The notes beneath the pieces were generated by a model, which ran no database searches, was not told where the DNA came from, and saw only the letters and a list, made by a program, of their open reading frames with translations. DNA of 64,000 nt. Origin: Lysobacterales bacterium. GTDB lineage: Bacteria > Pseudomonadota > Gammaproteobacteria > Xanthomonadales > Rhodanobacteraceae. Position 1 is the stretch's first letter. Every line of letters begins with the position of its first letter. Where the stretch lies: contig NSJK01000005.1 in assembly GCA_002632325.1 (NCBI GenBank), positions 1-64,000 of the forward strand. The letters are read 5' to 3'. Both the position numbers and the translations under genes were made by a program. This document shows, piece by piece, positions 1-64,000 of the stretch.

Positions 1-168
1 TCGGTCAAGGCGATCAACGCGCAGCGCATGGCGATGAAGAGCGACGGCAAGCACCACGTCTCGCTCGACAAGGTGATCAAGACCATGCGCGAGACCGGAC
101 GCGACATGAAGGACAAGTACAAGGAAACCAGCCGCGGCGGGCTCGCGGTCAACGTGATCGAGTGCTGA
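1..168 (+). CDS. sdaA: L-serine dehydratase (L-serine ammonia-lyase), C-terminal end, 5' truncated
   Basis: The reading frame is open from the first base and ends at TGA 166-168, giving the last 55 residues of a protein whose start lies outside the window. The segment with [15 protein letters not shown] followed by [20 protein letters not shown] and the cysteine near the terminus matches the conserved C-terminal part of the iron-sulfur L-serine dehydratases as I know them. Those enzymes deaminate L-serine to pyruvate and ammonia in the cytoplasm, using a [4Fe-4S] cluster. The penultimate-type cysteine (last residue here) fits the family, in which a C-terminal tail cysteine reaches into the active site. 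Assignment rests on 55 residues only. The sequence from 169 to 331 after the stop holds nothing I can support. Confidence 0.85.
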
Positions 169-331
169 AATTGCGCATTGCGCTGGCCGCGTGAGCGTTT
201 CACGCGATCGGCAACGATCGCCTTGCGCGTGCATGCCGCTGGCGGCGCAATCGACCGTCGCGTCGCTGCATGCTCACCCGCCGCTCGGGCGGAGCGCGCG
301 GAACATCACACCGATCCGGTCGCCAAGCCAG

Positions 332-361
332 AAAAAAGGGGCCGGTCGCAAGACCGGCCCC
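332..361 (-). terminator. Rho-independent terminator of the first subtilisin-like protease gene
   Basis: Ten-base perfect arms (ggggccggtc at 338-347 and gaccggcccc at 352-361) enclose a gcaa loop. On the minus strand the hairpin is followed by six T (332-337). It lies about 60 bases after the minus-strand stop codon of the protease gene. On the plus strand the hairpin is followed by only two T, so termination of the serine dehydratase transcript here is less certain. Confidence 0.85.
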
Positions 362-417
362 TTGAAGTCATTGCCTGCGGCGCAAGGCGCACGCCGCGGA
401 TCAGAACCCGTCACACA

Positions 418-3400
418 TTACTGCGAAACCGGGCCCAAAGGTGCATTGGTGAGCACGATCGGACGGCCATTGGCCGTAGTACCGGTCGCGCGAACCACGT
501 AGTTCTTGGACAACGTCGGAATCGCGGTCGTGTTCAATGCAAGCGCCATGGCCGGATCGCTGAGGCTGGGAGCCGTCGTCCCGTCACCCACCGCATCACC
601 AATGTAAGAACGATTCATGAACGGGCCAGCATCAAGAGTCGCCGGCCGTGCGCCGACATTGCTCGCGTTCGGATTTGACAAGGCGATGAGCACTTCCGGA
701 CCGTTGACCACGACCGGCGTCGTGAGCGGAATGTCGACGAAGGCATTGGCCGGGGTGCCGATCGTGTAGATCGTCGGCGTGCCCACCGCGGTCGCGCCAT
801 TGGTCGGATCAGCATCGTTGTCGTTGTAGATGAAGATGCTGACCTTGTCGCCGGCGGCGTTCCAACCTGCGCTCGCACCGAAGATCGTCTGGACGTTGGT
901 GATCGTGATCGGGAAATCGGCAGCATTGGGCGTATAGCGATTGACCCAGATCATCCCGCACCAACTGGCGCAGCCCAAACCGCTGATGCTGCTGACCAGC
1001 TGATCGACCTTGAAGGTGCAGTTGTGGTTCGTGCAAATGACCGAGTCCGAAGGCGGCGGCGCTGCGCCACGCACGGCCACGGACAAGTGCTGTACCGGCG
1101 ACAGACTGCTGCTTTCGGTGAGATCGATGCGACCATAGGAATGGCTCGTGGTCGGCGCACCCGTCGCAGTCGCGGTGATCGTGACCGAGCCACTGAAGCC
1201 CGGGTAGAGCGTGATCGACGGCTGGCTGAAGGTCAGGTGATAACCCGGCGGATCGACGGCGGTCAACGTCCAGGTACCCTGCGCATTCAAACGGTTCCTG
1301 AAGGTACGTGTCCACGAGCAGCTCGTGCCGCAGGCGCTGTCGCGCATCGACGGCAGGTTGAGTTCCTTCTGGTTGATGCTCCCACCACTCGGATTCGCGG
1401 CCATGAAGCGATCGACCGTTTCATCCATTGTGAGTCCGGCGAGTGCTGCCTTGGTGAGGTCGACACGACCGCTGCCGACATCATCGACCGTCCACGGCGT
1501 GACACCATCCTGCTCCATACCATCGAGCTTGGCGGTGGTCATCAGCGCCGACTTGACTTCCATCGGCGACCACGACGGATGCACGGCGCGGATCAGCGCG
1601 CCGGAACCGGCGAGATGCGGCGAAGACATCGAGGTGCCGCTCATGAGGCCATAGCTGCCATCGGCAGCCGATTCCGCCGCGTAGATATTCACGCCGGGGC
1701 CGGTGATGTCGGGCTTGGTGAGGTTGTCGTAGGGCGCCTGGGTCGGACCGCGGAAGCTGAAGCCGGCCAGCACATCGCCCGCCTGCGAGCCGATCGCGGA
1801 ACGCTGATAGTCCGCAGTACCGAAACCGACCGGGTCAAAGCCATTGGCGAAGATCACGTCGGGATTGCTGACCGGCGGCTCATTGGCGTTGACCAAGGCA
1901 ATCAGCACATCACCGGCCGCCTGAGAGATGCTGAATGACGCAGCATCGGTGGGCGCGCCGGTGGTGTTCATGTTGATCGTGCCGGCCTGGTTGTTGGCGA
2001 CGACGACGAAACGCGCACCCGCATTGTAGGCATTGGTGACCTTTTCGGAGAAGTTGCAACTGCCGCGTCGCACGATCGCGACTTCATTGGCGCCGAAGGT
2101 GCCGGCCGGGATGCCACCCGAGCTCGTGCAGGCCTCGATGTTGGCCGCGTAGGTGCGCATGGCATGGCCGGTGAAGTTGCTGGTATCGACCGGGGCGAGT
2201 GTCGTGCTGCCAGGATTCATCGGAATGCCGACCAGCAGCGGATTGACGGGAGTCGGCCCGGTCACGGTGAGCTGCGGCGAAAGGAACTGATCCTGGGTCG
2301 AGGCCGCAACCGTCATCAGCCACGGACCATTGTTGCCGACCAGGCCAGTCGGGTTGGTGCAGGTCGAGCGTGTGTTGCCGGCCGAAGCGGCGATGAAGAT
2401 GTCGCTGGCTTCCGCGACGAGGAAGGCGAGGCTGTCCCACGGATTGCCGCCGCCGCAGGTCGGGCCGATCGAGTAGTTGGCGACATCGACCTGATCGATG
2501 ACCGCATTCGAGAACGCCGCTTCGAGATAGTCGCCGTAGAGTGCGCCATCGGTATGGTCGGCAACGCGGTACGAATAGACCTTGGCGCAGGGCGCAACGC
2601 CCGACATCGTCACGCCGTCAGGCAGCAAGGGCGCCGGATTGGCCGTGTTGTCGATCGTGTTGCCCGCGGCAGTACTGCCGGTGTGCACGCCGTGGCTGCT
2701 GGTATCGGCATTGCCGTCGGGGCCGTCGCAAACGCCATTGGTATCGGAAGTGCAGTCACGGTTGATCAGCTTGGGATTGTTGTCGCTGAAGCCGCAGGCC
2801 GGATCATTCGCAAATGAAGGATGGGCGGAATTGGTGCCGGTATCGATGATGCCGACCTTGATGCCCTGACCACGCGAAGCCGAGGAATAGCTGGGCACGG
2901 CCGAGCCGTCCCAGATCTTGTCGGCGCCAATGAACTTCGGACCACGGAAGGTATCGGCATGCTGCACGCCGACCGGCGTGACCGACTTCACGCCCGGCAC
3001 CGCAGCGATGCGCGCGACTTCGGCGGGCGAGAGTTTGGCCGACACCGCATTGCGCGTGATGTCGAAGGTGAAACGAATGTCGAGCATGCGACCGATCGCG
3101 TTCTCGACCGCGGTCAGGTGCTGCGCACGCTGCTGCGCGAGGTATGAGCGATAGGCGCGCGAGGCCGACGAATTGATCTCGAACTTGCGTGAGCTGTTGG
3201 CCGAGACGCCATCCACGTGCGCTGCAGTGCGCGAAAGGCCGGCGACGCCTCCGTCATAGAGGGCAAGGCCCTGTTCGACGAAGGTGATGAAATAGCGACC
3301 CGACGGATTTTCCGCATCCGTCACTTGTACCGGCGCACTGGCCGTCAGCGACGGGTTGTTCGCGGCTTGGGTATCCGACATCCCCGCACCCGCCAAAGCC

Positions 3401-3444
3401 ACACCAATGGCCGTGGCCAGGATCGTAAGGTGTACCGACTTCAT
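418..3444 (-). CDS. Secreted subtilisin-family (S8) serine protease with PA insert
   Basis: The 1008-residue protein begins with a signal peptide (positive MKSVH, hydrophobic LTILATAIGVALAGAG, likely cleaved near residue 27). A propeptide (about 30-165) resembles the I9-type inhibitor. The S8 triad is visible: Asp201 in GIIDTG, His251 in SSHGVHTG and Ser605 in MSGTSMSSPH, with the oxyanion Asn in SAGNT near 357. A protease-associated (PA) domain is inserted at roughly 430-520, between His and Ser. Beyond 650 come beta-rich segments without a recognised name. The start ATG has a GAGG ribosome site 8-12 bases upstream. Its close paralogue lies at 5504-8599. Odd feature: the motif IFANGFD, which is C-terminal in the paralogue, sits internally at 531-537. 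The substrate is unknown; the role is probably extracellular protein digestion. The 218 bases between this gene and the sulfotransferase gene hold nothing evident. Confidence 0.93.
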   Translation of the reverse strand: MKSVHLTILATAIGVALAGAGMSDTQAANNPSLTASAPVQVTDAENPSGRYFITFVEQGLALYDGGVAGLSRTAAHVDGVSANSSRKFEINSSASRAYRSYLAQQRAQHLTAVENAIGRMLDIRFTFDITRNAVSAKLSPAEVARIAAVPGVKSVTPVGVQHADTFRGPKFIGADKIWDGSAVPSYSSASRGQGIKVGIIDTGTNSAHPSFANDPACGFSDNNPKLINRDCTSDTNGVCDGPDGNADTSSHGVHTGSTAAGNTIDNTANPAPLLPDGVTMSGVAPCAKVYSYRVADHTDGALYGDYLEAAFSNAVIDQVDVANYSIGPTCGGGNPWDSLAFLVAEASDIFIAASAGNTRSTCTNPTGLVGNNGPWLMTVAASTQDQFLSPQLTVTGPTPVNPLLVGIPMNPGSTTLAPVDTSNFTGHAMRTYAANIEACTSSGGIPAGTFGANEVAIVRRGSCNFSEKVTNAYNAGARFVVVANNQAGTINMNTTGAPTDAASFSISQAAGDVLIALVNANEPPVSNPDVIFANGFDPVGFGTADYQRSAIGSQAGDVLAGFSFRGPTQAPYDNLTKPDITGPGVNIYAAESAADGSYGLMSGTSMSSPHLAGSGALIRAVHPSWSPMEVKSALMTTAKLDGMEQDGVTPWTVDDVGSGRVDLTKAALAGLTMDETVDRFMAANPSGGSINQKELNLPSMRDSACGTSCSWTRTFRNRLNAQGTWTLTAVDPPGYHLTFSQPSITLYPGFSGSVTITATATGAPTTSHSYGRIDLTESSSLSPVQHLSVAVRGAAPPPSDSVICTNHNCTFKVDQLVSSISGLGCASWCGMIWVNRYTPNAADFPITITNVQTIFGASAGWNAAGDKVSIFIYNDNDADPTNGATAVGTPTIYTIGTPANAFVDIPLTTPVVVNGPEVLIALSNPNASNVGARPATLDAGPFMNRSYIGDAVGDGTTAPSLSDPAMALALNTTAIPTLSKNYVVRATGTTANGRPIVLTNAPLGPVSQ

Positions 3445-3662
3445 GAACGTACCTCGAAAATGGAAGCGCCCTGCAAGGCCGCAGAGCAGGCTGTGCGTAC
3501 CGATCGATCGGCAAGCACTTCAACCTGACGGGTCAGCCGTCGAACTGTCGCTTTCGTGCGCCCCAGCACACAGCGGAACTGGTCATTCGCAAATGCACCA
3601 GCATGCAACACGATCCGTGTGCGCCACGACAACGCCCTTGATACCACGCACCCGGAAGCCAT

Positions 3663-5312
3663 TCAATCCATTCGCGGGCGCACGGAGGAAACTGGAGCTG
3701 CAGCAATGCCTTGCACGTTTGCACGGCTTTGGATTCGGCGTCGCAAGGGATCCAGCAGGTCGCCATAGCGCTGCGCCACCGCAAGGTCGCGGCGCAGCGG
3801 CTGCCGCACCTGGCTCGCACTCGAAGTGCGCACGTCGCGCGTGTTGGCGTGAAAGGCCAGACAGGCCGGATCGAAGTCGAGGCCGCAGGCCGCGAGCAGC
3901 TCGCGAATGCGTGGTTCCGGGTCGGCAAGCAGTGCCTCGTGATCGAGTTGCTGGATCGCCCGCGGCCATTGCTGCGTCCATGCCGACATCGCGCGTTCGC
4001 AGTCGCGCCAGAATGCGACCAGCTCATCGAGATCGAAAGTGAACACCTGTGCCTGGCCGAAGTTGTGCTTGTAGCAGCTCCACAGCATTTCCAACGGCTC
4101 ACGTCGGCAATGCACGATCGTGGCCGCGGGCAGCATGCGCCGGATCGCGCCCACGCTCTGCCAGTTGGTCAGGGTCTTGTTGCTGAAGCCCGGGCGCTGA
4201 TCACGCCAGCCTGCGCAACGTGCGAGGAAGTCTTCACCCAGCCGCGCCCAGTCTGCATCCTCTGCATCGCCAACCCAGTCCGGAAACGGTTGGCGACGGC
4301 GCTGCGACTCCGCATGCAGCACTTGCACCACTTCATTGCGCTCGCCGCCGCCCTGCACCTGCGGATGCGAGGACACGATCTGCTCGGCCAGCGTCGAGCC
4401 CGAACGCGGCATGCCCACGAAGAAGATCACGCCCCGACCTCGCGTGCTGCTCTCATCAACTGCAGGCAGATTCGCAAACGCATCGATGATGCGATCTACC
4501 AACGCGCTCACGGCCGCAGCGTCCCAGCGCAGACCACGTCGCTTGGCGGCGTTGGCGGCGACGAACAGTTCGTATGCCTGCGCGTAGCGACCCGCGTTCT
4601 CGAGGAAGCTCGCCAGCGCGAATTCGAAGTCGATGCGCCGCATCTCGGGCACGCGCCCCGATGCCTGCAAGGCCAGCAACGCGGAGAGCTCATCGGCGCT
4701 CGGATGAAAGGTCTTGAGGTTGGACAGGGCCACCCACGCCGACACCGATTCCCGATCGCGCTCGAGCACGCGCCGCAGTTCCCGCTCCGCCTCGGCGAGA
4801 TCGCCGAGCATCTTGAGCATCTCGGCGTGCTGCACCCGCGCGGGCAGATGTTCCGGCTGCAGGGCCAACACGCGCGCGAATGCGGCGCAAGCGCCTGCGG
4901 TGTCGTCGAGTACATCGCTGGCATGACCGAGGTTGTACCAGCCATCGACCAGCGCGGGGTCGAGCAAGACCGAGCGTGCAAACGCGGCATGCGCAGCGAC
5001 CATGTCGCCACCTTGTGCGAGCGCCGCGCCCAGTTGACAGGTCACCAGTGCATCTTCTGGCCAGCGCAACGCTGCACCGCGAAGACTCGCCAGTGCCTGC
5101 GCCACCTGGCCTTGTTGCAGCAAGGCCAACCCCTGCAGTCGCAACAGTTCGGGATGCGCCCCCGCAGCGTCTGCCGCCCGTGCCAGCGCGGCGAGCGCTG
5201 CACCCGAATCACCACGTTCAAGCGCCGCGATCGCCATGCGTGCGCAAGTGATTTCCGCCGGCGCGAGGCCATCAAGACGATCGGACTGATGCGGTCGTGG
5301 CGAATCCATCAT
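3663..5312 (-). CDS. TPR domain-containing sulfotransferase
   Basis: The 549-residue protein has two parts. Residues 20-270 are Ala/Leu-rich helical pairs typical of tetratricopeptide repeats (for example LLRLQGLALLQQGQVAQAL at 56-74). Residues 290-530 form a sulfotransferase: the 5'-phosphosulfate loop is MPRSGSTL at 301-308, and the 3'-phosphate region is IVHCRREPLEMLWS near 400. Such enzymes move sulfuryl from PAPS to a hydroxyl or amine acceptor; in the TPR class the repeats are thought to bind the acceptor protein or glycan. The acceptor is unknown here. No signal peptide is seen, so action is cytoplasmic. Two adjacent ATG codons (5312 and 5309) can serve as start and neither has a clear ribosome site. 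It stands alone between two paralogous secreted proteases transcribed in the same direction, and the upstream protease is closed by its own terminator. Confidence 0.9.
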   Translation of the reverse strand: MMDSPRPHQSDRLDGLAPAEITCARMAIAALERGDSGAALAALARAADAAGAHPELLRLQGLALLQQGQVAQALASLRGAALRWPEDALVTCQLGAALAQGGDMVAAHAAFARSVLLDPALVDGWYNLGHASDVLDDTAGACAAFARVLALQPEHLPARVQHAEMLKMLGDLAEAERELRRVLERDRESVSAWVALSNLKTFHPSADELSALLALQASGRVPEMRRIDFEFALASFLENAGRYAQAYELFVAANAAKRRGLRWDAAAVSALVDRIIDAFANLPAVDESSTRGRGVIFFVGMPRSGSTLAEQIVSSHPQVQGGGERNEVVQVLHAESQRRRQPFPDWVGDAEDADWARLGEDFLARCAGWRDQRPGFSNKTLTNWQSVGAIRRMLPAATIVHCRREPLEMLWSCYKHNFGQAQVFTFDLDELVAFWRDCERAMSAWTQQWPRAIQQLDHEALLADPEPRIRELLAACGLDFDPACLAFHANTRDVRTSSASQVRQPLRRDLAVAQRYGDLLDPLRRRIQSRANVQGIAAAPVSSVRPRMD

Positions 5313-5449
5313 TGAAACGGGACAGGCAAGGAGAAAGGCGTTCTAGCACAGGTGCTCGGTCACGACATCGGCTGATCATCGAATCAAGTCACGTGCATGC
5401 AGACTCTCATCTCGCTTGCACAGTCACGAACCCTGCGCCTGCGGCCAAG

Positions 5450-5480
5450 AAAAAAGCCGCAGGCACGAGGCCTGCGGCTT
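5450..5480 (-). terminator. Rho-independent terminator of the second subtilisin-like protease gene
   Basis: Eleven-base perfect arms (aagccgcaggc at 5454-5464, gcctgcggctt at 5470-5480) with an acgag loop are followed, on the minus strand, by a run of T derived from the A tract 5450-5455. It lies 24 bases beyond the protease stop codon and separates that gene from the sulfotransferase gene. Confidence 0.88.
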
Positions 5481-5503
5481 TGAACGGTCCAGCTTGATGC
5501 ATG

Positions 5504-8500
5504 TCAGGGCGATTCGAAGCCGTTCGCGAAGATGCGATCGGTGCAGTCGATCACCACGTTCGTCACATTGGCACCCGCGATCGTGCCGCTGCTGCTGGTC
5601 GCGGCGCAGATCAGGCCACTCGGCTGAGTCTGTACGGCGACCGCATAAGCTGCGCCATTGGCAAGCCCCGTCGGGAAGGTGAATGCCGTCACCCCCGAAG
5701 TGATCGCGATCGTCTGCGCGCCCGCATTGAGCGAAAGCACGAGCCCGTTGGCGCTCAGGCCGATGATCGAGCCGCCCACCGTGTAGCTGACGACGGTTGG
5801 CACGCAACTGATGTTGACGTTGGTGACGTTGGCGCCGGCGAGCGTTCCGCTGTGGTTGCTGACCGAGCAGGTGAGGCCGGTCGGCTGGGTCACGATGCCG
5901 ACGTTGTAGGCCGAACCATCGATGATCGGATTGGCAAACACGTAGCTGGTCGCATTGGCCGGCACATCGAGCAACTGCGCACCGGTGTTGAGCGAGAGCT
6001 TGAGACCCGCTGCGGTGAGGCCGCTGACCGCGCCGCCGATCGTGTAGTTCGACGCCACTGCGCAGGTCACTGCCACGTTGGTCACGTTCGTGCTGGCGAT
6101 CGTGCCGCTGCCATTGGCAACGCTGCAGGTCTGGCCACTCGGCTGGGTACCGACCGTGACCGCGTAGCTCGCACCGCCGGCAAGACCACCGGGGAAAGTG
6201 AAGCTGCCGTTTGCGTTGACCGACAGATTGTTGGCGCCATTGAGCTTGAGCACGAGACCCGTGCCGGTGAGGCCACTGACCGAGCCTCCGACGGTGTAGG
6301 TCGCTCCCGAAGTGCCCTTGATCGCAACGGTGAGATGCTGCGCCGGTGATGCACTGCTGCCTTCGGTCAAGGTGATGTAGCCGAACTTGACCGCAGTGAT
6401 GTTGGTCGAAGGCGTCGCCGTGAAGGTGATCGTCTGCTCGGCATTGGCCGCGAGCGTGAACGAAGCCGGCGAAGCGCTCACCGAGAAACTCGGATCGGTG
6501 GTGGTCGTCACCGTCCAGTTGCCCGAGGCCGCCATGCGGTTCTTCACGGTACGTGTCCACGAACAACTGCCAGCGCAGGCCATGTTGCGCAACGATGGCA
6601 CATTGAGCTGTTTGACGTTGATCGAGCCGCCGGAAGGATTGGCAGCAAGGAAGTTCGCCTTGGTCTCGTTCATCGTCAGGCCGGCCATCGCTGCCGCCGC
6701 GACATTGACGCGACCACTGCCGACGTCGTCGACGTCCCAAGGCGTGGTGCCATCTTCGCGGAAGCCATCGGGCTTGGCCGTCATCATCAGCGCCGAGCGG
6801 ATTTCAACCGGCGACCAGGTCGGATGCACCGCCTTGACCAGCGCGCCTGCGCCGGCCACGTGTGGTGTGGCCATCGAGGTGCCGCTCATGAACTGGTACT
6901 GGCCACTGGCCGGATCGGTGGCGGCATAGATGTCGACGCCGGGGCCACTGATGTCGGGCTTGGTCAGATCCGCCAGCGGTGCGGGGGTCGGGCCGCGGAA
7001 GCTGAAGTTGGCGAGCACGTCACCCTGACGGCTGGCAACCACGATCGGCGCGACATCGGCGGTGGAATTGCTCGGATTGCTGCCGACGAAGGCGATCACG
7101 GCATCGCCGCTGGCTTGGCTCGTGCTGTAGGCGGGCACATTCGGCGCACCCGTGGTATCCATGTTGATCGAGCCGGCCTGGTTGTTGCCGATCACCACGA
7201 GTTCGGCACCCGCGTTGAACGCATTGGTGATCTTCTCGGTGAACGTACAGGTGCCACGGCGCACGACCGCGATCGCGCCGGTGAACGTGCCTGCCGGAAT
7301 GCCGCCCGAAGCAGTGCAAGCTTCGATGTTGGTCGGCCAGGTCTTGACCGGCTTGCCGGTCCAGGTCGGCGTCGATGAAGCCGTCGTGGTGCTGCCGGGA
7401 TTGAGCGCAACGTTCTGCGTCAGTACCGGCGGCGTGCCCGGGCCGGTGAGCGAGAAGCCGGGGCCGATGATCTGATCCTGGGTAGTCGCTGCAACCGTCA
7501 TCACCCACGGGCCACGATGGTTGACCTGACCGACCGGATTGGTGACCGACGCCGAGGTGTTGCCCGCCGCAGCGGCGACAAATACGCCAGCGCCGACCGC
7601 GTCGAGGAACTTGCGGTCATTGTCGGTCCACGGCGAAGTGCCGCCAGAGATCGAGAAATTGATTGCATCCACGCCATCGGCGATTGCATTGTCGATGCCG
7701 GCTTGGATATCCGCACCGGGACAGCTGTCGGTCGGGCAGACCTTGTACTGGAACACCTGCGCGCAGGGCGCCACACCCGACATCGTCACGCCATTGGGCA
7801 GCGACGGCGCCGGCGTGACCGTGTTGTCGATGGTGTTGCCGGCGACCGTGCTGCCGGTGTGCACGCCGTGACCGTAGGTCGCATTCGCCTGGGGGTTGGC
7901 GCCATTGCAGATGCCGCCCGAGCTCGAGCTGCAATCCTTGGCGGTCAACTTCGGCAGGCTCACGCTGAAGCCGCAGGTCGCATCATTGGCGAACGAGGGA
8001 TGCGCACTGTTGGCACCGCCATCGATGATGCCGACCTTGACGCCCTGACCGCGCGTGCCGACATGGCTCGGCGTGCTGGTGCCGTCCCAGACTTGGGCAG
8101 CGCCGATGAACTTGGGACCACGATAGGTGCCCAGATGGTAGACGCCGGCCGGGCGCACCGATTCGACCGATGGCAACGCGGCAACCTTGGCTGCCTCATC
8201 GGGCGTGAGTTCGACGGCAATGCCGTTGAAGGTGATGCCGTAACTGTGGCTGGCACGGATGACTCGACCGATCGCACTCTCGATCTCCGCGCGATGCACG
8301 CCGCGCTGCGTTTCGAGCCAGGCTTCATAGCCATGCGCGGCAACGCTGTTGCGGTCGAGCTTCTGTCCGGCCGCGCTATCGGGCGCGGTGCGGGCCAGAC
8401 CGCTCACGCCACCTTGATAGTTGAGCAGGCCCGCTTCGCGGTAGGTGATGATGTAGACACCATCAGTCGCGACTTCCGGTGCGCTCACCGCCTCGCCCGC

Positions 8501-8599
8501 TTGCGCGCTCGAGATCATCCGGGCCTGATCGCCCATGCCAACGCCTGCCAAGGCGATCCCGATCGCCGTGGACAGAGCCACCAAATGCAAAGTCTTCAT
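5504..8599 (-). CDS. Secreted subtilisin-family (S8) protease with PA insert, three C-terminal repeats and IFANGFE tail
   Basis: I start the protein at ATG 8599, giving 1031 residues; the frame stays open 51 bases upstream, but only this start places the signal peptide (MKTLHLVALSTAIGIALAG) at the N-terminus, and GGGGG lies upstream. The triad is Asp193 (IIDGGANS), His244 (YGHGVHTG) and Ser575 (MSGTSMATPH). The Asp block reads DGG where DSG/DTG is usual. A PA-type insert covers about 425-510. After the catalytic core come three tandem repeats of about 80 residues (roughly 783-1022), each starting YTVGGS/YTIGGA and ending in NVTNV-x-x-x-C. The protein ends DRIFANGFESP, a tail I associate with secreted proteins of Xanthomonadales. 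It is a paralogue of the protease at 418-3444, sharing layout and many local motifs. Probably exported by Sec and possibly surface-held through the tail; that is inference. Confidence 0.92.
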   Translation of the reverse strand: MKTLHLVALSTAIGIALAGVGMGDQARMISSAQAGEAVSAPEVATDGVYIITYREAGLLNYQGGVSGLARTAPDSAAGQKLDRNSVAAHGYEAWLETQRGVHRAEIESAIGRVIRASHSYGITFNGIAVELTPDEAAKVAALPSVESVRPAGVYHLGTYRGPKFIGAAQVWDGTSTPSHVGTRGQGVKVGIIDGGANSAHPSFANDATCGFSVSLPKLTAKDCSSSSGGICNGANPQANATYGHGVHTGSTVAGNTIDNTVTPAPSLPNGVTMSGVAPCAQVFQYKVCPTDSCPGADIQAGIDNAIADGVDAINFSISGGTSPWTDNDRKFLDAVGAGVFVAAAAGNTSASVTNPVGQVNHRGPWVMTVAATTQDQIIGPGFSLTGPGTPPVLTQNVALNPGSTTTASSTPTWTGKPVKTWPTNIEACTASGGIPAGTFTGAIAVVRRGTCTFTEKITNAFNAGAELVVIGNNQAGSINMDTTGAPNVPAYSTSQASGDAVIAFVGSNPSNSTADVAPIVVASRQGDVLANFSFRGPTPAPLADLTKPDISGPGVDIYAATDPASGQYQFMSGTSMATPHVAGAGALVKAVHPTWSPVEIRSALMMTAKPDGFREDGTTPWDVDDVGSGRVNVAAAAMAGLTMNETKANFLAANPSGGSINVKQLNVPSLRNMACAGSCSWTRTVKNRMAASGNWTVTTTTDPSFSVSASPASFTLAANAEQTITFTATPSTNITAVKFGYITLTEGSSASPAQHLTVAIKGTSGATYTVGGSVSGLTGTGLVLKLNGANNLSVNANGSFTFPGGLAGGASYAVTVGTQPSGQTCSVANGSGTIASTNVTNVAVTCAVASNYTIGGAVSGLTAAGLKLSLNTGAQLLDVPANATSYVFANPIIDGSAYNVGIVTQPTGLTCSVSNHSGTLAGANVTNVNISCVPTVVSYTVGGSIIGLSANGLVLSLNAGAQTIAITSGVTAFTFPTGLANGAAYAVAVQTQPSGLICAATSSSGTIAGANVTNVVIDCTDRIFANGFESP

Positions 8600-8765
8600 C
8601 GTGTAACCCCCAGGTTGAACCCAAAAACAGGCCCGCAAGGCGACGGTCAATTGCTTTGACCTGCCCTGCCATGGACCAGGATCGCGGAATCAAGTGGCCG
8701 AGCCTAACATCGCCCGCGTTGCGAACCAACCACATCGACCATTGCGCACGAATTGCCGCATTGCA

Positions 8766-10703
8766 TCATTGATCGATGGCGTCCGTGAAGAAGTCGACAA
8801 CTTCCGCCAAGCCTCGCGTGCGCGGCATCGCCGGCAGGCTGGCAAGGAAGATCCGTCCATAGCCCTTGCTGGTCAGGCGCGGGTCGCACAACACCAACAC
8901 GCCGCGATCGTGCAGGTCGCGGATCAGGCGTCCGGCGCCCTGACGCAAGGCGATCACTGCGTTGGGCACCTGCCAGTCGTTGAAGGGATTGGCGCCGGCT
9001 TCGCGCAGCGCATCCAGACGCGCGACCAGCACCGGATCATCGGGCGCGGCGAACGGCAACTTGTCGATGACGACCACGCTGAGCGCATCGCCGGCCACAT
9101 CGACGCCTTCCCAGAAACTGGCGGCGCCAAGCAACACACCATTGCCCGAGGCACGAAAACCATCGAGCAGGAGGTTGCGTGGCGCACTGCCCTGCACGAA
9201 CAACGGAAAGCCGACGCGCGCGGGCAACAGCTCCGCAGCGCGACGCAGCGCACGATGCGAGGTGAACAGCAGGAACGCGCGACCTTGCGAAGCTTCGAGC
9301 ACGGGCACGATCGCATCGAGGAGTCGCTCGACCGCGTTCGCCGCAGACGGATCGGGCAGATCGGGCGGTAGGTAGAGCAGCGCCTGGCGCGCATAGTCGA
9401 ACGGACTCTCAACGCACAGCTCGACCGGATCGGACAGACCGATCTGGCGGTTGAAATGATCGAAGCGCCCCGCAATCGCCAAGGTTGCCGAAGTGAAAAT
9501 CCACGCGGCCTGACTCTGCGCGCGCAACTCGCGCAGGGGTTGGGCAATGTCGAGCGGTGTGGCATGCAGGGCAAAGCCGTGCGGCGTGAGCTCGTACCAA
9601 TGCACGGCATCACGCGCCGTGCTGTCGGTGAGGTGATTGAGTCGCGCAGCCTGTTCGAGCACGCGCTCGCGCACACTGTCCAGGCCACGACTGCGCGCGG
9701 CCTGCTTGTCGAGCGCCTCGGCGAGATCGGCCAGCGCCTTGGCAAGCTCGTGCAGCTCGCGCTCGACTTCGGCATCGCGCTCGATCTGATTGAACGGCCC
9801 CTTGGCCGGAAAGCGATCGAGGGCGAGGCGCAGCCGCTTGAGCGTGCCCTCGAGCGCATCGAGCGGATCACGCAGACTCGCCAGCGCGCCGCTCACGCCG
9901 GCGCACTCGCCCCGCGCATCGCTGGCCAATTCACTCAACTGGCGCGCCGACAGGCTCACCGAAAAGAACTGACCGGCGAGTTCGGGAATCTGGTGCGCCT
10001 CATCGAGGATGAAGGCCTGCGCGCCGGGCAGGATTTCGCCGAAGCCCTCCTGCTTGATCGCCAGATCGGCAAACAGCAGATGATGATTGACGATGACCAG
10101 ATCCGCTTCCTGCGCGGCGCGGCGCGCCTTGACCACGAAGCAGTCGTTGTAGAGCGGACACTCGGCGCCGAGGCAGTTCTCCGCGGTCGAGGTCACGCGC
10201 GGCCACAGCGGTGAGTCCTCGGCGACTTCGGCCAGCTCGGCGCGATCACCGCTGGCCGTGCGCCTGGACCAGGCGTAGATCGCCGCGAGTTTCGCCGCTT
10301 CCTCGCGCGAGGCGAAGCGGCCTTCCTTGTGCGCCTGTTCGAGTCGATGCAGGCACAGATAATTGGCACGACCCTTGAGCAAGGCTGCCGCAAGGCGCGC
10401 ACCGAGCACGCTGCGCACGCGCGGCAGGTCGCGGTGGAACAACTGATCCTGCAGAGTCTTGGTGCCGGTCGAGACGATCACGCGCTTGCCCGACATGAGC
10501 GCCGGCACCAGATAGGCGAAAGTCTTGCCGGTGCCGGTTCCGGCCTCGGCGACCAGCATCTGAGCTTCGGCAATCGCCTCCTCGACCGCCGCTGCCATCG
10601 CCTGCTGCGCAGCGCGCGGAGCGAAGCCGGGCACCTCGCGCGCGAATGGCCCCTCGGCACCGAGCAGGTCGGCCGCGCTCAACATCGCATCGGTCTGCTG
10701 CAC
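8766..10703 (-). CDS. yoaA: ATP-dependent DNA helicase of the DinG/YoaA (XPD-like) family
   Basis: The 645-residue protein carries a superfamily 2 helicase core: Walker A AGTGTGKT at 54-61, the VIVNHHLLF block and a DEAH box at 234-237. Four cysteines (C117, C177, C182, C188) lie between Walker A and DEAH in the position of the [4Fe-4S] cluster of XPD/DinG proteins. Later motifs include FTSATL and FWEGVDV near 480-500 and GAGRLIRD near the end. Its length (about 640) matches E. coli YoaA better than DinG (about 716). YoaA unwinds DNA 5' to 3' and takes part in replication-fork repair. It lies 21 bases downstream of the small lipoprotein gene on the same strand, so the two may share a transcript. 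Assignment to YoaA rather than DinG is by length and general resemblance. Confidence 0.88.
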   Translation of the reverse strand: MQQTDAMLSAADLLGAEGPFAREVPGFAPRAAQQAMAAAVEEAIAEAQMLVAEAGTGTGKTFAYLVPALMSGKRVIVSTGTKTLQDQLFHRDLPRVRSVLGARLAAALLKGRANYLCLHRLEQAHKEGRFASREEAAKLAAIYAWSRRTASGDRAELAEVAEDSPLWPRVTSTAENCLGAECPLYNDCFVVKARRAAQEADLVIVNHHLLFADLAIKQEGFGEILPGAQAFILDEAHQIPELAGQFFSVSLSARQLSELASDARGECAGVSGALASLRDPLDALEGTLKRLRLALDRFPAKGPFNQIERDAEVERELHELAKALADLAEALDKQAARSRGLDSVRERVLEQAARLNHLTDSTARDAVHWYELTPHGFALHATPLDIAQPLRELRAQSQAAWIFTSATLAIAGRFDHFNRQIGLSDPVELCVESPFDYARQALLYLPPDLPDPSAANAVERLLDAIVPVLEASQGRAFLLFTSHRALRRAAELLPARVGFPLFVQGSAPRNLLLDGFRASGNGVLLGAASFWEGVDVAGDALSVVVIDKLPFAAPDDPVLVARLDALREAGANPFNDWQVPNAVIALRQGAGRLIRDLHDRGVLVLCDPRLTSKGYGRIFLASLPAMPRTRGLAEVVDFFTDAIDQ

Positions 10704-10724
10704 GCGAAATCCCGTGCGTCGCGC

Positions 10725-11282
10725 CTACATGCGCACCGGCGCGGCGACGCGGCATTCCTTGAGCCGCAGACCCGCTTGCTGCGCGGTGGCCGCATCGCCC
10801 ATGCCGGTGCGCGCCTGCGCCACGGTCTGCCAGTTGCGCGCACACAGGCTGCCCACGCGCGGGCCGAGCTTGAAACTCTGCAGCGCGTTCTTCTCGGCGG
10901 CGACGAAATCGCCCTGCGCAATGTCGATCTCGGCACGCGACTGCAACAGATCGGGCGCATCGGGCGCGAGCTTGAGCGCCTTGTCGAGCAGGATCGCCGC
11001 ACCCGCGTAGTCGTTGCGTGCTTCGGCCTCTCGCGACTGCTGCGCATAGCCATCGATCGCCGCATCGCGCAGCGGTTGCACTTGCACCGCCGAATCCATG
11101 TCGCGTCCCGCATCGCGGATCGCGCGCAGCGCGGCTGTGCGATCGAGCGTCGGCGCCTGCTCCGGCGGCGGCGCGCCGGTATGCGCGCAGGCAGACAGCA
11201 AGGTGATGAGTGCGATGGCAACGAGGAAACGAGCGAGCTTCACGGCGACGATCCGATCAAGAGAGCGACAGCGAACGCGCAT
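10725..11282 (-). CDS. Small TPR-like lipoprotein, function unknown
   Basis: The frame gives 185 residues. A hydrophobic stretch (FLVAIALITLLSAC) ends in a lipobox, so this is a predicted lipoprotein. After the cysteine comes a Pro-rich linker and an Ala-rich helical region (about 50-170) with a TPR-like pair: NDYAGAAILLDKALKLAPDA and a following helical pair GDFVAAEKNALQSF. I cannot name a family. The ATG start at 11282 leaves 15 bases from the penicillin-binding protein stop codon with GAGG some 13 bases upstream; a GTG at 11243 would give a shorter, more typical n-region of the signal peptide and is a real alternative. The close spacing to the PBP1B gene suggests cotranscription and perhaps a helper role in envelope synthesis, comparable in idea (not in sequence) to LpoB; that is speculation. 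Confidence 0.7.
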   Translation of the reverse strand: MRVRCRSLDRIVAVKLARFLVAIALITLLSACAHTGAPPPEQAPTLDRTAALRAIRDAGRDMDSAVQVQPLRDAAIDGYAQQSREAEARNDYAGAAILLDKALKLAPDAPDLLQSRAEIDIAQGDFVAAEKNALQSFKLGPRVGSLCARNWQTVAQARTGMGDAATAQQAGLRLKECRVAAPVRM

Positions 11283-11297
11283 TGTCGCATGCCCGCC

Positions 11298-13643
11298 TCA
11301 CCGGTCGTCACCACCGAAGAATTCGCGCAACTGATCCAGCGGGCAATGCACTTCCTCGGTCGGCGCATAGCCGGCGGCAAACGGCAGCACGCGCACACCC
11401 TTGCAGGCAGGATCGCTGCGCTTGCCGCTGGCGACATCGATGTCGACGTCTTCGAGGCCGTCCTGCGGCACCACCAGCGGCGTGGTCGGCAAGCGCCTCA
11501 TCAGCTCGATCCACACGCGCAGCGCGCCGGTCGAGCCGAACAGACTCGTCGGGCGATTGTCGTCGTGTCCGAGCCAGGCGACGGCAAGCGTGTCACCGGT
11601 GAAGCCGGCGAACCAGGAATCGCGCTGGGTGTCGCTGGTGCCGGTCTTGCCCGCCGCGTGCAGCCAGCCCAGACCCGCATCATTGATCGCATGCGCGGTG
11701 CCGGTGATTGCAACTTGCTGCATCGCCCAGGTGACGAGGCGCGCGGCGGTGGTGTAGTCACCCGCGCCGCTCTTGCTCGCATAGCGCGTGAGCGGTCGGC
11801 CCTGCGCATCGAGCACGCCACGCAGCGCGCGCAGCGGCAAGGCATGTCCATCGGCGGCGAGATACTGGTAGAGGCGCGCGACATCGAACGGACTCAGGTC
11901 GATCGCGCCGAGCAGCATCGACGGATTGGGATTGATCGTGCGCTTGAGCCCGAAGGATTCGAGGAAGCCGCGCACGCGCTCGACGCCGATGCGCTGACCG
12001 AGATTGATGGTGGCGAGGTTCCAGCTGTGGATCAGCGCGTCGGCGAGCAGCACCTGTCCATGCGACTGACGATCATCGTTCTGCGGCCGCCAGCGGCCAC
12101 CACCTTGCTGCGGCAGATCGATCGGATTGTCATCGAGCAAGGTCGCCAGCGAATAGCGCTGCGGCTGCGCCAGCGCCACCAGACTCACGAATGGCTTGAC
12201 CAGAGAACCAATCGGTCGCAGCGCATCGAGGGCGCGATTGAAGCCGGGCGCATCGACATCTCGGCTGCCGATCATCGCGCGCACTTCGCCGTCGCGCGCG
12301 CCGGTCACCACCAGCGCGGCTTCGATGTCCTCGCCGCGCTTGCCCAGATCGGCGAGTGCGCTGTCGATCGCGGCCTCGCCGAAAGCCTGCGCCGAGGGTG
12401 CCAGCGTGGTGTGAATCGCCAGACCCGCACCATTGAGCGCATCGGCCGCGTAATCCTGGGTGAGCTGGCGGCGCACGAGCTCGAGAAAGGCCGGATAGCG
12501 ATCACGCGGCAAGGCCGCATGCGCCGCCGTACCCAGCGGCTGCTTGCTGGCGCTGGCGAAACTTGCGGCGTCGATCAAGCCGGTGTCACGAAACACGCCG
12601 AGCACGAGGTTGCGCCGCGCCAGTGCGCCCTGCGGATTGCGCCGCGGGTCGTACAGGCTCGGCCCTTGCACGAGACCGACCAGCAAGGCGATGTCGGCCG
12701 CGCCGAGCGTGCGCAGATCGCGACCGAAGTAGAACTCGCTCGCCGCGGCAAAGCCATGCACCGCCTGCGCACCCTGCTGACCGAGGAACACCTCGTTGAC
12801 ATAGGCTTCAAGAATGCGGCGCTTGTCGTAACGTGCCTCGATGATGAGTGCGATCAGCGCTTCGTTGGCTTTGCGCGTGTAGCGCTGGCCGCTGTCGAGA
12901 AACAGGTTCTTGACCAGTTGCTGGGTGAGGGTCGAGCCGCCCTGCACCACCCGACCGGCGACGAGGTTGATCCACGCCGCGCGCGCGATCGCGGCGACAT
13001 TGACACCATGATGGTGCTTGAACTCGCGATCCTCGACCGCCTGCAGACCCGACAACAGCAAGGGCGGCACGTCGCCGAGCGCGACCACGCGACGATCTTC
13101 CTGCGCCTGGCCATACAGCGTGGCGATGCGTGCCGGATCGATGCGCGCACGTTCGAGCGCGGCGCCCGTATCGGCATCGACCAAGGCCGCCACCCGGCCC
13201 TGATCGAGCGTGGCCGTGACGCGCCGCGCGCGTTCGCGGCCATCCAGATAAATGAACTCGCGCCGCGAAATCGTGTAGCGCTCGCCGTCGCGGCGCCAGG
13301 TTCCCGGCGTGCGCGCGCTCGCATCCTCGTCGTAGCGCGCCGCCGACAGTTCGGCCATGAGCGCATTCGCATTCAAGGGCTGGCCGCGCGCGAGCTCCAG
13401 AGGCCGCGCATAGACGCGACTGGGAAACTGCCACGACAGGTCATCGAAGCGGCTGCGCACCGCAGCGTCGAGCAGCCACACATACGGAACGAGAAAGCCG
13501 ATCGCAACGCCCGTGCCCAGCCAGAAGGGAATGCGCAACAGGCGCCAGATGGCGCGAATCCAGCCCCAGACGCGCGAGAAGAATGCCAAACCGGTATCCG
13601 TTTGCAATGCGGGAACGCGGCGCAGTGTAGCGCGTGACCCCAC
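11298..13643 (-). CDS. mrcB: Bifunctional penicillin-binding protein 1B (glycosyltransferase/transpeptidase)
   Basis: With a GTG start at 13643 the protein has 781 residues, close to the family. A short basic cytoplasmic tail is followed by one membrane span (about residues 40-60). A UB2H-like domain follows, then the GT51 domain with its catalytic Glu204 in AVEDREFKHHHG and GGSTLTQQLVKN. The transpeptidase has SLVK (480-483), SWN (540-542) and KTGT (666-669). It polymerises lipid II and cross-links peptidoglycan at the inner membrane. The start is uncertain: no in-frame ATG exists between 13991 and a point well inside the protein. GTG 13643, TTG 13607 and TTG 13589 are all possible. An ATG-like extension to 13991 would overlap the divergent glycosyltransferase gene by 280 bases and is unlikely. 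Confidence 0.9.
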   Translation of the reverse strand: MGSRATLRRVPALQTDTGLAFFSRVWGWIRAIWRLLRIPFWLGTGVAIGFLVPYVWLLDAAVRSRFDDLSWQFPSRVYARPLELARGQPLNANALMAELSAARYDEDASARTPGTWRRDGERYTISRREFIYLDGRERARRVTATLDQGRVAALVDADTGAALERARIDPARIATLYGQAQEDRRVVALGDVPPLLLSGLQAVEDREFKHHHGVNVAAIARAAWINLVAGRVVQGGSTLTQQLVKNLFLDSGQRYTRKANEALIALIIEARYDKRRILEAYVNEVFLGQQGAQAVHGFAAASEFYFGRDLRTLGAADIALLVGLVQGPSLYDPRRNPQGALARRNLVLGVFRDTGLIDAASFASASKQPLGTAAHAALPRDRYPAFLELVRRQLTQDYAADALNGAGLAIHTTLAPSAQAFGEAAIDSALADLGKRGEDIEAALVVTGARDGEVRAMIGSRDVDAPGFNRALDALRPIGSLVKPFVSLVALAQPQRYSLATLLDDNPIDLPQQGGGRWRPQNDDRQSHGQVLLADALIHSWNLATINLGQRIGVERVRGFLESFGLKRTINPNPSMLLGAIDLSPFDVARLYQYLAADGHALPLRALRGVLDAQGRPLTRYASKSGAGDYTTAARLVTWAMQQVAITGTAHAINDAGLGWLHAAGKTGTSDTQRDSWFAGFTGDTLAVAWLGHDDNRPTSLFGSTGALRVWIELMRRLPTTPLVVPQDGLEDVDIDVASGKRSDPACKGVRVLPFAAGYAPTEEVHCPLDQLREFFGGDDR

Positions 13644-13708
13644 GCATGCCGCCGCGATGCGGCGATCGGTGATAATCGCGCTTTGCCCCGACCCGCCAGC
13701 CGCCGCGC

Positions 13709-16700
13709 ATGCCTGCTGCTTCCGACCCAAGCCGCCACGCCCAAGGCATTCCGAGCCGACCGCTGCGCGTGTGCCTGCATGGCGCGGCGCTGACGAAGCA
13801 GCAGCGCGATCACCTGCGTGTGCGCCTGCCCGCGGCTGCGCAGGTCGTGCTGGCAGGCGAACGTGTCGGCGACTGGCCCGATGCGCAGCGCCTCGATCTG
13901 GCTGAGGATGCCGGCGCGCTCGCCGTGATCGAAACTGCCGCAGCGCGCTTTCCGGGCGAGGATCTCGTGCTGCTGCGCACCGATCTGGCATTGCCGGAAT
14001 GGGCGATCGAGCGCCTGCTCAAGGCTCTGGATCAGCCGGCCGTACTTGGCGCCCTGCCGCTCGATCGCGCGCCCACGCGCACGCCGCTGCCTGCACCAGC
14101 GACCGCCATCGACGCGCAGCAGATCGACGCCGCCTGTTTTGCCTGGTCACAGCGTTCCCTGTTCGATGACCGTGCGTTTCCCGCTGACCTGCCCGCCCTC
14201 TCGGCCTGGCACGGCGAGCGCCTGCGCGAATTGGGCGCAGCCAAGCTGCGCGCGCGCGATGCGCTCGATGCGGGCGGCCTGCGCGTGGTCGTGCTCGATC
14301 ACTTCTACATCGACGCCGCCAATGCATCGGCAAGCAAGGCAAGCGCAAGCGATCCACGTGATCCCTTGCCGCCCTCGCCGCTGGCAGCGCTGCGCGCGTC
14401 CTTGGCGGAGGCCCTCGCAGCCAAGGGCACGCCTTCATCCGCCGGACTCGATCGGCGTCCGGTGCTCCTGCACATTCTGCATGCTTGGGGCGGCGGCGCG
14501 CAGCGTTGGGTTAGCGACTACGCCCATGCCGACCGCAGCGCGCATCATCTGGTACTGATTGCGCGCGGCAGCGCGGCGCGGCGCATGCATGGCGAATGGC
14601 TGGAACTGCGCGATGCGCATCTGGATACGCCGCCGCTGCGGCGCTGGGCCTTGCCGCGACCGATCGCCGACAGCACGCTCGGCGACAGCACCTATCGTGC
14701 CTTGCTCGCCGAGGTCATCGCGGCTCACGGTGTCGATGCGATTCTGGTTTCCTCGTTGATTGGCCACAGTTTCGACGTATTGCGCAGCGGCCTGCCGACG
14801 CTGTGTGTGGTACACGATCACTATCCATTGTGGCCGCGGCTGCACCTTGATTTCGGCGACCGCGCGCTCGCCTTCGATGCCGCGCAGCGTGCGCGGGACC
14901 TGCGCGATGGCGACGACGAGGCGATGTTCGCCAATCGCGATCCCGCCCACTGGCAGGCGCTGCGGGATGCCTTCGTCGCCGACCTGCTCGCGGCACGCGC
15001 AAGCCTGCTTGCACCGAGCCACTCGGCGCTCGCCAATCAATTGCGCCTCGCGCCCGAACTGGCCGCGCTCAGGCACGAGGTGATCGGTCACGGCCTCGCG
15101 CTCTGGCCGGATGAAACCCGGCATTCGAGCGCGCCACCCGCGCGCGACAAGTTGCGACTGGTGATGATCGGACGCGTGCGCGCAGGCAAGGGCCTGCGTC
15201 TGCTCGAAACCGCACTGCCACGATTGCGTGAGCATGCCGAACTGTTCCTGCTCGGCGCCGGCGCCGATGCGCAGGCCCTGTTCGGTGAGTCCGGCGTCCA
15301 CGTGCTGCTCGATTACCGGCGCGACGAACTGCCCGCCCTGCTCGCGCGTCTGCAGCCCGATGCCGCGCTGTTGCTGCCGACCGTCGCCGAAACCTTCAGC
15401 TACACGCTCTCGGAACTGCGCAGTCTCGGCGTGCCGGTGATCGCCACGCGCGTGGGCGCGCTCGCCGAGCGCATCAGGGACAACGTCGATGGGTTTCTCG
15501 TCGCGCCCGATGCCGATGCGCTGATTGCGCGCGTCGCGGCACTGACTGCCGAACGCAGCACACTTGTGCAAGTCCGCGAGCACCTCGCCACGACCCATGA
15601 ACCCACGACCGCCGATCGCGCCCGCGCCTATGGCGAACTGCTTGCACTCGGCGAACGTGAAGCCCTGCGCTATCGACTCCAGGACACCACACCGACCGCT
15701 CTCGAAATCGCCCGCCTCGGCAGCGCGCTGACCCAGGCACAGGCACGCGAACAGGCACTCGACAAACAGTTGAAGGCAGCACACGCGGAAAGCGACAAGC
15801 GCGGCGACTGGGGTCACGCACTCGACCGCGAGCTGCGCGACACGCAGTTCACGCTCGACGAGCGCACGCGCTGGGCGCTCGGCCTCGATGCCCAGTTGCA
15901 GGACATCAAGCCACGCTACGAACAAGTGCTCGCCAGCGATTCCTGGCGCATCACCGCGCCGCTGCGCAGCGCCAAGACGCGCCTGCGCAACCTGCGTGCG
16001 TCACTGGCGTTTCGCAGCAAGAGCCTGCGCGCGCTGCTCGCGCGCACGCGCGGCAGTCTCGCCCAGCGCGGTCTCGCGGGCACACTCGCACGCATCGGCC
16101 AGGAATTGCGCCTGCGTGGCGGGCGACCGAAGGTCGCGCTCGCTGCGCTGCCGCGCGACGACGGCAAGCCCTTCGCCGTGCCGGGCAGCGAACAACCGCG
16201 CGTGTCGATCGTGATTCCGGTCTACAACAAGATCGAATACACGATTGCCTGCCTGCGTTCAATTGCCGAGCATGCGGGCGATGTGAGCTTCGAGGTGATC
16301 GTCGTCGATGACGGCTCCAGCGACACCACGCCGCAGCGTCTGGCGAGTGTCGAGGGCATCCGCGTGCAGCGCAACGCCGCCAATCTCGGCTTCATCGGCT
16401 CCTGCAATGCCGGCGCCGAGTCCGCGCGTGGCGAGTTCGTGCTGTTCCTCAACAATGACACCGTGGTCACCGCCGGCTGGCTCGAAGCACTCGTCGCCTG
16501 CATCGAGACGGCGCCGGATGCGGGACTGGTCGGTGCGCGGCTGGTCTATCCCGATGGCCGCCTGCAGGAAGCCGGCGGCATCGTCTTCAGCGACGCCTCG
16601 GGCTGGAACTACGGTCGTTTCGAGGGTCCCGCCGATCCACGTTACGGCTTCCGCCGCGAAGTCGATTACTGCTCGGGCGCGGCGATCCTGCTGCGCCGTG

Positions 16701-18094
16701 CGCTGTTCGAGCGTCTCGGCAAGTTCGATGTGCGCTATGCACCGGCCTACTACGAGGACACCGATCTGGCCTTCGCGGTGCGCGACGCCGGCCTCAAGGT
16801 CTACGTCGAACCGACATCGACCGTGATCCATTTCGAAGGCATCACTTCGGGCACCGACACCGGCAGTGGCACCAAACGCTATCAAGTCATCAACCGTGAC
16901 AAGTTCGCCGACAAGTGGCGCGATGCACTCGTGCGCCAGCCCGCACCGGGTACGCCGATCGGCATCGCCGCGAGTCATCGCGCGCGCCATCGCGTGCTCA
17001 TCATCGATGCCACCACGCCGATGCCCGACCATGACTCGGGTTCGCTGCGCATGGTCAACCTCATGCGCGTGCTTGGCGATCTGGGCAGTCAAGTCAGCTT
17101 CATGGCTTCCAACCGCCTGCATGTCGAAGGCTATACGAACGCCTTGCAGGCACTCGGCGTGGAAGCGCTGTACGCGCCCTTCGTGCAGGATCCGGTCAAA
17201 TTCCTGCGTGAACGCGGAGCCGAGTTCGATCTGGTGATCCTCTCGCGTCATTACGTTGCCGCGCCGTTCGTCGGACTGCTGCGCCTGCATGCGCCGCAGG
17301 CACGGCTGGTATTCGATACGGTCGATCTGCACTATCTGCGCGAACAGCGCGCTGCCGAATTGTCCAGCGATCCCGCGCTGGCGCGCACCGCCGCGGCCAC
17401 GCGCACGCAGGAGCTCAAGCTGATCCGCGACTGCGACATCACCCTCGTGGTCAGTCCGGTCGAGCAGGAACTGCTCGCGCGCGACGCACCCGGCGCGCGC
17501 GTCGAGGTGCTCTCCAATGTCCACGAAGTTCACGGCTGCAAGCAAGGTTTTGCTGCGCGCAAGGATCTGGTCTTCGTCGGCGGTTTCCAGCATCCGCCCA
17601 ACGTCGATGCGGTGGAATGGTTCGTGCGCGAGGTGTTCGGCGCAGTGCGCACGCAATTGCCCGAGGTGCGCTTTCACGTGATCGGAAGCCGCGTACCCGA
17701 ATCGATCCGCGCGCTCGCCGACGCGCAGGTGATCGTGCACGGCTTCGTCGCGGACATCATGCCGTTCATGGATGGCTGCCGCATTTCGGTCGCGCCGCTG
17801 CGCTATGGCGCCGGCGTCAAGGGCAAGGTCAACATGGCGATGAGCTGCGGCCTGCCGGTGGTGGCGACGCCGATCGCGGTCGAGGGCATGCATGTGCAGG
17901 CGGGCAGCGACGTGCTGGTCGCCGACTCGGCCGCAGGCTTCGCCGACGCGATCGTGCACCTGTACCGCGATGAGAATCTCTGGCACACGCTCTCGGTCAA
18001 CGGCCTCGCCAATGTCGAGCGCCACTTCTCGTTTGCCGCCGCACGCACAGCGGTCGAACGCCTGTTCAAGGATTCGCACCAGAGCCGCACATGA
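13709..18094 (+). CDS. Giant multidomain glycosyltransferase (GT4-like, GT2, GT4-like)
   Basis: The 1461-residue protein has at least three glycosyltransferase modules. Residues about 250-650 form a GT4/GT-B unit with a nucleotide-sugar half around 485 (RLVMIGRVRAGKGLRLLETA) and the ETFSYTLSELRSLGVPVIAT block. Residues about 670-760 are Glu/Gln/Arg-rich and probably helical or coiled coil. Residues about 828-1065 form a GT2 (GT-A) unit: SIVIPVYNKIEYT near 830, VVDDGSSD near 864, LFLNNDT, and YYEDTDLAFAVRDAG. Residues about 1090-1440 form another GT-B unit (VLIIDATTPMPDHDSGS at its start, LRYGAGVKGKVNMAMSCGLP near the end). There is no signal peptide or membrane span. Such proteins usually build O-antigen or other surface polysaccharide chains from nucleotide sugars in the cytoplasm. 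The sugars cannot be read from sequence. Its stop overlaps the next start by 4 bases. Confidence 0.9.
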   Translation: MPAASDPSRHAQGIPSRPLRVCLHGAALTKQQRDHLRVRLPAAAQVVLAGERVGDWPDAQRLDLAEDAGALAVIETAAARFPGEDLVLLRTDLALPEWAIERLLKALDQPAVLGALPLDRAPTRTPLPAPATAIDAQQIDAACFAWSQRSLFDDRAFPADLPALSAWHGERLRELGAAKLRARDALDAGGLRVVVLDHFYIDAANASASKASASDPRDPLPPSPLAALRASLAEALAAKGTPSSAGLDRRPVLLHILHAWGGGAQRWVSDYAHADRSAHHLVLIARGSAARRMHGEWLELRDAHLDTPPLRRWALPRPIADSTLGDSTYRALLAEVIAAHGVDAILVSSLIGHSFDVLRSGLPTLCVVHDHYPLWPRLHLDFGDRALAFDAAQRARDLRDGDDEAMFANRDPAHWQALRDAFVADLLAARASLLAPSHSALANQLRLAPELAALRHEVIGHGLALWPDETRHSSAPPARDKLRLVMIGRVRAGKGLRLLETALPRLREHAELFLLGAGADAQALFGESGVHVLLDYRRDELPALLARLQPDAALLLPTVAETFSYTLSELRSLGVPVIATRVGALAERIRDNVDGFLVAPDADALIARVAALTAERSTLVQVREHLATTHEPTTADRARAYGELLALGEREALRYRLQDTTPTALEIARLGSALTQAQAREQALDKQLKAAHAESDKRGDWGHALDRELRDTQFTLDERTRWALGLDAQLQDIKPRYEQVLASDSWRITAPLRSAKTRLRNLRASLAFRSKSLRALLARTRGSLAQRGLAGTLARIGQELRLRGGRPKVALAALPRDDGKPFAVPGSEQPRVSIVIPVYNKIEYTIACLRSIAEHAGDVSFEVIVVDDGSSDTTPQRLASVEGIRVQRNAANLGFIGSCNAGAESARGEFVLFLNNDTVVTAGWLEALVACIETAPDAGLVGARLVYPDGRLQEAGGIVFSDASGWNYGRFEGPADPRYGFRREVDYCSGAAILLRRALFERLGKFDVRYAPAYYEDTDLAFAVRDAGLKVYVEPTSTVIHFEGITSGTDTGSGTKRYQVINRDKFADKWRDALVRQPAPGTPIGIAASHRARHRVLIIDATTPMPDHDSGSLRMVNLMRVLGDLGSQVSFMASNRLHVEGYTNALQALGVEALYAPFVQDPVKFLRERGAEFDLVILSRHYVAAPFVGLLRLHAPQARLVFDTVDLHYLREQRAAELSSDPALARTAAATRTQELKLIRDCDITLVVSPVEQELLARDAPGARVEVLSNVHEVHGCKQGFAARKDLVFVGGFQHPPNVDAVEWFVREVFGAVRTQLPEVRFHVIGSRVPESIRALADAQVIVHGFVADIMPFMDGCRISVAPLRYGAGVKGKVNMAMSCGLPVVATPIAVEGMHVQAGSDVLVADSAAGFADAIVHLYRDENLWHTLSVNGLANVERHFSFAAARTAVERLFKDSHQSRT

Positions 18095-20844
18095 TTGACC
18101 TGCTCGCGATCGCCATCGGCGTAATTGCCCTGCTCTCCATTCTCATCCTGCGCAGCTGGATGTCGGTGCGCGTGCCGCATTTCCGTTGGCGCGTGGCGCC
18201 GGTCAACGCACCGCCGGCAGCCTTCGCCGACCTGCATGCGCAAGCCGAGACCAAACTCCACGCGCTCGGCTTCCGCCATCTGGGCTGGCTCCTGCTCGAA
18301 GATCTTGAAGGTCAATCGCTACCGGCGATCGCGCGCGTCTTGATCGACGCGCAAGGCGAAACCCTCGCCCATTTGCAGCCGCCGGTGGACCTGGCCCGAC
18401 CCAATCGTCTGGTGACCACCTTGAGCAGCCGACTCGCCGATGGTCGTTGGCGGACGAGCCTCAACGAAAGCTCCGCCGACGAGTTCTTCAGCACGCCGCG
18501 CTCGCCACGCCGCAGCTTCAACGTCGACAATCTGCCGGCCCTGCTCGAAGCACACCGCGCATGGTGTGCGAGTGAAGGCGGCGCAACGAAAATCACCGAC
18601 ACCAGCCCTGCGGGAATCGCCAGCGGTCTTTGCACACGCATCGACGAGTTTCTCGACGATCTCGACCGCACCGGCATGAGCTACCGCGCGCACGATGGCA
18701 GCCGGCGCATGCGCCTGTCGCGCATGCTCAAGCTGTTCCTGTATTTGCTGCGTGCACCCAAGCGCGCGCCCGACACCGCGCCGGTGCCGCCGGCGCGACA
18801 ACTGGCGATGCTCGCGCTGTTGGAACGCCAGCGGGAGCGCGCGCCGACCACGGCAATGCAGTTCGTGCTGCTGGCACTGACCACGGCCTTGTTCGCCTTG
18901 TTCGGCGCGGTGTTCTGGAGCGTCGCCGCGGCGCTGATGCTCGCGCTGGCGTTGGTCGTGCATGAAGGCGGGCACTATCTCGCCATGCGCGCATTCGGCT
19001 ATCGCCACGTGCAGATGGTGCTGCTGCCTTTGCTCGGCGGCGTGACCACGGGCGTGGAAGGCGATCCGCGCGGCAGTCATCGCGCGCTGGTGAGCATGGC
19101 CGGGCCGCTGCCTGGCATCGTCATCGGATGGGGTTTGCTCATCGCCGCCATCGGCGTCGCGCCCGGCGGATCCTTGATGTGGACGGCAATCGTCTTTCTC
19201 GCCCTCAATTATCTCAACTTGTTGCCGGTGCCGCCGCTCGATGGCGGCCACTTCGCGCAATCGCTGTGGCCGCGTGGTTGGGAGCGTGTGCAGATCGTGT
19301 TCACCGCCTTGCTCGTGCTGGTCGGTCTGGTGCTGGCATGGGCGCTGCAATTCTGGCTGCTGCTGATACTGATCGGTGTGCAGCTCTTCCTCACGCGCGG
19401 CCTGTGGCGCGATGCACACCTGCTGCATCGCCTGCGTGCGGCAGCGGATTTCACCACACTCGGAAAGCACGCGCTCGATGCGCGCGTGCTCGCCGAAATC
19501 GACAACGACCAGCCCAAGGCGACGCTCAACGAGCGCCTCACCCGCGCGCTGCGTCTGCGCAGCTTGTTGCAACTGCAGCCCCCGCGGCAGCTCGCGCGCA
19601 TCGGCCTGCTTGCGCTCTATATCGCCTGCTTCGCGCTGCCCCTGGCCAATGCGCAGGTGCGCAACCTCGCCACGACCACCGCATCGATCCTGATGCAATC
19701 GTTGCAACCGGACAAACTCGATCCCGAGCTCGAACAACGCATCCAGGCCCAGAGCGCACGCATCCAAGCGCAGCGCAAGGCGTCGCAGCAGCTGTCGATT
19801 CCGGCCCTGCTCGATGGCATCGCCGAGGCGATGCAAACCACCCATCCCGAACTCGAGTCCGGGGCCCTTCCCGCTACCGACGACGCGGCGTTCGCTGCCG
19901 CCGCGCAACGCCTCGGTCGAGTCTTGCCGCCAGACTACGTGCTGATCGCGCGCTGGCCGCAGCGCAAGCTGCTCGGTTGGCGCGAACCGGCAGATCTCGC
20001 GCAAGCCGATGCGACTCATGCCCAAATGCTCGACGATCTCACCGAAAAGGGCACGCAGCCGCTGTTCGCGATCGACGCAGAGGCGAACACGCATGAGCTC
20101 TCACGCGCGCAGCTTGCGCGCATGTTGGTACTGGCAGGCTCGGACGAACAGAACGTCCTGCTCTTCGACGAAGCGGCCGATCCCTGCTGCCGCGTGCTCG
20201 AACTGGGCGATGAGGAATCCAGCGTGTGGCCCGACCTGCACGCATGGCTCGTCGCGCGTCATACGCAGGAGTTGTCATGGGCGGACGCCGCTCGTCGCCT
20301 TGATGCCGCACAAAAGGCCGTGCTCGAACGGGACGCCGCGCTCGATCTGCCCACACTCGTCGAGAGGCTGCGACTGTGCTGCACGCAGATGTGGCCCGAT
20401 GTCGATGCCGATCCGCGCACGCCGGCGCAGCTCGACGCGGCGACACAACGGCTGGGCGAGCTACCCGTCGACTATCGCGTCCTGCTCGCATTGGGCAATG
20501 GCCTGCCCGGCGCGAACCTCTCGCCACTCGACGAAGTCGCCGCACTCAATGCCGAGGCCCAATCGCGACTGCTCCAGCAGACTCCCTGGCCGCGCATCGC
20601 CGATGACGGCAACGAACAGGGCGAATCCACCGCAGCACAGGCTGCCCCCGGCGCGCTCGTGATCGGCGCCGGGCGCTGGGCCCGCAAGGCCGATGCAGCA
20701 TCGCGCGCCACGCTCCTGCTCGTGCGCCTCGCCGACGGCACGCCGCTGTATCTCGATCGCGTCAACCATCGCGCCCACGAAAGCCTGCGCCGCCTGCTGC
20801 TTGAGGCGCACGCGCAGCGCGCCGCCGCGCTGGATGCGTACTGA
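18091..20844 (+). CDS. Membrane metalloprotease of the site-2 protease (M50) type with C-terminal SUKH/SMI1-like segments
   Basis: The gene starts in an ATGA overlap with the glycosyltransferase gene, which suggests coupled translation. The 917-residue protein has an N-terminal membrane span (1-25), a soluble region (about 40-245), and a membrane cluster (about 250-450). Within the cluster are the zinc motif HEGGH (291-295) and LLPVPPLDGG near 377-386, the two hallmarks of intramembrane M50 proteases. Another span lies at about 505-525. The C-terminus contains two segments that I read as SUKH (SMI1/KNR4)-like: about 590-735 with RLGRVLPPDYVLIA, and about 770-917 with QRLGELPVDYRVLLALGNG. Each has the usual LG-x-LP-x-DY opening and a late acidic/hydrophobic strand. 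The protease part is well supported; the SUKH reading is by pattern only. Substrate and role are unknown; the neighbour hints at surface polysaccharide. Confidence 0.82.
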   Translation: MIDLLAIAIGVIALLSILILRSWMSVRVPHFRWRVAPVNAPPAAFADLHAQAETKLHALGFRHLGWLLLEDLEGQSLPAIARVLIDAQGETLAHLQPPVDLARPNRLVTTLSSRLADGRWRTSLNESSADEFFSTPRSPRRSFNVDNLPALLEAHRAWCASEGGATKITDTSPAGIASGLCTRIDEFLDDLDRTGMSYRAHDGSRRMRLSRMLKLFLYLLRAPKRAPDTAPVPPARQLAMLALLERQRERAPTTAMQFVLLALTTALFALFGAVFWSVAAALMLALALVVHEGGHYLAMRAFGYRHVQMVLLPLLGGVTTGVEGDPRGSHRALVSMAGPLPGIVIGWGLLIAAIGVAPGGSLMWTAIVFLALNYLNLLPVPPLDGGHFAQSLWPRGWERVQIVFTALLVLVGLVLAWALQFWLLLILIGVQLFLTRGLWRDAHLLHRLRAAADFTTLGKHALDARVLAEIDNDQPKATLNERLTRALRLRSLLQLQPPRQLARIGLLALYIACFALPLANAQVRNLATTTASILMQSLQPDKLDPELEQRIQAQSARIQAQRKASQQLSIPALLDGIAEAMQTTHPELESGALPATDDAAFAAAAQRLGRVLPPDYVLIARWPQRKLLGWREPADLAQADATHAQMLDDLTEKGTQPLFAIDAEANTHELSRAQLARMLVLAGSDEQNVLLFDEAADPCCRVLELGDEESSVWPDLHAWLVARHTQELSWADAARRLDAAQKAVLERDAALDLPTLVERLRLCCTQMWPDVDADPRTPAQLDAATQRLGELPVDYRVLLALGNGLPGANLSPLDEVAALNAEAQSRLLQQTPWPRIADDGNEQGESTAAQAAPGALVIGAGRWARKADAASRATLLLVRLADGTPLYLDRVNHRAHESLRRLLLEAHAQRAAALDAY

Positions 20845-20851
20845 GTCGGCG

Positions 20852-22093
20852 TCAAGTCGAAGTCGATCGCCGCCCGGGGAGCGTCGTGCCAAACCAGCGC
20901 ACGAGTTGGTTCGACACTTCGCGTCGATCCAGCAGATCCATGTGGTTCATGCCGTGTGCGATCCACATGCGCGAAGGCGCAAACGCCAGCGTGCGTTGCG
21001 CATCGACGTGCTGCCCCAAGGCGCTGGCCAGCGGAACGAGGCCATCACCCGGCAGACGGCCCAAGGCACCGCCACGTGTCTTGCCGCTTGTCGCGGCAAT
21101 CGCATGGCAACGTACGCGCGCAGGCAAGGGCAGGACTCGTCGCGTGTCGCTCACACGCGCAAAGCGATCGTGACCTTGCCAATCTTCATCGAGCACGTTG
21201 CCATGGCGCAGGTCGGTGATGCCCGCGCTGCGGATCTTGCCGAGCCTGGCGAATGGAGCGGACCAAGGTGTCGCGCCCAGCATCAGATCGACCCAATTGC
21301 CTGCGCGTTCCAGTGGCGCGCCGTGATGCGGCGTACCCAGAAATGCAATTCGTCGCAGTCGACGCGGCCACGCATGACCACTCGCCTTGCCGTAGTGGCA
21401 AGCACTGCGCGCAACCAGACCGCCCATGCTGTGCGCGACGATCACCAATTCCTCGACCGGGCACGGCCAATGCGCGATCAAGCTGTCAAGCAGCTCGGCC
21501 AGCGCCTGCCCATTGGTGGAGACATGCAAGCCGCTGTTGTAGCGCAGATACACGGGCGTGTAGCCCAGCTCCCGCTCGAGCACCGCGCCATGGTCGTGCC
21601 CGCGCCGACTCCAACACAGGTCGTCGAGACACAAGCCGTGCACGAGCAGCACGATCTTGCCGCCGGACTGCGCGAACTCGCCAGCCAGTGCTTCGCGTGT
21701 GATGTGGAGTGAGTGACCCTTGTGTCGCAAGCTCATCGGTATCGCCAACGGGTTGGCGCTAGCCTGCAGATAATCTCCAAGCACGCCATTGAGCGCGGCC
21801 AACACGGCTTCGCGCTGGCGCGATGAAGAGCGCCCCGCAAGCGTGGGCTTGAGCAGGGCCAGCATCGCATCCAGACTGCCGCCGACCAGGCGCGTCACGC
21901 CGCGCACGCTCTTGTAGACCAGACCGGTGATGCCGCCGGTGCGCTCGGGCTGCTGCCCGCGCGCGATGCCGAACGGCCGGGCGATCACGTGATGCATCGC
22001 CTCGACCAGATCGGCCAAACCCGTCGTTGCATCGGCCGTCAGGCGCGCAAGGCCGCGCAAATCCGAAGCTTGCAGATGGGTCGATTTCGTCAT
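20852..22093 (-). CDS. Alpha/beta hydrolase (lipase/PGAP1-like)
   Basis: I choose ATG 22093 (413 residues, MTKSTHLQ); the frame is open further upstream but those residues look non-coding. The core shows KIVLLVHGLCLDDLCW (oxyanion region HG), then the nucleophile elbow VAHSMGG with Ser222, and a late histidine in AHGMNHMD near 375. These are the expected elements of an alpha/beta-hydrolase esterase or lipase acting on acyl esters. No signal peptide is present. Its stop lies 7 bases from the convergent metalloprotease stop, with no room for a terminator. About 170 residues precede the hydrolase core and contain KSVRGVTRLVGGSLDAML, a region I cannot assign. The natural substrate is unknown; similar proteins are often annotated as permease-like or triacylglycerol lipases without proof. 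Confidence 0.8.
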   Translation of the reverse strand: MTKSTHLQASDLRGLARLTADATTGLADLVEAMHHVIARPFGIARGQQPERTGGITGLVYKSVRGVTRLVGGSLDAMLALLKPTLAGRSSSRQREAVLAALNGVLGDYLQASANPLAIPMSLRHKGHSLHITREALAGEFAQSGGKIVLLVHGLCLDDLCWSRRGHDHGAVLERELGYTPVYLRYNSGLHVSTNGQALAELLDSLIAHWPCPVEELVIVAHSMGGLVARSACHYGKASGHAWPRRLRRIAFLGTPHHGAPLERAGNWVDLMLGATPWSAPFARLGKIRSAGITDLRHGNVLDEDWQGHDRFARVSDTRRVLPLPARVRCHAIAATSGKTRGGALGRLPGDGLVPLASALGQHVDAQRTLAFAPSRMWIAHGMNHMDLLDRREVSNQLVRWFGTTLPGRRSTST

Positions 22094-22148
22094 GGCGTCA
22101 CCGTGAGCGCGGTCTGGCGTGATTGCACAGACCTTGATGCATGAGACC

Positions 22149-22931
22149 TCAAGGGCAGCGTGTGAACGCGCCGCCGCGCTGCGCACACCAGGCCTCTTCG
22201 CCCTGTGCCTGTGCGTGTTCGCCGAAGCGCCGCTCGCGCAGGCGCATGCCGCCATCCGCGTCGATCGTCAGCAAGGTGCTCGCGCGTGTGCCGTAGTGGC
22301 CGCCATCGACGAAGATCGGCGCCAGCACGCGTTCAAGTTCAAGGCCCACTCCCGTGTCCGGCAGTTCGGCGTCATCCGGCTGCGACTCATCCCGCAACAG
22401 ATCGAGCGCTGCACCGTCATCGGATGCGCCGCTGCGCAGCCAGTCTTCGAAGCGTGCGTGCAGGCGCTGGGTCTTGGGCCAGTGCACATCGGGCGCGCCG
22501 TTGCTGACCACATGGATGCCGGCACCGAGTGCGAGCGGTGTGCCACCCGCGCTGCTGAGCAGGTGCACCTGCGCGCCGCTGCCGACGATGAGGTTGAACG
22601 GGCCGTACTCGCCACACTCGGCATGCACGGCGTCGAGATAGCGTGCCGGCGCGACTTCACCCAGCACGAAGTCGCGCACCAGCGCGCCACGTGAACGCGG
22701 CGCGGTCGCGGGCAGGCCGCTGCGCACATTGGTGACTGCGACGAAGCGGCCATCGCTGCGCGCCGCAAGCCAACTGCCGCCGGCGACCAGATCACGGCCG
22801 CCAACGATGCGCGCGTCTTCGTTCCACGGTGCAGCCGCCGCGCTGGCGCGACCATGAAACTCGTCGCGATTGGCCAGCAGCAGCAAGGGCCGCTGCGGCA
22901 CCACACTGACGGCGATCAGCACCAGGCACAT
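22149..22931 (-). CDS. NRDE family protein (TANGO2-like)
   Basis: The start is ATG 22931 (MCLVLIAVSVV), six bases after the kinase stop; 260 residues. The motif ANRDEF at about 20-25 defines the NRDE family, and the N-terminal MC with Cys2 as a possible N-terminal nucleophile is typical. Further matches are GGRDLVAGGSWLA and FVAVTNVR, the usual following blocks. The family is related to eukaryotic TANGO2 and is found in many bacteria; its reaction is not settled, with suggested roles in heme or lipid handling. Translation is probably coupled to the upstream kinase gene. The function in this organism is unknown. Confidence 0.85.
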   Translation of the reverse strand: MCLVLIAVSVVPQRPLLLLANRDEFHGRASAAAAPWNEDARIVGGRDLVAGGSWLAARSDGRFVAVTNVRSGLPATAPRSRGALVRDFVLGEVAPARYLDAVHAECGEYGPFNLIVGSGAQVHLLSSAGGTPLALGAGIHVVSNGAPDVHWPKTQRLHARFEDWLRSGASDDGAALDLLRDESQPDDAELPDTGVGLELERVLAPIFVDGGHYGTRASTLLTIDADGGMRLRERRFGEHAQAQGEEAWCAQRGGAFTRCP

Positions 22932-22937
22932 GCGCAA

Positions 22938-25472
22938 TCAACCATGCGCATCGAGCATCACGCGCAAGCGCTGCTGCAAGGGCGCAAGTCGCACGTTGCC
23001 CGGGCTGAGCTCGCGCGCCGAATCCAGCGCACGTGTCGCATCCTCGCGGCGCCCCTGACCGATGCGCTGGTCGGCCTGATCCAGAAACGCATTGGCAAGC
23101 TTTTCGCGCAATGCCGGCAAGCCCGCATCGTCGGGCGCGATCTGCGCGACCGCGTCGAGCAGACTGCGCGCGCGCAGCGGCGCCCCTTCGGTCAGCGCCT
23201 GCGCGAACAGCGCCTTGGCGCGCGCAGGCAATTGCGCGAGCCCGTCGCGTGCGGCAACCGAATTGCCGTCGATCGCAAGCGCGGCGCGGAACTTGTCGTA
23301 GGCGCTGTCACCCGGCGGCACGATCAGCTCGCCGGCATCGGCGGCGCGCGAGGCGGCGGCGAGCAGACGCTTCACCTGCGCGCTCTGCGCCGGCGTCAGC
23401 ACGACTTGGCGGTTGGCAATGTCGAGGCGTTCGCGCAGTTCGCGAAGTTCGATGCGCGCCGCACGCAGATCGGGCAGATCCGGCGCCATCCGGGCGGCGC
23501 TGTCGATGAGCTGTTCCGCCTCGCCCGGATTGCTGTCGTCGATTGCCGCATGCGCGCGCACGAGCTGCGCCTGGGCAATCCGTCGCAGGCCTTCGCGCGC
23601 CCGCGCACTGTTTGGATCGAGCGCCTGCGCCGCACGCAGGAGTTCGAGCGCAGCATCATCGGCGCCGCTGAGCCTGCCTTCGCGCGCAGCGGCATCGGCG
23701 CGATCGAGCAAGTCGATCACCTGCGCCTCCTGCGCGAGCCGCGCCGCATCGCGGGCACGCGTGATCTCGCCGAGCAGCTCGGTCTGACCCGGATAGTTGG
23801 GCAGGATGCGGGCGATGTCGCCGCTGCGCGCGCTCGCGGTGGCGAGATCGCCTGAAGTCAGTGCCTCACGCGCCTGCGCGGCGAGCGCGTCGGCGCATTT
23901 GCGCAAGCCGGCTTGTGCGATCGCGTTGTCGGCAGCGCCATCGAGCACGCGTTGATACAGCGTGGCCGCACCATCGGTGCCGGTGATGCGACCGGCTTCA
24001 AGCGCCGCGGCTGCCGCATCGAGCAATTGCGCGGCGGCCTCATCGGCATTGCCCTTGGCTTCGCGCTCGTGAAGCGCACGTGCGACGCGCTCGACTTCGA
24101 TGCCGCCGCCGAGCAGATCACGTGCTGCGTCCAGCGCCTGCCGCGCCGCGGGAAGATCGTCCTTGTCCAGAGCCTGCTGCGCCTGTGCGAGCAGACGCTC
24201 GGCAACCGTGGCGAGGCCGCGCCGGGCGACGTCGTTGTCCGGATCCTGTGCACGCGCGGCAAGAAACAGTTCGCGCGCGCTGTCGCCCTGCGTGCCGGTG
24301 AGGCGACCTGCGTCGAGTGCCTGTTGCGCGCGTGACAGGGTGTCGCTGAAACCCGTGCGCGGCAGCAGGTGACGCAGCACATCCTGGTAGTGCCAGGCGA
24401 GCGCGACGACCAGCAGCACGGCTGCAACCGCGATGATCCTGCCCGGACGACGCGGCGCCGGCGCAAGCGTGTGCGCCGGTTTGTGGCTCGCGGACGAGGC
24501 CATGGCGGCCAGATCGTCGATCGCGCCGATGTGCGGCTCGGCGCGACCGTTTCCGCCCGAGGCGATGCGGTCAGCGCCGATCGGATCGCGCGCAAACATC
24601 GGTTGCAGGGTGTCGATCGGCGTGTCGCGCCGTGCGCTCACCGGCGCCAGATCGAGCGCGCCCTGGATCATCCAGGGCTGCGTGCGTTCGAGCGCGGCGA
24701 TCGCGGCGACGACCTCGTGCCCGCTCTGATAACGCTCCTCGGGCTGCTTGGCGAGGAGACGATCGAGCAAGTCCTGCAGCGCTGCGAGCGACGCGGGCAG
24801 ACGCGGCACGGCTTCGCTGATGTGCTTGATGCCGACCGCAAGCGAATCTTCGGCGCGAAACGGCACCTCGCCAACCAGCATCTCGTAAAGGACGACGCCG
24901 AGGCTGTAGAGATCGGCGCGACCATCGACCGCGCGTCCGCGTGCTTGCTCCGGACTCATGTAGGTGGGCGTGCCGACCACCGCGCCGGTGCGCGTCATGC
25001 GCATCGCCGCTTCCTGCACGCGGGCGATGCCGAAGTCGGTGAGCACCGCCGAGCCGTCCTCGCGCAGCAGGATGTTGTCGGGTTTGATGTCGCGATGGAC
25101 GACGCCTTTCTCGTGCGCATAGGCCAAGGCCTCGGCGATCTCGCGCACGATGCGCAAGGCCTTGGCGGGATCGAGCGCGGCCCCATGGGCAGCGAGTGCG
25201 GTGCCGCCGCCGACGTATTCCATCGCGATGTAATGCAGGTCACCGGCATGAGCGACATCGTGAATGCCGACGACGTGTCGATGATGGAGCTTGGCGGCGA
25301 TGCGCGCCTCGCGCAGGAAGCGCCCGCTGAAATCCGGATCGACCAGCAACGCCGGCGACATCACCTTGAGCGCGACTTCACGATCGACCGATTGCTGGAT
25401 CGCCAGATAGACCGTCGCCATCCCGCCGCGACCGAGCTGGCGCACGATGCGGTAGCCGGGGATTTCGATCAC
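22938..25472 (-). CDS. Transmembrane Ser/Thr protein kinase with long extracytoplasmic TPR-like repeats
   Basis: With GTG at 25472 (AGGGG about 8 bases upstream) the protein has 844 residues; an ATG at 25526 in frame is the alternative. The kinase domain (about 6-265) is complete: GRGGMATVY loop, VALK lysine, HRDIKPDN catalytic loop, DFG and a SPEQ motif in place of APE. A linker precedes one membrane span (about 345-366, IIAVAAVLLVVALAW). The remaining 470 residues are Ala/Asp/Leu-rich TPR-like repeats. Four repeat starts share the pattern A-x-G-R/E-L/I (near 385, 490, 594 and 709), giving a period of about 105-115. This is a PknB-like Hanks kinase whose sensor would lie in the periplasm. 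The ligand and targets are unknown. It lies 78 bases after relA and directly before the NRDE gene. Confidence 0.88.
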   Translation of the reverse strand: MIEIPGYRIVRQLGRGGMATVYLAIQQSVDREVALKVMSPALLVDPDFSGRFLREARIAAKLHHRHVVGIHDVAHAGDLHYIAMEYVGGGTALAAHGAALDPAKALRIVREIAEALAYAHEKGVVHRDIKPDNILLREDGSAVLTDFGIARVQEAAMRMTRTGAVVGTPTYMSPEQARGRAVDGRADLYSLGVVLYEMLVGEVPFRAEDSLAVGIKHISEAVPRLPASLAALQDLLDRLLAKQPEERYQSGHEVVAAIAALERTQPWMIQGALDLAPVSARRDTPIDTLQPMFARDPIGADRIASGGNGRAEPHIGAIDDLAAMASSASHKPAHTLAPAPRRPGRIIAVAAVLLVVALAWHYQDVLRHLLPRTGFSDTLSRAQQALDAGRLTGTQGDSARELFLAARAQDPDNDVARRGLATVAERLLAQAQQALDKDDLPAARQALDAARDLLGGGIEVERVARALHEREAKGNADEAAAQLLDAAAAALEAGRITGTDGAATLYQRVLDGAADNAIAQAGLRKCADALAAQAREALTSGDLATASARSGDIARILPNYPGQTELLGEITRARDAARLAQEAQVIDLLDRADAAAREGRLSGADDAALELLRAAQALDPNSARAREGLRRIAQAQLVRAHAAIDDSNPGEAEQLIDSAARMAPDLPDLRAARIELRELRERLDIANRQVVLTPAQSAQVKRLLAAASRAADAGELIVPPGDSAYDKFRAALAIDGNSVAARDGLAQLPARAKALFAQALTEGAPLRARSLLDAVAQIAPDDAGLPALREKLANAFLDQADQRIGQGRREDATRALDSARELSPGNVRLAPLQQRLRVMLDAHG

Positions 25473-25550
25473 TGCAGGGGCCCTTGCGCAAGTCGAAGGA
25501 TGCGCCCACGACGGGTACCGCAGCATAGCATGCAGGCAATGGCTGACCGC

Positions 25551-27728
25551 TCAGGCAAGACGTCGCGCCTCGGTCACGTTGGGCACCGCAAGCAGTTGCG
25601 ACAGCAAGGCGCTGAGCTGGCCGAAGTCGGCGACCTTGAGCGTGTAGTCCATCTGCGCGATGCCTTGGCGCGCATCGACGCGCGCATTGAGCGCCACCAC
25701 CTGCACATTGGCCGAAGCGATCACGTTGCTGACATCCTTGTGCAGCCATTTGCGATCGAAACCGCGCACCACGATCTCGACGTCATAGCTCTTGGCCGGG
25801 CGCGCACCCCAGGCCACTTCGATCACGCGACTGCCATCGCGTTCACGCAGGGAGCCCACCTGCGCGCAATCGGCGCGGTGCACCGAAATGCCGCGACCGC
25901 GCGTGATGTAGCCGACGATCGCGTCACCCGGCAAGGGACGGCAACAGCGTGCGAGTTGGCTGAGCAGGTTGCCCACCCCTTCGATGACGACCGCGCCGCC
26001 GCCCTCGGCGGCGCGTGGCGTGGGCGCCTGCGCGGGCGGCACATGAGTCGGCTGCGTCTCGACCGCAGCCGCCGGCATGCTCAATTCATGCAACACGCGC
26101 GCGAGCTGACCCGCCGAGATGTCGCCGAGCGCGAGCGCATGCAGCAGTTCGTCCTGAGTCTTGAGGCGAAACTGCTCGGGCAGGCGCTCCAAGTGGTCGA
26201 GCGGCAAGGCCAGACGCTTGAGCTCGCGATCGAGCACCGCGCGACCGGCGGCGAGGTTCTGCGCGAGGTCGATGCGGTTGAACCACGCGCGCACCTTGTT
26301 GCGTGCGCGTGCCGTATGCAGGAAGCCGAGCTGCGGTGACAGCCAGTCGCGACGTGGTTCGGCCACCTTGCCGGTGAGGATCTCGACGCGATCGCCGCTC
26401 GCCGGCTGGAAGCCGAGCGGCACGATGCGGCCATTGACCTTGGCGCCGCGGCAGCGATGGCCGACATCGGTGTGGATCGAATAGGCGAAATCGAGCACGG
26501 TTCCGCCTTGTGGCAGATCGATCACGCGTCCCTTGGGGGTGAGCAGGTAAACGCGATCCTCGACCACTTCGGTGCGAAAACCGGCCAAGAGCGCGGCATC
26601 GTCCTCGCCCGCCTCGCGGCTTTCGAGCAACTGGCGCATCCAGGCGATCTTGCGCTCGAAGCTCGCGTCGCCACCGCCACCTTCCTTGTAGCGCCAGTGC
26701 GCGGCCACGCCGAGTTCGGCGTGGCGGTGCATGTCGTGGCTGCGGATCTGCACTTCCAGCGTCTTGCCCTCGGGACCGACCACGGCGGTATGCAGCGACT
26801 GGTAGTGGTTACCCTTGGGATTGGCGATGTAGTCGTCGAATTCACCCGGAATGTAGGGCCACAACGAGTGCACCACGCCCAGCGCGGCATAGCAGGAAGC
26901 GACGTCATCGACCAGCACGCGCAGCGCGCGCACGTCGTAGAGCCCGGAAAACGCCAGACCCTTCTTCTGCATCTTGCGCCAGATCGAATAGATGTGTTTT
27001 GGCCGTCCACCGATCTCGGCGCGCAGGCCAGCACGCGCGAGCGCGGTCTGCAGTTGCGACTTGGCTGCGACGATCCATGCCTCGCGATCGCCGCGCCGCT
27101 CATCGAGCAGATCGGCGATGCGCCGGTAGGTCTCGGGCTGCAGGTAATGAAACGCGAGGTCTTCGAGTTCCCACTTGAGCTGCCAGATGCCGAGCCGATT
27201 GGCCAGCGGCGCATGCATGTCGGCGGTCAGGCGTGCCTGCGCACGACGCTCGGCCTCGGGCGCATCAACCAGAGCGCGCATGCGCACGAGCTGGCGCGCG
27301 AGCAGGATGAAGACCACGCGCAGGTCGCGGATGATCGCGAGCAGCAAGCGGCGCAGTCCTTCGCTGCTGCCGCTGGTGCCATGCGCCGCGTGCAACACCC
27401 ACACGCGCTCGGCGGCCTCCTGCCCATCGACCAGCGCGCGCACCGCCGCAGGAAATGACGCGAACATCGCCTCGGCGGGTGCCGGATCGAGTGCACGCAG
27501 CACGTGGAGGATGCACGCGGCCTGCGCCTCCTCGTCAACGCCGAGTTCGCGCAGCAGGTCGAGACTGGCAACGAGCTGCGGCTGCGCATCGAGCCAGGGC
27601 TTGCCGATCACACCGCCCCGTTCGATCGCGCTGGTCACCGCCGCGCGCAACACCTGCGCATTGGCGTGTCTCGGCAATGACTCCACCCAGGTCTCGAGCG
27701 CATGCGGCGTTGGCGGCTTGTCATCCAT
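25551..27728 (-). CDS. relA: (p)ppGpp synthetase RelA (hydrolase-dead RelA/SpoT homologue)
   Basis: Start at ATG 27728 (MDDKPPTPH, 725 residues); an ATG at 27755 in frame abuts the preceding terminator and is less likely. The N-terminal domain (about 35-170) is the decayed HD hydrolase: HAAHGTSGSS stands where active enzymes have the HD pair. The synthetase (about 220-340) has GRPKHIYSIWRKM, EFDDYIANPKGNHYQSLHT and the catalytic EVQIR block. A TGS domain follows at about 390-450 (VYLLTPKGRVIDLP), then helical and zinc-finger-like parts (ARCCRPLPGD), and an ACT domain at 640-725. It makes ppGpp from ATP and GTP/GDP on stalled ribosomes in amino-acid starvation. The terminator upstream (27761-27788) implies that it has its own promoter. 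Confidence 0.93.
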   Translation of the reverse strand: MDDKPPTPHALETWVESLPRHANAQVLRAAVTSAIERGGVIGKPWLDAQPQLVASLDLLRELGVDEEAQAACILHVLRALDPAPAEAMFASFPAAVRALVDGQEAAERVWVLHAAHGTSGSSEGLRRLLLAIIRDLRVVFILLARQLVRMRALVDAPEAERRAQARLTADMHAPLANRLGIWQLKWELEDLAFHYLQPETYRRIADLLDERRGDREAWIVAAKSQLQTALARAGLRAEIGGRPKHIYSIWRKMQKKGLAFSGLYDVRALRVLVDDVASCYAALGVVHSLWPYIPGEFDDYIANPKGNHYQSLHTAVVGPEGKTLEVQIRSHDMHRHAELGVAAHWRYKEGGGGDASFERKIAWMRQLLESREAGEDDAALLAGFRTEVVEDRVYLLTPKGRVIDLPQGGTVLDFAYSIHTDVGHRCRGAKVNGRIVPLGFQPASGDRVEILTGKVAEPRRDWLSPQLGFLHTARARNKVRAWFNRIDLAQNLAAGRAVLDRELKRLALPLDHLERLPEQFRLKTQDELLHALALGDISAGQLARVLHELSMPAAAVETQPTHVPPAQAPTPRAAEGGGAVVIEGVGNLLSQLARCCRPLPGDAIVGYITRGRGISVHRADCAQVGSLRERDGSRVIEVAWGARPAKSYDVEIVVRGFDRKWLHKDVSNVIASANVQVVALNARVDARQGIAQMDYTLKVADFGQLSALLSQLLAVPNVTEARRLA

Positions 27729-27760
27729 CCCGGTCACACTGGTTGCGCAACACATCTGGG

Positions 27761-27788
27761 AAAAAAATCGGCGCCCGCAGGCGCCGAT
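27761..27788 (-). terminator. Rho-independent terminator of the secreted protein gene upstream of relA
   Basis: Nine-base perfect arms (atcggcgcc at 27767-27775, ggcgccgat at 27780-27788) with a cgca loop are followed on the minus strand by seven T (27761-27767). It lies 28 bases beyond the stop of the gene ending at 27816 and just before relA. Confidence 0.87.
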
Positions 27789-27815
27789 GATCGAAACCTT
27801 GCGGGCACGCGCTGA

Positions 27816-29084
27816 TCAGGGCTCACGCATCCACGGAAAACCGTAACCACCTGCAGAATTCGGCGTCATGAATCCGAATGCGGTGTCATCGCCGTTGAAG
27901 CGGTCACCACCGATCTGCAACGAGGCACTCTCCATCAGAATTGATACGCCGACTGCCGGCGTGACGTAGTTGGGATGGGTGCCGATGAGATCACGCACAA
28001 CCGCCACATAGAACGAACTGCTGCCATTGCCCAGCGGCGCAGGGTACACGCCGAAGTTGATCGACAGAGGTCCGTTGCCGAGCGAATACGTCTGCGGATT
28101 GCCAGTGCACACGCCGCTGCCCAAGGTCGCGGGCAAGCTCGTGAGCAGGCAGTACTGACCGGTGCCTGCAACCAGCGAGGCATCGTAGGCATCGATCACC
28201 TTGACCAGTGCACCACCGTAGGCATCACTGACAGTGCCCGCATCGAGCAACACCGGAAGCTCAGTGGTTCCTGAAGCTGATTGCGGCCCTTGCGGCTGCG
28301 CGCCGGCACGCACGTCGACGCGAAACAGGTAGGTGAACTTGACCGCATCGTGCGAATCGGTCCAGACGGTACCGGCACGCTGCGGCGAAACCGGGCCTGC
28401 GCCGGGGGCCGGACGCACGCCGGTCACGGCTGCACAGGCGACGTCTTCCACCACGGTCGCGGGCTGCGCCGCGGTCGAAACGCAGGGGTTGACCGGCACC
28501 TGACTCCAATCGGGCTGATTCCAGTTGAAGGCCAGTTGCGGATCAGGCGTCCAGTTGATCATGTGGCTGTAATTGGTTTCCGAACCATCATCAAGACCAT
28601 TGCGGAAGATGCCGTCGGACAATCCGGTCGCGTTCTCGCCAAGCGGGCCGACGCCATTGCAGACAAGAGAGGTGAACTGCACGCCCGCGGCATTGCGGTT
28701 GAGATTGAGCACGCCGCCCGAATAGTTGACCTTGGACACGTCAAGAGCCTGCGGGAAAGTCCAAGGATGCGCATTGGTCGCCGGCGTGAAGCTCTGGTCT
28801 TCATGCGCGGGGATCAACGAGACCGGACCCGTGCCCAATGGGCCGGGATTGGCGCAGAACAGGAATCCGCTGGTGAAGATGCGCAACTGGCTCGCACCTG
28901 CGCCGGCTTGGGTATAGGTGATGCCCGCCGAGGGCGACGCCACCGGCAGCAGCGGAGTCTGTACCGACAGGCTGGTCTGGTTGACGGTGACCGACGCGGC
29001 GCTTTGGATCTGCGCATCGGCAATCTGGGCAACCGAAGCGATGGCTCCGGCAAGGGCACTCACCACGAACAACTTCACTGACAT
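27816..29084 (-). CDS. Secreted protein of unknown function with an internal IFRNGLDD motif
   Basis: The start ATG 29084 (MSVKLFVVSALAGAIASVAQ) gives 422 residues with a clear signal peptide cut near ADA-QIQ at 23-26. The mature part is rich in Asn, Gly, Ser, Thr and Pro, has few charged residues, and contains scattered cysteines (for example FLFCANPGP, LVCNGVG, NPCVST), in keeping with an exported beta-rich protein. The motif SDGIFRNGLDDGSETNY (about residues 157-173) resembles the IFxxGFE tag of other secreted proteins in this window. I do not recognise a family. It has its own terminator and is divergent from the small secreted protein gene at 29341. The frame remains open upstream, but those codons look like shadow sequence. 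Confidence 0.72.
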   Translation of the reverse strand: MSVKLFVVSALAGAIASVAQIADAQIQSAASVTVNQTSLSVQTPLLPVASPSAGITYTQAGAGASQLRIFTSGFLFCANPGPLGTGPVSLIPAHEDQSFTPATNAHPWTFPQALDVSKVNYSGGVLNLNRNAAGVQFTSLVCNGVGPLGENATGLSDGIFRNGLDDGSETNYSHMINWTPDPQLAFNWNQPDWSQVPVNPCVSTAAQPATVVEDVACAAVTGVRPAPGAGPVSPQRAGTVWTDSHDAVKFTYLFRVDVRAGAQPQGPQSASGTTELPVLLDAGTVSDAYGGALVKVIDAYDASLVAGTGQYCLLTSLPATLGSGVCTGNPQTYSLGNGPLSINFGVYPAPLGNGSSSFYVAVVRDLIGTHPNYVTPAVGVSILMESASLQIGGDRFNGDDTAFGFMTPNSAGGYGFPWMREP

Positions 29085-29256
29085 GCGTTGGGTCTCTGAA
29101 CCTGGGGATCGATGGCGCGACCAGCCCCGCACACCAGCACCGTGTGCGCAACCTGGGGGTACAGCCATCTCGGCTGGAGTTCGGCCAGACACGGTACAGG
29201 CTACCGCCTGCAGACCTCGTGCTACACTCGAACAGCTCACATTCTAGCGACTCAAG

Positions 29257-29272
29257 CAGGTGCATGCACCTG
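29257..29272. promoter_or_regulatory. 16-base perfect palindrome between divergent genes (operator candidate)
   Basis: caggtgcatgcacctg is its own reverse complement. It lies in the 256-base region between two divergent genes for secreted proteins, 172 bases upstream of the minus-strand ATG and 69 bases upstream of the plus-strand ATG. The position would suit a dimeric regulator acting on one or both genes. No other evidence supports it. Confidence 0.3.
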
Positions 29273-29340
29273 TTAAGTTCGTGTTAGACAAGGACTTTTG
29301 TGGCAGCGGCCCCCTTTGCCGCGCAATTGCCGGAACTTCT

Positions 29341-29808
29341 ATGCGACCCATCTCGAGCCTCGTTTTCACCTGCCTGCTGACCCTCACCGCGACCGCAGGC
29401 GCCCAGACCACCGCGCCGACGCTCGAAGAACGCATGTCGCAAGCCGAGTTCCATGCGGCCGGCCTCGACAAGCTCTCACCCGAGGAACTGGCCCAGCTCA
29501 ATGCCTGGCTCAGCGCCCATGGCGGAGCCGTCCGCTACGTGACTTCGGGCGGTGCAGCGGTGTTCGACACCGATCAGGGCGAACGCAACGTGATCGAGAC
29601 TTCGATCGACGGCAGCTTCCTCGGCTGGAACGGCCGCACCGAGTTCAAGCTCGCCAATGGCCAGCGCTGGGCACAAAGCGAATCCGGGCATTTCGATGCG
29701 GGCCGCATGGACAGCCCCAAGGTGCGCATCAAACCGATGATGCTCGGCAGTTGGCTGATGGTCGTCGAGGGCTGCGGCTGCAGCGTGCGCGTGCGACGCG
29801 TGCAGTGA
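29341..29808 (+). CDS. Small secreted protein of unknown function
   Basis: ATG 29341 begins a 155-residue protein with a signal peptide (MRPISSLVFTCLLTLTATAGAQ). An earlier in-frame start at 29260 would put 27 residues before it and is unlikely. The mature part starts with an acidic helical stretch (LEERMSQAEFHAAGLDKLSP) and continues with FLGWNGRTEF and LANGQRWAQSESG, a pattern I have seen in uncharacterised exported proteins of Xanthomonadales. It ends with a Cys pair in EGCGCSVRVRRVQ. No reaction can be proposed. It lies 158 bases upstream of the two-component regulator on the same strand, so it could be a target or partner of that system, but nothing in the sequence proves this. Confidence 0.72.
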   Translation: MRPISSLVFTCLLTLTATAGAQTTAPTLEERMSQAEFHAAGLDKLSPEELAQLNAWLSAHGGAVRYVTSGGAAVFDTDQGERNVIETSIDGSFLGWNGRTEFKLANGQRWAQSESGHFDAGRMDSPKVRIKPMMLGSWLMVVEGCGCSVRVRRVQ

Positions 29809-29966
29809 GCTCGGCATGAACCTGTCCGGTGCAGGCCATTCGTGGTCAAGGGCACCGGGTCGGTTCTCAGGCATCAACGCAGACCACTACCGCGCGCCCC
29901 GCGCGTGCTGGCGGCACTTGCAGGTGATCCGATGATGCTCGGCAAGTCGGCAAGGACCAACTTCCG

Positions 29967-30632
29967 ATGAAACTCTTGCTGGTCGAGGATTCCGATCGCC
30001 TGCGCACCACGCTCGCGCGCGGCCTCGGCGGCTCAGGCTTTGCGGTCGACACGGCCGCTGATGGATCCCAAGCTAGGATCTTTCTCGACACCTATGCCTA
30101 CGACCTCGTCGTGCTCGACATCATGCTGCCCGGGATCGATGGCCTGGGCATCCTGCGCGGCCTGATGAAACGCCAGCTGCGACCGCGGGTACTGGTGCTG
30201 TCGGCGCGCGACGGGGTGCGCGACCGCATCGAAGCGCTCAATCTCGGCGCTGATGATTACCTCGTCAAACCCTTTGATTTCGATGAATTGCTCGCACGCT
30301 TGCACGCGCTGGCCCGACGCCCGGAACAGGCGCAAACCCGTCATCTTGATCTCGGCGCGTTGAGCATCGACCTGCGCGCCCGACAAACCTGCGTCGGGAC
30401 GCTGCCGCTGTCGCTGACGCCACGCGAGTTTGCCTTGCTCGAACTGCTGGTTCGCAATCGTGGTCGCGTGTTCTCACGCATCGAGATCCTCGAACGCACG
30501 GCGGGCAGCGACATCGAAGTTTCCGATCGCAGTGTGGAAGTCCTGGTGTTCGGCCTGCGTCGCAAGCTTGCGCAAGCGGGCCTGGATCGACTGATTGAGA
30601 CGCGCCGCGGCAGTGGCTACCTCATCGCATGA
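29967..30632 (+). CDS. Two-component response regulator, OmpR/PhoB family
   Basis: The 221-residue protein has a receiver domain (1-115) with acidic residues near 7-9 (VEDSD), the phosphoacceptor Asp51 in VVLDIMLPGIDG and Lys101 in DDYLVKPFDF. The C-terminal winged helix (about 125-221) has LTPREFALLELLVRNRGRV and SDRSVEVLVFGLRRKL, typical of the OmpR class, ending in RRGSGYLIA. It would bind DNA once phosphorylated by the histidine kinase encoded next, whose start overlaps this stop by 4 bases (ATGA). The regulon is unknown. The protein is complete and of the usual length. Confidence 0.93.
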   Translation: MKLLLVEDSDRLRTTLARGLGGSGFAVDTAADGSQARIFLDTYAYDLVVLDIMLPGIDGLGILRGLMKRQLRPRVLVLSARDGVRDRIEALNLGADDYLVKPFDFDELLARLHALARRPEQAQTRHLDLGALSIDLRARQTCVGTLPLSLTPREFALLELLVRNRGRVFSRIEILERTAGSDIEVSDRSVEVLVFGLRRKLAQAGLDRLIETRRGSGYLIA

Positions 30633-32020
30633 AGACACCCACGCTCTCGGTAAAGGTCTCGTTGTTGCTCGGCACGGCGACCGTGTTGCTGCTCGGCGCC
30701 GCGGCCCTGCTCACCGACTATCTGGTCGACGCGCAATTGCAGCGCCGTTTCGACGATGAACTGCTGACACAGGCGCGCACGCTGGCAGCGTCGGTCGTGA
30801 ACGGGCCGCAGGGACTGGCCCATGATGTGCCGCTCGAATGGCCGGCACGAACAGCCACCGACATCCCGCAAGGCAGCTGGGCAATGCACTGCGTGGGCCA
30901 CGCGCAGTTGCACAGCCAGCCGCCGATGCCCGCAAGTCCGCCGGACTGGCAGCACGATGCCAGCCCGGTTCCCGCCTATGACGATCTGCAGGCAGGCGCG
31001 ACTGCGCTGCGTGCGGTGTGGTTCCGATTCGTGGAACCGGCCGCTGACAGCAATGGAGTCGCTCCGGTACATGACTGCCGCGTTCTGTTCGCGCAATCTC
31101 GCCAATCGCTCGATGACGTCCTGCTCGAAATCGACATCATCCTGCTGGTGATTCCATTGCTGGCCTTGCTGCTGGTGCTGGCGGTGTCGCCTGCACTGGT
31201 CCGACGCGGTCTGCGTCCACTTGATCTCCTGAGTCAGGCCATGCAGGACATCGAACCGCATGTACCGGGGCAGCGCCTGCAAGCAGCCAGTGCGGCCGAC
31301 CTGGAGCCCCTGGTGGACGGCTTCAATCAGGTGCTCGTCCGCGTCGACGAAGCGCTGGCGCGCGAGCGTCGCTTTGCTGACGCCCTGGCGCACGAGATCC
31401 GCACGCGCCTCACCGAATTGCGCACCTTGGTCGATGTCGAGCGTCGTTTCCCGGATGGGCGTACGTCGGCGCAGCTGTTCGATGAAATCGGCGCGATCGG
31501 AACGGAACTGGAAGCCACCGTCTCCGCCTTGCTGTTGTTGACCCGTTTCGATGCCGGCCAGCAACAGCCGGATTGGTGTGCACTGGACCTGCAAAGCGCA
31601 GTCAATCGACAGATGGCGAGGTTCGCTTCGCTCGCGCATAAGCGGGCGATTCAATGGCGCATCCAGACGTCGCATTCGCCAATCAGTCTGCGTGCTGATA
31701 CCGCCCTGTTCGACATCGTGCTCGGCAACCTGCTGCGCAATGCCTGCGAATACGCTCCCGAAGACAGTGCCGTCGAGGTGATCCTCGACACGGCTCGGCT
31801 GCAGATCGCCAATGTCGCCCCGGACCTCGATGCCGAGGATGTCAAACGCTTGGGCGAGCGATTCTGGAGCAAACAGCAGGGCCGTGGCGGCCATCTCGGA
31901 CTGGGTTTGGCACTCGCCAACGCTGCCGCGGCAACGATGGGGATGCAGCTTTCATTCGCGCTGCACGCGGGCCAAAGGCTGTGCGTGACTCTGGAATGGC
32001 ACTCCCCTTCATCGGCTTGA
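30629..32020 (+). CDS. Sensor histidine kinase, partner of the upstream regulator
   Basis: The 463-residue protein has two membrane spans (about 8-30 and 170-192) enclosing a periplasmic sensor region of about 140 residues. After a HAMP-like linker comes the dimerisation helix with His255 in LAHEIRTRL; the proline that usually follows Arg-Thr is replaced by Arg. The ATPase domain has the N box NLLRNACEYAPEDSAVEV and a G2 box GGHLGLGLALANA. The G1 region reads ANVAPDLDAEDVKRLGERFW and lacks a classical DxGxG, a variation I believe occurs in some proteobacterial kinases of this size. It overlaps the regulator gene by 4 bases, so the two are cotranslated. Its last 12 bases overlap the convergent LTA-synthase-like gene. 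The stimulus is unknown. Confidence 0.9.
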   Translation: MKTPTLSVKVSLLLGTATVLLLGAAALLTDYLVDAQLQRRFDDELLTQARTLAASVVNGPQGLAHDVPLEWPARTATDIPQGSWAMHCVGHAQLHSQPPMPASPPDWQHDASPVPAYDDLQAGATALRAVWFRFVEPAADSNGVAPVHDCRVLFAQSRQSLDDVLLEIDIILLVIPLLALLLVLAVSPALVRRGLRPLDLLSQAMQDIEPHVPGQRLQAASAADLEPLVDGFNQVLVRVDEALARERRFADALAHEIRTRLTELRTLVDVERRFPDGRTSAQLFDEIGAIGTELEATVSALLLLTRFDAGQQQPDWCALDLQSAVNRQMARFASLAHKRAIQWRIQTSHSPISLRADTALFDIVLGNLLRNACEYAPEDSAVEVILDTARLQIANVAPDLDAEDVKRLGERFWSKQQGRGGHLGLGLALANAAAATMGMQLSFALHAGQRLCVTLEWHSPSSA

Positions 32021-34138
32021 AGGCGGCGTCACGGGCGTGGCATCGCTTTCGCGCCAGCGCATGCGACCGCTCTTGAATTCATCGTAGGCCACTTGATAGG
32101 CCGCGATTGCGCGGTCGACGTCATCCTCATCCAACTGTGCGTAGGCCACCGCATCGCCGGTTTCCGGATCGGGCTTGACCTGTTCGACCTTCCGTCCCGG
32201 CGAAAGTATCGTCATGCGCTGGTCACGCAGGAAACCCAGATTGGCGTAGGTCGAAGGGAACACATGCTCGGTTCCGGGCGCGACCTGGAAGATGTCGCGG
32301 CCGAAGAAGCGGCTGCGATAGCTGAAATGCAGCAGACCCAGAACGGTCGGCGGGATGTCGATCTGCGCCATCAGCGTGTGTACCCGCTGCGGCTTGAGGT
32401 GCCCCGGCGCGAAGATCAGCAGAGGGATGTGATATCGGTTGAGCGGAATGCGCGCACGACCCGCACTGTCGGCGCAATGATCGGCGGTGATCACGAAGAG
32501 GGTATCGTCGAAATAGGGTTTCTCGCGCATGCGGCGCAGGAAGTCACCGATCGCCCAGTCGGTGTACTGCACCGCGCTTTCGCGCAAGCCCGGCGCCATC
32601 GCCACGCGCCCGGCCGGGAAGGTGTAGGGCCGATGGTTCGAGGTGGTCATGATGTGCAGGAAGAACGGCTTGCCATCCGCATGGATCGCATCCATCTGGC
32701 GCATCGCAAGGGTGTAGAGATCCTCGTCGGCCACACCCCATACGTTCTCGCTGTGTATGGTCAGGTCGTGCGGAATGTCCCTGCGATCGACGGCGCTGTA
32801 ACCATTGTCGGAGAAGAACTGGTTCATGTTGTCGAAATAACCGTAACCGCCGTAGACGAACTGCGACTGGTAGCCGCGCTCGTTGAACAGCATCGCCAGC
32901 GAGAACAGGCCCTGGTTGTGATCCTGCTTGAGCAGCGAATCGCCGGGCGTGGGCGGAATCGACAATGACAAGGCTTCGAGGCCACGCACGGTGCGCGTGC
33001 CATTGGCGTAAAGGTTGTCGAAGAACACGCTTTCACCGGCCAGTCGATCGAGGTTGGGCGTCAGCTCCATGCTGTTGCCGAATGCCGCCATGTACCCCGC
33101 CGACAGGCTCTCGACGCTCAGCAGCACGACATTCATGTGCTGCTCGGGTGCCGGATTTCGGATTTCGCGCGTGATGTCCTGGGGCGTATCACTGACGAAG
33201 TGGGCCTCCGGCGTTGCCAGCAGCCCGCGCACGAGTGCATAGGCACGCGCATCGGGCAGCTCCCGGTAGAACCGGTGGAAGTCGAGGTCGGCATTGCGGA
33301 ATGCGGCAAAGAATTCGTAGATGCCATTGCCCGCCAACGCGTTCACGTAGGCGTTCTGCTGCCGATTCTTCATGCCCGCATCGACGACGGCAGCACTGCC
33401 CACGGTCAGTGCAAGCCATCCGAGCACGACCCAGGTACGCGCACCCGGACGGCTGTCATCGTCGCGTGTGCGCAAGTTTCGCCGCGCCAGTGCGACCACC
33501 ACCACGGCAGCCAGCAACAGCAAGGCCAACCAGCGCCAGATCGGATAGGACTGGACGATGTTGCCGATCACTTCGCGCGTGTAGACGAGGTAGTCGACCG
33601 CAATGAAATTGAAGCGGGTGCTGAACTCGTTCCAGAAGATCAGCTCGGCGGCGGCAACGAACAGCAAGCCAAACACCAGCAGCAACGCCAACAGCCGCAA
33701 CAGCCAATTTCCCAACCGCGAGGTGTAGGTGAATCCGGCCAAGGGCAACACGAACAGAAACGGCAGCACGGCGGGCCAGGCCGTCTTCCAGTTGGCCTTG
33801 AAACCAAGACGCAAGGCCAGCAGGCACGCCGCGCACAGCGCAATCACCACCGTCGCATGGCGCAACCAGCGCTGCCAACCGGGCAATGGCCCTGCCCGTG
33901 TCGGCACCAGCCACAGGAACAGCACCATCGGCCAGGCAAAATAGACGAAGGTGATCAGGTCATAGCCAAGACCAACTCCGAAGGCGTAGAGCCAATAGCG
34001 CGGCTGCGCCGGAACGCCGTCGCCACTCATCAACAGCAGGATGAGTCGGGTTGCGAAGGCAATGACAAGAAAACAAACGCCCAGCCACAGCAAAGGACGA
34101 AAGCGCGTGAACAGCACGTTGCGGGTACGCAATGACAT
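32009..34138 (-). CDS. LTA synthase family membrane phosphotransferase (sulfatase fold)
   Basis: With ATG 34138 (MSLRTRNV) the protein has 709 residues; an in-frame extension of 13 residues is possible. About five membrane spans fill residues 10-235 (for example FLVIAFATRLILLLMSG). The periplasmic sulfatase-like domain follows: VVLLSVESLSAGYMAAFGN with the metal-binding Glu, the nucleophile Thr in NGTRTVRGLEALSL, and the late metal site FVITADHCADS with YHIPLLIF. In Gram-negative bacteria these proteins move phosphoglycerol or phosphoethanolamine from lipids to periplasmic glucans or other acceptors (OpgB-like), rather than build teichoic acid. The acceptor here is not known. It converges with the histidine kinase gene. 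Confidence 0.88.
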   Translation of the reverse strand: MSLRTRNVLFTRFRPLLWLGVCFLVIAFATRLILLLMSGDGVPAQPRYWLYAFGVGLGYDLITFVYFAWPMVLFLWLVPTRAGPLPGWQRWLRHATVVIALCAACLLALRLGFKANWKTAWPAVLPFLFVLPLAGFTYTSRLGNWLLRLLALLLVFGLLFVAAAELIFWNEFSTRFNFIAVDYLVYTREVIGNIVQSYPIWRWLALLLLAAVVVVALARRNLRTRDDDSRPGARTWVVLGWLALTVGSAAVVDAGMKNRQQNAYVNALAGNGIYEFFAAFRNADLDFHRFYRELPDARAYALVRGLLATPEAHFVSDTPQDITREIRNPAPEQHMNVVLLSVESLSAGYMAAFGNSMELTPNLDRLAGESVFFDNLYANGTRTVRGLEALSLSIPPTPGDSLLKQDHNQGLFSLAMLFNERGYQSQFVYGGYGYFDNMNQFFSDNGYSAVDRRDIPHDLTIHSENVWGVADEDLYTLAMRQMDAIHADGKPFFLHIMTTSNHRPYTFPAGRVAMAPGLRESAVQYTDWAIGDFLRRMREKPYFDDTLFVITADHCADSAGRARIPLNRYHIPLLIFAPGHLKPQRVHTLMAQIDIPPTVLGLLHFSYRSRFFGRDIFQVAPGTEHVFPSTYANLGFLRDQRMTILSPGRKVEQVKPDPETGDAVAYAQLDEDDVDRAIAAYQVAYDEFKSGRMRWRESDATPVTPPSSR

Positions 34139-34246
34139 GGATGCAGGCTGCCAATCCGGAAGACATGCCATGCGCAATTGCGGGTCGCTCCCGAACCACC
34201 ACGCATGGTCGGCGCGCAGTCTGGCGGTACTTGCTTATGTTTCGCT

Positions 34247-34300
34247 TAGCAGGGTGCAGTGCATCCCTGCACTGCGCCATCAGGCTGCTGAAGAGGACTT
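34247..34300. repeat. Dispersed hairpin element, copy 1 (second copy at 55969-56023)
   Basis: The sequence contains tgcagtgcatccctgcactg, a stem of eight bases with a tccc loop, followed by gcgccatcaggctgctgaag. The reverse complement of this block matches 55986-56021 almost base for base (cagcagcctgat, gcgcagtgcagggatgcact). It lies in the 208-base gap between the LTA-synthase-like gene and hrpA. It could act as a transcription end point for hrpA on the minus strand, but no T run is present. Confidence 0.7.
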
Positions 34301-34345
34301 TTCGGCACCCTGATGGCAGACCGCGATCGAGTTCGGAGAAAGCTG

Positions 34346-37300
34346 TCAGGCCTTGAGCGCCTCGACCAGCTTGGCCAACCGCTTGGGTGATACCGGCTCG
34401 GGGGTGCGCAATTCCTGCGCGAAGCTCGACACGCGCAGTTCCTCGATCAGCCAGCGCAGTTCCTCCACCCGCGGATCATCGCTCTTGCGTGCGCGTGCCT
34501 TGAGCACCTCGCGCCAGTAGACCTGCACGCCGAGCATGCGTGCCTGATCGCGATTGGGATCCTGACGCAGACGTTGGGCGCGCAGGCTCATCGCCTTGAG
34601 GTAGCGCGGAAACTGCGCGAGACGTTCGCGACCCAGATCGCACAGGAAGCGCGGCGCGAGCAAGGCGTCGAGTTGTTCGTGGAGATCGTCGTAGTTGGCC
34701 TTGGCAAAGCCCATCAGCGGCGGCTCCAGCAAAGGTCGCAGTTCGGCGAGTGCGGCGAGGACCGCCTCGGCAAGCGCAAGGCGCTCGATCGCCGCCGGAA
34801 ACAGCTCGCGCGCGATGGCCTCGCGCAGCGCGTCGAAAGCCGCGCGATCGCGCACCGCCAATTCATGCGCAGCGAGTCGCTCGCGCAAGGCGCCTTCGAT
34901 GAGATCTGCGCGCAGACTGTCGCTGCTGGTCGTGGATGGCGTGCGCGCACGCGCATCCTTGAGCGCGACATCGAGACGGTGACGCTCGATCGCGACGCTG
35001 CGCAAGGACACCTCGCCCTTGATCGGCAACTGCCGCGCCGCCTGCTTGATCCGGTCGGCGAGCGCGCGCCGCAGCAAGCGTTCGACGCCGCGCCGGTGTT
35101 CGGCAAGCGCCTCGTCGGCGCGCTCGAACACGCGCAGCGCGACGCTCTCGCCCAGATCGACCAGCGCCGGAAACGCGGCCAGTCCGCTGGTCGAGAGGAT
35201 GCGCTCGGGAATCTCCTCGAAATCGAAACTCGCCACGTCCTCGCGCGTGAGCTCGACATCGGCACGACGCGAAAATGCCATGCGCGCGGCATCGGTCCAG
35301 TGCGACTGGATCGCCGCGAGATCGCGGCCCTCGACCAAGGCCTGACCGCGCTCATCGAGCACGCGGAAGTTCATCTGCAGGTGCGCCGGCAGCGCGTGCA
35401 CATCGAAATCGGCTGCCGAAATCGCCACTCCGGTCACGCGCTGCAGGTAGCGCGCCAGCACCATCAGCAGCGGCTCGTCGCGCGGCGCCTCAGCTTGCGT
35501 GAAGGCGCGCGCGAAATCCGGCGCCGGCACGAAATTGCGCCGCAGTGCGCGCGGCAGGCTGCGAATCGCCTCGGCGATCTTGTCAGCAAGCAGACCCGGC
35601 ACCAGCCACTCGCAGCGCGGCGACGGCACCGCATTGACGAAGGCGAGCGGCACCAGCAAGGTCACGCCATCGGCCGCATCGCCCGGCACGAAGCGATACG
35701 ACAGATCCAGCGCGTGCCCGGCCACATCGAGTCGGGCCGGGAAATCGGCGCCCGCCACGCCCGCGCCGGCATCGAGCACATCGGCGAGCGACCAATGCAG
35801 CGCCGCCTGCTGCGCCGGCGTGGCGCGTCGATACCACGCATCGAGCGCGGCGCTGGTACAGAGGTCGGCAGGCAGCTTGCCGGCGAAGAAGGCTGCGAGT
35901 TCGGACTCTTCGCGCATGAGGCCAATGCGGCGCAGCTTGGCTTCGGTCTCGTGCGCCTGCGCGAGCACGCGCGCATTGGCGCGCACGAAGTCGGCACGCG
36001 CATCGATCTCGCCACGCGCCAGTGCCTCGCGCAGGAAGATCGCATGCGCCTGCGCCGGATCCTGTGCGGAAAACTGCACTACGCGCTGCTCGGCCAGCAT
36101 GAGCCCGAACAAGCTCACTTGTTCGTGCGCAAGCACGGCGCCGCGCTTGCGCGACCAATGCGGATCGCGCCAGGACTTGCGGATCAGGTGCGCGGCCTGT
36201 TGCTCGATCCACTGCGGCTCGACCCGCGCGCAGAGCATGCCGTAGACCTTCTTGAGGTCGATGATCTGCCCGGCCAGCAGCCAGTTCGGCGCGGACTTGG
36301 CGAGCGCCGAGCCGGGAAAGATCGTGAAGCGACGCTCGCGCGTGCTGCGGTACTGGCCGCGCTCGTCCTTGCGCGCGACCTGGGTTGGCCAGCCCGACAG
36401 CAGGCAGCGGTGGATGGCTTCGTAGAGTTCGGGAAGCGGGAATCGGGAATCGGGAGACCTTGCAGAGTCGGGAATCGGGTGTCGGGATTCGGGAATCGTT
36501 GGAGCGGGTGCGCGCAACTTCCGGGATCCTTGCCTTGGCGCTGCGCGCGGCGCCTCGCTGCTGTCCCGCTGATCGGCGTCTTGCAGCAACAGCAGCTGGC
36601 GATGCAGTTCACGCCATTCGCGCATGCGCAGGAAGGACAGGAACTCATCGCGACACCATTCGCGCAGGCCGCTCTGCGTGCGTTCCTCGTGCGCGCTGCC
36701 ATAGGCGGCCCACAGGCGCAGGATGCCAATGAAATCCGAACGCGAATCGGCATGCCTGGCATGCGCGGCGTCGGCTTGCGCACGCGCATCGGCCGGGCGT
36801 TCGCGTGGATCCTGCACGCTCAGGAACGCAGCCAGCACGTTCAGTTCGCGCTGCACACCCAAGCGCCTGGCTTCGATCAGCATGCGCGCGAGCGCGACAT
36901 CGATCGGCAACTGCGCCATTGCGCGTCCGGTCGCGGTCAATTGCCGCGCCTCGTCGAGTGCGTCCAGTTCCTGCAGGCGACGGAAGCCATCGCTCAAGGC
37001 TCGCTCGCCGGGCGCTTCGAGGAACGGGAACGCAGCCGGATCGCCGAGCTTGAGATCGAGCATGCGCAGGATCACGCCGGCGAGCGAGGAGCGCAGGATT
37101 TCCGGTTCGGTGAATCGCGGGCGCTGCGCGTAATCGTCTTCACCGTAGAGGCGATAGCAGATGCCCGGGCCGACGCGTCCGCAGCGCCCCTTGCGCTGGT
37201 CGGCGGCCGCTTGCGAGATCGGCTCGACGTGCAGACGCTCGAGCTGATTGCGCGGGTTGTAGCGCTTGACACGCGCGGTGCCGGGGTCGACCACGTAGCG

Positions 37301-38368
37301 GATGCGCGGCACCGTGAGCGAGGTCTCGGCAACATTGGTCGCCAACACGATGCGCCGCTGCGGGCCGGGCCGGAACACGCGGTCCTGCTCGCTCGCCGAC
37401 AGGCGCGCATACAGCGCGAGCACTTCGGTCTCGCGGTACTTGCGCCGCGACAGCGCCAGATGGGCATCACGGATCTCGCGCTCGCCGGGCAGGAACACGA
37501 GGATGTCACCGCGCGGATCGCTGCGCGTGATCTCATCGACGGCAGCGCCGATCTGCTCGATCTCGTCGGGGATGCTCGCGCCTGCCGCCCCGGCCGCGGG
37601 ATCACGCCAGCGCACTTCGACCGGATGGGTGCGGCCTTCGACCTCGATCACCGGAGCGCCACCGAAATGGGCGGCGAAACGCTGCGTGTCGATCGTCGCC
37701 GAGGTGACGATGAGCTTGAGATCGCGGCGCCTGGCGAGCAGCCGCTTGAGGTAGCCGAGCAGGAAATCGATGTTGAGGCTGCGCTCGTGCGCCTCGTCGA
37801 GGATGATCGTGTCGTATGCCGACAACCACGGATCGCCCTGCGTCTGCGCAAGCAGGATGCCGTCGGTCATGAACTTGATCAGCGAATTCTCGTCGCCCTG
37901 ATCGACGAAACGCACCTGGAAACCGACCAGTGCGCCCACCTGGGTGCCCAGTTCGCTCGCAACGCGGCGCGCGACCGTGCGCGCAGCGATCCGGCGCGGC
38001 TGGGTGCAGGCGATCATGCCGAAGGCGCCACGCCCCGCAGCCAGACACAGTTTGGGCAACTGCGTGGTCTTGCCCGAGCCGGTTTCACCGGCCAGCACGA
38101 TGACCTGATGTTTCTGGATCAGCGCAATGATGTCGTCACTGCGCGCGGCGATCGGCAGCGCTTCGTCGACGCGAATCTCCGGCACCCGTGCGAGCCGCTC
38201 GGCCACGCGCAGACGCGAGGCCTCAATCTCGGCGCGCAGGGCCGCGATCTCGTCCGCACCGGGCTCGCCCTTCGATGTTTGGAGTCGCCGCCAACGCGCA
38301 AGCAGGCGCCCGCGATCACGCGCAAGCACGCCTTCGAGGGCAGTGGACAGGGCCTTGAGTTCGGACAT
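34346..38368 (-). CDS. hrpA: ATP-dependent RNA helicase HrpA
   Basis: The 1340-residue protein is close to E. coli HrpA (1300). The DEAH core comprises Walker A GETGSGKT (94-101), motif Ia ACTQPRRIAA, the DEAH box near 193 (IILDEAHERSLNIDF), SAT, and the QRKGRCGRVGPG arginine-finger block near 395. HA2 and OB-fold regions and the long HrpA-specific C-terminus (about 700-1340) follow. HrpA unwinds RNA and rescues stalled ribosomes in E. coli. Oddity: residues about 615-650 carry a low-complexity segment rich in Pro, Ser, Asp and Arg (IPESRHPIPDSARSPDSRF) encoded by repeated gggaatc units at 36430-36510, which looks like a repeat inserted in frame. Start ATG 38368 is well placed and no frameshift is seen. 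Confidence 0.93.
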   Translation of the reverse strand: MSELKALSTALEGVLARDRGRLLARWRRLQTSKGEPGADEIAALRAEIEASRLRVAERLARVPEIRVDEALPIAARSDDIIALIQKHQVIVLAGETGSGKTTQLPKLCLAAGRGAFGMIACTQPRRIAARTVARRVASELGTQVGALVGFQVRFVDQGDENSLIKFMTDGILLAQTQGDPWLSAYDTIILDEAHERSLNIDFLLGYLKRLLARRRDLKLIVTSATIDTQRFAAHFGGAPVIEVEGRTHPVEVRWRDPAAGAAGASIPDEIEQIGAAVDEITRSDPRGDILVFLPGEREIRDAHLALSRRKYRETEVLALYARLSASEQDRVFRPGPQRRIVLATNVAETSLTVPRIRYVVDPGTARVKRYNPRNQLERLHVEPISQAAADQRKGRCGRVGPGICYRLYGEDDYAQRPRFTEPEILRSSLAGVILRMLDLKLGDPAAFPFLEAPGERALSDGFRRLQELDALDEARQLTATGRAMAQLPIDVALARMLIEARRLGVQRELNVLAAFLSVQDPRERPADARAQADAAHARHADSRSDFIGILRLWAAYGSAHEERTQSGLREWCRDEFLSFLRMREWRELHRQLLLLQDADQRDSSEAPRAAPRQGSRKLRAPAPTIPESRHPIPDSARSPDSRFPLPELYEAIHRCLLSGWPTQVARKDERGQYRSTRERRFTIFPGSALAKSAPNWLLAGQIIDLKKVYGMLCARVEPQWIEQQAAHLIRKSWRDPHWSRKRGAVLAHEQVSLFGLMLAEQRVVQFSAQDPAQAHAIFLREALARGEIDARADFVRANARVLAQAHETEAKLRRIGLMREESELAAFFAGKLPADLCTSAALDAWYRRATPAQQAALHWSLADVLDAGAGVAGADFPARLDVAGHALDLSYRFVPGDAADGVTLLVPLAFVNAVPSPRCEWLVPGLLADKIAEAIRSLPRALRRNFVPAPDFARAFTQAEAPRDEPLLMVLARYLQRVTGVAISAADFDVHALPAHLQMNFRVLDERGQALVEGRDLAAIQSHWTDAARMAFSRRADVELTREDVASFDFEEIPERILSTSGLAAFPALVDLGESVALRVFERADEALAEHRRGVERLLRRALADRIKQAARQLPIKGEVSLRSVAIERHRLDVALKDARARTPSTTSSDSLRADLIEGALRERLAAHELAVRDRAAFDALREAIARELFPAAIERLALAEAVLAALAELRPLLEPPLMGFAKANYDDLHEQLDALLAPRFLCDLGRERLAQFPRYLKAMSLRAQRLRQDPNRDQARMLGVQVYWREVLKARARKSDDPRVEELRWLIEELRVSSFAQELRTPEPVSPKRLAKLVEALKA
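36430..36507. repeat. gggaatcg-type simple repeat inside hrpA
   Basis: The plus strand reads ggaagcgggaatcgggaat and then several more imperfect units (cgggag, gtcgggaatcgggtgtcggg, attcgggaatcg). About eight units of a 7-base core cgggaat/c are found in 78 bases. Similar strings are known to me from intergenic DNA of Xanthomonas and relatives. Here the block is translated in hrpA as a Pro/Ser/Arg/Asp-rich insert without breaking the frame. Confidence 0.8.
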
Positions 38369-38527
38369 CGATCTACCGGGAGTACTCGGTTGCGCGGCAC
38401 GCTGCCGGCGTCATGGCGGCAGCGGATCGCGATATTTGCGGGCTATCGCCCCGATTGGCAAGTTCGATTTCCGCAATTCCGCTGGCATTGCTAGAGTCAA
38501 GCCATCATCCACCACGGGAGCAGCACC

Positions 38528-38995
38528 ATGGCCATCGACATCGGCATCGCCAGAAAAGACCGCGAGAACATTGCAAGGAACCTGTCCAAGCTGCTCGCCG
38601 ACACCTATTCGCTGTATCTGAAAACGCACAGCTTCCACTGGAACGTCACCGGGCCGATGTTCAACACCCTGCATCAGATGTTCGAAGTGCAGTACAGCGA
38701 ACTGTGGACTTCGGCCGACGTGATCGCCGAGCGCATCCGCGCGCTCGATGTCTATGCGCCAGGCTCCTACACCCAGTTCGGCAAGCTCACCTCGATTGCC
38801 GAGGAAACCGGCGTGCCGGACTGGAAGGCGATGGTGCAGCAGCTCGTGGAGGGCCACGAAACCGTCGCGCGCACCGCGCGCGAGGTATTCAAGGCGGCCG
38901 GCAAGGTCGACGATCAGCCCACCGCCGACATCGCCACCCAGCGCATGAACGAGCACGAAAAGACCGCATGGATGCTTCGCTCGTTGCTCAAGTAG
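38528..38995 (+). CDS. dps: Dps-family DNA-binding ferritin-like protein
   Basis: The 155-residue protein begins at ATG 38528, with GGGAG ten bases upstream. Ferroxidase ligands occur at the spacing seen in E. coli Dps (51, 63, 67, 78, 82): His37 in HSFHWNVTG, His49 in NTLHQMF, Glu53, Asp64 and Glu68 in [12 protein letters not shown]. Glu53 stands where E. coli Dps has Asp. Dodecamers of this protein oxidise Fe(II) with hydrogen peroxide, store iron and can cover DNA in stationary phase or oxidative stress. The N-terminus ([20 protein letters not shown]) has a few basic residues. No OxyR site is evident to me. Its stop overlaps the convergent SulP gene by 8 bases. Confidence 0.92.
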
Positions 38996-40700
38996 GAGCC
39001 ACCTCACCGGCCGACGCGGGCATCACCATCGCCAGCGCCGCGACGAAATCATCGGCAAACCGCAGGCTCGATCCATCGGCGACGATGCCCATGTCGGCGA
39101 GGATTCGTGCGGGTTGCTCCTGCAGTCCGGTGAAGATCAGGGCGATGCCATCGCGCCGGCAACGCGCGACGAGGTTGCCGATCGCGGTTGCACCCGAGGC
39201 ATCGATCAGCGGCACCAACCGCAGGCGCAGGATGAACACGCGCGGCGGCTTGACCTGCGCACGCAGCACGTCCTCGATGCGGTTGGCGACCGCGAAGAAC
39301 AGCGGTCCGGAGACACGGAAGGCCTGCACGCCTTCCGGCAGCACGTCATAGTCCACATCGCGGCGCGCACGCGAGAAATCGTCACGGTCTTCCTCGACCA
39401 GATCGACATGCGACTCCATCGCCACCACTTCGCTCATGCGGTACATGAACAGGAAGGCCGCGAGCACCACGCCGACCTCGACCGCGACGGTGAGGTCGAT
39501 CGCCACCGTGAGCACGAAGGTCACGATGAGCACGAGCCGATCACCCAGCGGCGAGCGCATGAGCTGACGGATGCGCTCGATCTCGCTCATGTTCCAGGCG
39601 ATGATGAGCAGCATCGCCGCCATCGCCGGCAGCGGCACCTGATTGGCGAGCGGCGCGGCGACCAGCACGAACAGCAGGATGAACAACGCGTGCGCCATGC
39701 CGGCGACCGGTGAGCGTGCACCCGCACGCACGTTGGTCGCAGTGCGCACGATCGCGCCGGTCGCGGGCAGGCCACCGATCAGCGCCGAAGCCACGTTGGC
39801 CGCGCCCTGCCCGACCAGCTCGCAGTTGGAGCGATGCCGCCCACCGATCATGCCGTCGGAAACGACCGCAGAAAGCAACGACTCGACGCCGCCGAGGAAG
39901 GCGATCGTGAACGCGCTCGGCAACAGCTCATGCAGGCGCGCGAGATCGAAGCGCGGCAGATGCGGCAGCGGCAGTTCGCGCGGGATCGAGCCGAAGCGCG
40001 ACACGATCGTCTCGACCGGCAGTTGCAACAGCACGGTCGCCAGCGTCGCCAGCACCACGGCGATGAGGAAGGCCGGCCAGGTCGGGCGCCAGCGCCGCAA
40101 GGCGATCAGCAAGGCCAGCGTTGCCGCCGCGAGACCCGCTGCATGCACGTTGAGACTGCCGATGTGACTCGCATAGGCCTGCCAGCGCGGCAGGAATTCG
40201 GCCGGCAGCTTGTCGATGTCGAGCCCGAGCAGATCCTTGATCTGGCTGCTGAAGATACTGACCGCGATGCCCGCGGTGAAGCCGGTGATGACCGGCTGCG
40301 GCATGTATTTGACCAAGGTCCCCAGACGCAGCAAGCCGGCGAGGATCAGCATCACGCCGGCCATCAGCGTCGCGACGATGAGGCCGTCGTAGCCGTAATG
40401 GGCGATCACCGCGAACACGACCGGAATGAAGGCCGCAGTCGGGCCGCCGATCTGCACGCGCGAACCGCCGAGCGCCGAAATCAAGAAGCCCGCGACGATC
40501 GCAGTCCACAAACCGGCGGTGGGTGATGCCCCCGAGGCGATCGCCAGCGCCATCGACAGCGGCAGCGCGACGATCGAGACGGTCAGGCCCGCGATGAGAT
40601 CGCGACGCAGATCTGCCAGCCCATAGCCCTGCCGCAGCGTGGTCACCAGCTTGGGCAGATACAGATGCCACAGCGGTGACGCCGGCTTGGCAACGCTCAT
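38988..40700 (-). CDS. SulP family anion transporter with STAS domain
   Basis: ATG 40700 ([18 protein letters not shown]) gives 570 residues; the frame is open upstream, but that part overlaps the neighbouring gene and is not protein-like. About 12-14 membrane segments lie in residues 30-420, opening with [20 protein letters not shown], the usual SulP signature. GTGATARTATNVR-like ([22 protein letters not shown]) is present near 315. The C-terminal STAS domain (about 440-560) has [19 protein letters not shown] and [13 protein letters not shown]. SulP proteins carry sulfate, bicarbonate or dicarboxylates across the inner membrane. The anion cannot be decided; no carbonic anhydrase or sulfate assimilation gene is adjacent. 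Confidence 0.9.
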
Positions 40701-40777
40701 GGGCCTGGCTCGCTCATGCAAGGCCGCATGCGCGGTCACCTCGCGATTATAGGATGGCCACGCGTGCGAGCGGATGA

Positions 40778-42040
40778 CTACAACTTGCGCCGCGGCGGTA
40801 TCAAGAGGTCGCCGAAGAACAATCCGGCGACGATCGCGATCAACAAGGCCGTCATCGTCACCGCGGTATCGATGCCGAGCAGCACATTGCGATCGAGCAC
40901 GTAGCTCAGGCTGCGAAAGCCGACGCTGCCGGGCACCAGCAGGATGATGCCCGGCTCGCGGATCAGCGCGCCGGGACGATTGGCCAGGCGCGCGAACAGG
41001 TTGCTGGCCGCGCCGACCACGAGCGCACCGAGGAAGGTACCGAACACCGGCGAAACATGCGTGCCGCCAACCTGGGTGCAGACATAGCCGAGCAGGGGCG
41101 CAGCGATCACCAGCGGCGCGAAGCGGCGCGGCGTCTTGAACAGCACCGCAAATGACATCGCGCCGGCGAAGATCGCCACCCATTCCGCCCAGATCGGGAT
41201 CGGCGTGGTGTCAGCCGGCGGCGGAATCAGATGCAGCAGCGCGCAACCCTGCAACGCGGCGACGCTGCCGAACAGCAGTTTGAGCAAGGTGGCCAGCGCA
41301 CCCATCATGCGCGCAGTGCCTGACACCAGATGTTGACTCGACAACTCGCGCACCGCGGTAGTCAGGGTCATGCCCGGAATCAGCACGATGACGCTGGCGA
41401 TCACCACCGGCCGCAGTTCCAGCGGCGTGAGGAAGCAGGCGACGAGAATGCAGACCAGGGTCGAAGCAAATGCCGCAACGGCCTCGAAGGCATTGGCGAA
41501 GCTTGGCCAGCGCGCGGGCAGCAATGCCAGCGCGCCGATCAGCAGGCCATTGAGCAAGGCCACTGCGACCTCGATCCAGCCAGTGTGCAGAATCGCCGCA
41601 ACCGTCGCCGACGCGACGCCGAAGGCGATCACGGTCGCCGCCTGGGTCAAGCGGCTGCTGCGGCGTGCGCCGATTTCGCGCAGGCAGCGCCGCCCTTCGG
41701 CGAGATCAAGCTGACCCGCGATCACGCGATCGGCGATGTCGTCGACCTGACACAGCCGCGCGAGATTCACCTCACCCGGCGGCACGCGCACCACCTGGGT
41801 GAACTCGGCCAGATCATCGCCGGCGGCAAGATCGGAGAACGACATCACGATCGAGGTCGGTGTCGACAGCACGTTGCAGGCCAACCCGAGCCGCGCGCTG
41901 GCGAGATTGACCACGTCCTCAAGGCGTGGCGCCGCCGTACCGTACTCGTGCAGACGGCGCGACAGCTCGACGATGAAACCGATCCGCGTCTTGAGCGGAT
42001 AGGCGCTGTCGGGAAATTGGGCGGGACGGGCGGCAGACAT
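40778..42040 (-). CDS. Threonine/serine exporter (ThrE) family protein
   Basis: ATG 42040 (MSAARPAQFPDSAYPLKTR) gives 420 residues. An N-terminal cytoplasmic part (20-135, with ELSRRLHEYGTAAPRLEDVV and REIGARRSSR) precedes about ten membrane segments. This matches the ThrE layout, in which the DUF1212-type and DUF3815-type domains are fused in one chain. ThrE of Corynebacterium exports threonine and serine by proton antiport; activity here is inferred by family only. The N-terminal blocks FIVELSRRLHEYG, ASARLGL and MSFSDLAAGDDLAEFTQVVRV are characteristic. It is divergent from the mlaE gene with 92 bases between the starts. Confidence 0.85.
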   Translation of the reverse strand: MSAARPAQFPDSAYPLKTRIGFIVELSRRLHEYGTAAPRLEDVVNLASARLGLACNVLSTPTSIVMSFSDLAAGDDLAEFTQVVRVPPGEVNLARLCQVDDIADRVIAGQLDLAEGRRCLREIGARRSSRLTQAATVIAFGVASATVAAILHTGWIEVAVALLNGLLIGALALLPARWPSFANAFEAVAAFASTLVCILVACFLTPLELRPVVIASVIVLIPGMTLTTAVRELSSQHLVSGTARMMGALATLLKLLFGSVAALQGCALLHLIPPPADTTPIPIWAEWVAIFAGAMSFAVLFKTPRRFAPLVIAAPLLGYVCTQVGGTHVSPVFGTFLGALVVGAASNLFARLANRPGALIREPGIILLVPGSVGFRSLSYVLDRNVLLGIDTAVTMTALLIAIVAGLFFGDLLIPPRRKL

Positions 42041-42132
42041 CGTGCAATTTTGCCTTGCGCGCCGCGCAGCGGCGAGGGGTGTGGTGCAACGACAGGCATT
42101 GCCGTTTGTCATTTGCCTGCTAGCCTTGGCCG

Positions 42133-43224
42133 ATGCCTGCCGCCATCACGCCCGGTCTTTCCGTCCAAGGAGATGTCCTCGCCGCCAGCGGCGACTGGAC
42201 ACTGGCTGCCGCGCCCCGGTTGGCGGATCTGGTCGCACGCAGCAGCCGCACAGCGCGCATCGACGCCAGCGCGATCGCCCGCCTCGACACGGCCGGGGCG
42301 CGCCTCCTGCTCGACCTCGCCGATCTCGAACGCATCGATGGCCTCGACGCCAAGCGCCGCGCCCTGCTCGAAGCAGTTGCCAAGGCCAGCAGCACTCAGG
42401 CACCGGCAGCGAAACCCGCCAACGGCTTGTTTGAAGTCTTCGCACGCACCGGCCTTGCCGTCGAGCGCATTGCACGCGACGCCGTCAAACTGATCGGCTT
42501 CATCGGCCTCGTGCTGGCAACCATCGCTCGCACCGTGCCCAATCCGCGCCGCTGGCGCCCGACCTCGCTGGCCTTCCATCTGGAGCAAACCGGGCTCGAT
42601 GCGGTGCCGATCGTGGTCCTGCTCAACTTCCTCGTAGGCGCCGTGGTCGCTTTCCTCGGCGCCACCGTGCTCAAGGATTTCGGCGCAACCATCTACACGG
42701 TCGAACTCATCGGCTACTCCTTCCTGCGCGAATTCGGCGTGCTGCTCACCGCAATCCTCATCGCTGGACGCAGCGGCAGCGCCTTCACGGCGCAAATCGG
42801 CTCGATGAAATCACGCGAAGAACTCGACGCGATCCGCACCCTCGGCCTCGATCCGATCGAAGTGCTGGTGATGCCGCGCCTGCTTGCCCTCCTGATCGCC
42901 CTGCCCCTGCTCACCCTGCTGGCAATGCTCGCCGGCATCGTCGGCGGCGGCGTGGTCGGCGCGCTCAGCATGGACATCTCGCCGACTCTGTTCGTCAATC
43001 GCCTGCATGAGCTCGGCGCGACGCGTCACTTCTGGGTCGGCATGAGCAAGGCCCCGATCTTCGCGTTCCTGATCGCCTGTATCGGCTGCCTCGAAGGCTT
43101 CAAGGTTTCGGGCAGCGCCGAATCGGTCGGCACGCACACGACTTCGAGCGTGGTGCAGGCGATCTTCATGGCGATCCTCGTCGATGCACTGGCGGCGATC
43201 TTCTTCATGGAGATCGACGTATGA
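42133..43224 (+). CDS. mlaE: MlaE-type lipid ABC transporter permease fused to an N-terminal MlaB-like STAS domain
   Basis: The 363-residue protein has two parts. Residues 1-85 look like a STAS fold (VQGDVLAASGDWTLAAA, RIDASAIARLDTAGARLLLD), the role filled by separate MlaB in E. coli. Residues about 110-363 are the MlaE permease: PIVVLLNFLVGAVVAFLGA, ILIAGRSGSAFTAQIGSMK and EELDAIRTLGLDPIEVLVMP are diagnostic. The complex moves phospholipids between inner and outer membrane and so keeps outer-membrane asymmetry. It opens the mla cluster but is separated from mlaF by 1.5 kb of repeats. The stop overlaps an ATG (ATGA) that starts a long open frame through the repeats, which I consider non-coding. 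Confidence 0.92.
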   Translation: MPAAITPGLSVQGDVLAASGDWTLAAAPRLADLVARSSRTARIDASAIARLDTAGARLLLDLADLERIDGLDAKRRALLEAVAKASSTQAPAAKPANGLFEVFARTGLAVERIARDAVKLIGFIGLVLATIARTVPNPRRWRPTSLAFHLEQTGLDAVPIVVLLNFLVGAVVAFLGATVLKDFGATIYTVELIGYSFLREFGVLLTAILIAGRSGSAFTAQIGSMKSREELDAIRTLGLDPIEVLVMPRLLALLIALPLLTLLAMLAGIVGGGVVGALSMDISPTLFVNRLHELGATRHFWVGMSKAPIFAFLIACIGCLEGFKVSGSAESVGTHTTSSVVQAIFMAILVDALAAIFFMEIDV

Positions 43225-43439
43225 GCGGGGCGAACGTTGGTTCGGCTTGCGCCGTAGTCGCTGGGTCATTTGGGTTTGTGCGTTTGCGCAACAGCCGACT
43301 CGCGTCCGTGCGCGGTCGTCCCGCATCCGCGCCACTGGGGATTTCGGCTGGCGCCGTAATCGCTGGGTCATTTGGGTTTGTGCGTTTGCGCGACAGCCGA
43401 CTCGCGTCCGTGCGCGTTCGTCCCGCATCCCTGCGGTCC

Positions 43440-43475
43440 GGTGGCTTTCTCTTGCTTGCCCAAGAGAAAGTCACC
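43440..43475. repeat. 36-base hairpin, copy 1 (direct)
   Basis: Arms ggtggctttctcttg and caagagaaagtcacc enclose cttgcc; one mismatch in the 15-base arms. It starts module B of the repeat block between mlaE and mlaF. Confidence 0.85.
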
Positions 43476-43862
43476 AAAGAGAAGGGCACCCTCACGGCCT
43501 TGGTCCCGCGCGCATCGTGCGCGCGGGACTGCGCAGACGCGCTGCGGGGTTTGCCGACCGTGCATTCATGCACGCACGGCAAACTCGGCGCGATCCATCG
43601 CGCCGCCCCTGCGGGCCTCTTCTTCGCGCGCCTGCCGCGGCCGAAAGGGGCTGAAAAGCGCAAGCGCGGGCATCCTGCCCGCACACGGAGTCCTGATCGT
43701 GTTCGCGTTCGCGAAAACCGACTGGCGTCCGTGCCTGTTCGTCCCGCATCCGTGCCGCTGGCGATATCGGCTGGCGCCGTAATCGCTGGCTCATTTGGGC
43801 TTGTGCGTTTGCGCGACAGCCGACTCGCGTCCGTGCGCGTTCGTCCCGCATCCATGCGGGCC

Positions 43863-43898
43863 GGTGGCTTTCTCTTGCTCGCCCAAGAGAAAGCCACC
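43863..43898. repeat. 36-base hairpin, copy 2 (direct)
   Basis: Perfect 15-base arms ggtggctttctcttg and caagagaaagccacc enclose ctcgcc. It is the same element as at 43440, shifted by 423 bases. Confidence 0.88.
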
Positions 43899-44474
43899 AA
43901 AGAGAACGGCGCCCTCACGGCCGTGGTCCCGCGCGCATCGTGCGCGCGGGACTGCGCAGGCGCGCTGCGGGGTTTGCCGACCGCGCATCCCTGCACGAAC
44001 GGCAAACTCGGCGCGATCCCTCGCGCCGCCCCTGCGGGCTTTTCCTGCGCGCGCCTGCCGCGGCCGAAAGGGGTTGAAAACCCAAGGCGCGGGCATCCTG
44101 CCCGCACTCGCGAAATGTCGGATCCGGTGCTGCGCACCTTGATCCGACCTACGCCATGCCGCGCTGGTGGTTCGGCTCAAGCACCGCAGGTGCGGAACCG
44201 ACAATCGAGCAGCATCGAAGCACTGCACGGCTTCTGCTCAGCGAGCCGAGCCCGCACGCACTGCTGCTCTGGCTTCGTCGCGCAGGAGCGCGCTGCTTCC
44301 ATTCCCCTTCAGCGACGGCGGGCGATGGCCGAGATGCCCGCAGGGTGCGCGCGATGGAGCGCGCGCATTGCGCCGTCAGCACAGGGATGTGCTGTGGGCG
44401 CAACCGGCCATCGACCGCGGACCTTGCGCGCACGAGGCGCGCAAGGCGGCGCTGCGAGGGGCGCCCTTCTCTTT

Positions 44475-44510
44475 GGTGGCTTTCTCTTGGGCGAGCAAGA
44501 GAAAGCCACC
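44475..44510. repeat. 36-base hairpin, copy 3 (inverted)
   Basis: Perfect 15-base arms with loop ggcgag, the reverse complement of the copy 2 loop. The flanks are also reversed: after it come ggcccgcagggatgcgggac and a match to module A read backwards. Copies 2 and 3 therefore face each other. Confidence 0.88.
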
Positions 44511-44754
44511 GGCCCGCAGGGATGCGGGACGAACAGGCACGGACGCCAATCGGTTTTCGACAAGCCGAACAAACCAAGGCAAACACATGGCCAAGGCGCA
44601 CGCCGAGTCCCCGCCCGCAGGGATGCGGAACGAACCAACAGGGACGTCGATGGGTACTCGTGCGAACGCACGAGCAAAATCTAGCCCGCGGATTCGGCGT
44701 AAGCCGAAACCCCCAACCATGCGGATGCGCAACGAACAAAACAAACCCCAACCG

Positions 44755-45570
44755 ATGAACACCGAGCCCGAGAACATCATCGAAGTCCGCGGTCTGCGCA
44801 ACCAATTCGGCGCTCAGGTCGTGCACGAAAACCTCGACCTCGACGTGCGTCGCGGCGAGATCATCGGCGTGGTCGGCGGCTCGGGCAGCGGAAAATCGGT
44901 GTTGATGCGCTCGATCATCGGCCTCAACCGTCCGGCCGCGGGCAGCGTGCGCTTGCTCGGCATCGAGATGACCAAGGCCAGCGAGGCTGAGCGCAGCCAG
45001 GTGGAACAGCGGTGTGGCGTGCTGTTCCAGAATGGCGCGCTGTTTTCCTCGCTCACGGTTGCCGACAACGTGATGGTGCCGATGCGCGAGCATTTCCGCT
45101 TGCCGCAGCAGGCGATGGAACGTTTTGCCGCGCTCAAGATCGCGCTGGCGGGCCTGCCCGAGAATGCCGGCGCGAAGTTTCCCGCGCAGCTCTCGGGTGG
45201 CATGGTCAAGCGTGCGGCGCTGGCGCGCTCGATTTCGCTCGATCCGGATATCCTGTTTCTCGATGAACCGACCGCCGGGCTCGATCCGATCGGCGCGGCG
45301 GCGTTCGATCAGTTGATCCTCACCTTGCGCGACAGCCTCGGCCTGACCGTGTTCCTCATCACCCACGATCTCGACACGCTGTACACGATCTGCGACCGCG
45401 TCGGCGTGCTTTCGCGCAAACGCGTGCTGGTCTGCGATACGCTCGACAAGGTCGAGCGCCATGACGACCCCTGGATCCAGGAATACTTTCAGGGTCCGCG
45501 CGGACGTTCGGCCGAATTGGCCGCACGCAAGACGCAGGCCCGACCCGCATCGACCACCGGAGCTGCCTGA
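44755..45570 (+). CDS. mlaF: MlaF-type lipid ABC transporter ATP-binding protein
   Basis: I start at ATG 44755 (MNTEPENIIEVRGLRNQFG), giving 271 residues; the frame runs open far upstream into the repeats, and ATGs at 44719 and 44725 are other options. No clear ribosome site is seen, perhaps because the repeat insertion replaced the native leader. Motifs: Walker A GGSGSGKS near 42-49, Q-loop RCGVLFQNGALFSSLTV, signature LSGGMVKRAALARS, Walker B DILFLDEPTAGLDPIG, and the switch His in ITHDLD. It powers the MlaE permease on the cytoplasmic side. It is followed 2 bases later by mlaD. Confidence 0.92.
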   Translation: MNTEPENIIEVRGLRNQFGAQVVHENLDLDVRRGEIIGVVGGSGSGKSVLMRSIIGLNRPAAGSVRLLGIEMTKASEAERSQVEQRCGVLFQNGALFSSLTVADNVMVPMREHFRLPQQAMERFAALKIALAGLPENAGAKFPAQLSGGMVKRAALARSISLDPDILFLDEPTAGLDPIGAAAFDQLILTLRDSLGLTVFLITHDLDTLYTICDRVGVLSRKRVLVCDTLDKVERHDDPWIQEYFQGPRGRSAELAARKTQARPASTTGAA

Positions 45571-45572
45571 CC

Positions 45573-46517
45573 ATGGAAACCCGCGCCCACCACGTGCTCA
45601 TCGGCGCCTTCACCATCGGCGTGTTCCTGCTCGCGCTCGGCTTCGTGCTGTGGATGTCCAAGACCGGCAGCGATCGTTCGTATCACGAGTACGAGATCGT
45701 CTTCACCGAGGCGGTGACCGGCCTCTCGGTCGGCGGCTTGGTGCAATACAACGGCATCAAGGTCGGCGAAGTTTCGAACCTGCGCCTCGCGCCCGACGAC
45801 CCGCGCAAGGTGGTCGCGCGCGTGCGACTGGATGCGAGCGCGCCGGTGCGCGAGGACACCCGCGCCAAGCTCGGCCTGCAGGGCGTGACGGGGCTGGCCT
45901 TCATCCAGCTCTCAGGTGGCGCGCCGGGCAGTCCGGCGCTGCTGCCAACGCCCGCCCAACCGCTGCCGCGCATTCCCTCGGAAGAGTCGGCACTGTCCAA
46001 GTTGCTGGCCTCAGGCTCCGATGTCGTCACCAGCGTCAACGACATCCTCGTGCGCGTGAGCGAGATCCTCTCGCCCGAGAACGTCAAGCATGTCGGCGAC
46101 ACGCTCGAGCACATCAACCAGCTCACCGCGACACTGGCTGAGCAGCGCGACGAAATCGGCAGCGCGATTCGCCAGCTCGGCGAGGCGACCAAGCAGATGA
46201 AGACCGTGCTCGGCAGCATCAACACCATGGCCGACAGCACCAATGTGCTGGTGCGTGAGGATGTGCGCCATCTGCTGGCGACGATGGACAAGACCCTGGT
46301 CGCGATCGACAAGGTGGCCCATTCCACCGACGCCCTGCTCGATGGCAATCGCGGCGCGATCGACCGCTTCGCCAATCAGGGCCTGCGCCAGGTCGGCCCG
46401 ACCCTGTCCGAACTCAACGAAACGCTGCGCTCGCTCAAGCAGCTCAGCGACAAGCTCGGCGCCTCCGACAGCCTGCTGCTCGGTCGCGACCAGCCCAAGG
46501 AGTACAAGCCGCGATGA
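45573..46517 (+). CDS. mlaD: MlaD-type MCE domain protein
   Basis: The 314-residue protein has one N-terminal membrane span (HHVLIGAFTIGVFLLALGF, residues 5-23) and an MCE domain at about 38-115 with FTEAVTGLSVGGLVQYNG and GIKVGEVSNLRL. The rest (about 140-300) is helical, with ETLERINQL-like stretches such as TLEHINQLTATLAEQRDEIG, and would form the long periplasmic part. E. coli MlaD is shorter (183) and forms a hexameric ring on MlaE; the extra length here resembles MCE proteins that make a tunnel or needle. The next gene starts in a 4-base overlap. Confidence 0.92.
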   Translation: METRAHHVLIGAFTIGVFLLALGFVLWMSKTGSDRSYHEYEIVFTEAVTGLSVGGLVQYNGIKVGEVSNLRLAPDDPRKVVARVRLDASAPVREDTRAKLGLQGVTGLAFIQLSGGAPGSPALLPTPAQPLPRIPSEESALSKLLASGSDVVTSVNDILVRVSEILSPENVKHVGDTLEHINQLTATLAEQRDEIGSAIRQLGEATKQMKTVLGSINTMADSTNVLVREDVRHLLATMDKTLVAIDKVAHSTDALLDGNRGAIDRFANQGLRQVGPTLSELNETLRSLKQLSDKLGASDSLLLGRDQPKEYKPR

Positions 46518-47134
46518 AGATCGTCCGTCTGCCCCTGCTGCTCGCCGCGCTCACGCTGGCCGGCTGCGCCTCGCTGCTCGGCAAGCCGCAGCCGTTCACG
46601 ATCTATGCGCCCGGTTATTCCCCGCCCACCGCACCCGCCGGTGGCGAGAAGGTCAACTGGCAACTGTTGGTGGAGACGCCGCAGTCGAGCGAAACGCTCA
46701 ATACCCCGCGCATCGTGGTGATGCCCAGTCCCGGCGTGATCGAGGTCTATCCAGGCGCGCGCTGGAGCGATCCTGCGCCGGCCCTGTTGCGGCGCCTGAT
46801 CGTGCAGGGCTTCGAGCAATCCGGACGCATACTCGGGGTGGGCAGTCCCACCACCGGCCTCAATGCCGACTATGCGCTGGCGATCGACTTGCACGCTTTC
46901 CAGGGCGAGGTTCGTGCCGACGGTTCGCATGCGGTGGTCGCCTTCCAGGCACGCCTGCTCGATTACCGCAGCAGCCGCGTGCTCGCCTCGCGTGCGTTCA
47001 ATGCCGACGAGCCGATTGCGAGCAAGGACTCGGCGGCTGCGTTCAATGCGTTCCAGTCGGCGGTGAGCGAATCGGTTGCAAGTCTGGTCGAATGGACCTT
47101 GCAAGAAGGCAGTGCGGCGCAAAAATCGCGATAA
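46514..47134 (+). CDS. ABC transporter auxiliary lipoprotein (PqiC/ABC-aux type)
   Basis: The 206-residue protein has a lipoprotein signal with lipobox LAGC (Cys18). The mature protein has the features of the ABC-type transport auxiliary lipoproteins: PFTIYAPGY, WQLLVETPQSSETLNTPRI, YPGARWSDPAPALLRRLIVQ and a late block YRSSRVLASRAF. These occur with MCE systems and are thought to sit at the outer membrane to receive or hand over lipid. It overlaps mlaD by 4 bases (ATGA), so it belongs to the operon. No gene for MlaC lies in the window; this lipoprotein may take its place, which is inference. Confidence 0.88.
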   Translation: MKIVRLPLLLAALTLAGCASLLGKPQPFTIYAPGYSPPTAPAGGEKVNWQLLVETPQSSETLNTPRIVVMPSPGVIEVYPGARWSDPAPALLRRLIVQGFEQSGRILGVGSPTTGLNADYALAIDLHAFQGEVRADGSHAVVAFQARLLDYRSSRVLASRAFNADEPIASKDSAAAFNAFQSAVSESVASLVEWTLQEGSAAQKSR

Positions 47135-47247
47135 TGCGCGCCCGTCCGCCGCGCTGACCCAAGGCCCGCCCCGTCGTGACGTTCGTGTTCGGCGCATGCC
47201 CCACGAACGACGCCGGCGCAGCCGTGGCCGCTTGAAAGCCTGTTCCG

Positions 47248-48636
47248 ATGACCGATACCGCTGCCCGCTCTCCCCACAGCGTCCTGCAGGCACAACTCGC
47301 GCGTGTCGAGGAGTTGTTGCGCGCCACGCAGGAACTTGCGCCTGGGCAGCGCGTCGCCGAATTGCAGAGTGAAGTCGACGCGCTGCACCCGGCCGACATC
47401 GCCTACATCCTCGAGTCGTTGCCGACTGACGAGCGACTTGAAATCTGGAATCTGGTCAAGGCCGACCGCGATGGCGAGATCCTGCTCGAAGTCTCCGATG
47501 CAGTGCGCGAGTCGCTGCTCGCCGACATGGACAAACCCGAGCTGCTCGCCGCTGCCGAGCAACTCGACGCCGACGAGATCGCCGATCTTGCCGAGGATCT
47601 GCCCGACGACGTGGTGCAGGAAATCCTGTACCGGCTCAACGCCGAAGAACGCAGTCAGGTTCAAACCGCAATGTCGTGGGCTGACGATCAGGTCGGCGCG
47701 ATCATGGATTTCGACATGGTCACGATCCGCGAGGACGTGACGCTGGAAACCGTGCTGCGCTACCTGCGCCGGCTCAAGGAATTGCCCGAGCACACCGACA
47801 AGCTGTTCGTGGTCAATGCCGACATGGTGCTCACCGGTGTTCTGCCGATTCGCTGGCTCCTGGTCAACGACCCGGCCAAGCGCGTCGCGCAGGTGATGGC
47901 CACCGACGCCAACACCTTCCGTCCCGAGGACGACGTTGCCCAGACCGCGCAGGCATTCGAGCGCTACGACCTCGTCACCGCGCCGGTGGTCGATGACCAC
48001 GGCCGCCTGATCGGGCGCCTCACCATCAATGCGATGGTCGACGTGATCCGCGAGGAAAGCGATGCCGAGGTGCGCGAGCGCTTCGGTCTGCTCGAAGAAG
48101 AAGACATGTTTGCATCGGTGTGGAAATCGCTGCGCAATCGTTGGGCCTGGCTCGCGATCAACCTCGTCACCGCCTTCATCGCCTCGCGCGTGATCGGCGT
48201 GTTCGAAGGCTCGATCCAGAAGCTGGTTGCGCTCGCCGCACTCATGCCGATCGTCGCCGGTATCGGCGGCAATTCCGGCAACCAGACCATCACCATGATC
48301 GTGCGTGCGCTCGCGCTCAATCAGGTCAGCGTGACCAGTGCACGACGCCTGTTGCGCAAGGAATTGGGCGTATCGCTGATCAACGGCCTGATCTGGGGCG
48401 GCGTGATCGGCATCGTCGCCTGGCTTCTCTACGACAGCCTCGCGCTCGGCGCGGTGATGACCGCGGCGATGACGCTCAACCTCATGCTCGCCGCACTCAT
48501 GGGCGTGCTGATTCCGATGACCCTGCTCAAGGCGGGGCGCGATCCGGCGATGGGTTCGAGCGTGATGATCACCGCGATCACCGACAGCGGCGGCTTCTTC
48601 ATCTTCCTCGGTCTGGCGACGCTGTTCCTGATCTGA
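47248..48636 (+). CDS. mgtE: Magnesium transporter MgtE
   Basis: The 462-residue protein shows all MgtE parts. The N domain (about 25-130) has helical repeats such as ADEIADLAEDLPDDVVQEIL. Two CBS domains follow (about 135-265; VGAIMDFDMVTIREDVTLE and ATDANTFRPEDDVAQTAQAF). Five membrane helices lie at 285-462, with the conserved NSGNQT block near 350 (GIGGNSGNQTITMIVRALAL). MgtE is a Mg2+-gated channel of the inner membrane. The 113-base leader contains an 8-base stem (cgttcgtg/cacgaacg) but I do not recognise an M-box riboswitch. The coding strand continues from the mla operon; the gap is long enough for a separate promoter. Confidence 0.94.
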   Translation: MTDTAARSPHSVLQAQLARVEELLRATQELAPGQRVAELQSEVDALHPADIAYILESLPTDERLEIWNLVKADRDGEILLEVSDAVRESLLADMDKPELLAAAEQLDADEIADLAEDLPDDVVQEILYRLNAEERSQVQTAMSWADDQVGAIMDFDMVTIREDVTLETVLRYLRRLKELPEHTDKLFVVNADMVLTGVLPIRWLLVNDPAKRVAQVMATDANTFRPEDDVAQTAQAFERYDLVTAPVVDDHGRLIGRLTINAMVDVIREESDAEVRERFGLLEEEDMFASVWKSLRNRWAWLAINLVTAFIASRVIGVFEGSIQKLVALAALMPIVAGIGGNSGNQTITMIVRALALNQVSVTSARRLLRKELGVSLINGLIWGGVIGIVAWLLYDSLALGAVMTAAMTLNLMLAALMGVLIPMTLLKAGRDPAMGSSVMITAITDSGGFFIFLGLATLFLI

Positions 48637-48654
48637 AGCGCGCTGGCCACGCAA

Positions 48655-50420
48655 AGGCAAGCCCGCGCGTTGCCGGCGCGGCGGCACCCGCGACCCGCGC
48701 CACGCACCGCCGAGCGCGACACGAACCCGTGACGCAACGGTCGGGCCTTCCGGCCCTCCTACCCGGCACGACGTGGAGCGGAACCTGGCAACGCGTGGTT
48801 GTAGGAGCGGCGGAAGCCGCGACCAGGAGCCACGCACGAATGGCGCGGCAATCGGGCCTTCCGGCCCTCCTGCGCAAGCAGCGTATCGATGCCACGCAGC
48901 GTGATGGTGCAGGAGCGGTGTAGGAGCGGCGGCAGCCGCGACCCACGCCAGACACCGCCGAGCGCGACACGAACCCGTGACGCAACGGTCGGGCCTTCCG
49001 GCCCTCCTACCCGGCACGACGTGGAGCGGAACCTGGCAACGCGTGGTTGTAGGAGCGGCGGCAGCCGCGACCCACGCCACACACCGCCGAGCGCGACACG
49101 AATCCGTGACGCATCGGTCGGGCCTTCCGGCCCTCCTACCCGGCACGACGTGGAGCGGAACCGGGCAACGCGTGGTTGTAGGAGCGGCGGCAGCCGCGAC
49201 CCGCGCCACACACCGCCGAGCGCGACACGAACCCGTGACGCATCGGTCGGGCCTTCCGGCCCTCCTACGCAAGCAGCGTATCGATGCCACGCATCGTGAT
49301 GATGTAGGAGCGGCGGCAGCCGCGACCCACGCCACACACCGCCGAGCGCGACACGAATCCGTGACGCATCGGTCGGGCCTTCCGGCCCTCCTACCCGGCA
49401 CGACGTGGAGCGGAACCGAGCAACGCGTGGTTGCAGGAGCGGCGGCGGCCGCGACCCACGCCACACACCGCCGAGCGCGACACGAATCCGTGACGCATCG
49501 GTCGGGCCTTCCGGCCCTCCTACGCAAGCAGCGTATCGATGCCACGCATCGTGATGGTGCAGGAGCGGTGCAGGAGCGGAGGCAGCCGCGACCCGCGCCA
49601 CACACCGCCGAGCGCGACACGAATCCGCGACGCATCGGTCGGGCCTGCCGGCCCTCCTACGCAAGCAGCGTATCGATGCCACGCATCGTGATGGTGCAGG
49701 AGCGGTGCAGGAGCGGCGGCGGCCGCGACCCGCGCCACACACCGCCGAGCGCGACACGAACCCGTGACGCATCGGTCGGGCCTGCCGCCCCTCCTACGCA
49801 AGCAGCGTATCGATGCCACGCATCGTGATGATGTAGGAGCGGCGGCAGCCGCGACCCACGCCACACACCGCCGAGCGCGACACGAATCCGTGACGCATCG
49901 GTCGGGCCTTCCGGCCCTCCTACGCAAGCAGCGTATCGATGCCACGCATCGTGATGATGTAGGAGCGGCGGCAGCCGCGACCCACGCCACGCACCGGCGA
50001 GCGCGACACGAATCCGTGACGCAGCAATCGGGCCTTCCGGCCCTCCTACGCAAGCAGCGTATCGATGCCACGCATCGTGATGATGTAGGAGCGGCGGCAG
50101 CCGCGACCCACGCCACGCACCGCCGAGCGCAACACGAATCCGTGACACATCGGTCGGGCCTTCCGGCCCTCCTACGCAAGCAGCGTATCGATGCCACGCA
50201 TCGTGATGATGTAGGAGCGGCGGCAGCCGCGACCCACGCCACGCACCGGCGAGCGCAACACGAATCCGTGACACATCGGTCGGGCCTTCCGGCCCTCCTA
50301 CGCAAGCAGTGTATCGATGCCACGCATCGTGATGGCGCAGGAGCGGTGCAGGAGCGGCGGAAGCCGCGACCAGGAGCCACACACGAATGGCGCAGCAATC
50401 GGGCCTTCCGGCCCTCCTAC
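48655..50420. repeat. Array of 14 paired GTAG palindromes (REP/BIME-like)
   Basis: No gene is present. Two palindromes alternate. REP-A reads gtaggagcggcggcagccgc on the plus strand and starts near 48801, 48919, 49049, 49178, 49304, 49433, 49569, 49706, 49833, 49959, 50085, 50211 and 50348, plus a decayed copy near 48670. REP-B reads gtaggagggccggaaggccc on the minus strand, and its plus-strand image starts at 48741, 48852, 48989, 49118, 49247, 49373, 49502, 49639, 49776, 49902, 50028, 50154, 50280 and 50399. The period is 111-137 bases, most often 126, 129 or 137. A conserved spacer (cgccgagcgcgacacgaa) joins A to B. Two alternative linkers join B to the next A: one with gcagcgtatcgatgccacgc, the other with ccggcacgacgtggagcgga. 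Frames through the array are long but artefactual. Confidence 0.95.
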
Positions 50421-51454
50421 TTGAAGATTTCCTTGGCCTTGGCGTAGCCGATCGCCTGCTGGCGCGTGACCAGTCCACGCTTGACCAGGTCCTGCAGGCA
50501 CTGGTCGAGCGTCTGCATGCCGTGCTGGCTGCCGGTCTGGATCGCCGAGTACATCTGCGCGACCTTGTCCTCGCGGATCAGGTTGCGGATGGCCGGGATG
50601 CCGACCATGATTTCGTGCGCGGCGATGCGGCCGCCACCGACCTTCTTGAGCAGGCTCTGCGAGATCACCGCGCGCAGCGACTCGGACAGCATCGAACGCA
50701 CCATCGGCTTTTCGCCGGCGGGGAACACGTCGATCACGCGGTCGATGGTCTTGGCCGCGGAACTGGTGTGCAGGGTCGCGAACACCAGGTGGCCGGTTTC
50801 GGCTGCGGTGAGCGCAAGGCGAATCGTCTCCAGATCGCGCAACTCGCCGACCAGGATGTAGTCGGGATCCTCACGCAGCGCCGAGCGCAGTGCCTCGTTG
50901 AAGCCGTGGGTGTCGCGATGGACTTCGCGCTGGTTGATCAGGCACTTCTGCGAGGTGTGCACGAACTCGATCGGATCCTCGACCGAGAGGATGTGGCCAT
51001 ACTCGTTCTTGTTGACGTGATCGACCATCGCCGCGAGCGTGGTCGACTTGCCCGAGCCGGTCGGCCCGGTGACGAGGATCAGACCCTGTGGCTGCTCGAT
51101 CAATTCCTTGAAGATGCGCGGGCAGCCCAGATCCTCGAGCGAGAGCACTTCGGAAGGAATGGTACGAAACACCGCCGCCGCACCGCGGTTCTGGTTGAAG
51201 GCGTTGACGCGGAAGCGCGCCAGCGAGGGAATCTCGAAGGAGAAGTCGACTTCGAGGAATTCTTCGTAGTCACGGCGTTGCTTGTCCGACATGATGTCGT
51301 AGACCAGCGAGTGCACCTGCTTGTGCTCGAAAGCCGGGATGTTGATGCGGCGCACGTCACCATCGACGCGGATCATCGGCGGCAAACCGGCCGAAAGATG
51401 CAAGTCCGAAGCCTTGTTCTTGACCGAGAACGCCAGCAGTTCAGCGATATCCAT
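50417..51454 (-). CDS. pilT: Type IV pilus twitching motility ATPase PilT
   Basis: The 345-residue protein has the standard length and motifs. The N-terminal PAS-like part begins MDIAELLAFSVKNKASDLHL. The ATPase has Walker A GPTGSGKS (130-137), the Asp box ILSVEDPIEF, Walker B ILVGELRDLETI near 205 and the His box TGHLVFATLHTSSA. The C-terminus carries AIRNLIREDKVAQMYSAIQ, a stretch typical of PilT rather than PilU. PilT hexamers retract the pilus by removing pilins. The start ATG at 51454 has GAGGGAG just upstream. The stop codon TAG (50417-50419) lies inside the last REP-B palindrome of the array that follows. Confidence 0.95.
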   Translation of the reverse strand: MDIAELLAFSVKNKASDLHLSAGLPPMIRVDGDVRRINIPAFEHKQVHSLVYDIMSDKQRRDYEEFLEVDFSFEIPSLARFRVNAFNQNRGAAAVFRTIPSEVLSLEDLGCPRIFKELIEQPQGLILVTGPTGSGKSTTLAAMVDHVNKNEYGHILSVEDPIEFVHTSQKCLINQREVHRDTHGFNEALRSALREDPDYILVGELRDLETIRLALTAAETGHLVFATLHTSSAAKTIDRVIDVFPAGEKPMVRSMLSESLRAVISQSLLKKVGGGRIAAHEIMVGIPAIRNLIREDKVAQMYSAIQTGSQHGMQTLDQCLQDLVKRGLVTRQQAIGYAKAKEIFK

Positions 51455-51542
51455 GACGACTCCCTCGATGGCAATTGCGGCGCACCCGCGCGCGGTTGCG
51501 GCAGTATAGCCTCAGCCACCAGCGATCTTTCCAGCCCCGACC

Positions 51543-52238
51543 ATGCCAAGCAGTCCAGCCGCCCGCCAAGCCCTCCTCGAACGCATCGACGCCGCCGCCC
51601 GTGGCGCCGGACATGGCTCCGCCCACCTGCTCGCGGTATCCAAGACCCAGCCCGCCGAAGCGGTCCGCGCACTGGCCGCGCAGGGCCAGCGTGCCTTCGG
51701 CGAAAACTACGTGCAGGAGGCGCTCGCCAAGCAGCGCGAGTTGGCCGACCTGACGCTGGAATGGCATCTGATCGGGCCACTGCAGTCGAACAAGTGCCGC
51801 GAGGTCGCGCTGCATTTCGATTGGTTGCAGAGCCTGGATCGCGCCAAACTGATCGCGCCGCTCGCGCAACATCGCCCTGCCGGACGCGAGCCGCTCAACG
51901 TGCTGATCCAGGTCAACATCGATGACGAGGCCAGCAAGTCCGGCTGCAAACCGGATGAAATCGCGGCACTGGCTGCGCGGATCGTCACCGAACCCGCGCT
52001 GCGCCTGCGCGGCCTGATGGCGATCCCTGCACCTGCACCCGATGCCGAAACCCGCCGCGCCGCGTTCGCGCACATGCGCGAGCTGTTCGACGCCTTGCGC
52101 GTCGAGCATCCCGCAATCGACACGCTGTCGATGGGCATGTCCGACGACTTCGAACTCGCAATTGCCGAAGGCGCCAACCTCGTGCGCATCGGCACGGCCT
52201 TGTTCGGCGCGCGACCCATGACCCGCGCATCGCGCTGA
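51543..52238 (+). CDS. yggS: Pyridoxal phosphate homeostasis protein (YggS/PLPBP)
   Basis: The 231-residue protein has the PLP-binding lysine K34 in LLAVSKTQPAE, then FGENYVQEAL, EWHLIGPLQSNK, LIQVNIDDEASKSG, and the phosphate-binding LSMGMSDDFELAIAEGA with VRIGTALFG at the end. This barrel binds PLP but has no known catalytic activity; it buffers free PLP and affects amino-acid pools. Start ATG 51543 is divergent from pilT (88 bases). proC and yggT follow, the common gammaproteobacterial order. Confidence 0.94.
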   Translation: MPSSPAARQALLERIDAAARGAGHGSAHLLAVSKTQPAEAVRALAAQGQRAFGENYVQEALAKQRELADLTLEWHLIGPLQSNKCREVALHFDWLQSLDRAKLIAPLAQHRPAGREPLNVLIQVNIDDEASKSGCKPDEIAALAARIVTEPALRLRGLMAIPAPAPDAETRRAAFAHMRELFDALRVEHPAIDTLSMGMSDDFELAIAEGANLVRIGTALFGARPMTRASR

Positions 52239-52322
52239 TCCGGCCCTCAGGCGCGCGCGCCGGAACTTGGGCGCGCCTTGCTATGCTTGCCCGCTCCCGC
52301 AGCCTTGCCCGATGGCCTTTCG

Positions 52323-53174
52323 ATGTCAGCCGCTCCTGCACCCGCGTCGTCCATGCCCGCAACCCGCATCGCCTTCATCGGCGGCGGCAACATGGCGCGC
52401 AGCCTGATCGGTGCCTTGCTGCACGGTGGCACACCGGCGACATCGGTCCGCGTGGGCGAACCCAATGAGGCGACGCGCACCGCGCTCGCGCAGGATTTCG
52501 GCATCGAGGTGGCGAGCGGCGCAGGTTCGGCCGCGCGCGAGGCCGATGTGCTCGTGCTCGCGGTCAAGCCGCAGGTGATGAAGTTGGTGTGTGCCGAAAT
52601 CGCCGACGGTGTCGCAGCTCGTCGGCCGCTGGTGATCTCGATCGCCGCCGGCATCCGCCTCGACCAGTTCGAGCGCTGGCTCGGCGCCGACACGCCGCTG
52701 GTGCGCGCGATGCCGAACACGCCCGCGCTGATCGGTGCCGGTGCCAGCGGCCTGGTCGCCAATGCGCGGGTGTCGCCGACTCAGCGCGAACAGGCTGCGG
52801 CGATCCTCGGCTCAGCCGGGCGCAGCGTGTGGATCGAGCGCGAGGCGCTCATGGACAGCGTGACCGCGCTGTCGGGCTCGGGGCCGGCCTATTTCTTCCT
52901 GCTGGTCGAGGCGATGATCGATGCGGCAGTCGAGCAGGGCATGCCACGCGATGTCGCCACCGCGCTGGCCGCGCAGACTTGCCTCGGCGCGGGGCGCATG
53001 CTGGTCGAGTCGGGCGAGGCGCCGGGCCTGCTGCGCGAGCGCGTGACCTCACCCGGCGGCACCACCGCCGCCGCGCTCGATGCCTTTGCCGCCGGCGACT
53101 TGCGCGGTCTGGTTGCGCGTGCACTCGACGCTGCGCAGCGCCGCGGTGGCACGCTGTCCGCCCAGTACGATTGA
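52323..53174 (+). CDS. proC: Pyrroline-5-carboxylate reductase
   Basis: ATG 52323 gives 283 residues; an ATG at 52353 would start just before the Rossmann strand and a frame reaching 52278 is also open. The NADP site is RIAFIGGGNMARSLIGAL. Then follow VLAVKPQVM, VISIAAGI, RAMPNTPALIGAGASGL and the substrate region DSVTALSGSGPAYFF. The C-terminus has SPGGTTAAALDAF. The enzyme reduces 1-pyrroline-5-carboxylate to proline, the last step of proline synthesis. It is downstream of yggS by 84 bases and precedes yggT, in keeping with one transcript. Confidence 0.94.
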   Translation: MSAAPAPASSMPATRIAFIGGGNMARSLIGALLHGGTPATSVRVGEPNEATRTALAQDFGIEVASGAGSAAREADVLVLAVKPQVMKLVCAEIADGVAARRPLVISIAAGIRLDQFERWLGADTPLVRAMPNTPALIGAGASGLVANARVSPTQREQAAAILGSAGRSVWIEREALMDSVTALSGSGPAYFFLLVEAMIDAAVEQGMPRDVATALAAQTCLGAGRMLVESGEAPGLLRERVTSPGGTTAAALDAFAAGDLRGLVARALDAAQRRGGTLSAQYD

Positions 53175-53205
53175 ACCTTTCCCTCCTCACGCACACGCCA
53201 CGGCC

Positions 53206-53784
53206 ATGGGATATTTCGCCAACGCCGCCCAGATTCTCATCGACTTTGCCTTTGGCATCGCGATCTTCCTGTTCGTGCTGCGCGCGTTGCTGCAGTGGGT
53301 GCGCGCGAATTTCTACAACCCGATCTGCCAGTTTTTCTACAAGATCACCAATCCGCTGCTGATGCCGCTGCGCAAGCTGATTCCGGGCTGGCGCAACATC
53401 GACTTCGCCGCCTGGCTGATCGCGTGGTTGCTCAGCGTGCTCAAGCTCGCACTGATCTACACGATCTTCGGCCAGCATCTGGGCCTGCTCGGCTTGTTGC
53501 TGATGGCGCTCGCCGATCTCGCCGATTTCGTGCTGGTGCTCTATATCGGCATCGTGCTGGTGCGCGTGCTGCTCTCCTTCATCAGCGTCGAGCGCAGCAA
53601 TCCGGTGGTGCCCTTGATCCACCAGCTCAGCGAGCCGTTCATGCGTCCGTTGCGCAAGCGCCTGCCGATGCCGGGCGGGCTCGATTTCTCGCCGATGATC
53701 GTGATCCTCGTGATCCTTCTCATGCGCGCCTTGCTGGTCGCACCCTTGATCGATCTGGGCATGCGTTTGGCGCAGGCAGCGTAA
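53206..53784 (+). CDS. yggT: YggT family membrane protein
   Basis: ATG 53206 (MGYFANAAQILIDFAFG) gives 192 residues, near the 188 of E. coli YggT; longer frames upstream overlap proC and are rejected. Two copies of the YGGT unit are visible: ILIDFAFGIAIFLFVLRALLQW followed by NPICQFFYKITNPLLMPLRK, and VLVLYIGIVLVRVLLSF followed by NPVVPLIHQLSEPFMRPLRK. Four to five membrane spans are expected. The role is unsettled, with proposals in osmotic shock resistance and cell division or membrane assembly. Confidence 0.92.
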   Translation: MGYFANAAQILIDFAFGIAIFLFVLRALLQWVRANFYNPICQFFYKITNPLLMPLRKLIPGWRNIDFAAWLIAWLLSVLKLALIYTIFGQHLGLLGLLLMALADLADFVLVLYIGIVLVRVLLSFISVERSNPVVPLIHQLSEPFMRPLRKRLPMPGGLDFSPMIVILVILLMRALLVAPLIDLGMRLAQAA

Positions 53785-53787
53785 GGT

Positions 53788-54129
53788 TTACAACTGCGGT
53801 GCGCGCGTTTCGTCGACGAAGATGGCCGGTTCCTGCCAGGGATGGTGCGCACGGATCGCATCGACCAGCGCCGACAGCAGCGCGGCATCGCGTTCGATGC
53901 AGAACTCGATCCGACGGCTGGGCACCTGCGTCAGCTCACCGATTGCACCCTGCGCCGGTTGCGCGCCGGGCAAGGGCCGGAACTGTTCTTCGCCAATGGC
54001 ACCGATGAAAGCCCAGTCGGCGTAATTGCCACTGCGCAGCACAGCAGCCGCTCGCACGCCGTCGAGCACGATCTGCACCTGCTCGACCGGCACCACCACG
54101 CTCACCCGGTAGACGGTGCGCAGGATCAT
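53788..54129 (-). CDS. NIF3/YqfO-like small protein
   Basis: ATG 54129 (MILRTVYRVSVVVPVEQVQ) gives 113 residues. The pattern, FVVPVE-like start, GAxRxGNY (VLRSGNYADWAF), GQFRPL-like EEQFRPLPGAQPAQG, a middle RIEFCIERD and a late AHPYEEP-like HHPWQEPAIF, matches the standalone version of the domain inserted in YqfO/NIF3 proteins. It is structurally close to the CutA/PII fold. No metal ligands of the dinuclear NIF3 core are present, so this is only the insert domain. Function unknown. It lies 4 bases after the pdxH stop reading (53788-54129 then 54134), so the pair may be cotranscribed. Confidence 0.82.
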   Translation of the reverse strand: MILRTVYRVSVVVPVEQVQIVLDGVRAAAVLRSGNYADWAFIGAIGEEQFRPLPGAQPAQGAIGELTQVPSRRIEFCIERDAALLSALVDAIRAHHPWQEPAIFVDETRAPQL

Positions 54130-54133
54130 GGAT

Positions 54134-54754
54134 TCAGGGATAGAGCATGCCCTGCGACCAGACACCCGCCGCATCGCGCCTGAAGAGCTGGCGCTCGTGC
54201 AGGCGGAAGTTCGCGCCGTACCAGAATTCGATCACATCGGGCGCCAGCAGGTAACCGCCCCAATGCGGCGGGCGCGGCACCTCGGCGCCGACAAAGCGCG
54301 CCTCGAAGTGCGCATAGCGCGTGTCGAATTCCCCGCGCGCGGCCAGCGGCTGCGATTGCAGCGACGCCCAGGCACCGATCTGGCTGCCACGCGGGCGACT
54401 GGCGAAATAGGCATCTGATTCGGCGGCCGACACCTTCTCGATACGTCCGTCGATGCGCACCTGCACGCCTTCACGCAGGGTTTTCCAGTGGAAGCACAGC
54501 GCCGCCCAAGGATCGCCCGCGAGATCACCGGCCTTGGCGCTTTCATAGTTGGTGAAGAAGCGGAACCCGTGTGCGTCGTAGCCCTTGAGCAGGACGACGC
54601 GCGCATGTGGACGGCCTGCGCGCACGGTGGCGAGCGTCATTGCGGTGGCTTCGGGATCACCGGCCGTGCGCGCCTGTTCGAGCAGGCTGCCGAAGGTGGT
54701 GAGTGCGCTTTGGTAGAGTGCCGAGGATTCGGCGTTCGGAGTCGGGGCGTTCAT
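54134..54754 (-). CDS. pdxH: Pyridoxamine/pyridoxine 5'-phosphate oxidase
   Basis: ATG 54754 (MNAPTPNAESSALYQ) gives 206 residues, about the usual length; the longer open frame upstream overlaps the divergent kinase gene. Key blocks are AMTLATVRAGRPHARVVLLK (FMN and substrate), FRFFTNYESAKAGDL, WKTLREGVQVRIDGRIEKVS, SRPRGSQIGAWAS, and the C-terminal EFWYGANFRLHERQLFRR and WSQGMLYP. The FMN enzyme oxidises PNP or PMP to PLP. With yggS nearby, two PLP-related genes lie within 3 kb. Confidence 0.94.
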   Translation of the reverse strand: MNAPTPNAESSALYQSALTTFGSLLEQARTAGDPEATAMTLATVRAGRPHARVVLLKGYDAHGFRFFTNYESAKAGDLAGDPWAALCFHWKTLREGVQVRIDGRIEKVSAAESDAYFASRPRGSQIGAWASLQSQPLAARGEFDTRYAHFEARFVGAEVPRPPHWGGYLLAPDVIEFWYGANFRLHERQLFRRDAAGVWSQGMLYP

Positions 54755-55613
54755 GCGCGGCGATGCTAACACGCGACCCGGTTTTTCCGAGGCGTTGCTC
54801 GACGATCTGCTCGCCGGCTTGTGGACCCCGTCGGCGCGACGTCGCGCGTACCCGCTGTTGGTCGGCGTCTCGGGCTTGCAAGGCAGCGGCAAGAGCACGC
54901 TCGCGCGGCAATTGCGTGAACATGCGCGCGGACTCGGCATCGCCTGCGAAGCGCTGTCGCTGGACGACTTCTATCTGGGTCGACGCGCGCGCAGGCAACT
55001 CGCACGCACGATTCATCCCTTGCTGACCACGCGCGGCGTGCCCGGCACACATGAGCTGCCCCTGCTCGAATCAACGCTCGCGGCCTTGGCACGGGCCAGC
55101 CCCGCAAGTCCCGCGCGGCTGCCGCGTTTCGACAAGGGCCGCGATACGCGCCTGCCACCCTCGCGCTGGCGACGGGTCACACAGGCGCCACGACTGGTTC
55201 TCCTCGAAGGCTGGTGCGTGGGCATCCCACCGCAGAGTGCAGCCGCGTTGCGGCGCCCGTGCAATCGGCTCGAACGTGACGAAGATCCCGACGGACGCTG
55301 GCGGCGCTGGGTCGACGCACGACTGAGCGGTGACTACGCGGCGCTGTGGCGACGACTGGATCGACTGCTCGTGCTGCAAGCACCGTCCTTTGCGTGCGCG
55401 CGTCGCTGGCGCGCCCGGGTCGAACGCGCCCTGCACGCACGCGGCGCTTCACGCGCGATGGATGAGCCTGCACTCGCGCGCTTCTTCATGCACTACGAAC
55501 GCCTCAGTCGTCATGCGCTGGCGACGCTGCCCGCACGCGCGGAGGTGTGCGCGGAACTCGATGGACAGCGGGCAGTGCGCGCAATCCGGGCCCGCCCGGG
55601 CTCGTCGGAGTGA
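54753..55613 (+). CDS. P-loop kinase of the glycerate kinase/YggC type
   Basis: The frame codes for 286 residues. Walker A is LLVGVSGLQGSGKSTLA (about 35-51), followed by LSLDDFYLGRRARRQLA, HPLLTTRGVPGTHE, LPRFDKGRDTRLP and VLLEGWCVG. These match the family of P-loop kinases related to uridine kinase and plant-type D-glycerate 3-kinase, often labelled kinase in bacteria. The conserved late block FFMHYERLSRH is present. The substrate is likely a small metabolite such as glycerate; not proven. The first ATG (54753) shares a CATG with the pdxH start on the other strand; a TTG at 54795 would give a shorter protein without the shared start. Confidence 0.82.
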   Translation: MRGDANTRPGFSEALLDDLLAGLWTPSARRRAYPLLVGVSGLQGSGKSTLARQLREHARGLGIACEALSLDDFYLGRRARRQLARTIHPLLTTRGVPGTHELPLLESTLAALARASPASPARLPRFDKGRDTRLPPSRWRRVTQAPRLVLLEGWCVGIPPQSAAALRRPCNRLERDEDPDGRWRRWVDARLSGDYAALWRRLDRLLVLQAPSFACARRWRARVERALHARGASRAMDEPALARFFMHYERLSRHALATLPARAEVCAELDGQRAVRAIRARPGSSE

Positions 55614-55623
55614 GCCGAGCCTG

Positions 55624-55885
55624 CTCCGCTGCTTTCGCACATCCAAGCCGAGCAAGCTCGGCTCTACACAACCTGCCGCGTCGTCGAGCGGAGCTTGCTC
55701 CGCTGCCACGCTCCGCTGCTTTCGCACATCCAAGCCGAGCAAGCTCGGCTCTACACAACCTGCCGCGTCGTAGAGCGGAGCTTGCTCCGCTCCCATGCGC
55801 TTCAAGCCGAGCAAGCTCGGCTCTACACAACCCACCACCCCGTAGGGCGGAGCTTGCTCCGCTGCCGTGCTCCGCTGCCATGCCG
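55624..55885. repeat. Cluster of GTAG-type palindromes of a third family
   Basis: Three inverted pairs occur. agccgagcaagctcggct followed by ctac (minus-strand GTAG) lies near 55646, 55734 and 55804. On the plus strand, gtagagcggagcttgctccg or a close variant lies near 55683, 55771 and 55842. Both cores are perfect palindromes with 8-base arms. An 81-base unit at 55624-55704 is repeated at 55711-55791 with a single substitution. The cluster lies 11 bases after the stop of the P-loop kinase gene and codes for nothing credible. Confidence 0.92.
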
Positions 55886-55965
55886 CGTGCAGCGCACGAT
55901 CGAATGGTCGTGACACTCACGGCGGTTCTCAGGGATCAGCCGAATGCGCTGTATTTCATTGCATT

Positions 55966-56135
55966 AGCAGGCTGCTGAAAAACCCTTTTCAGCAGCCTGA
56001 TAGCGCAGTGCAGGGATGCACTGCACGCGAATCGATCACGCAAGTGATTGATTCGTCGGAGACGAGTCCGGGCATGTACCGGACTCGGCGAGCTGAAGAA
56101 GTCCAGGATGGACTTTTTCAGCACCCTTTTAGACC
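55966..56135. repeat. Chain of four or five adjacent hairpins; contains copy 2 of the dispersed element
   Basis: Successive inverted repeats are: aggctgctgaaaa/ttttcagcagcct (13-base arms, accc loop, about 55969-55998); gcagtgca/tgcactgc with one-base-class variations around ggga; cgaatcgatcac/gtgattgattcg (one mismatch, gcaa loop); cgagtccgg/ccggactcg; and gctgaagaagtcca/tggactttttcagc (one mismatch). The second and part of the first match 34247-34300 in reverse orientation. On the plus strand the last hairpin runs into ttt, so it could end transcription. No gene is seen in 55886-56180. Confidence 0.85.
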
Positions 56136-56180
56136 GCTCAAACGGACGGTGAAAGCCCTTGCCCTGCATCCCGCGCCAGC

Positions 56181-57104
56181 TCAGGGCCGTCCCCATTCGA
56201 TATTGCTGAGCCGCAGTTGCCCGTCCTCGCGGCAGACCATGAACGAAACGGCATCGTTGTCGTATTCACTGGCGCAGGCGACATAGACGAAGGCCAAGTC
56301 ATCGGGACCCATGTCGGGCATGTCGTTTTCCGGCGGCTGGGCCTCGACCGACGTCACCGGCCCTTCCAGAAACGTGCTCATTTCCGCGACTTCGCGCTCC
56401 AGATCCGCCGGACCCAGTTCTTCACGCAAGTCCCTGCAAAGAGCCGCGTGTGCGTTCGCGAAGTCGCCTTTGAACAGGGCCCACACGAAGTTTTCCGCGA
56501 ACGCGCAGATTGCCGCGCTGTCCTCGGCGCCGAGGGGATCGGGCGACACGTCATCATCGCTTGCGCCGGTGTCGTCAGCATCGTGATCCGCACCATCGAA
56601 CAACTGCGTGATCGCATCAAAGGTGGCGTCCATGACGCCGGGGTTTGCTTGCCCGAGCCCACCGGAAAACATGTTGCGCATTTGCGCCAGCACCACCGCC
56701 TTGCGCGTTTGACCGGGACTGCGGCGTGGGTCGCGATCACCCTTCTGCAGGGTGCGACAAATCCCGATCTGCTGCGCCGCTGTGTTCCTGTCGATGCAGT
56801 TGCCGGCATCGACGCAGGCATTGAAGGCATCAATGGCGGCATCGAATTCACCCATCTCCATCAGCAGCAAGGCGCGCTGCCACATGAGCCAGCCGTCGGG
56901 CTGCAATTCGAATGCCTGCGCAAGCAATTGCTCGGCCTCGCGCAGCACCGCAGGCAGGATCGGTCTGCGCATCAGATCATGCGAGAGCACCCAGCCCTCC
57001 TGGGCCAGCTTCGCGCTGATGGCTCCCGACCGGTGACCGCGTGCTGCCGTTCGTTCTGCCTTCACACGCAACTGCTCTGCCGCAGCACGCGTTTCTTCAC
57101 CCAT
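56181..57104 (-). CDS. TPR-containing protein of unknown function
   Basis: ATG 57104 (MGEETRAAAEQLRVKAER) is preceded by GAGGAA at the right distance; 307 residues. Residues about 65-125 are a TPR-like pair (LLAQAFELQPDGWLMWQRAL, FDAAIDAFNACVDAGNCID). Residues 130-175 are a linker, then a very acidic stretch (DGADHDADDTGASDDDVSPD near 178-197). The C-terminal part (about 205-307) is compact, with FVWALFKGDFANAHAALCRD and LAFVYVACASEYDNDAVSF, resembling an NTF2-like or DUF-type helper domain. There is no signal peptide. I do not recognise the family. It stands alone between the hairpin chain and the amidase gene. Confidence 0.78.
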   Translation of the reverse strand: MGEETRAAAEQLRVKAERTAARGHRSGAISAKLAQEGWVLSHDLMRRPILPAVLREAEQLLAQAFELQPDGWLMWQRALLLMEMGEFDAAIDAFNACVDAGNCIDRNTAAQQIGICRTLQKGDRDPRRSPGQTRKAVVLAQMRNMFSGGLGQANPGVMDATFDAITQLFDGADHDADDTGASDDDVSPDPLGAEDSAAICAFAENFVWALFKGDFANAHAALCRDLREELGPADLEREVAEMSTFLEGPVTSVEAQPPENDMPDMGPDDLAFVYVACASEYDNDAVSFMVCREDGQLRLSNIEWGRP

Positions 57105-57173
57105 CTGCTTTCCTCGCTGCAATCTTGATGCTCGATGTCACAACTGACTTGATGGGCCAGAATGGCGCCCCGT

Positions 57174-58565
57174 TCAAGCGGCCGGATAGCGCGGCGTGGC
57201 ATCGAGCGTGGCCGCGCAGATCGCCGCCAGTTCGATCAGGCACAAATCCGAACCCGGCGCACCGACCAGTTGCAGGCCGATCGGCATTCCATCGGGCAAG
57301 CTGCCCATCGGCAAGCTCACCGCGGGGCACCCGGCGAGGCTGGCGAAACTGGTGAGGTCGGCATCATTCGCGCGCTCGGGCGCATCGAGCGCTTGCGGGC
57401 CATCGGCAACGGTCGGCAAGACCAGCACGTCGATGCCGGCAAACACGCGGCGTGCGCGCAGCACGGTCGCATCGAGCAGCCGATCGGCGCGCGCGTAGTC
57501 GACCGCCGACTTGCGCGCAGCGTAGTCGAGCAGGCCACGCAGGCGCGGCGAGACGGCATCGCCGGCTTGTACCAGATCGTCGGCGTACTCGGCGGCCATT
57601 TCCGCTTCCATGATGAGCAGTGCGGCGCGACGCGTCTGGCCGACATCGAAATCGCTGAAGTCGACTTCGACTCGCTGGCCCAGCGGTGCAGCCAATTGCG
57701 CGAGCGCGGCGTCGAACACGGCCTGCACCTGCGGCGTGACGCCGAGCGCGCCCAGATCCTTGATGGTGGCGCTGCGCAGATGGCCTGGCTCCCAGTCGGG
57801 AATCGCCAGCGGCACACGGCGCCGACGCGACCTTGGATCGGCTGGATCGTGGCGTGCGAGCACCTGCAAGACGATCGCCAGATCCTCGGCCGCGCGCGCG
57901 AGGATGCCCACGCAATCGAGGCGGCGCGCGCCCGGCACCATGCCGCGCGTGGAGATTTCGCCGTGGGTGGGCTTGAGCGCAAACAAGCCGCAGTGACTGG
58001 CCGGAATGCGCACCGAACCGAGCGTGTCGCTGCCGAGCGCAAAGCTGCACAAACCCGCCGCGACGGCTGCTGCCGAACCACCCGAGGAGCCGCCCGCGGA
58101 AAACCCGCGTCGCCACGGATTGTGCACGGCACCGAAATGCGGATTGAGACTCGAGGTTCCGAGCACGCCTTCATCGAGATTGGTCTTGCCCAGGATCACC
58201 GCGCCGGCCGCACGCAGGCGTGCGACCGCGCTGGCGTCGGCGGCGGCAATTGCGCTGCGCCGCGTGGCCAATCCCGCGCTGGTCGGAAGGCCGGCCACGT
58301 CGATGTTGTCCTTGATCGCGACGCACAGGCCATCCAGACGACCGATCGCCTTGCCCTCACGACGACGGGCATCGCTGTCGGCCGCTTGCGTCGCGGCATC
58401 GGATGCACGCGCGAGAAAGGCATTGAGTCGCGGATTGTCGGCATCGATCGCCTGCGTGCAGGCCGCAGTCAGGGTCGCGCTGTCGATGCGTCCGCTCGCC
58501 AACCAATGCAATTGCTGGAACGCGGCGGCGCCACGCAGGGTTCGATCGTCGGGCAAGTCGGCCAT
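57174..58565 (-). CDS. Amidase signature family enzyme
   Basis: The 463-residue protein has the Ser-cisSer-Lys triad of the amidase signature family: Lys85 in AIKDNIDV, cis-Ser160 in AGGSSGGSAAAVAAG and nucleophile Ser184 in SDTLGSVRIPAS. The spacing 160 to 184 equals that of mammalian FAAH (217 to 241). Late parts include PVSLPMGSLPDGMPIGLQLV. It hydrolyses an amide; it could be an allophanate hydrolase-like, aryl-acylamidase or a GatA relative. Lack of gatB/gatC next to it argues against tRNA amidation. No signal peptide. Confidence 0.9.
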   Translation of the reverse strand: MADLPDDRTLRGAAAFQQLHWLASGRIDSATLTAACTQAIDADNPRLNAFLARASDAATQAADSDARRREGKAIGRLDGLCVAIKDNIDVAGLPTSAGLATRRSAIAAADASAVARLRAAGAVILGKTNLDEGVLGTSSLNPHFGAVHNPWRRGFSAGGSSGGSAAAVAAGLCSFALGSDTLGSVRIPASHCGLFALKPTHGEISTRGMVPGARRLDCVGILARAAEDLAIVLQVLARHDPADPRSRRRRVPLAIPDWEPGHLRSATIKDLGALGVTPQVQAVFDAALAQLAAPLGQRVEVDFSDFDVGQTRRAALLIMEAEMAAEYADDLVQAGDAVSPRLRGLLDYAARKSAVDYARADRLLDATVLRARRVFAGIDVLVLPTVADGPQALDAPERANDADLTSFASLAGCPAVSLPMGSLPDGMPIGLQLVGAPGSDLCLIELAAICAATLDATPRYPAA

Positions 58566-58680
58566 CGCGGGTTCTTGTCGTTGCGGGGCGCCCGATTATG
58601 CACGGCCCGCCATGACGTTGCCGTGTCTGCCGCGAACGCCGACAATCTCGCCGATTGAGGCAGCGGCAGCGGAGCCAGCG

Positions 58681-60318
58681 ATGAGCGAGCGCGACACCAT
58701 GGAATACGACGTCGTCACCGTCGGCGCGGGGCCGGCCGGACTGGCGCTGGCGATCCGGCTCAAACAGCTCAAGCCCGAACTGTCGGTGTGCGTGATCGAG
58801 AAGGCCTCGACGGTGGGCGCGCAGATCCTGTCGGGCGCGGTGATCGAGCCCGAGCCGCTCAATGAACTCCTGCCCGACTGGGGCAAGGCGCCGCCTTCGA
58901 TCTGCGTGCCGGTGGCCAGGGACGAGTTCTGGTATCTGCGCGATGCCACGCGCGCGGTGAAGTCGCCGATGACGCCGCCGCAGATGCACAACCACGGCAA
59001 CTACATCGTCTCGCTCGGCGCGCTGTGCGCCTGGCTCGCACCGCAGGCCGAGGCGCTGGGCGTGGAAATCTATCCCGGCTTTGCCGCGGCGCAGCCCCTC
59101 TTCGACGACAAGGACGCAGTGTGCGGCGTGCGCATCGGCGACATGGGCGTGGCCAAGGATGGATCACACAAGAGCGGCTACACCCAGGGCATCGACATCC
59201 GCGCCAAGGTCACGGTGCTCGCCGAAGGCTGTCGTGGTTCCTTGTCCAAGCAGCTCATCGCCAAATATCGGCTCGACAGGGACTGCGATCCGCAGACCTA
59301 CGGCATCGGCATCAAGGAACTGTGGCAGGTGCCCGCCGGACGCATCGACACCGGCAAGGTCATGCACACGCTGGGCTGGCCGCTCAATTCCGCAACCTAT
59401 GGCGGCAGCTTCCTCTATCAACTCGACCAGGATCGTCTCGCGATCGGCTTCGTGGTCGGTCTCGACTATGCCGATCCGCTGTTCCGGCCGTGGGAAGCCT
59501 TCCAGCAATTCAAGCACCACGCGATGATCCGCGAACTGCTCGAAGGCGGCAGCATCATCAGCGCGGGCGCGCGTGCGCTGATCGAAGGTGGCTACCAGTC
59601 GCTGCCGCGCGTGGAAATGCCCGGCGCGATGCTGATCGGCGACAGCGCCGGCCTCATGAACGTGCCCAAGATCAAGGGCACGCATCAGGCGATCCGCTCG
59701 GGCATGCTCGCCGCGCAGCACATTGCCGAACACGGCGCGAGTGCAGGCTGGGATTGCGCGCTGCGCGGCTCGGCCGTGGTCAGCGAACTCAAGAAGGTGC
59801 GCAACATCCGCCCCGGTTTCCACAAGGGCCTGTGGCTGGGGCTCGCCAACGCAGGCTGGGAGACGATCACTGCGGGACTGTCACCATGGACGCTGCGCAA
59901 TCACGCCGACTGGTCGTCGCTGGAGAAACTCGATGCCGCGACTGCGGCCACGCATCCGGGTCCGAACGCGCCCTCGCCGCAGCAGCCAGCGTACGTGGAG
60001 CGTGCACTGCCGCCGCGCGACCGCCTGGCCGGCGTCTACTTCGCCGCCACCCAGCACGACGAGGACCAGCCGATCCATCTCAAGGTGGCCGACACCGATC
60101 TGTGCGTCACGCGCTGCACGAAAGAATATGCCAATCCCTGCACGCGCTTCTGCCCGGCCGGCGTCTACGAGATCGTCGAGGACGAAGCCGGCAAACGCCT
60201 GCAGGTCAATGCCGCCAACTGCGTGCACTGCAAGACCTGCGACATCAAGGATCCCTACGAGAACATCAACTGGGTCACGCCCGAGGGCGGCAGCGGTCCG
60301 AACTACCAGAACCTGTGA
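58681..60318 (+). CDS. Electron transfer flavoprotein-ubiquinone oxidoreductase
   Basis: ATG 58681 (MSERDTMEYDVVTVGAGPAG) has GGAG upstream and gives 545 residues. The FAD site is VGAGPAGLALAIRL; GGSIISAGARALIEGGYQS and GDSAGLMNVPKIKGTH are typical ETF-QO blocks. The C-terminal ferredoxin-like domain supplies four cysteines in CVTRCTKEYANPCTRFCPAG and NCVHCKTCDIKDPYENINW. A membrane-dipping segment is expected near the middle (about 400-440). The enzyme takes electrons from reduced ETF and passes them to ubiquinone in the inner membrane. etfB and etfA lie 1.5 kb downstream, so the route from fatty-acid or amino-acid dehydrogenases to the respiratory chain is encoded here. Confidence 0.94.
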   Translation: MSERDTMEYDVVTVGAGPAGLALAIRLKQLKPELSVCVIEKASTVGAQILSGAVIEPEPLNELLPDWGKAPPSICVPVARDEFWYLRDATRAVKSPMTPPQMHNHGNYIVSLGALCAWLAPQAEALGVEIYPGFAAAQPLFDDKDAVCGVRIGDMGVAKDGSHKSGYTQGIDIRAKVTVLAEGCRGSLSKQLIAKYRLDRDCDPQTYGIGIKELWQVPAGRIDTGKVMHTLGWPLNSATYGGSFLYQLDQDRLAIGFVVGLDYADPLFRPWEAFQQFKHHAMIRELLEGGSIISAGARALIEGGYQSLPRVEMPGAMLIGDSAGLMNVPKIKGTHQAIRSGMLAAQHIAEHGASAGWDCALRGSAVVSELKKVRNIRPGFHKGLWLGLANAGWETITAGLSPWTLRNHADWSSLEKLDAATAATHPGPNAPSPQQPAYVERALPPRDRLAGVYFAATQHDEDQPIHLKVADTDLCVTRCTKEYANPCTRFCPAGVYEIVEDEAGKRLQVNAANCVHCKTCDIKDPYENINWVTPEGGSGPNYQNL

Positions 60319-60487
60319 CCACGATCGGCAAGCGGCATTGCCTCGCGCCTTACCCCGAGAGACGCTCGCACCTGACTGGTTTCGATGCCATTTCGCGTAG
60401 TGAGTTCTGATCCCGCCGCTGACTGTTCGCCTGCATCCGTGACCTTGCGGCCGCCACCCTGCTCCCGACCGCAGGATCCTGTCCTGA

Positions 60488-60799
60488 ATGTCGTACACTC
60501 GACACATGCGACATGGTGAATACAAGATGCCCGGCGGCAAGCTGGTCGTCGCTGATCTCGACGTGCGCGACGATCTGATCGCCAGCGTGCAGATCAGCGG
60601 CGACTTCTTCCTCGAGCCCGACAGCGCACTGGCGGACATCGATCGCGCCCTGCTCGACGCACCGTGCACGGCCAGCACCGAAGACCTCGCCGCGCGCATC
60701 AGCGCCGCACTGGATCCTCGCGTGCAGATGTTCGGGATTTCGGCGCAGGCCGTCGCGGTGGCCGTGCGTCGTGCCATCGATGGCGAGGGCACTCCATGA
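60488..60799 (+). CDS. Lipoate-protein ligase accessory (C-terminal domain) subunit LplB-like
   Basis: The 103-residue protein carries GEYKMPGGKLVVADL near the start, then IASVQISGDFFLEPDSALADI and a middle helix pair. This pattern matches the separate C-terminal domain protein that partners LplA in Thermoplasma, where both are needed for lipoate adenylation. An ATG at 60506 (MRHGEYK) is an alternative start; 60488 has AGGA about ten bases upstream. Its stop overlaps the LplA-like start (ATGA). Order B before A, with overlap, supports joint function. Confidence 0.82.
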   Translation: MSYTRHMRHGEYKMPGGKLVVADLDVRDDLIASVQISGDFFLEPDSALADIDRALLDAPCTASTEDLAARISAALDPRVQMFGISAQAVAVAVRRAIDGEGTP

Positions 60800-61572
60800 G
60801 CCGCACGAACTGGCGCGATCACGATTGGCAATTGATCCACGGCGAGCCCAGGTCGCCCGCGTTGCACATGGCGCTCGACGAGGTACTGGTCGAGGAAGTC
60901 GCCGCCGGCCGACGCGCGCCGACCTTGCGCATCTGGGAATGGGCCAGCTCGGCGGTCGTGATCGGGCGTTTCCAGTCGCTGCGCAACGAGGTCGATGCTG
61001 CCAACGCAGCCGCGCACGGCATCGACGTCGTGCGCCGCATCAGCGGCGGCGGCGCGATGTTCATCGAACCCGGCAACACGATCACCTATTCGCTTTATAC
61101 ACCGCTGTCGATGGTCGAAGGTCTGTCCTTCGAACAAGCCTATGCGCAGATGGACGCCTGGGTGATCGCTGCCCTGCTCGAACTGGGCATCATGGCCTGG
61201 TATCAACCGCTCAACGACATCACCTCGCACATCGGCAAGATCGCCGGCGCGGCGCAGGCACGGCGCGGCAATGCGGTGCTTCACCACGTGACGATGGCCT
61301 ACGACATCGACGCGCAAAAGATGCTGCAGGTGCTGCGCATCGGCCGCGAGAAACTCGCCGACAAGGGCACGCAGAGCGCAGCCAAGCGCGTCGATCCCCT
61401 GCGCAGCCAGACCGGCTTGCCGCGCGAGGCGATCATCGCGCACATGATCGAGACCTTCCGCCATCGCCATGGCCTGAGTGATGACACCCTGCGCGAAGAT
61501 GAAGTCGCACGCGCGCAGACGCTGGCCGCGAGCAAGTTTGCCAATCCGAAGTGGACCGCCGAACTCGCCTGA
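60796..61572 (+). CDS. lplA: Lipoate-protein ligase LplA-like catalytic subunit
   Basis: ATG 60796 gives 258 residues. The lipoate ligase core shows LHMALDEVLVEEV, LRIWEWASSAVVIGRFQS, VVRRISGGGAMFIEPGN (RRxSGGGA is the substrate loop), DITSHIGKIAGAAQARRGNA with catalytic Lys, and LHHVTMAYDID. It lacks the C-terminal domain, which is supplied by the small upstream protein. Together they attach lipoate (via lipoyl-AMP) to lipoyl domains of 2-oxo acid dehydrogenases or the glycine cleavage H protein. An octanoyl transfer role is possible, as some family members use other acyl groups. Confidence 0.9.
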   Translation: MSRTNWRDHDWQLIHGEPRSPALHMALDEVLVEEVAAGRRAPTLRIWEWASSAVVIGRFQSLRNEVDAANAAAHGIDVVRRISGGGAMFIEPGNTITYSLYTPLSMVEGLSFEQAYAQMDAWVIAALLELGIMAWYQPLNDITSHIGKIAGAAQARRGNAVLHHVTMAYDIDAQKMLQVLRIGREKLADKGTQSAAKRVDPLRSQTGLPREAIIAHMIETFRHRHGLSDDTLREDEVARAQTLAASKFANPKWTAELA

Positions 61573-61673
61573 GCCTGCGACGCTCCGGCGCGACCCGCGC
61601 ATCCAACTGGTCGATTCCTGCGCAGACTCCCGCAAGCCGCATGACGCCACGCGATCAGCCCGTGATTCACGAC

Positions 61674-61708
61674 TTGTCCACAGATCTGTCCACGGCAACT
61701 GTGGAAAA
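61674..61708. promoter_or_regulatory. Three DnaA-box-like 9-mers in 35 bases upstream of etfB
   Basis: ttgtccaca (61674-61682), ctgtccacg (61686-61694) and tgtggaaaa (61700-61708, opposite orientation: ttttccaca) each resemble TTATNCACA, the first and third with one mismatch. They lie in the 257-base gap between the lipoate ligase gene and etfB. A gctaaaat stretch at 61766-61772 may be a -10 element nearby. The boxes could bind DnaA as regulator; the evidence is sequence resemblance only. Confidence 0.3.
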
Positions 61709-61829
61709 CTCGCGTCGCCCACTCCGCGCTGCTGGCCGCCACGCGCACCTGCGGGGCGCTTTCCGCTAAAATCCCGCTTCTTTGCGCCGGCCACCACGCC
61801 GCGCGACACCCAGCGAGGTCCGCACTCCG

Positions 61830-62576
61830 ATGAAGATCCTGGTCGGCTACAAGCGCGTCGTCGATTTCAACGTACGCATCCAGGTCAAGCCCGACGGTTC
61901 GGGCGTGGTCACCGATGGCGTCAAACTGTCGGCCAATCCCTTCGATGACATCGCGCTCGAAGAGGCGCTGCGCCTGCGCGAGAAGGGCGTCGCCAGCGAG
62001 GTCGTGGTTGTCACCATCGGCCCGGCCGATGCCCAGGCGCACATCCGCAACGGCCTCGCGATGGGCGCCAATCGCGCGATCCACGTGGTCACGCCCGCAG
62101 CGATCCAGCCGCTGACCGCCGCGCGCGCCCTGCTCAAGCTGGTCGAGAAGGAACAGCCGGGTCTGGTACTGCTGGGCAAGCAGGCGATCGACGATGACTG
62201 CAACCAGACCGGGCAGATGCTCGCCGCGCTGTGGGATCGCCCGCAGGCGACCTTCGCGTCGAAGGTCGAAGTCACCGGCAATGCCGCGCGCGTGACGCGC
62301 GAGGTCGATGCCGGCTTGGAAACGCTCGAAGTCGACCTGCCCGCGGTGATCACCGCAGACTTGCGCTTGAACGAGCCGCGCTTCATCAAGCTACCCGACA
62401 TCATGAAGGCCAAGTCCAAGCCGATCGAAACGATCGACTTCGCCAGCCTCGGCGTCGAGTCGGGCGACCATCTCAAGACCACCCATTACGCGCCGCCGGC
62501 CAAGCGCAGCAAGGGCGTGATGGTGAAGGACGTTGCCGACCTGGTATCCGCGCTCAAGACTAAGGGGTTGGTGTGA
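61830..62576 (+). CDS. etfB: Electron transfer flavoprotein beta subunit
   Basis: ATG 61830 (MKILVGYKRVVDFNVRIQVK) gives 248 residues; GAGG lies 13 bases upstream. Standard blocks are ANPFDDIALEEALRLREKG, EVVVVTIGP, LVLLGKQAIDDDCNQTGQM (AMP and recognition region) and EVDLPAVITADLRLNEPRF, followed by the recognition-loop-rich IMKAKSKPIETI. EtfB binds AMP and with EtfA shuttles electrons from dehydrogenases to ETF-QO. The stop TGA overlaps the EtfA start (TGATG). Confidence 0.95.
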   Translation: MKILVGYKRVVDFNVRIQVKPDGSGVVTDGVKLSANPFDDIALEEALRLREKGVASEVVVVTIGPADAQAHIRNGLAMGANRAIHVVTPAAIQPLTAARALLKLVEKEQPGLVLLGKQAIDDDCNQTGQMLAALWDRPQATFASKVEVTGNAARVTREVDAGLETLEVDLPAVITADLRLNEPRFIKLPDIMKAKSKPIETIDFASLGVESGDHLKTTHYAPPAKRSKGVMVKDVADLVSALKTKGLV

Positions 62577-63520
62577 TGAGCAAGGTTCTGATCATTGCCG
62601 AACATCTGGACGGCGCACTCAATTCCAGCACCGCGCGTTGCGTGAGCTGCGCCAAACAGATCGGTGCCGATTCGATCGACGTGCTCGTGCTCGCGGCCGA
62701 CCCCGCCGGCGTCGCCGCGCAGGCCGCGCAGATCGATGGTGTTTCGAACGTGCTCACGATTGCGCGCAGCGAGAATGCGCATGCGCTCGCGGCAGTTTAC
62801 GCACCGCAGATCGCGACAGCAGTGAGGGACGGCTACAGCCATCTGCTCGCGCCCTCGACGACCTTCGGCAAGGACGTGCTGCCGCGCGTCGCGGCCCTGC
62901 TCGGCGTGGCCCAGGTTTCGGACATCTGCGCGGTCGACGGCGCATACAGCTTCAAGCGCCCGATCTATGCGGGCAACGCGATCATCACCGCCAACGCGCC
63001 CGCCGACCAGATTCTCGTCGGCAGCGTGCGCACGGCCTCGTACGCCGCCGCCGGCACGGCTGCAAGCGCGGCACCGATCAAGGCGCTCACGCTCGATGTG
63101 CCCCTGCCCTCGCATACGCGCTTCGTCGAACTGAGCGCCGGCAAGAGCGATCGCCCCGACCTGCAGAGCGCCGCCAAGGTCGTCTCCGGTGGTCGCGCAC
63201 TCGGCTCGTCCGATGCATTCAAGATCATCTACGCGCTCGCCGACAAACTCGGCGCGGCCGTGGGCGCATCGCGCGCCGCGGTCGATGCCGGTTATGTCTC
63301 CAGCGACCTGCAAGTCGGACAGACCGGCAAGATCATCGCACCCGAGCTCTACATCGCGATCGGCATTTCCGGCGCGATCCAGCATCTGACCGGCATCAAG
63401 GACGCCGGCACCATCGTCGCGATCAACAAGGACGCCGAAGCGCCGATCTTCGAGATCGCCGACTTCGGTCTTGTCGGCGACCTGTTCCAGCTCGTGCCCG
63501 AGCTCACCGCCGCGCTGTAA
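62576..63520 (+). CDS. etfA: Electron transfer flavoprotein alpha subunit
   Basis: ATG 62576 ([13 protein letters not shown]) gives 314 residues; a GTG one codon earlier is less likely. The FAD-binding C-terminal domain is complete: [58 protein letters not shown] and [20 protein letters not shown]. The N-terminal domain has [19 protein letters not shown] and [20 protein letters not shown]. EtfA holds FAD and docks to ETF-QO. It is translationally coupled to etfB by overlap. A hairpin 17 bases past the stop probably ends the transcript. Confidence 0.95.
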
Positions 63521-63536
63521 CCACGCGGTATGTCGG

Positions 63537-63562
63537 CGGGTCGAACGAAGTTCGACCCGTTT
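63537..63562. terminator. Bidirectional terminator candidate between etfA and the GMC oxidoreductase gene
   Basis: Ten-base perfect arms (cgggtcgaac at 63537-63546, gttcgacccg at 63550-63559) enclose a gaa loop. On the plus strand three T follow. It lies between two convergent stop codons (63520 and 63568). The T tract is short, so strength is uncertain. Confidence 0.65.
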
Positions 63563-63567
63563 CGCCT

Positions 63568-64000
63568 TCACGCACCCAGCAGCAACTCCGCCGCACGCTC
63601 GGCGATCATGATCGTCGGCGCATTGGTGTTGCCGGTGATGAGCTGCGGCATCACCGAGGCATCGACCACGCGCAGGCCCTCGATCCCGCGCACGCGCAGC
63701 TCGCCATCGACGACCGCGTCGGGATCGTCGGCGCGGCCCATGCGGCAGGTGCCGACCGGGTGGTAGATCGTCTCGGCCTTGTGACGGATGAAGGCTTCGA
63801 AGTCGGCGTCGCTGTCCACGCCCGCCGCAGGAAAGATCGGTGCGCCGCGATAGGCTGCGAACGGTGGCTGGGCGAGGATCTGCCGCGAGATGCGCGCACC
63901 TTCGATGAGCATCTTCAGATCGAAGCCTTCGGCATCGCCGAGATAGTTCGGCACGATCTTCGCCGGTGCCAGCGGATCGGCGCTGTGCAGGCCGATGCTG
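63568..64000 (-). CDS. GMC family oxidoreductase (choline dehydrogenase-like), C-terminal part, truncated by window edge
   Basis: The frame is open to the right edge, so about 144 C-terminal codons are seen. The order SADPLAPAKIVPNYLG, MLIEGARISRQILAQ, FIRHKAETIYHPVGTCRMG and LRVVDASVMPQLITGNTNAP is typical of choline or alcohol dehydrogenases of the GMC family, with the active-site His in HPVGTCRMG. The late Asn (GNTNAP) completes the pair. The N-terminal FAD-binding motif lies outside the window, so the substrate cannot be stated. Confidence 0.88.
   Translation of the reverse strand, partial: SIGLHSADPLAPAKIVPNYLGDAEGFDLKMLIEGARISRQILAQPPFAAYRGAPIFPAAGVDSDADFEAFIRHKAETIYHPVGTCRMGRADDPDAVVDGELRVRGIEGLRVVDASVMPQLITGNTNAPTIMIAERAAELLLGA

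Follow-up and report, generated by a model that had tools for sequence, protein, structure and literature searches.

The window analysed here is the whole stretch of 64,000 nucleotides, in which the first gene of an operon, mlaE, is separated from mlaF by a non-coding repeat block of two A units on the forward strand and one inverted B unit on the reverse strand (Table 1). The 1.5-kb block between these genes, noticed in the preliminary description, is real and measures 1530 bp. The STAS match of the mlaE product scored under the Pfam cut-off. The canonical mlaFEDCB operon is ordered mlaF-mlaE-mlaD-mlaC-mlaB; this order was not found in the window, where MlaF, MlaD and an ABC_trans_aux lipoprotein come after STAS-MlaE in that order, and a second MlaF-like gene, 48% identical to the MlaF of the window, is present elsewhere in the genome (G000:C47:250145). 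The operon is a secondary MCE operon and not the canonical mla operon, and its earlier label was corrected.

Table 1. Positions of operon genes, repeat units and K modules in the window
Feature	Position	Strand	Remarks
mlaE (STAS-MlaE permease), first operon gene	42133–43224	+	Pfam MlaE, 9e-70
Entire repeat block, mlaE to mlaF	43225–44754	.	gap of 1530 bp
Outer repeats, two of 102 bp	43241–43430	+	95% matches
423-bp tandem duplication (two A units)	43295–44107	+	92% matches
K module 1	43440–43491	+	core 43445–43470; third strand 43476–43483; loop 43457–43460 pairs with 43485–43488
Inner hairpins, A unit 1	43503–43620	+	inverted repeats; z −6.5 for 43500–43600
K module 2	43863–43914	+	core 43868–43893; third strand 43899–43906; loop 43880–43883 pairs with 43908–43911
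Inner hairpins, A unit 2 copy	43926–44043		counterpart of 43503–43620
B unit, inverted relative to the A units	44262–44575	−	117-nt inverted pair, 87%: 43798–43914 with 44459–44575
K module 3 (B unit)	44459–44510	−	core 44480–44505; third strand 44467–44474; loop 44490–44493 pairs with 44462–44465
mlaF (ABC ATPase)	44755–45570	+	without Shine-Dalgarno
mlaD	45573–46517	+	Pfam MlaD
ABC_trans_aux lipoprotein gene	46514–47134	+

DNA folding of five block stretches was compared with shuffled sequence; four folded better (z −4.2, −3.0, −6.5 and −4.8), and the middle stretch, 44262–44362, folded no better than its shuffles (z 0.08). The modules of the block recurred at at least seven loci of this genome, with one short match on contig C41; copy counts here and in relatives are lower bounds, since part of the candidates was scored. 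The B unit matched the single units of a relative, G012, at 77% (G000:C27:44272-44559). Elsewhere in the window (55623–55883), 87- and 72-bp tandem repeats carry GAGCTTGCTCCGCTC palindromes.

The mlaE-mlaF junction in the genus

That mlaE and mlaF are usually coupled was borne out in the genus, the gap being 0–14 bp in 9/16 genomes. Another three (G003, G009 and G007) have 126–277 bp of non-K DNA at this place, and K-type repeats lie upstream of mlaF in 4/16: G000, the genome of the window (1530 bp), G004 (765 bp), G011 (1303 bp) and G002 (at least 406 bp, a contig end cutting the repeats and leaving the mlaE side out of view). Coupling has thus also been lost without K, as seen at loci L033, L035 and L043, so the junction opens easily. 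A tree of MlaF and MlaD (17 rows) placed the four K-block genomes in one clade (bootstrap 95, SH-aLRT 92); the coupled genome G010 stands beside it with a less certain placement (88/93). A single old insertion is the simplest reading, and two insertions are possible because the left junctions of G000 and G004 differ from that of G011. A possible 4-bp repeat, ATGA, at the junction of G000 and G004 is forced by the stop and start codons.

The absence of a clear ribosome site before mlaF had been taken to fit a recent disruption. The leader does lack such a site, with an anti-SD duplex energy of 0.1 kcal/mol in both G000 and G004 (−3.3 in G011 and G002; median of random 19-mers of the window, −2.3); in the window, mlaD scored −5.8 and the lipoprotein gene −8.0, and mlaE (−0.9) and an mgtE-like gene (−1.5) also scored poorly. 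Recent disruption did not stand, since a supported clade of four genomes shares the K-type repeats and dS between G000 and G004 is 0.37–0.55 over the four operon genes. The first reading had named the same block at the same place in relatives, together with uniform transcription, as the mark of an old insertion tolerated with no effect; block-type repeats do occur in four genus genomes, and on presence, the part of this comparison covered here, the insertion is old and tolerated. Growth of the block is recent, though the insertion is old: the block keeps growing, since the 423-bp unit is present once more in G000 than in G004, and the outer arrays of G000 are longer. In the window, the reading frame of mlaF extends upstream into the block (467-aa ORF from 44167), which is not the case in G004, with an open frame of 284 aa.

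Between G000 and G004, dN/dS was 0.046 for mlaE (over 245 of 363 codons, the G004/G000 stretch being incomplete), 0.073 for mlaF, 0.127 for mlaD and 0.122 for the lipoprotein gene; in the coupled pair G013-G015 it was 0.16–0.21. With dN/dS at 0.05–0.13 to either side of the block, the flanking genes are under purifying selection and still in use, so the operon tolerates the block. It was also considered whether the block is kept as an attenuator or promoter carrier that regulates mlaF-mlaD. The block is present in four genomes of one clade, and 42000–44900 holds 11 terminator-like sites on both strands, 2.6 being expected; its length and unit number nevertheless vary freely among the four genomes, these elements also occur at numerous unrelated places, and PIT repeats, with which K is compared below, had shown neither promoter nor terminator activity in previous studies, according to PMC4666352. 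Such a role is considered very improbable. The suggestion of a promoter within the repeats found no indication, with 0 sigma-70-like sites in 42000–44900 (0.1 expected by shuffling) in a scan that is weak in GC-rich DNA.

Anatomy and covariation of the K module

Each K module consists of a hairpin (C-Y8-G, a 6-nt loop, C-R8-G), followed by 5 nt and then by 8 purines, the third strand. Four bases of the loop pair with four bases that lie one base past the third strand, forming a pseudoknot; within the block, the last loop pair is T-A in module 1 and C-G in modules 2 and 3. Copies were found with patterns that left the third-strand slot open, and 179 windows, one per genome or contig, were compared, at least 7/8 purines being required in that slot; orientation by purines favours purines there, though not an exact mirror match. 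The third strand was a perfect mirror of R8 in 168/179 windows and matched at at least 7/8 positions in all 179, with one constant offset; when third strands were shuffled among the windows, perfect mirrors numbered 44.7 on average and 63 at most. A duplex G stood opposite a third-strand G in 235/236 cells, and a duplex A opposite an A in 1186/1196. In a larger set of 233 windows, which the 7/8-purine filter kept from 480 (both orientations of each core having been collected), 218 third strands were perfect mirrors (shuffled maximum 80) and all four loop pairs were Watson-Crick in 208 (shuffled maximum 59).

Pairing between the loop and the downstream bases, analysed in 135 of the 179 windows, was found in 96.1% of cells, with double-sided changes at 4/4 pairs. 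For the whole structure in 135 windows, 95.8% of cells were paired (stem positions being partly set by the search pattern) vs 81.6% after shuffling and at most 53% in slid versions. The number of pairs with double changes, 12 vs 9.8 shuffled and matched by 23/500 shuffles, was weak among the five measures. Stems fell into the classes TTTTCTTT, TTTCTTTT, TTTCTCTT and TTCTCTTT with a few others, and some K hairpins of G268 and G300 had no third strand. By these comparisons the three strands covary, as an eight-triad intrastrand triple helix would require; the triads would be A.A-T and G.G-C on one strand, and T.A-T and C.G-C on the other. That all three strands and the closing pseudoknot have changed together, in several stem and loop classes, argues that the K fold itself is selected.

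Were the fold unselected, the palindromes might be kept perfect by template switching at replication, which would account for the perfect hairpins and for the inner palindromes. That process copies complements, and it makes neither mirror repeats nor loop pairing past a third strand, both of which covary in K, so that it was judged a highly improbable source.

Classical H-type pseudoknots run in the order third strand, stem, loop, and those of telomerase RNA and SAM-II contain a major-groove triple helix. K resembles them in that a loop strand runs along the other stem and two stems close the pseudoknot, and differs from them in that its eight triads covary and belong to a repeat dispersed over the genome. 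K might be a structured RNA, transcribed outward from the element centre and folding as an H-type pseudoknot with the pyrimidine loop in the stem groove (U.A-U and C.G-C triads); this we regard as possible but rather unlikely. On that strand of K the order matches the classical one, and one stem pair has 55 A.C cells, which on the RNA strand would be G.U, with 0 the opposite way. The K wobble mismatches numbered 13 G.T vs 65 A.C in total, these 55 included; elsewhere in K they were 13 vs 10, and in the inner hairpins 23 G.T vs 24 A.C, without strand preference. Rfam (release 15) gave 0 matches at gathering thresholds in 12 K loci and 0 in the block region at E up to 1; at E up to 0.5, sub-threshold matches were obtained in one K locus, none of them to a bacterial family of such a kind. 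PMC4666352 places pyrimidine-type intrastrand triplexes in RNA and states that purine-motif ones cannot occur there, which is in favour of RNA.

Two-ended elements and their dispersal

K modules form the ends of larger inverted elements. In G113, all 17 close K pairs ran + then −, 464–708 bp apart and using 34 of the 63 K modules, with the loop CGTGGC at one end and a different loop at the other (counted by eye). The same arrangement was found in 26/27 listed loci with at least two K modules (overlapping loci included; the exception is L155), four of these multi-K spans being longer than 1 kb. G012 carries single units of ~370 bp at 12 fetched loci; 11 were aligned, and most copies were 88–94% identical to the copy at L098. 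A run of degenerate hexamers (of the AGAAGC, CGAAGC, ACAAGC kind) lies beside the unit end in L098-L108, and a longer one in the mla block of G004; the tail beside the G012 units might be of a retroposon-like kind.

A second junction likewise has the element in one genome and is empty in others, the anchors being 470 bp apart in G012 vs 22 in G010, 19 in G006 and 43 in G014; five other relatives (G015, G013, G009, G008 and G007) have 124–265 bp, and G000, G002 and G011, with no reliable left anchor, were left uncounted. Flanking genes, taken from a simple gene caller at 26 K loci (2 unclassified, and one locus with a predicted ORF across K), were on the same strand at 14 of the 24 classifiable loci, convergent at 7 and divergent at 3.

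The K hairpin pattern was found in 84/299 genomes of the order (reversed control 2/299), and a longer pattern, again with controls almost empty, in 35/369 genomes of the class and 17/398 of the phylum, all 17 being own, family, order or class kin. Named hosts among the matches listed are Dyella, Xanthomonas, Methylomonas, Polaromonas, Acidovorax, Thiobacillus, Dechloromonas, Azotobacter, Pseudomonas and Aeromonas; also among them are three metagenome bins of Desulfobulbus or Desulfobacterales, for which misbinning is possible. Judged by these matches, K repeats are spread through the Beta- and Gammaproteobacteria. Plasmid records searched with the window block and phage records searched with its units gave no match; a Dechloromonas K copy matched one Variovorax plasmid record.

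Larger K-bounded segments were checked for resident genes. L199 contained a Y1_Tnp gene, L236 a ferredoxin-like and other ORFs, which we take to be host nif-type genes, and L240 and L284 ORFs without assigned identity; we interpret the large segments as host genes flanked by neighbouring elements. When the ORFs near K loci were clustered, no obvious enzyme emerged, the largest cluster (13 loci) being presumably common transporter genes. DDE-type MITEs are marked by a target-site duplication and a related autonomous element; no clear duplication was seen beyond the possible ATGA repeat at the mla junction, and neither a resident gene nor a common neighbouring enzyme was found at K loci. In the loci read from G268, a genome with 63 cores, an IS30-like element follows directly after K hairpins, as would be seen if it inserted into K by preference; an IS30-like transposase gene adjoins K hairpins in L338 (1548 on) and L340 (472–1600, with HTH_38 and rve).

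Like REP, BIME and REPIN sequences, K repeats are intergenic palindromes in inverted pairs, gene-free and in many copies; unlike them, they have units of ~300–700 bp, and in the genus and the relatives examined K has no Y1/RAYT gene next to it. If the elements were REP or BIME repeats of the ordinary kind, mobilised by a RAYT (Y1) transposase, the many intergenic inverted K pairs would be expected, and two Methylomonas loci do combine K with a Y1_Tnp gene, which is enclosed by two K modules in L199 and adjoins a single one in L250. Against this, a K module was present in 0/30 fetched stretches at loci found in relatives with that RAYT and in 0/20 Y1_Tnp loci of the genus, 5/20 of which carried GTRG-type REP strings (the two sets may overlap); in addition, no Y1_Tnp was found in G010 and G003, which have K-like repeats (assemblies 86 and 77% complete). 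We find this origin scarcely credible. The association with RAYT, which the transposase of L199 had prompted, was rejected on the 0/30 and 0/20 loci, with two Methylomonas exceptions. The RAYT-like Y1_Tnp genes of these two genomes lie at L199 4539–6354 and L250 5675–6345. GTAG/GTRG-type tag strings (GTAGGAGCGG) lie apart from K in the window, at 48801–50211, and ~11 tandem copies of a 126-bp unit with this REP-like string at 48919–50346.

K among intrastrand-triplex repeats

The closest known kind is described by Holder et al. (2015, PMC4666352), where intrastrand triplex classes are defined and the C-rich BoxC motif, stable in vitro, is studied; stable formation of the BoxC triplex in vivo found no support there. 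Like PIT, BoxC and TM_ECO, K copies are dispersed intergenic repeats with a three-strand fold on a single strand. The PIT rule given there allows three consecutive compatible segments of 6–15 nt, loops of 1–6 nt and at most one mismatch; K agrees with it when the stem is taken as 9 nt and one triad as mismatched, the first loop otherwise having 8 nt. In the classes of PMC4666352, K belongs to class II (pyrimidine, purine, third strand) when read along the strand of the A units, and to class IV along the other. The stem sets T/C against A/G and its triads are mostly A.A-T, unlike the C-rich BoxC consensus. Membership of BoxC or TM_ECO was rejected, K being without the C-rich consensus CCCTCNCCC and the two GGGNGAGGG stems given there. 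Unlike PIT and BoxC as described there, the K loop closes a pseudoknot, K forms the ends of larger inverted elements, and its strands are shown to covary from genus to genus; none of the words pseudoknot, covariation and compensatory appears in the accessible text of PMC4666352. K fits a PIT/BoxC-like intrastrand-triplex repeat, with a different stem, the pseudoknot and the larger element as what is new, and the database of PMC4666352 may list K copies already. The open-access literature, most subscription journals lying outside it, yielded no description of triplex-ended gene-free mobile elements, and the matches listed there for exact K motif strings were all on unrelated subjects by title.

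Alongside the observed anatomy, three-strand covariation, inverted ends, presence or absence at conserved junctions and purifying selection, the reading that we favour, and hold to be fairly probable, is that the block goes back to a two-ended repeat that carries no gene and is dispersed in trans. Such an element would have inserted long ago between mlaE and mlaF and would later have been enlarged by tandem duplication. Its ends, the mutually inverted K modules, would fold as a hairpin on one strand; this strand would run back beside the hairpin, supplying the third strand, and then pair with the hairpin loop, giving a pseudoknot-closed eight-triad intrastrand triple helix. Selection would act on the folded single strand, somewhat more probably DNA exposed at replication or repair than RNA; the fold may serve as the recognition end for a trans-acting enzyme that disperses the element, and mlaF-mlaD would be expressed by read-through from mlaE. 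More tentatively, and with some doubt, we propose that the pseudoknot-closed triplex could be the conserved recognition end of an undescribed class of gene-free mobile elements in Beta- and Gammaproteobacteria, moved by a non-RAYT enzyme.

If this is true, the three-strand covariation would be comparative evidence for an intrastrand triplex selected in living bacteria. The covarying K fold offers experiments an exact target that can be mutated. The hairpin repeats of environmental proteobacteria are here named as a family, and a coupled envelope operon is seen to be able to absorb 1.5 kb of them.
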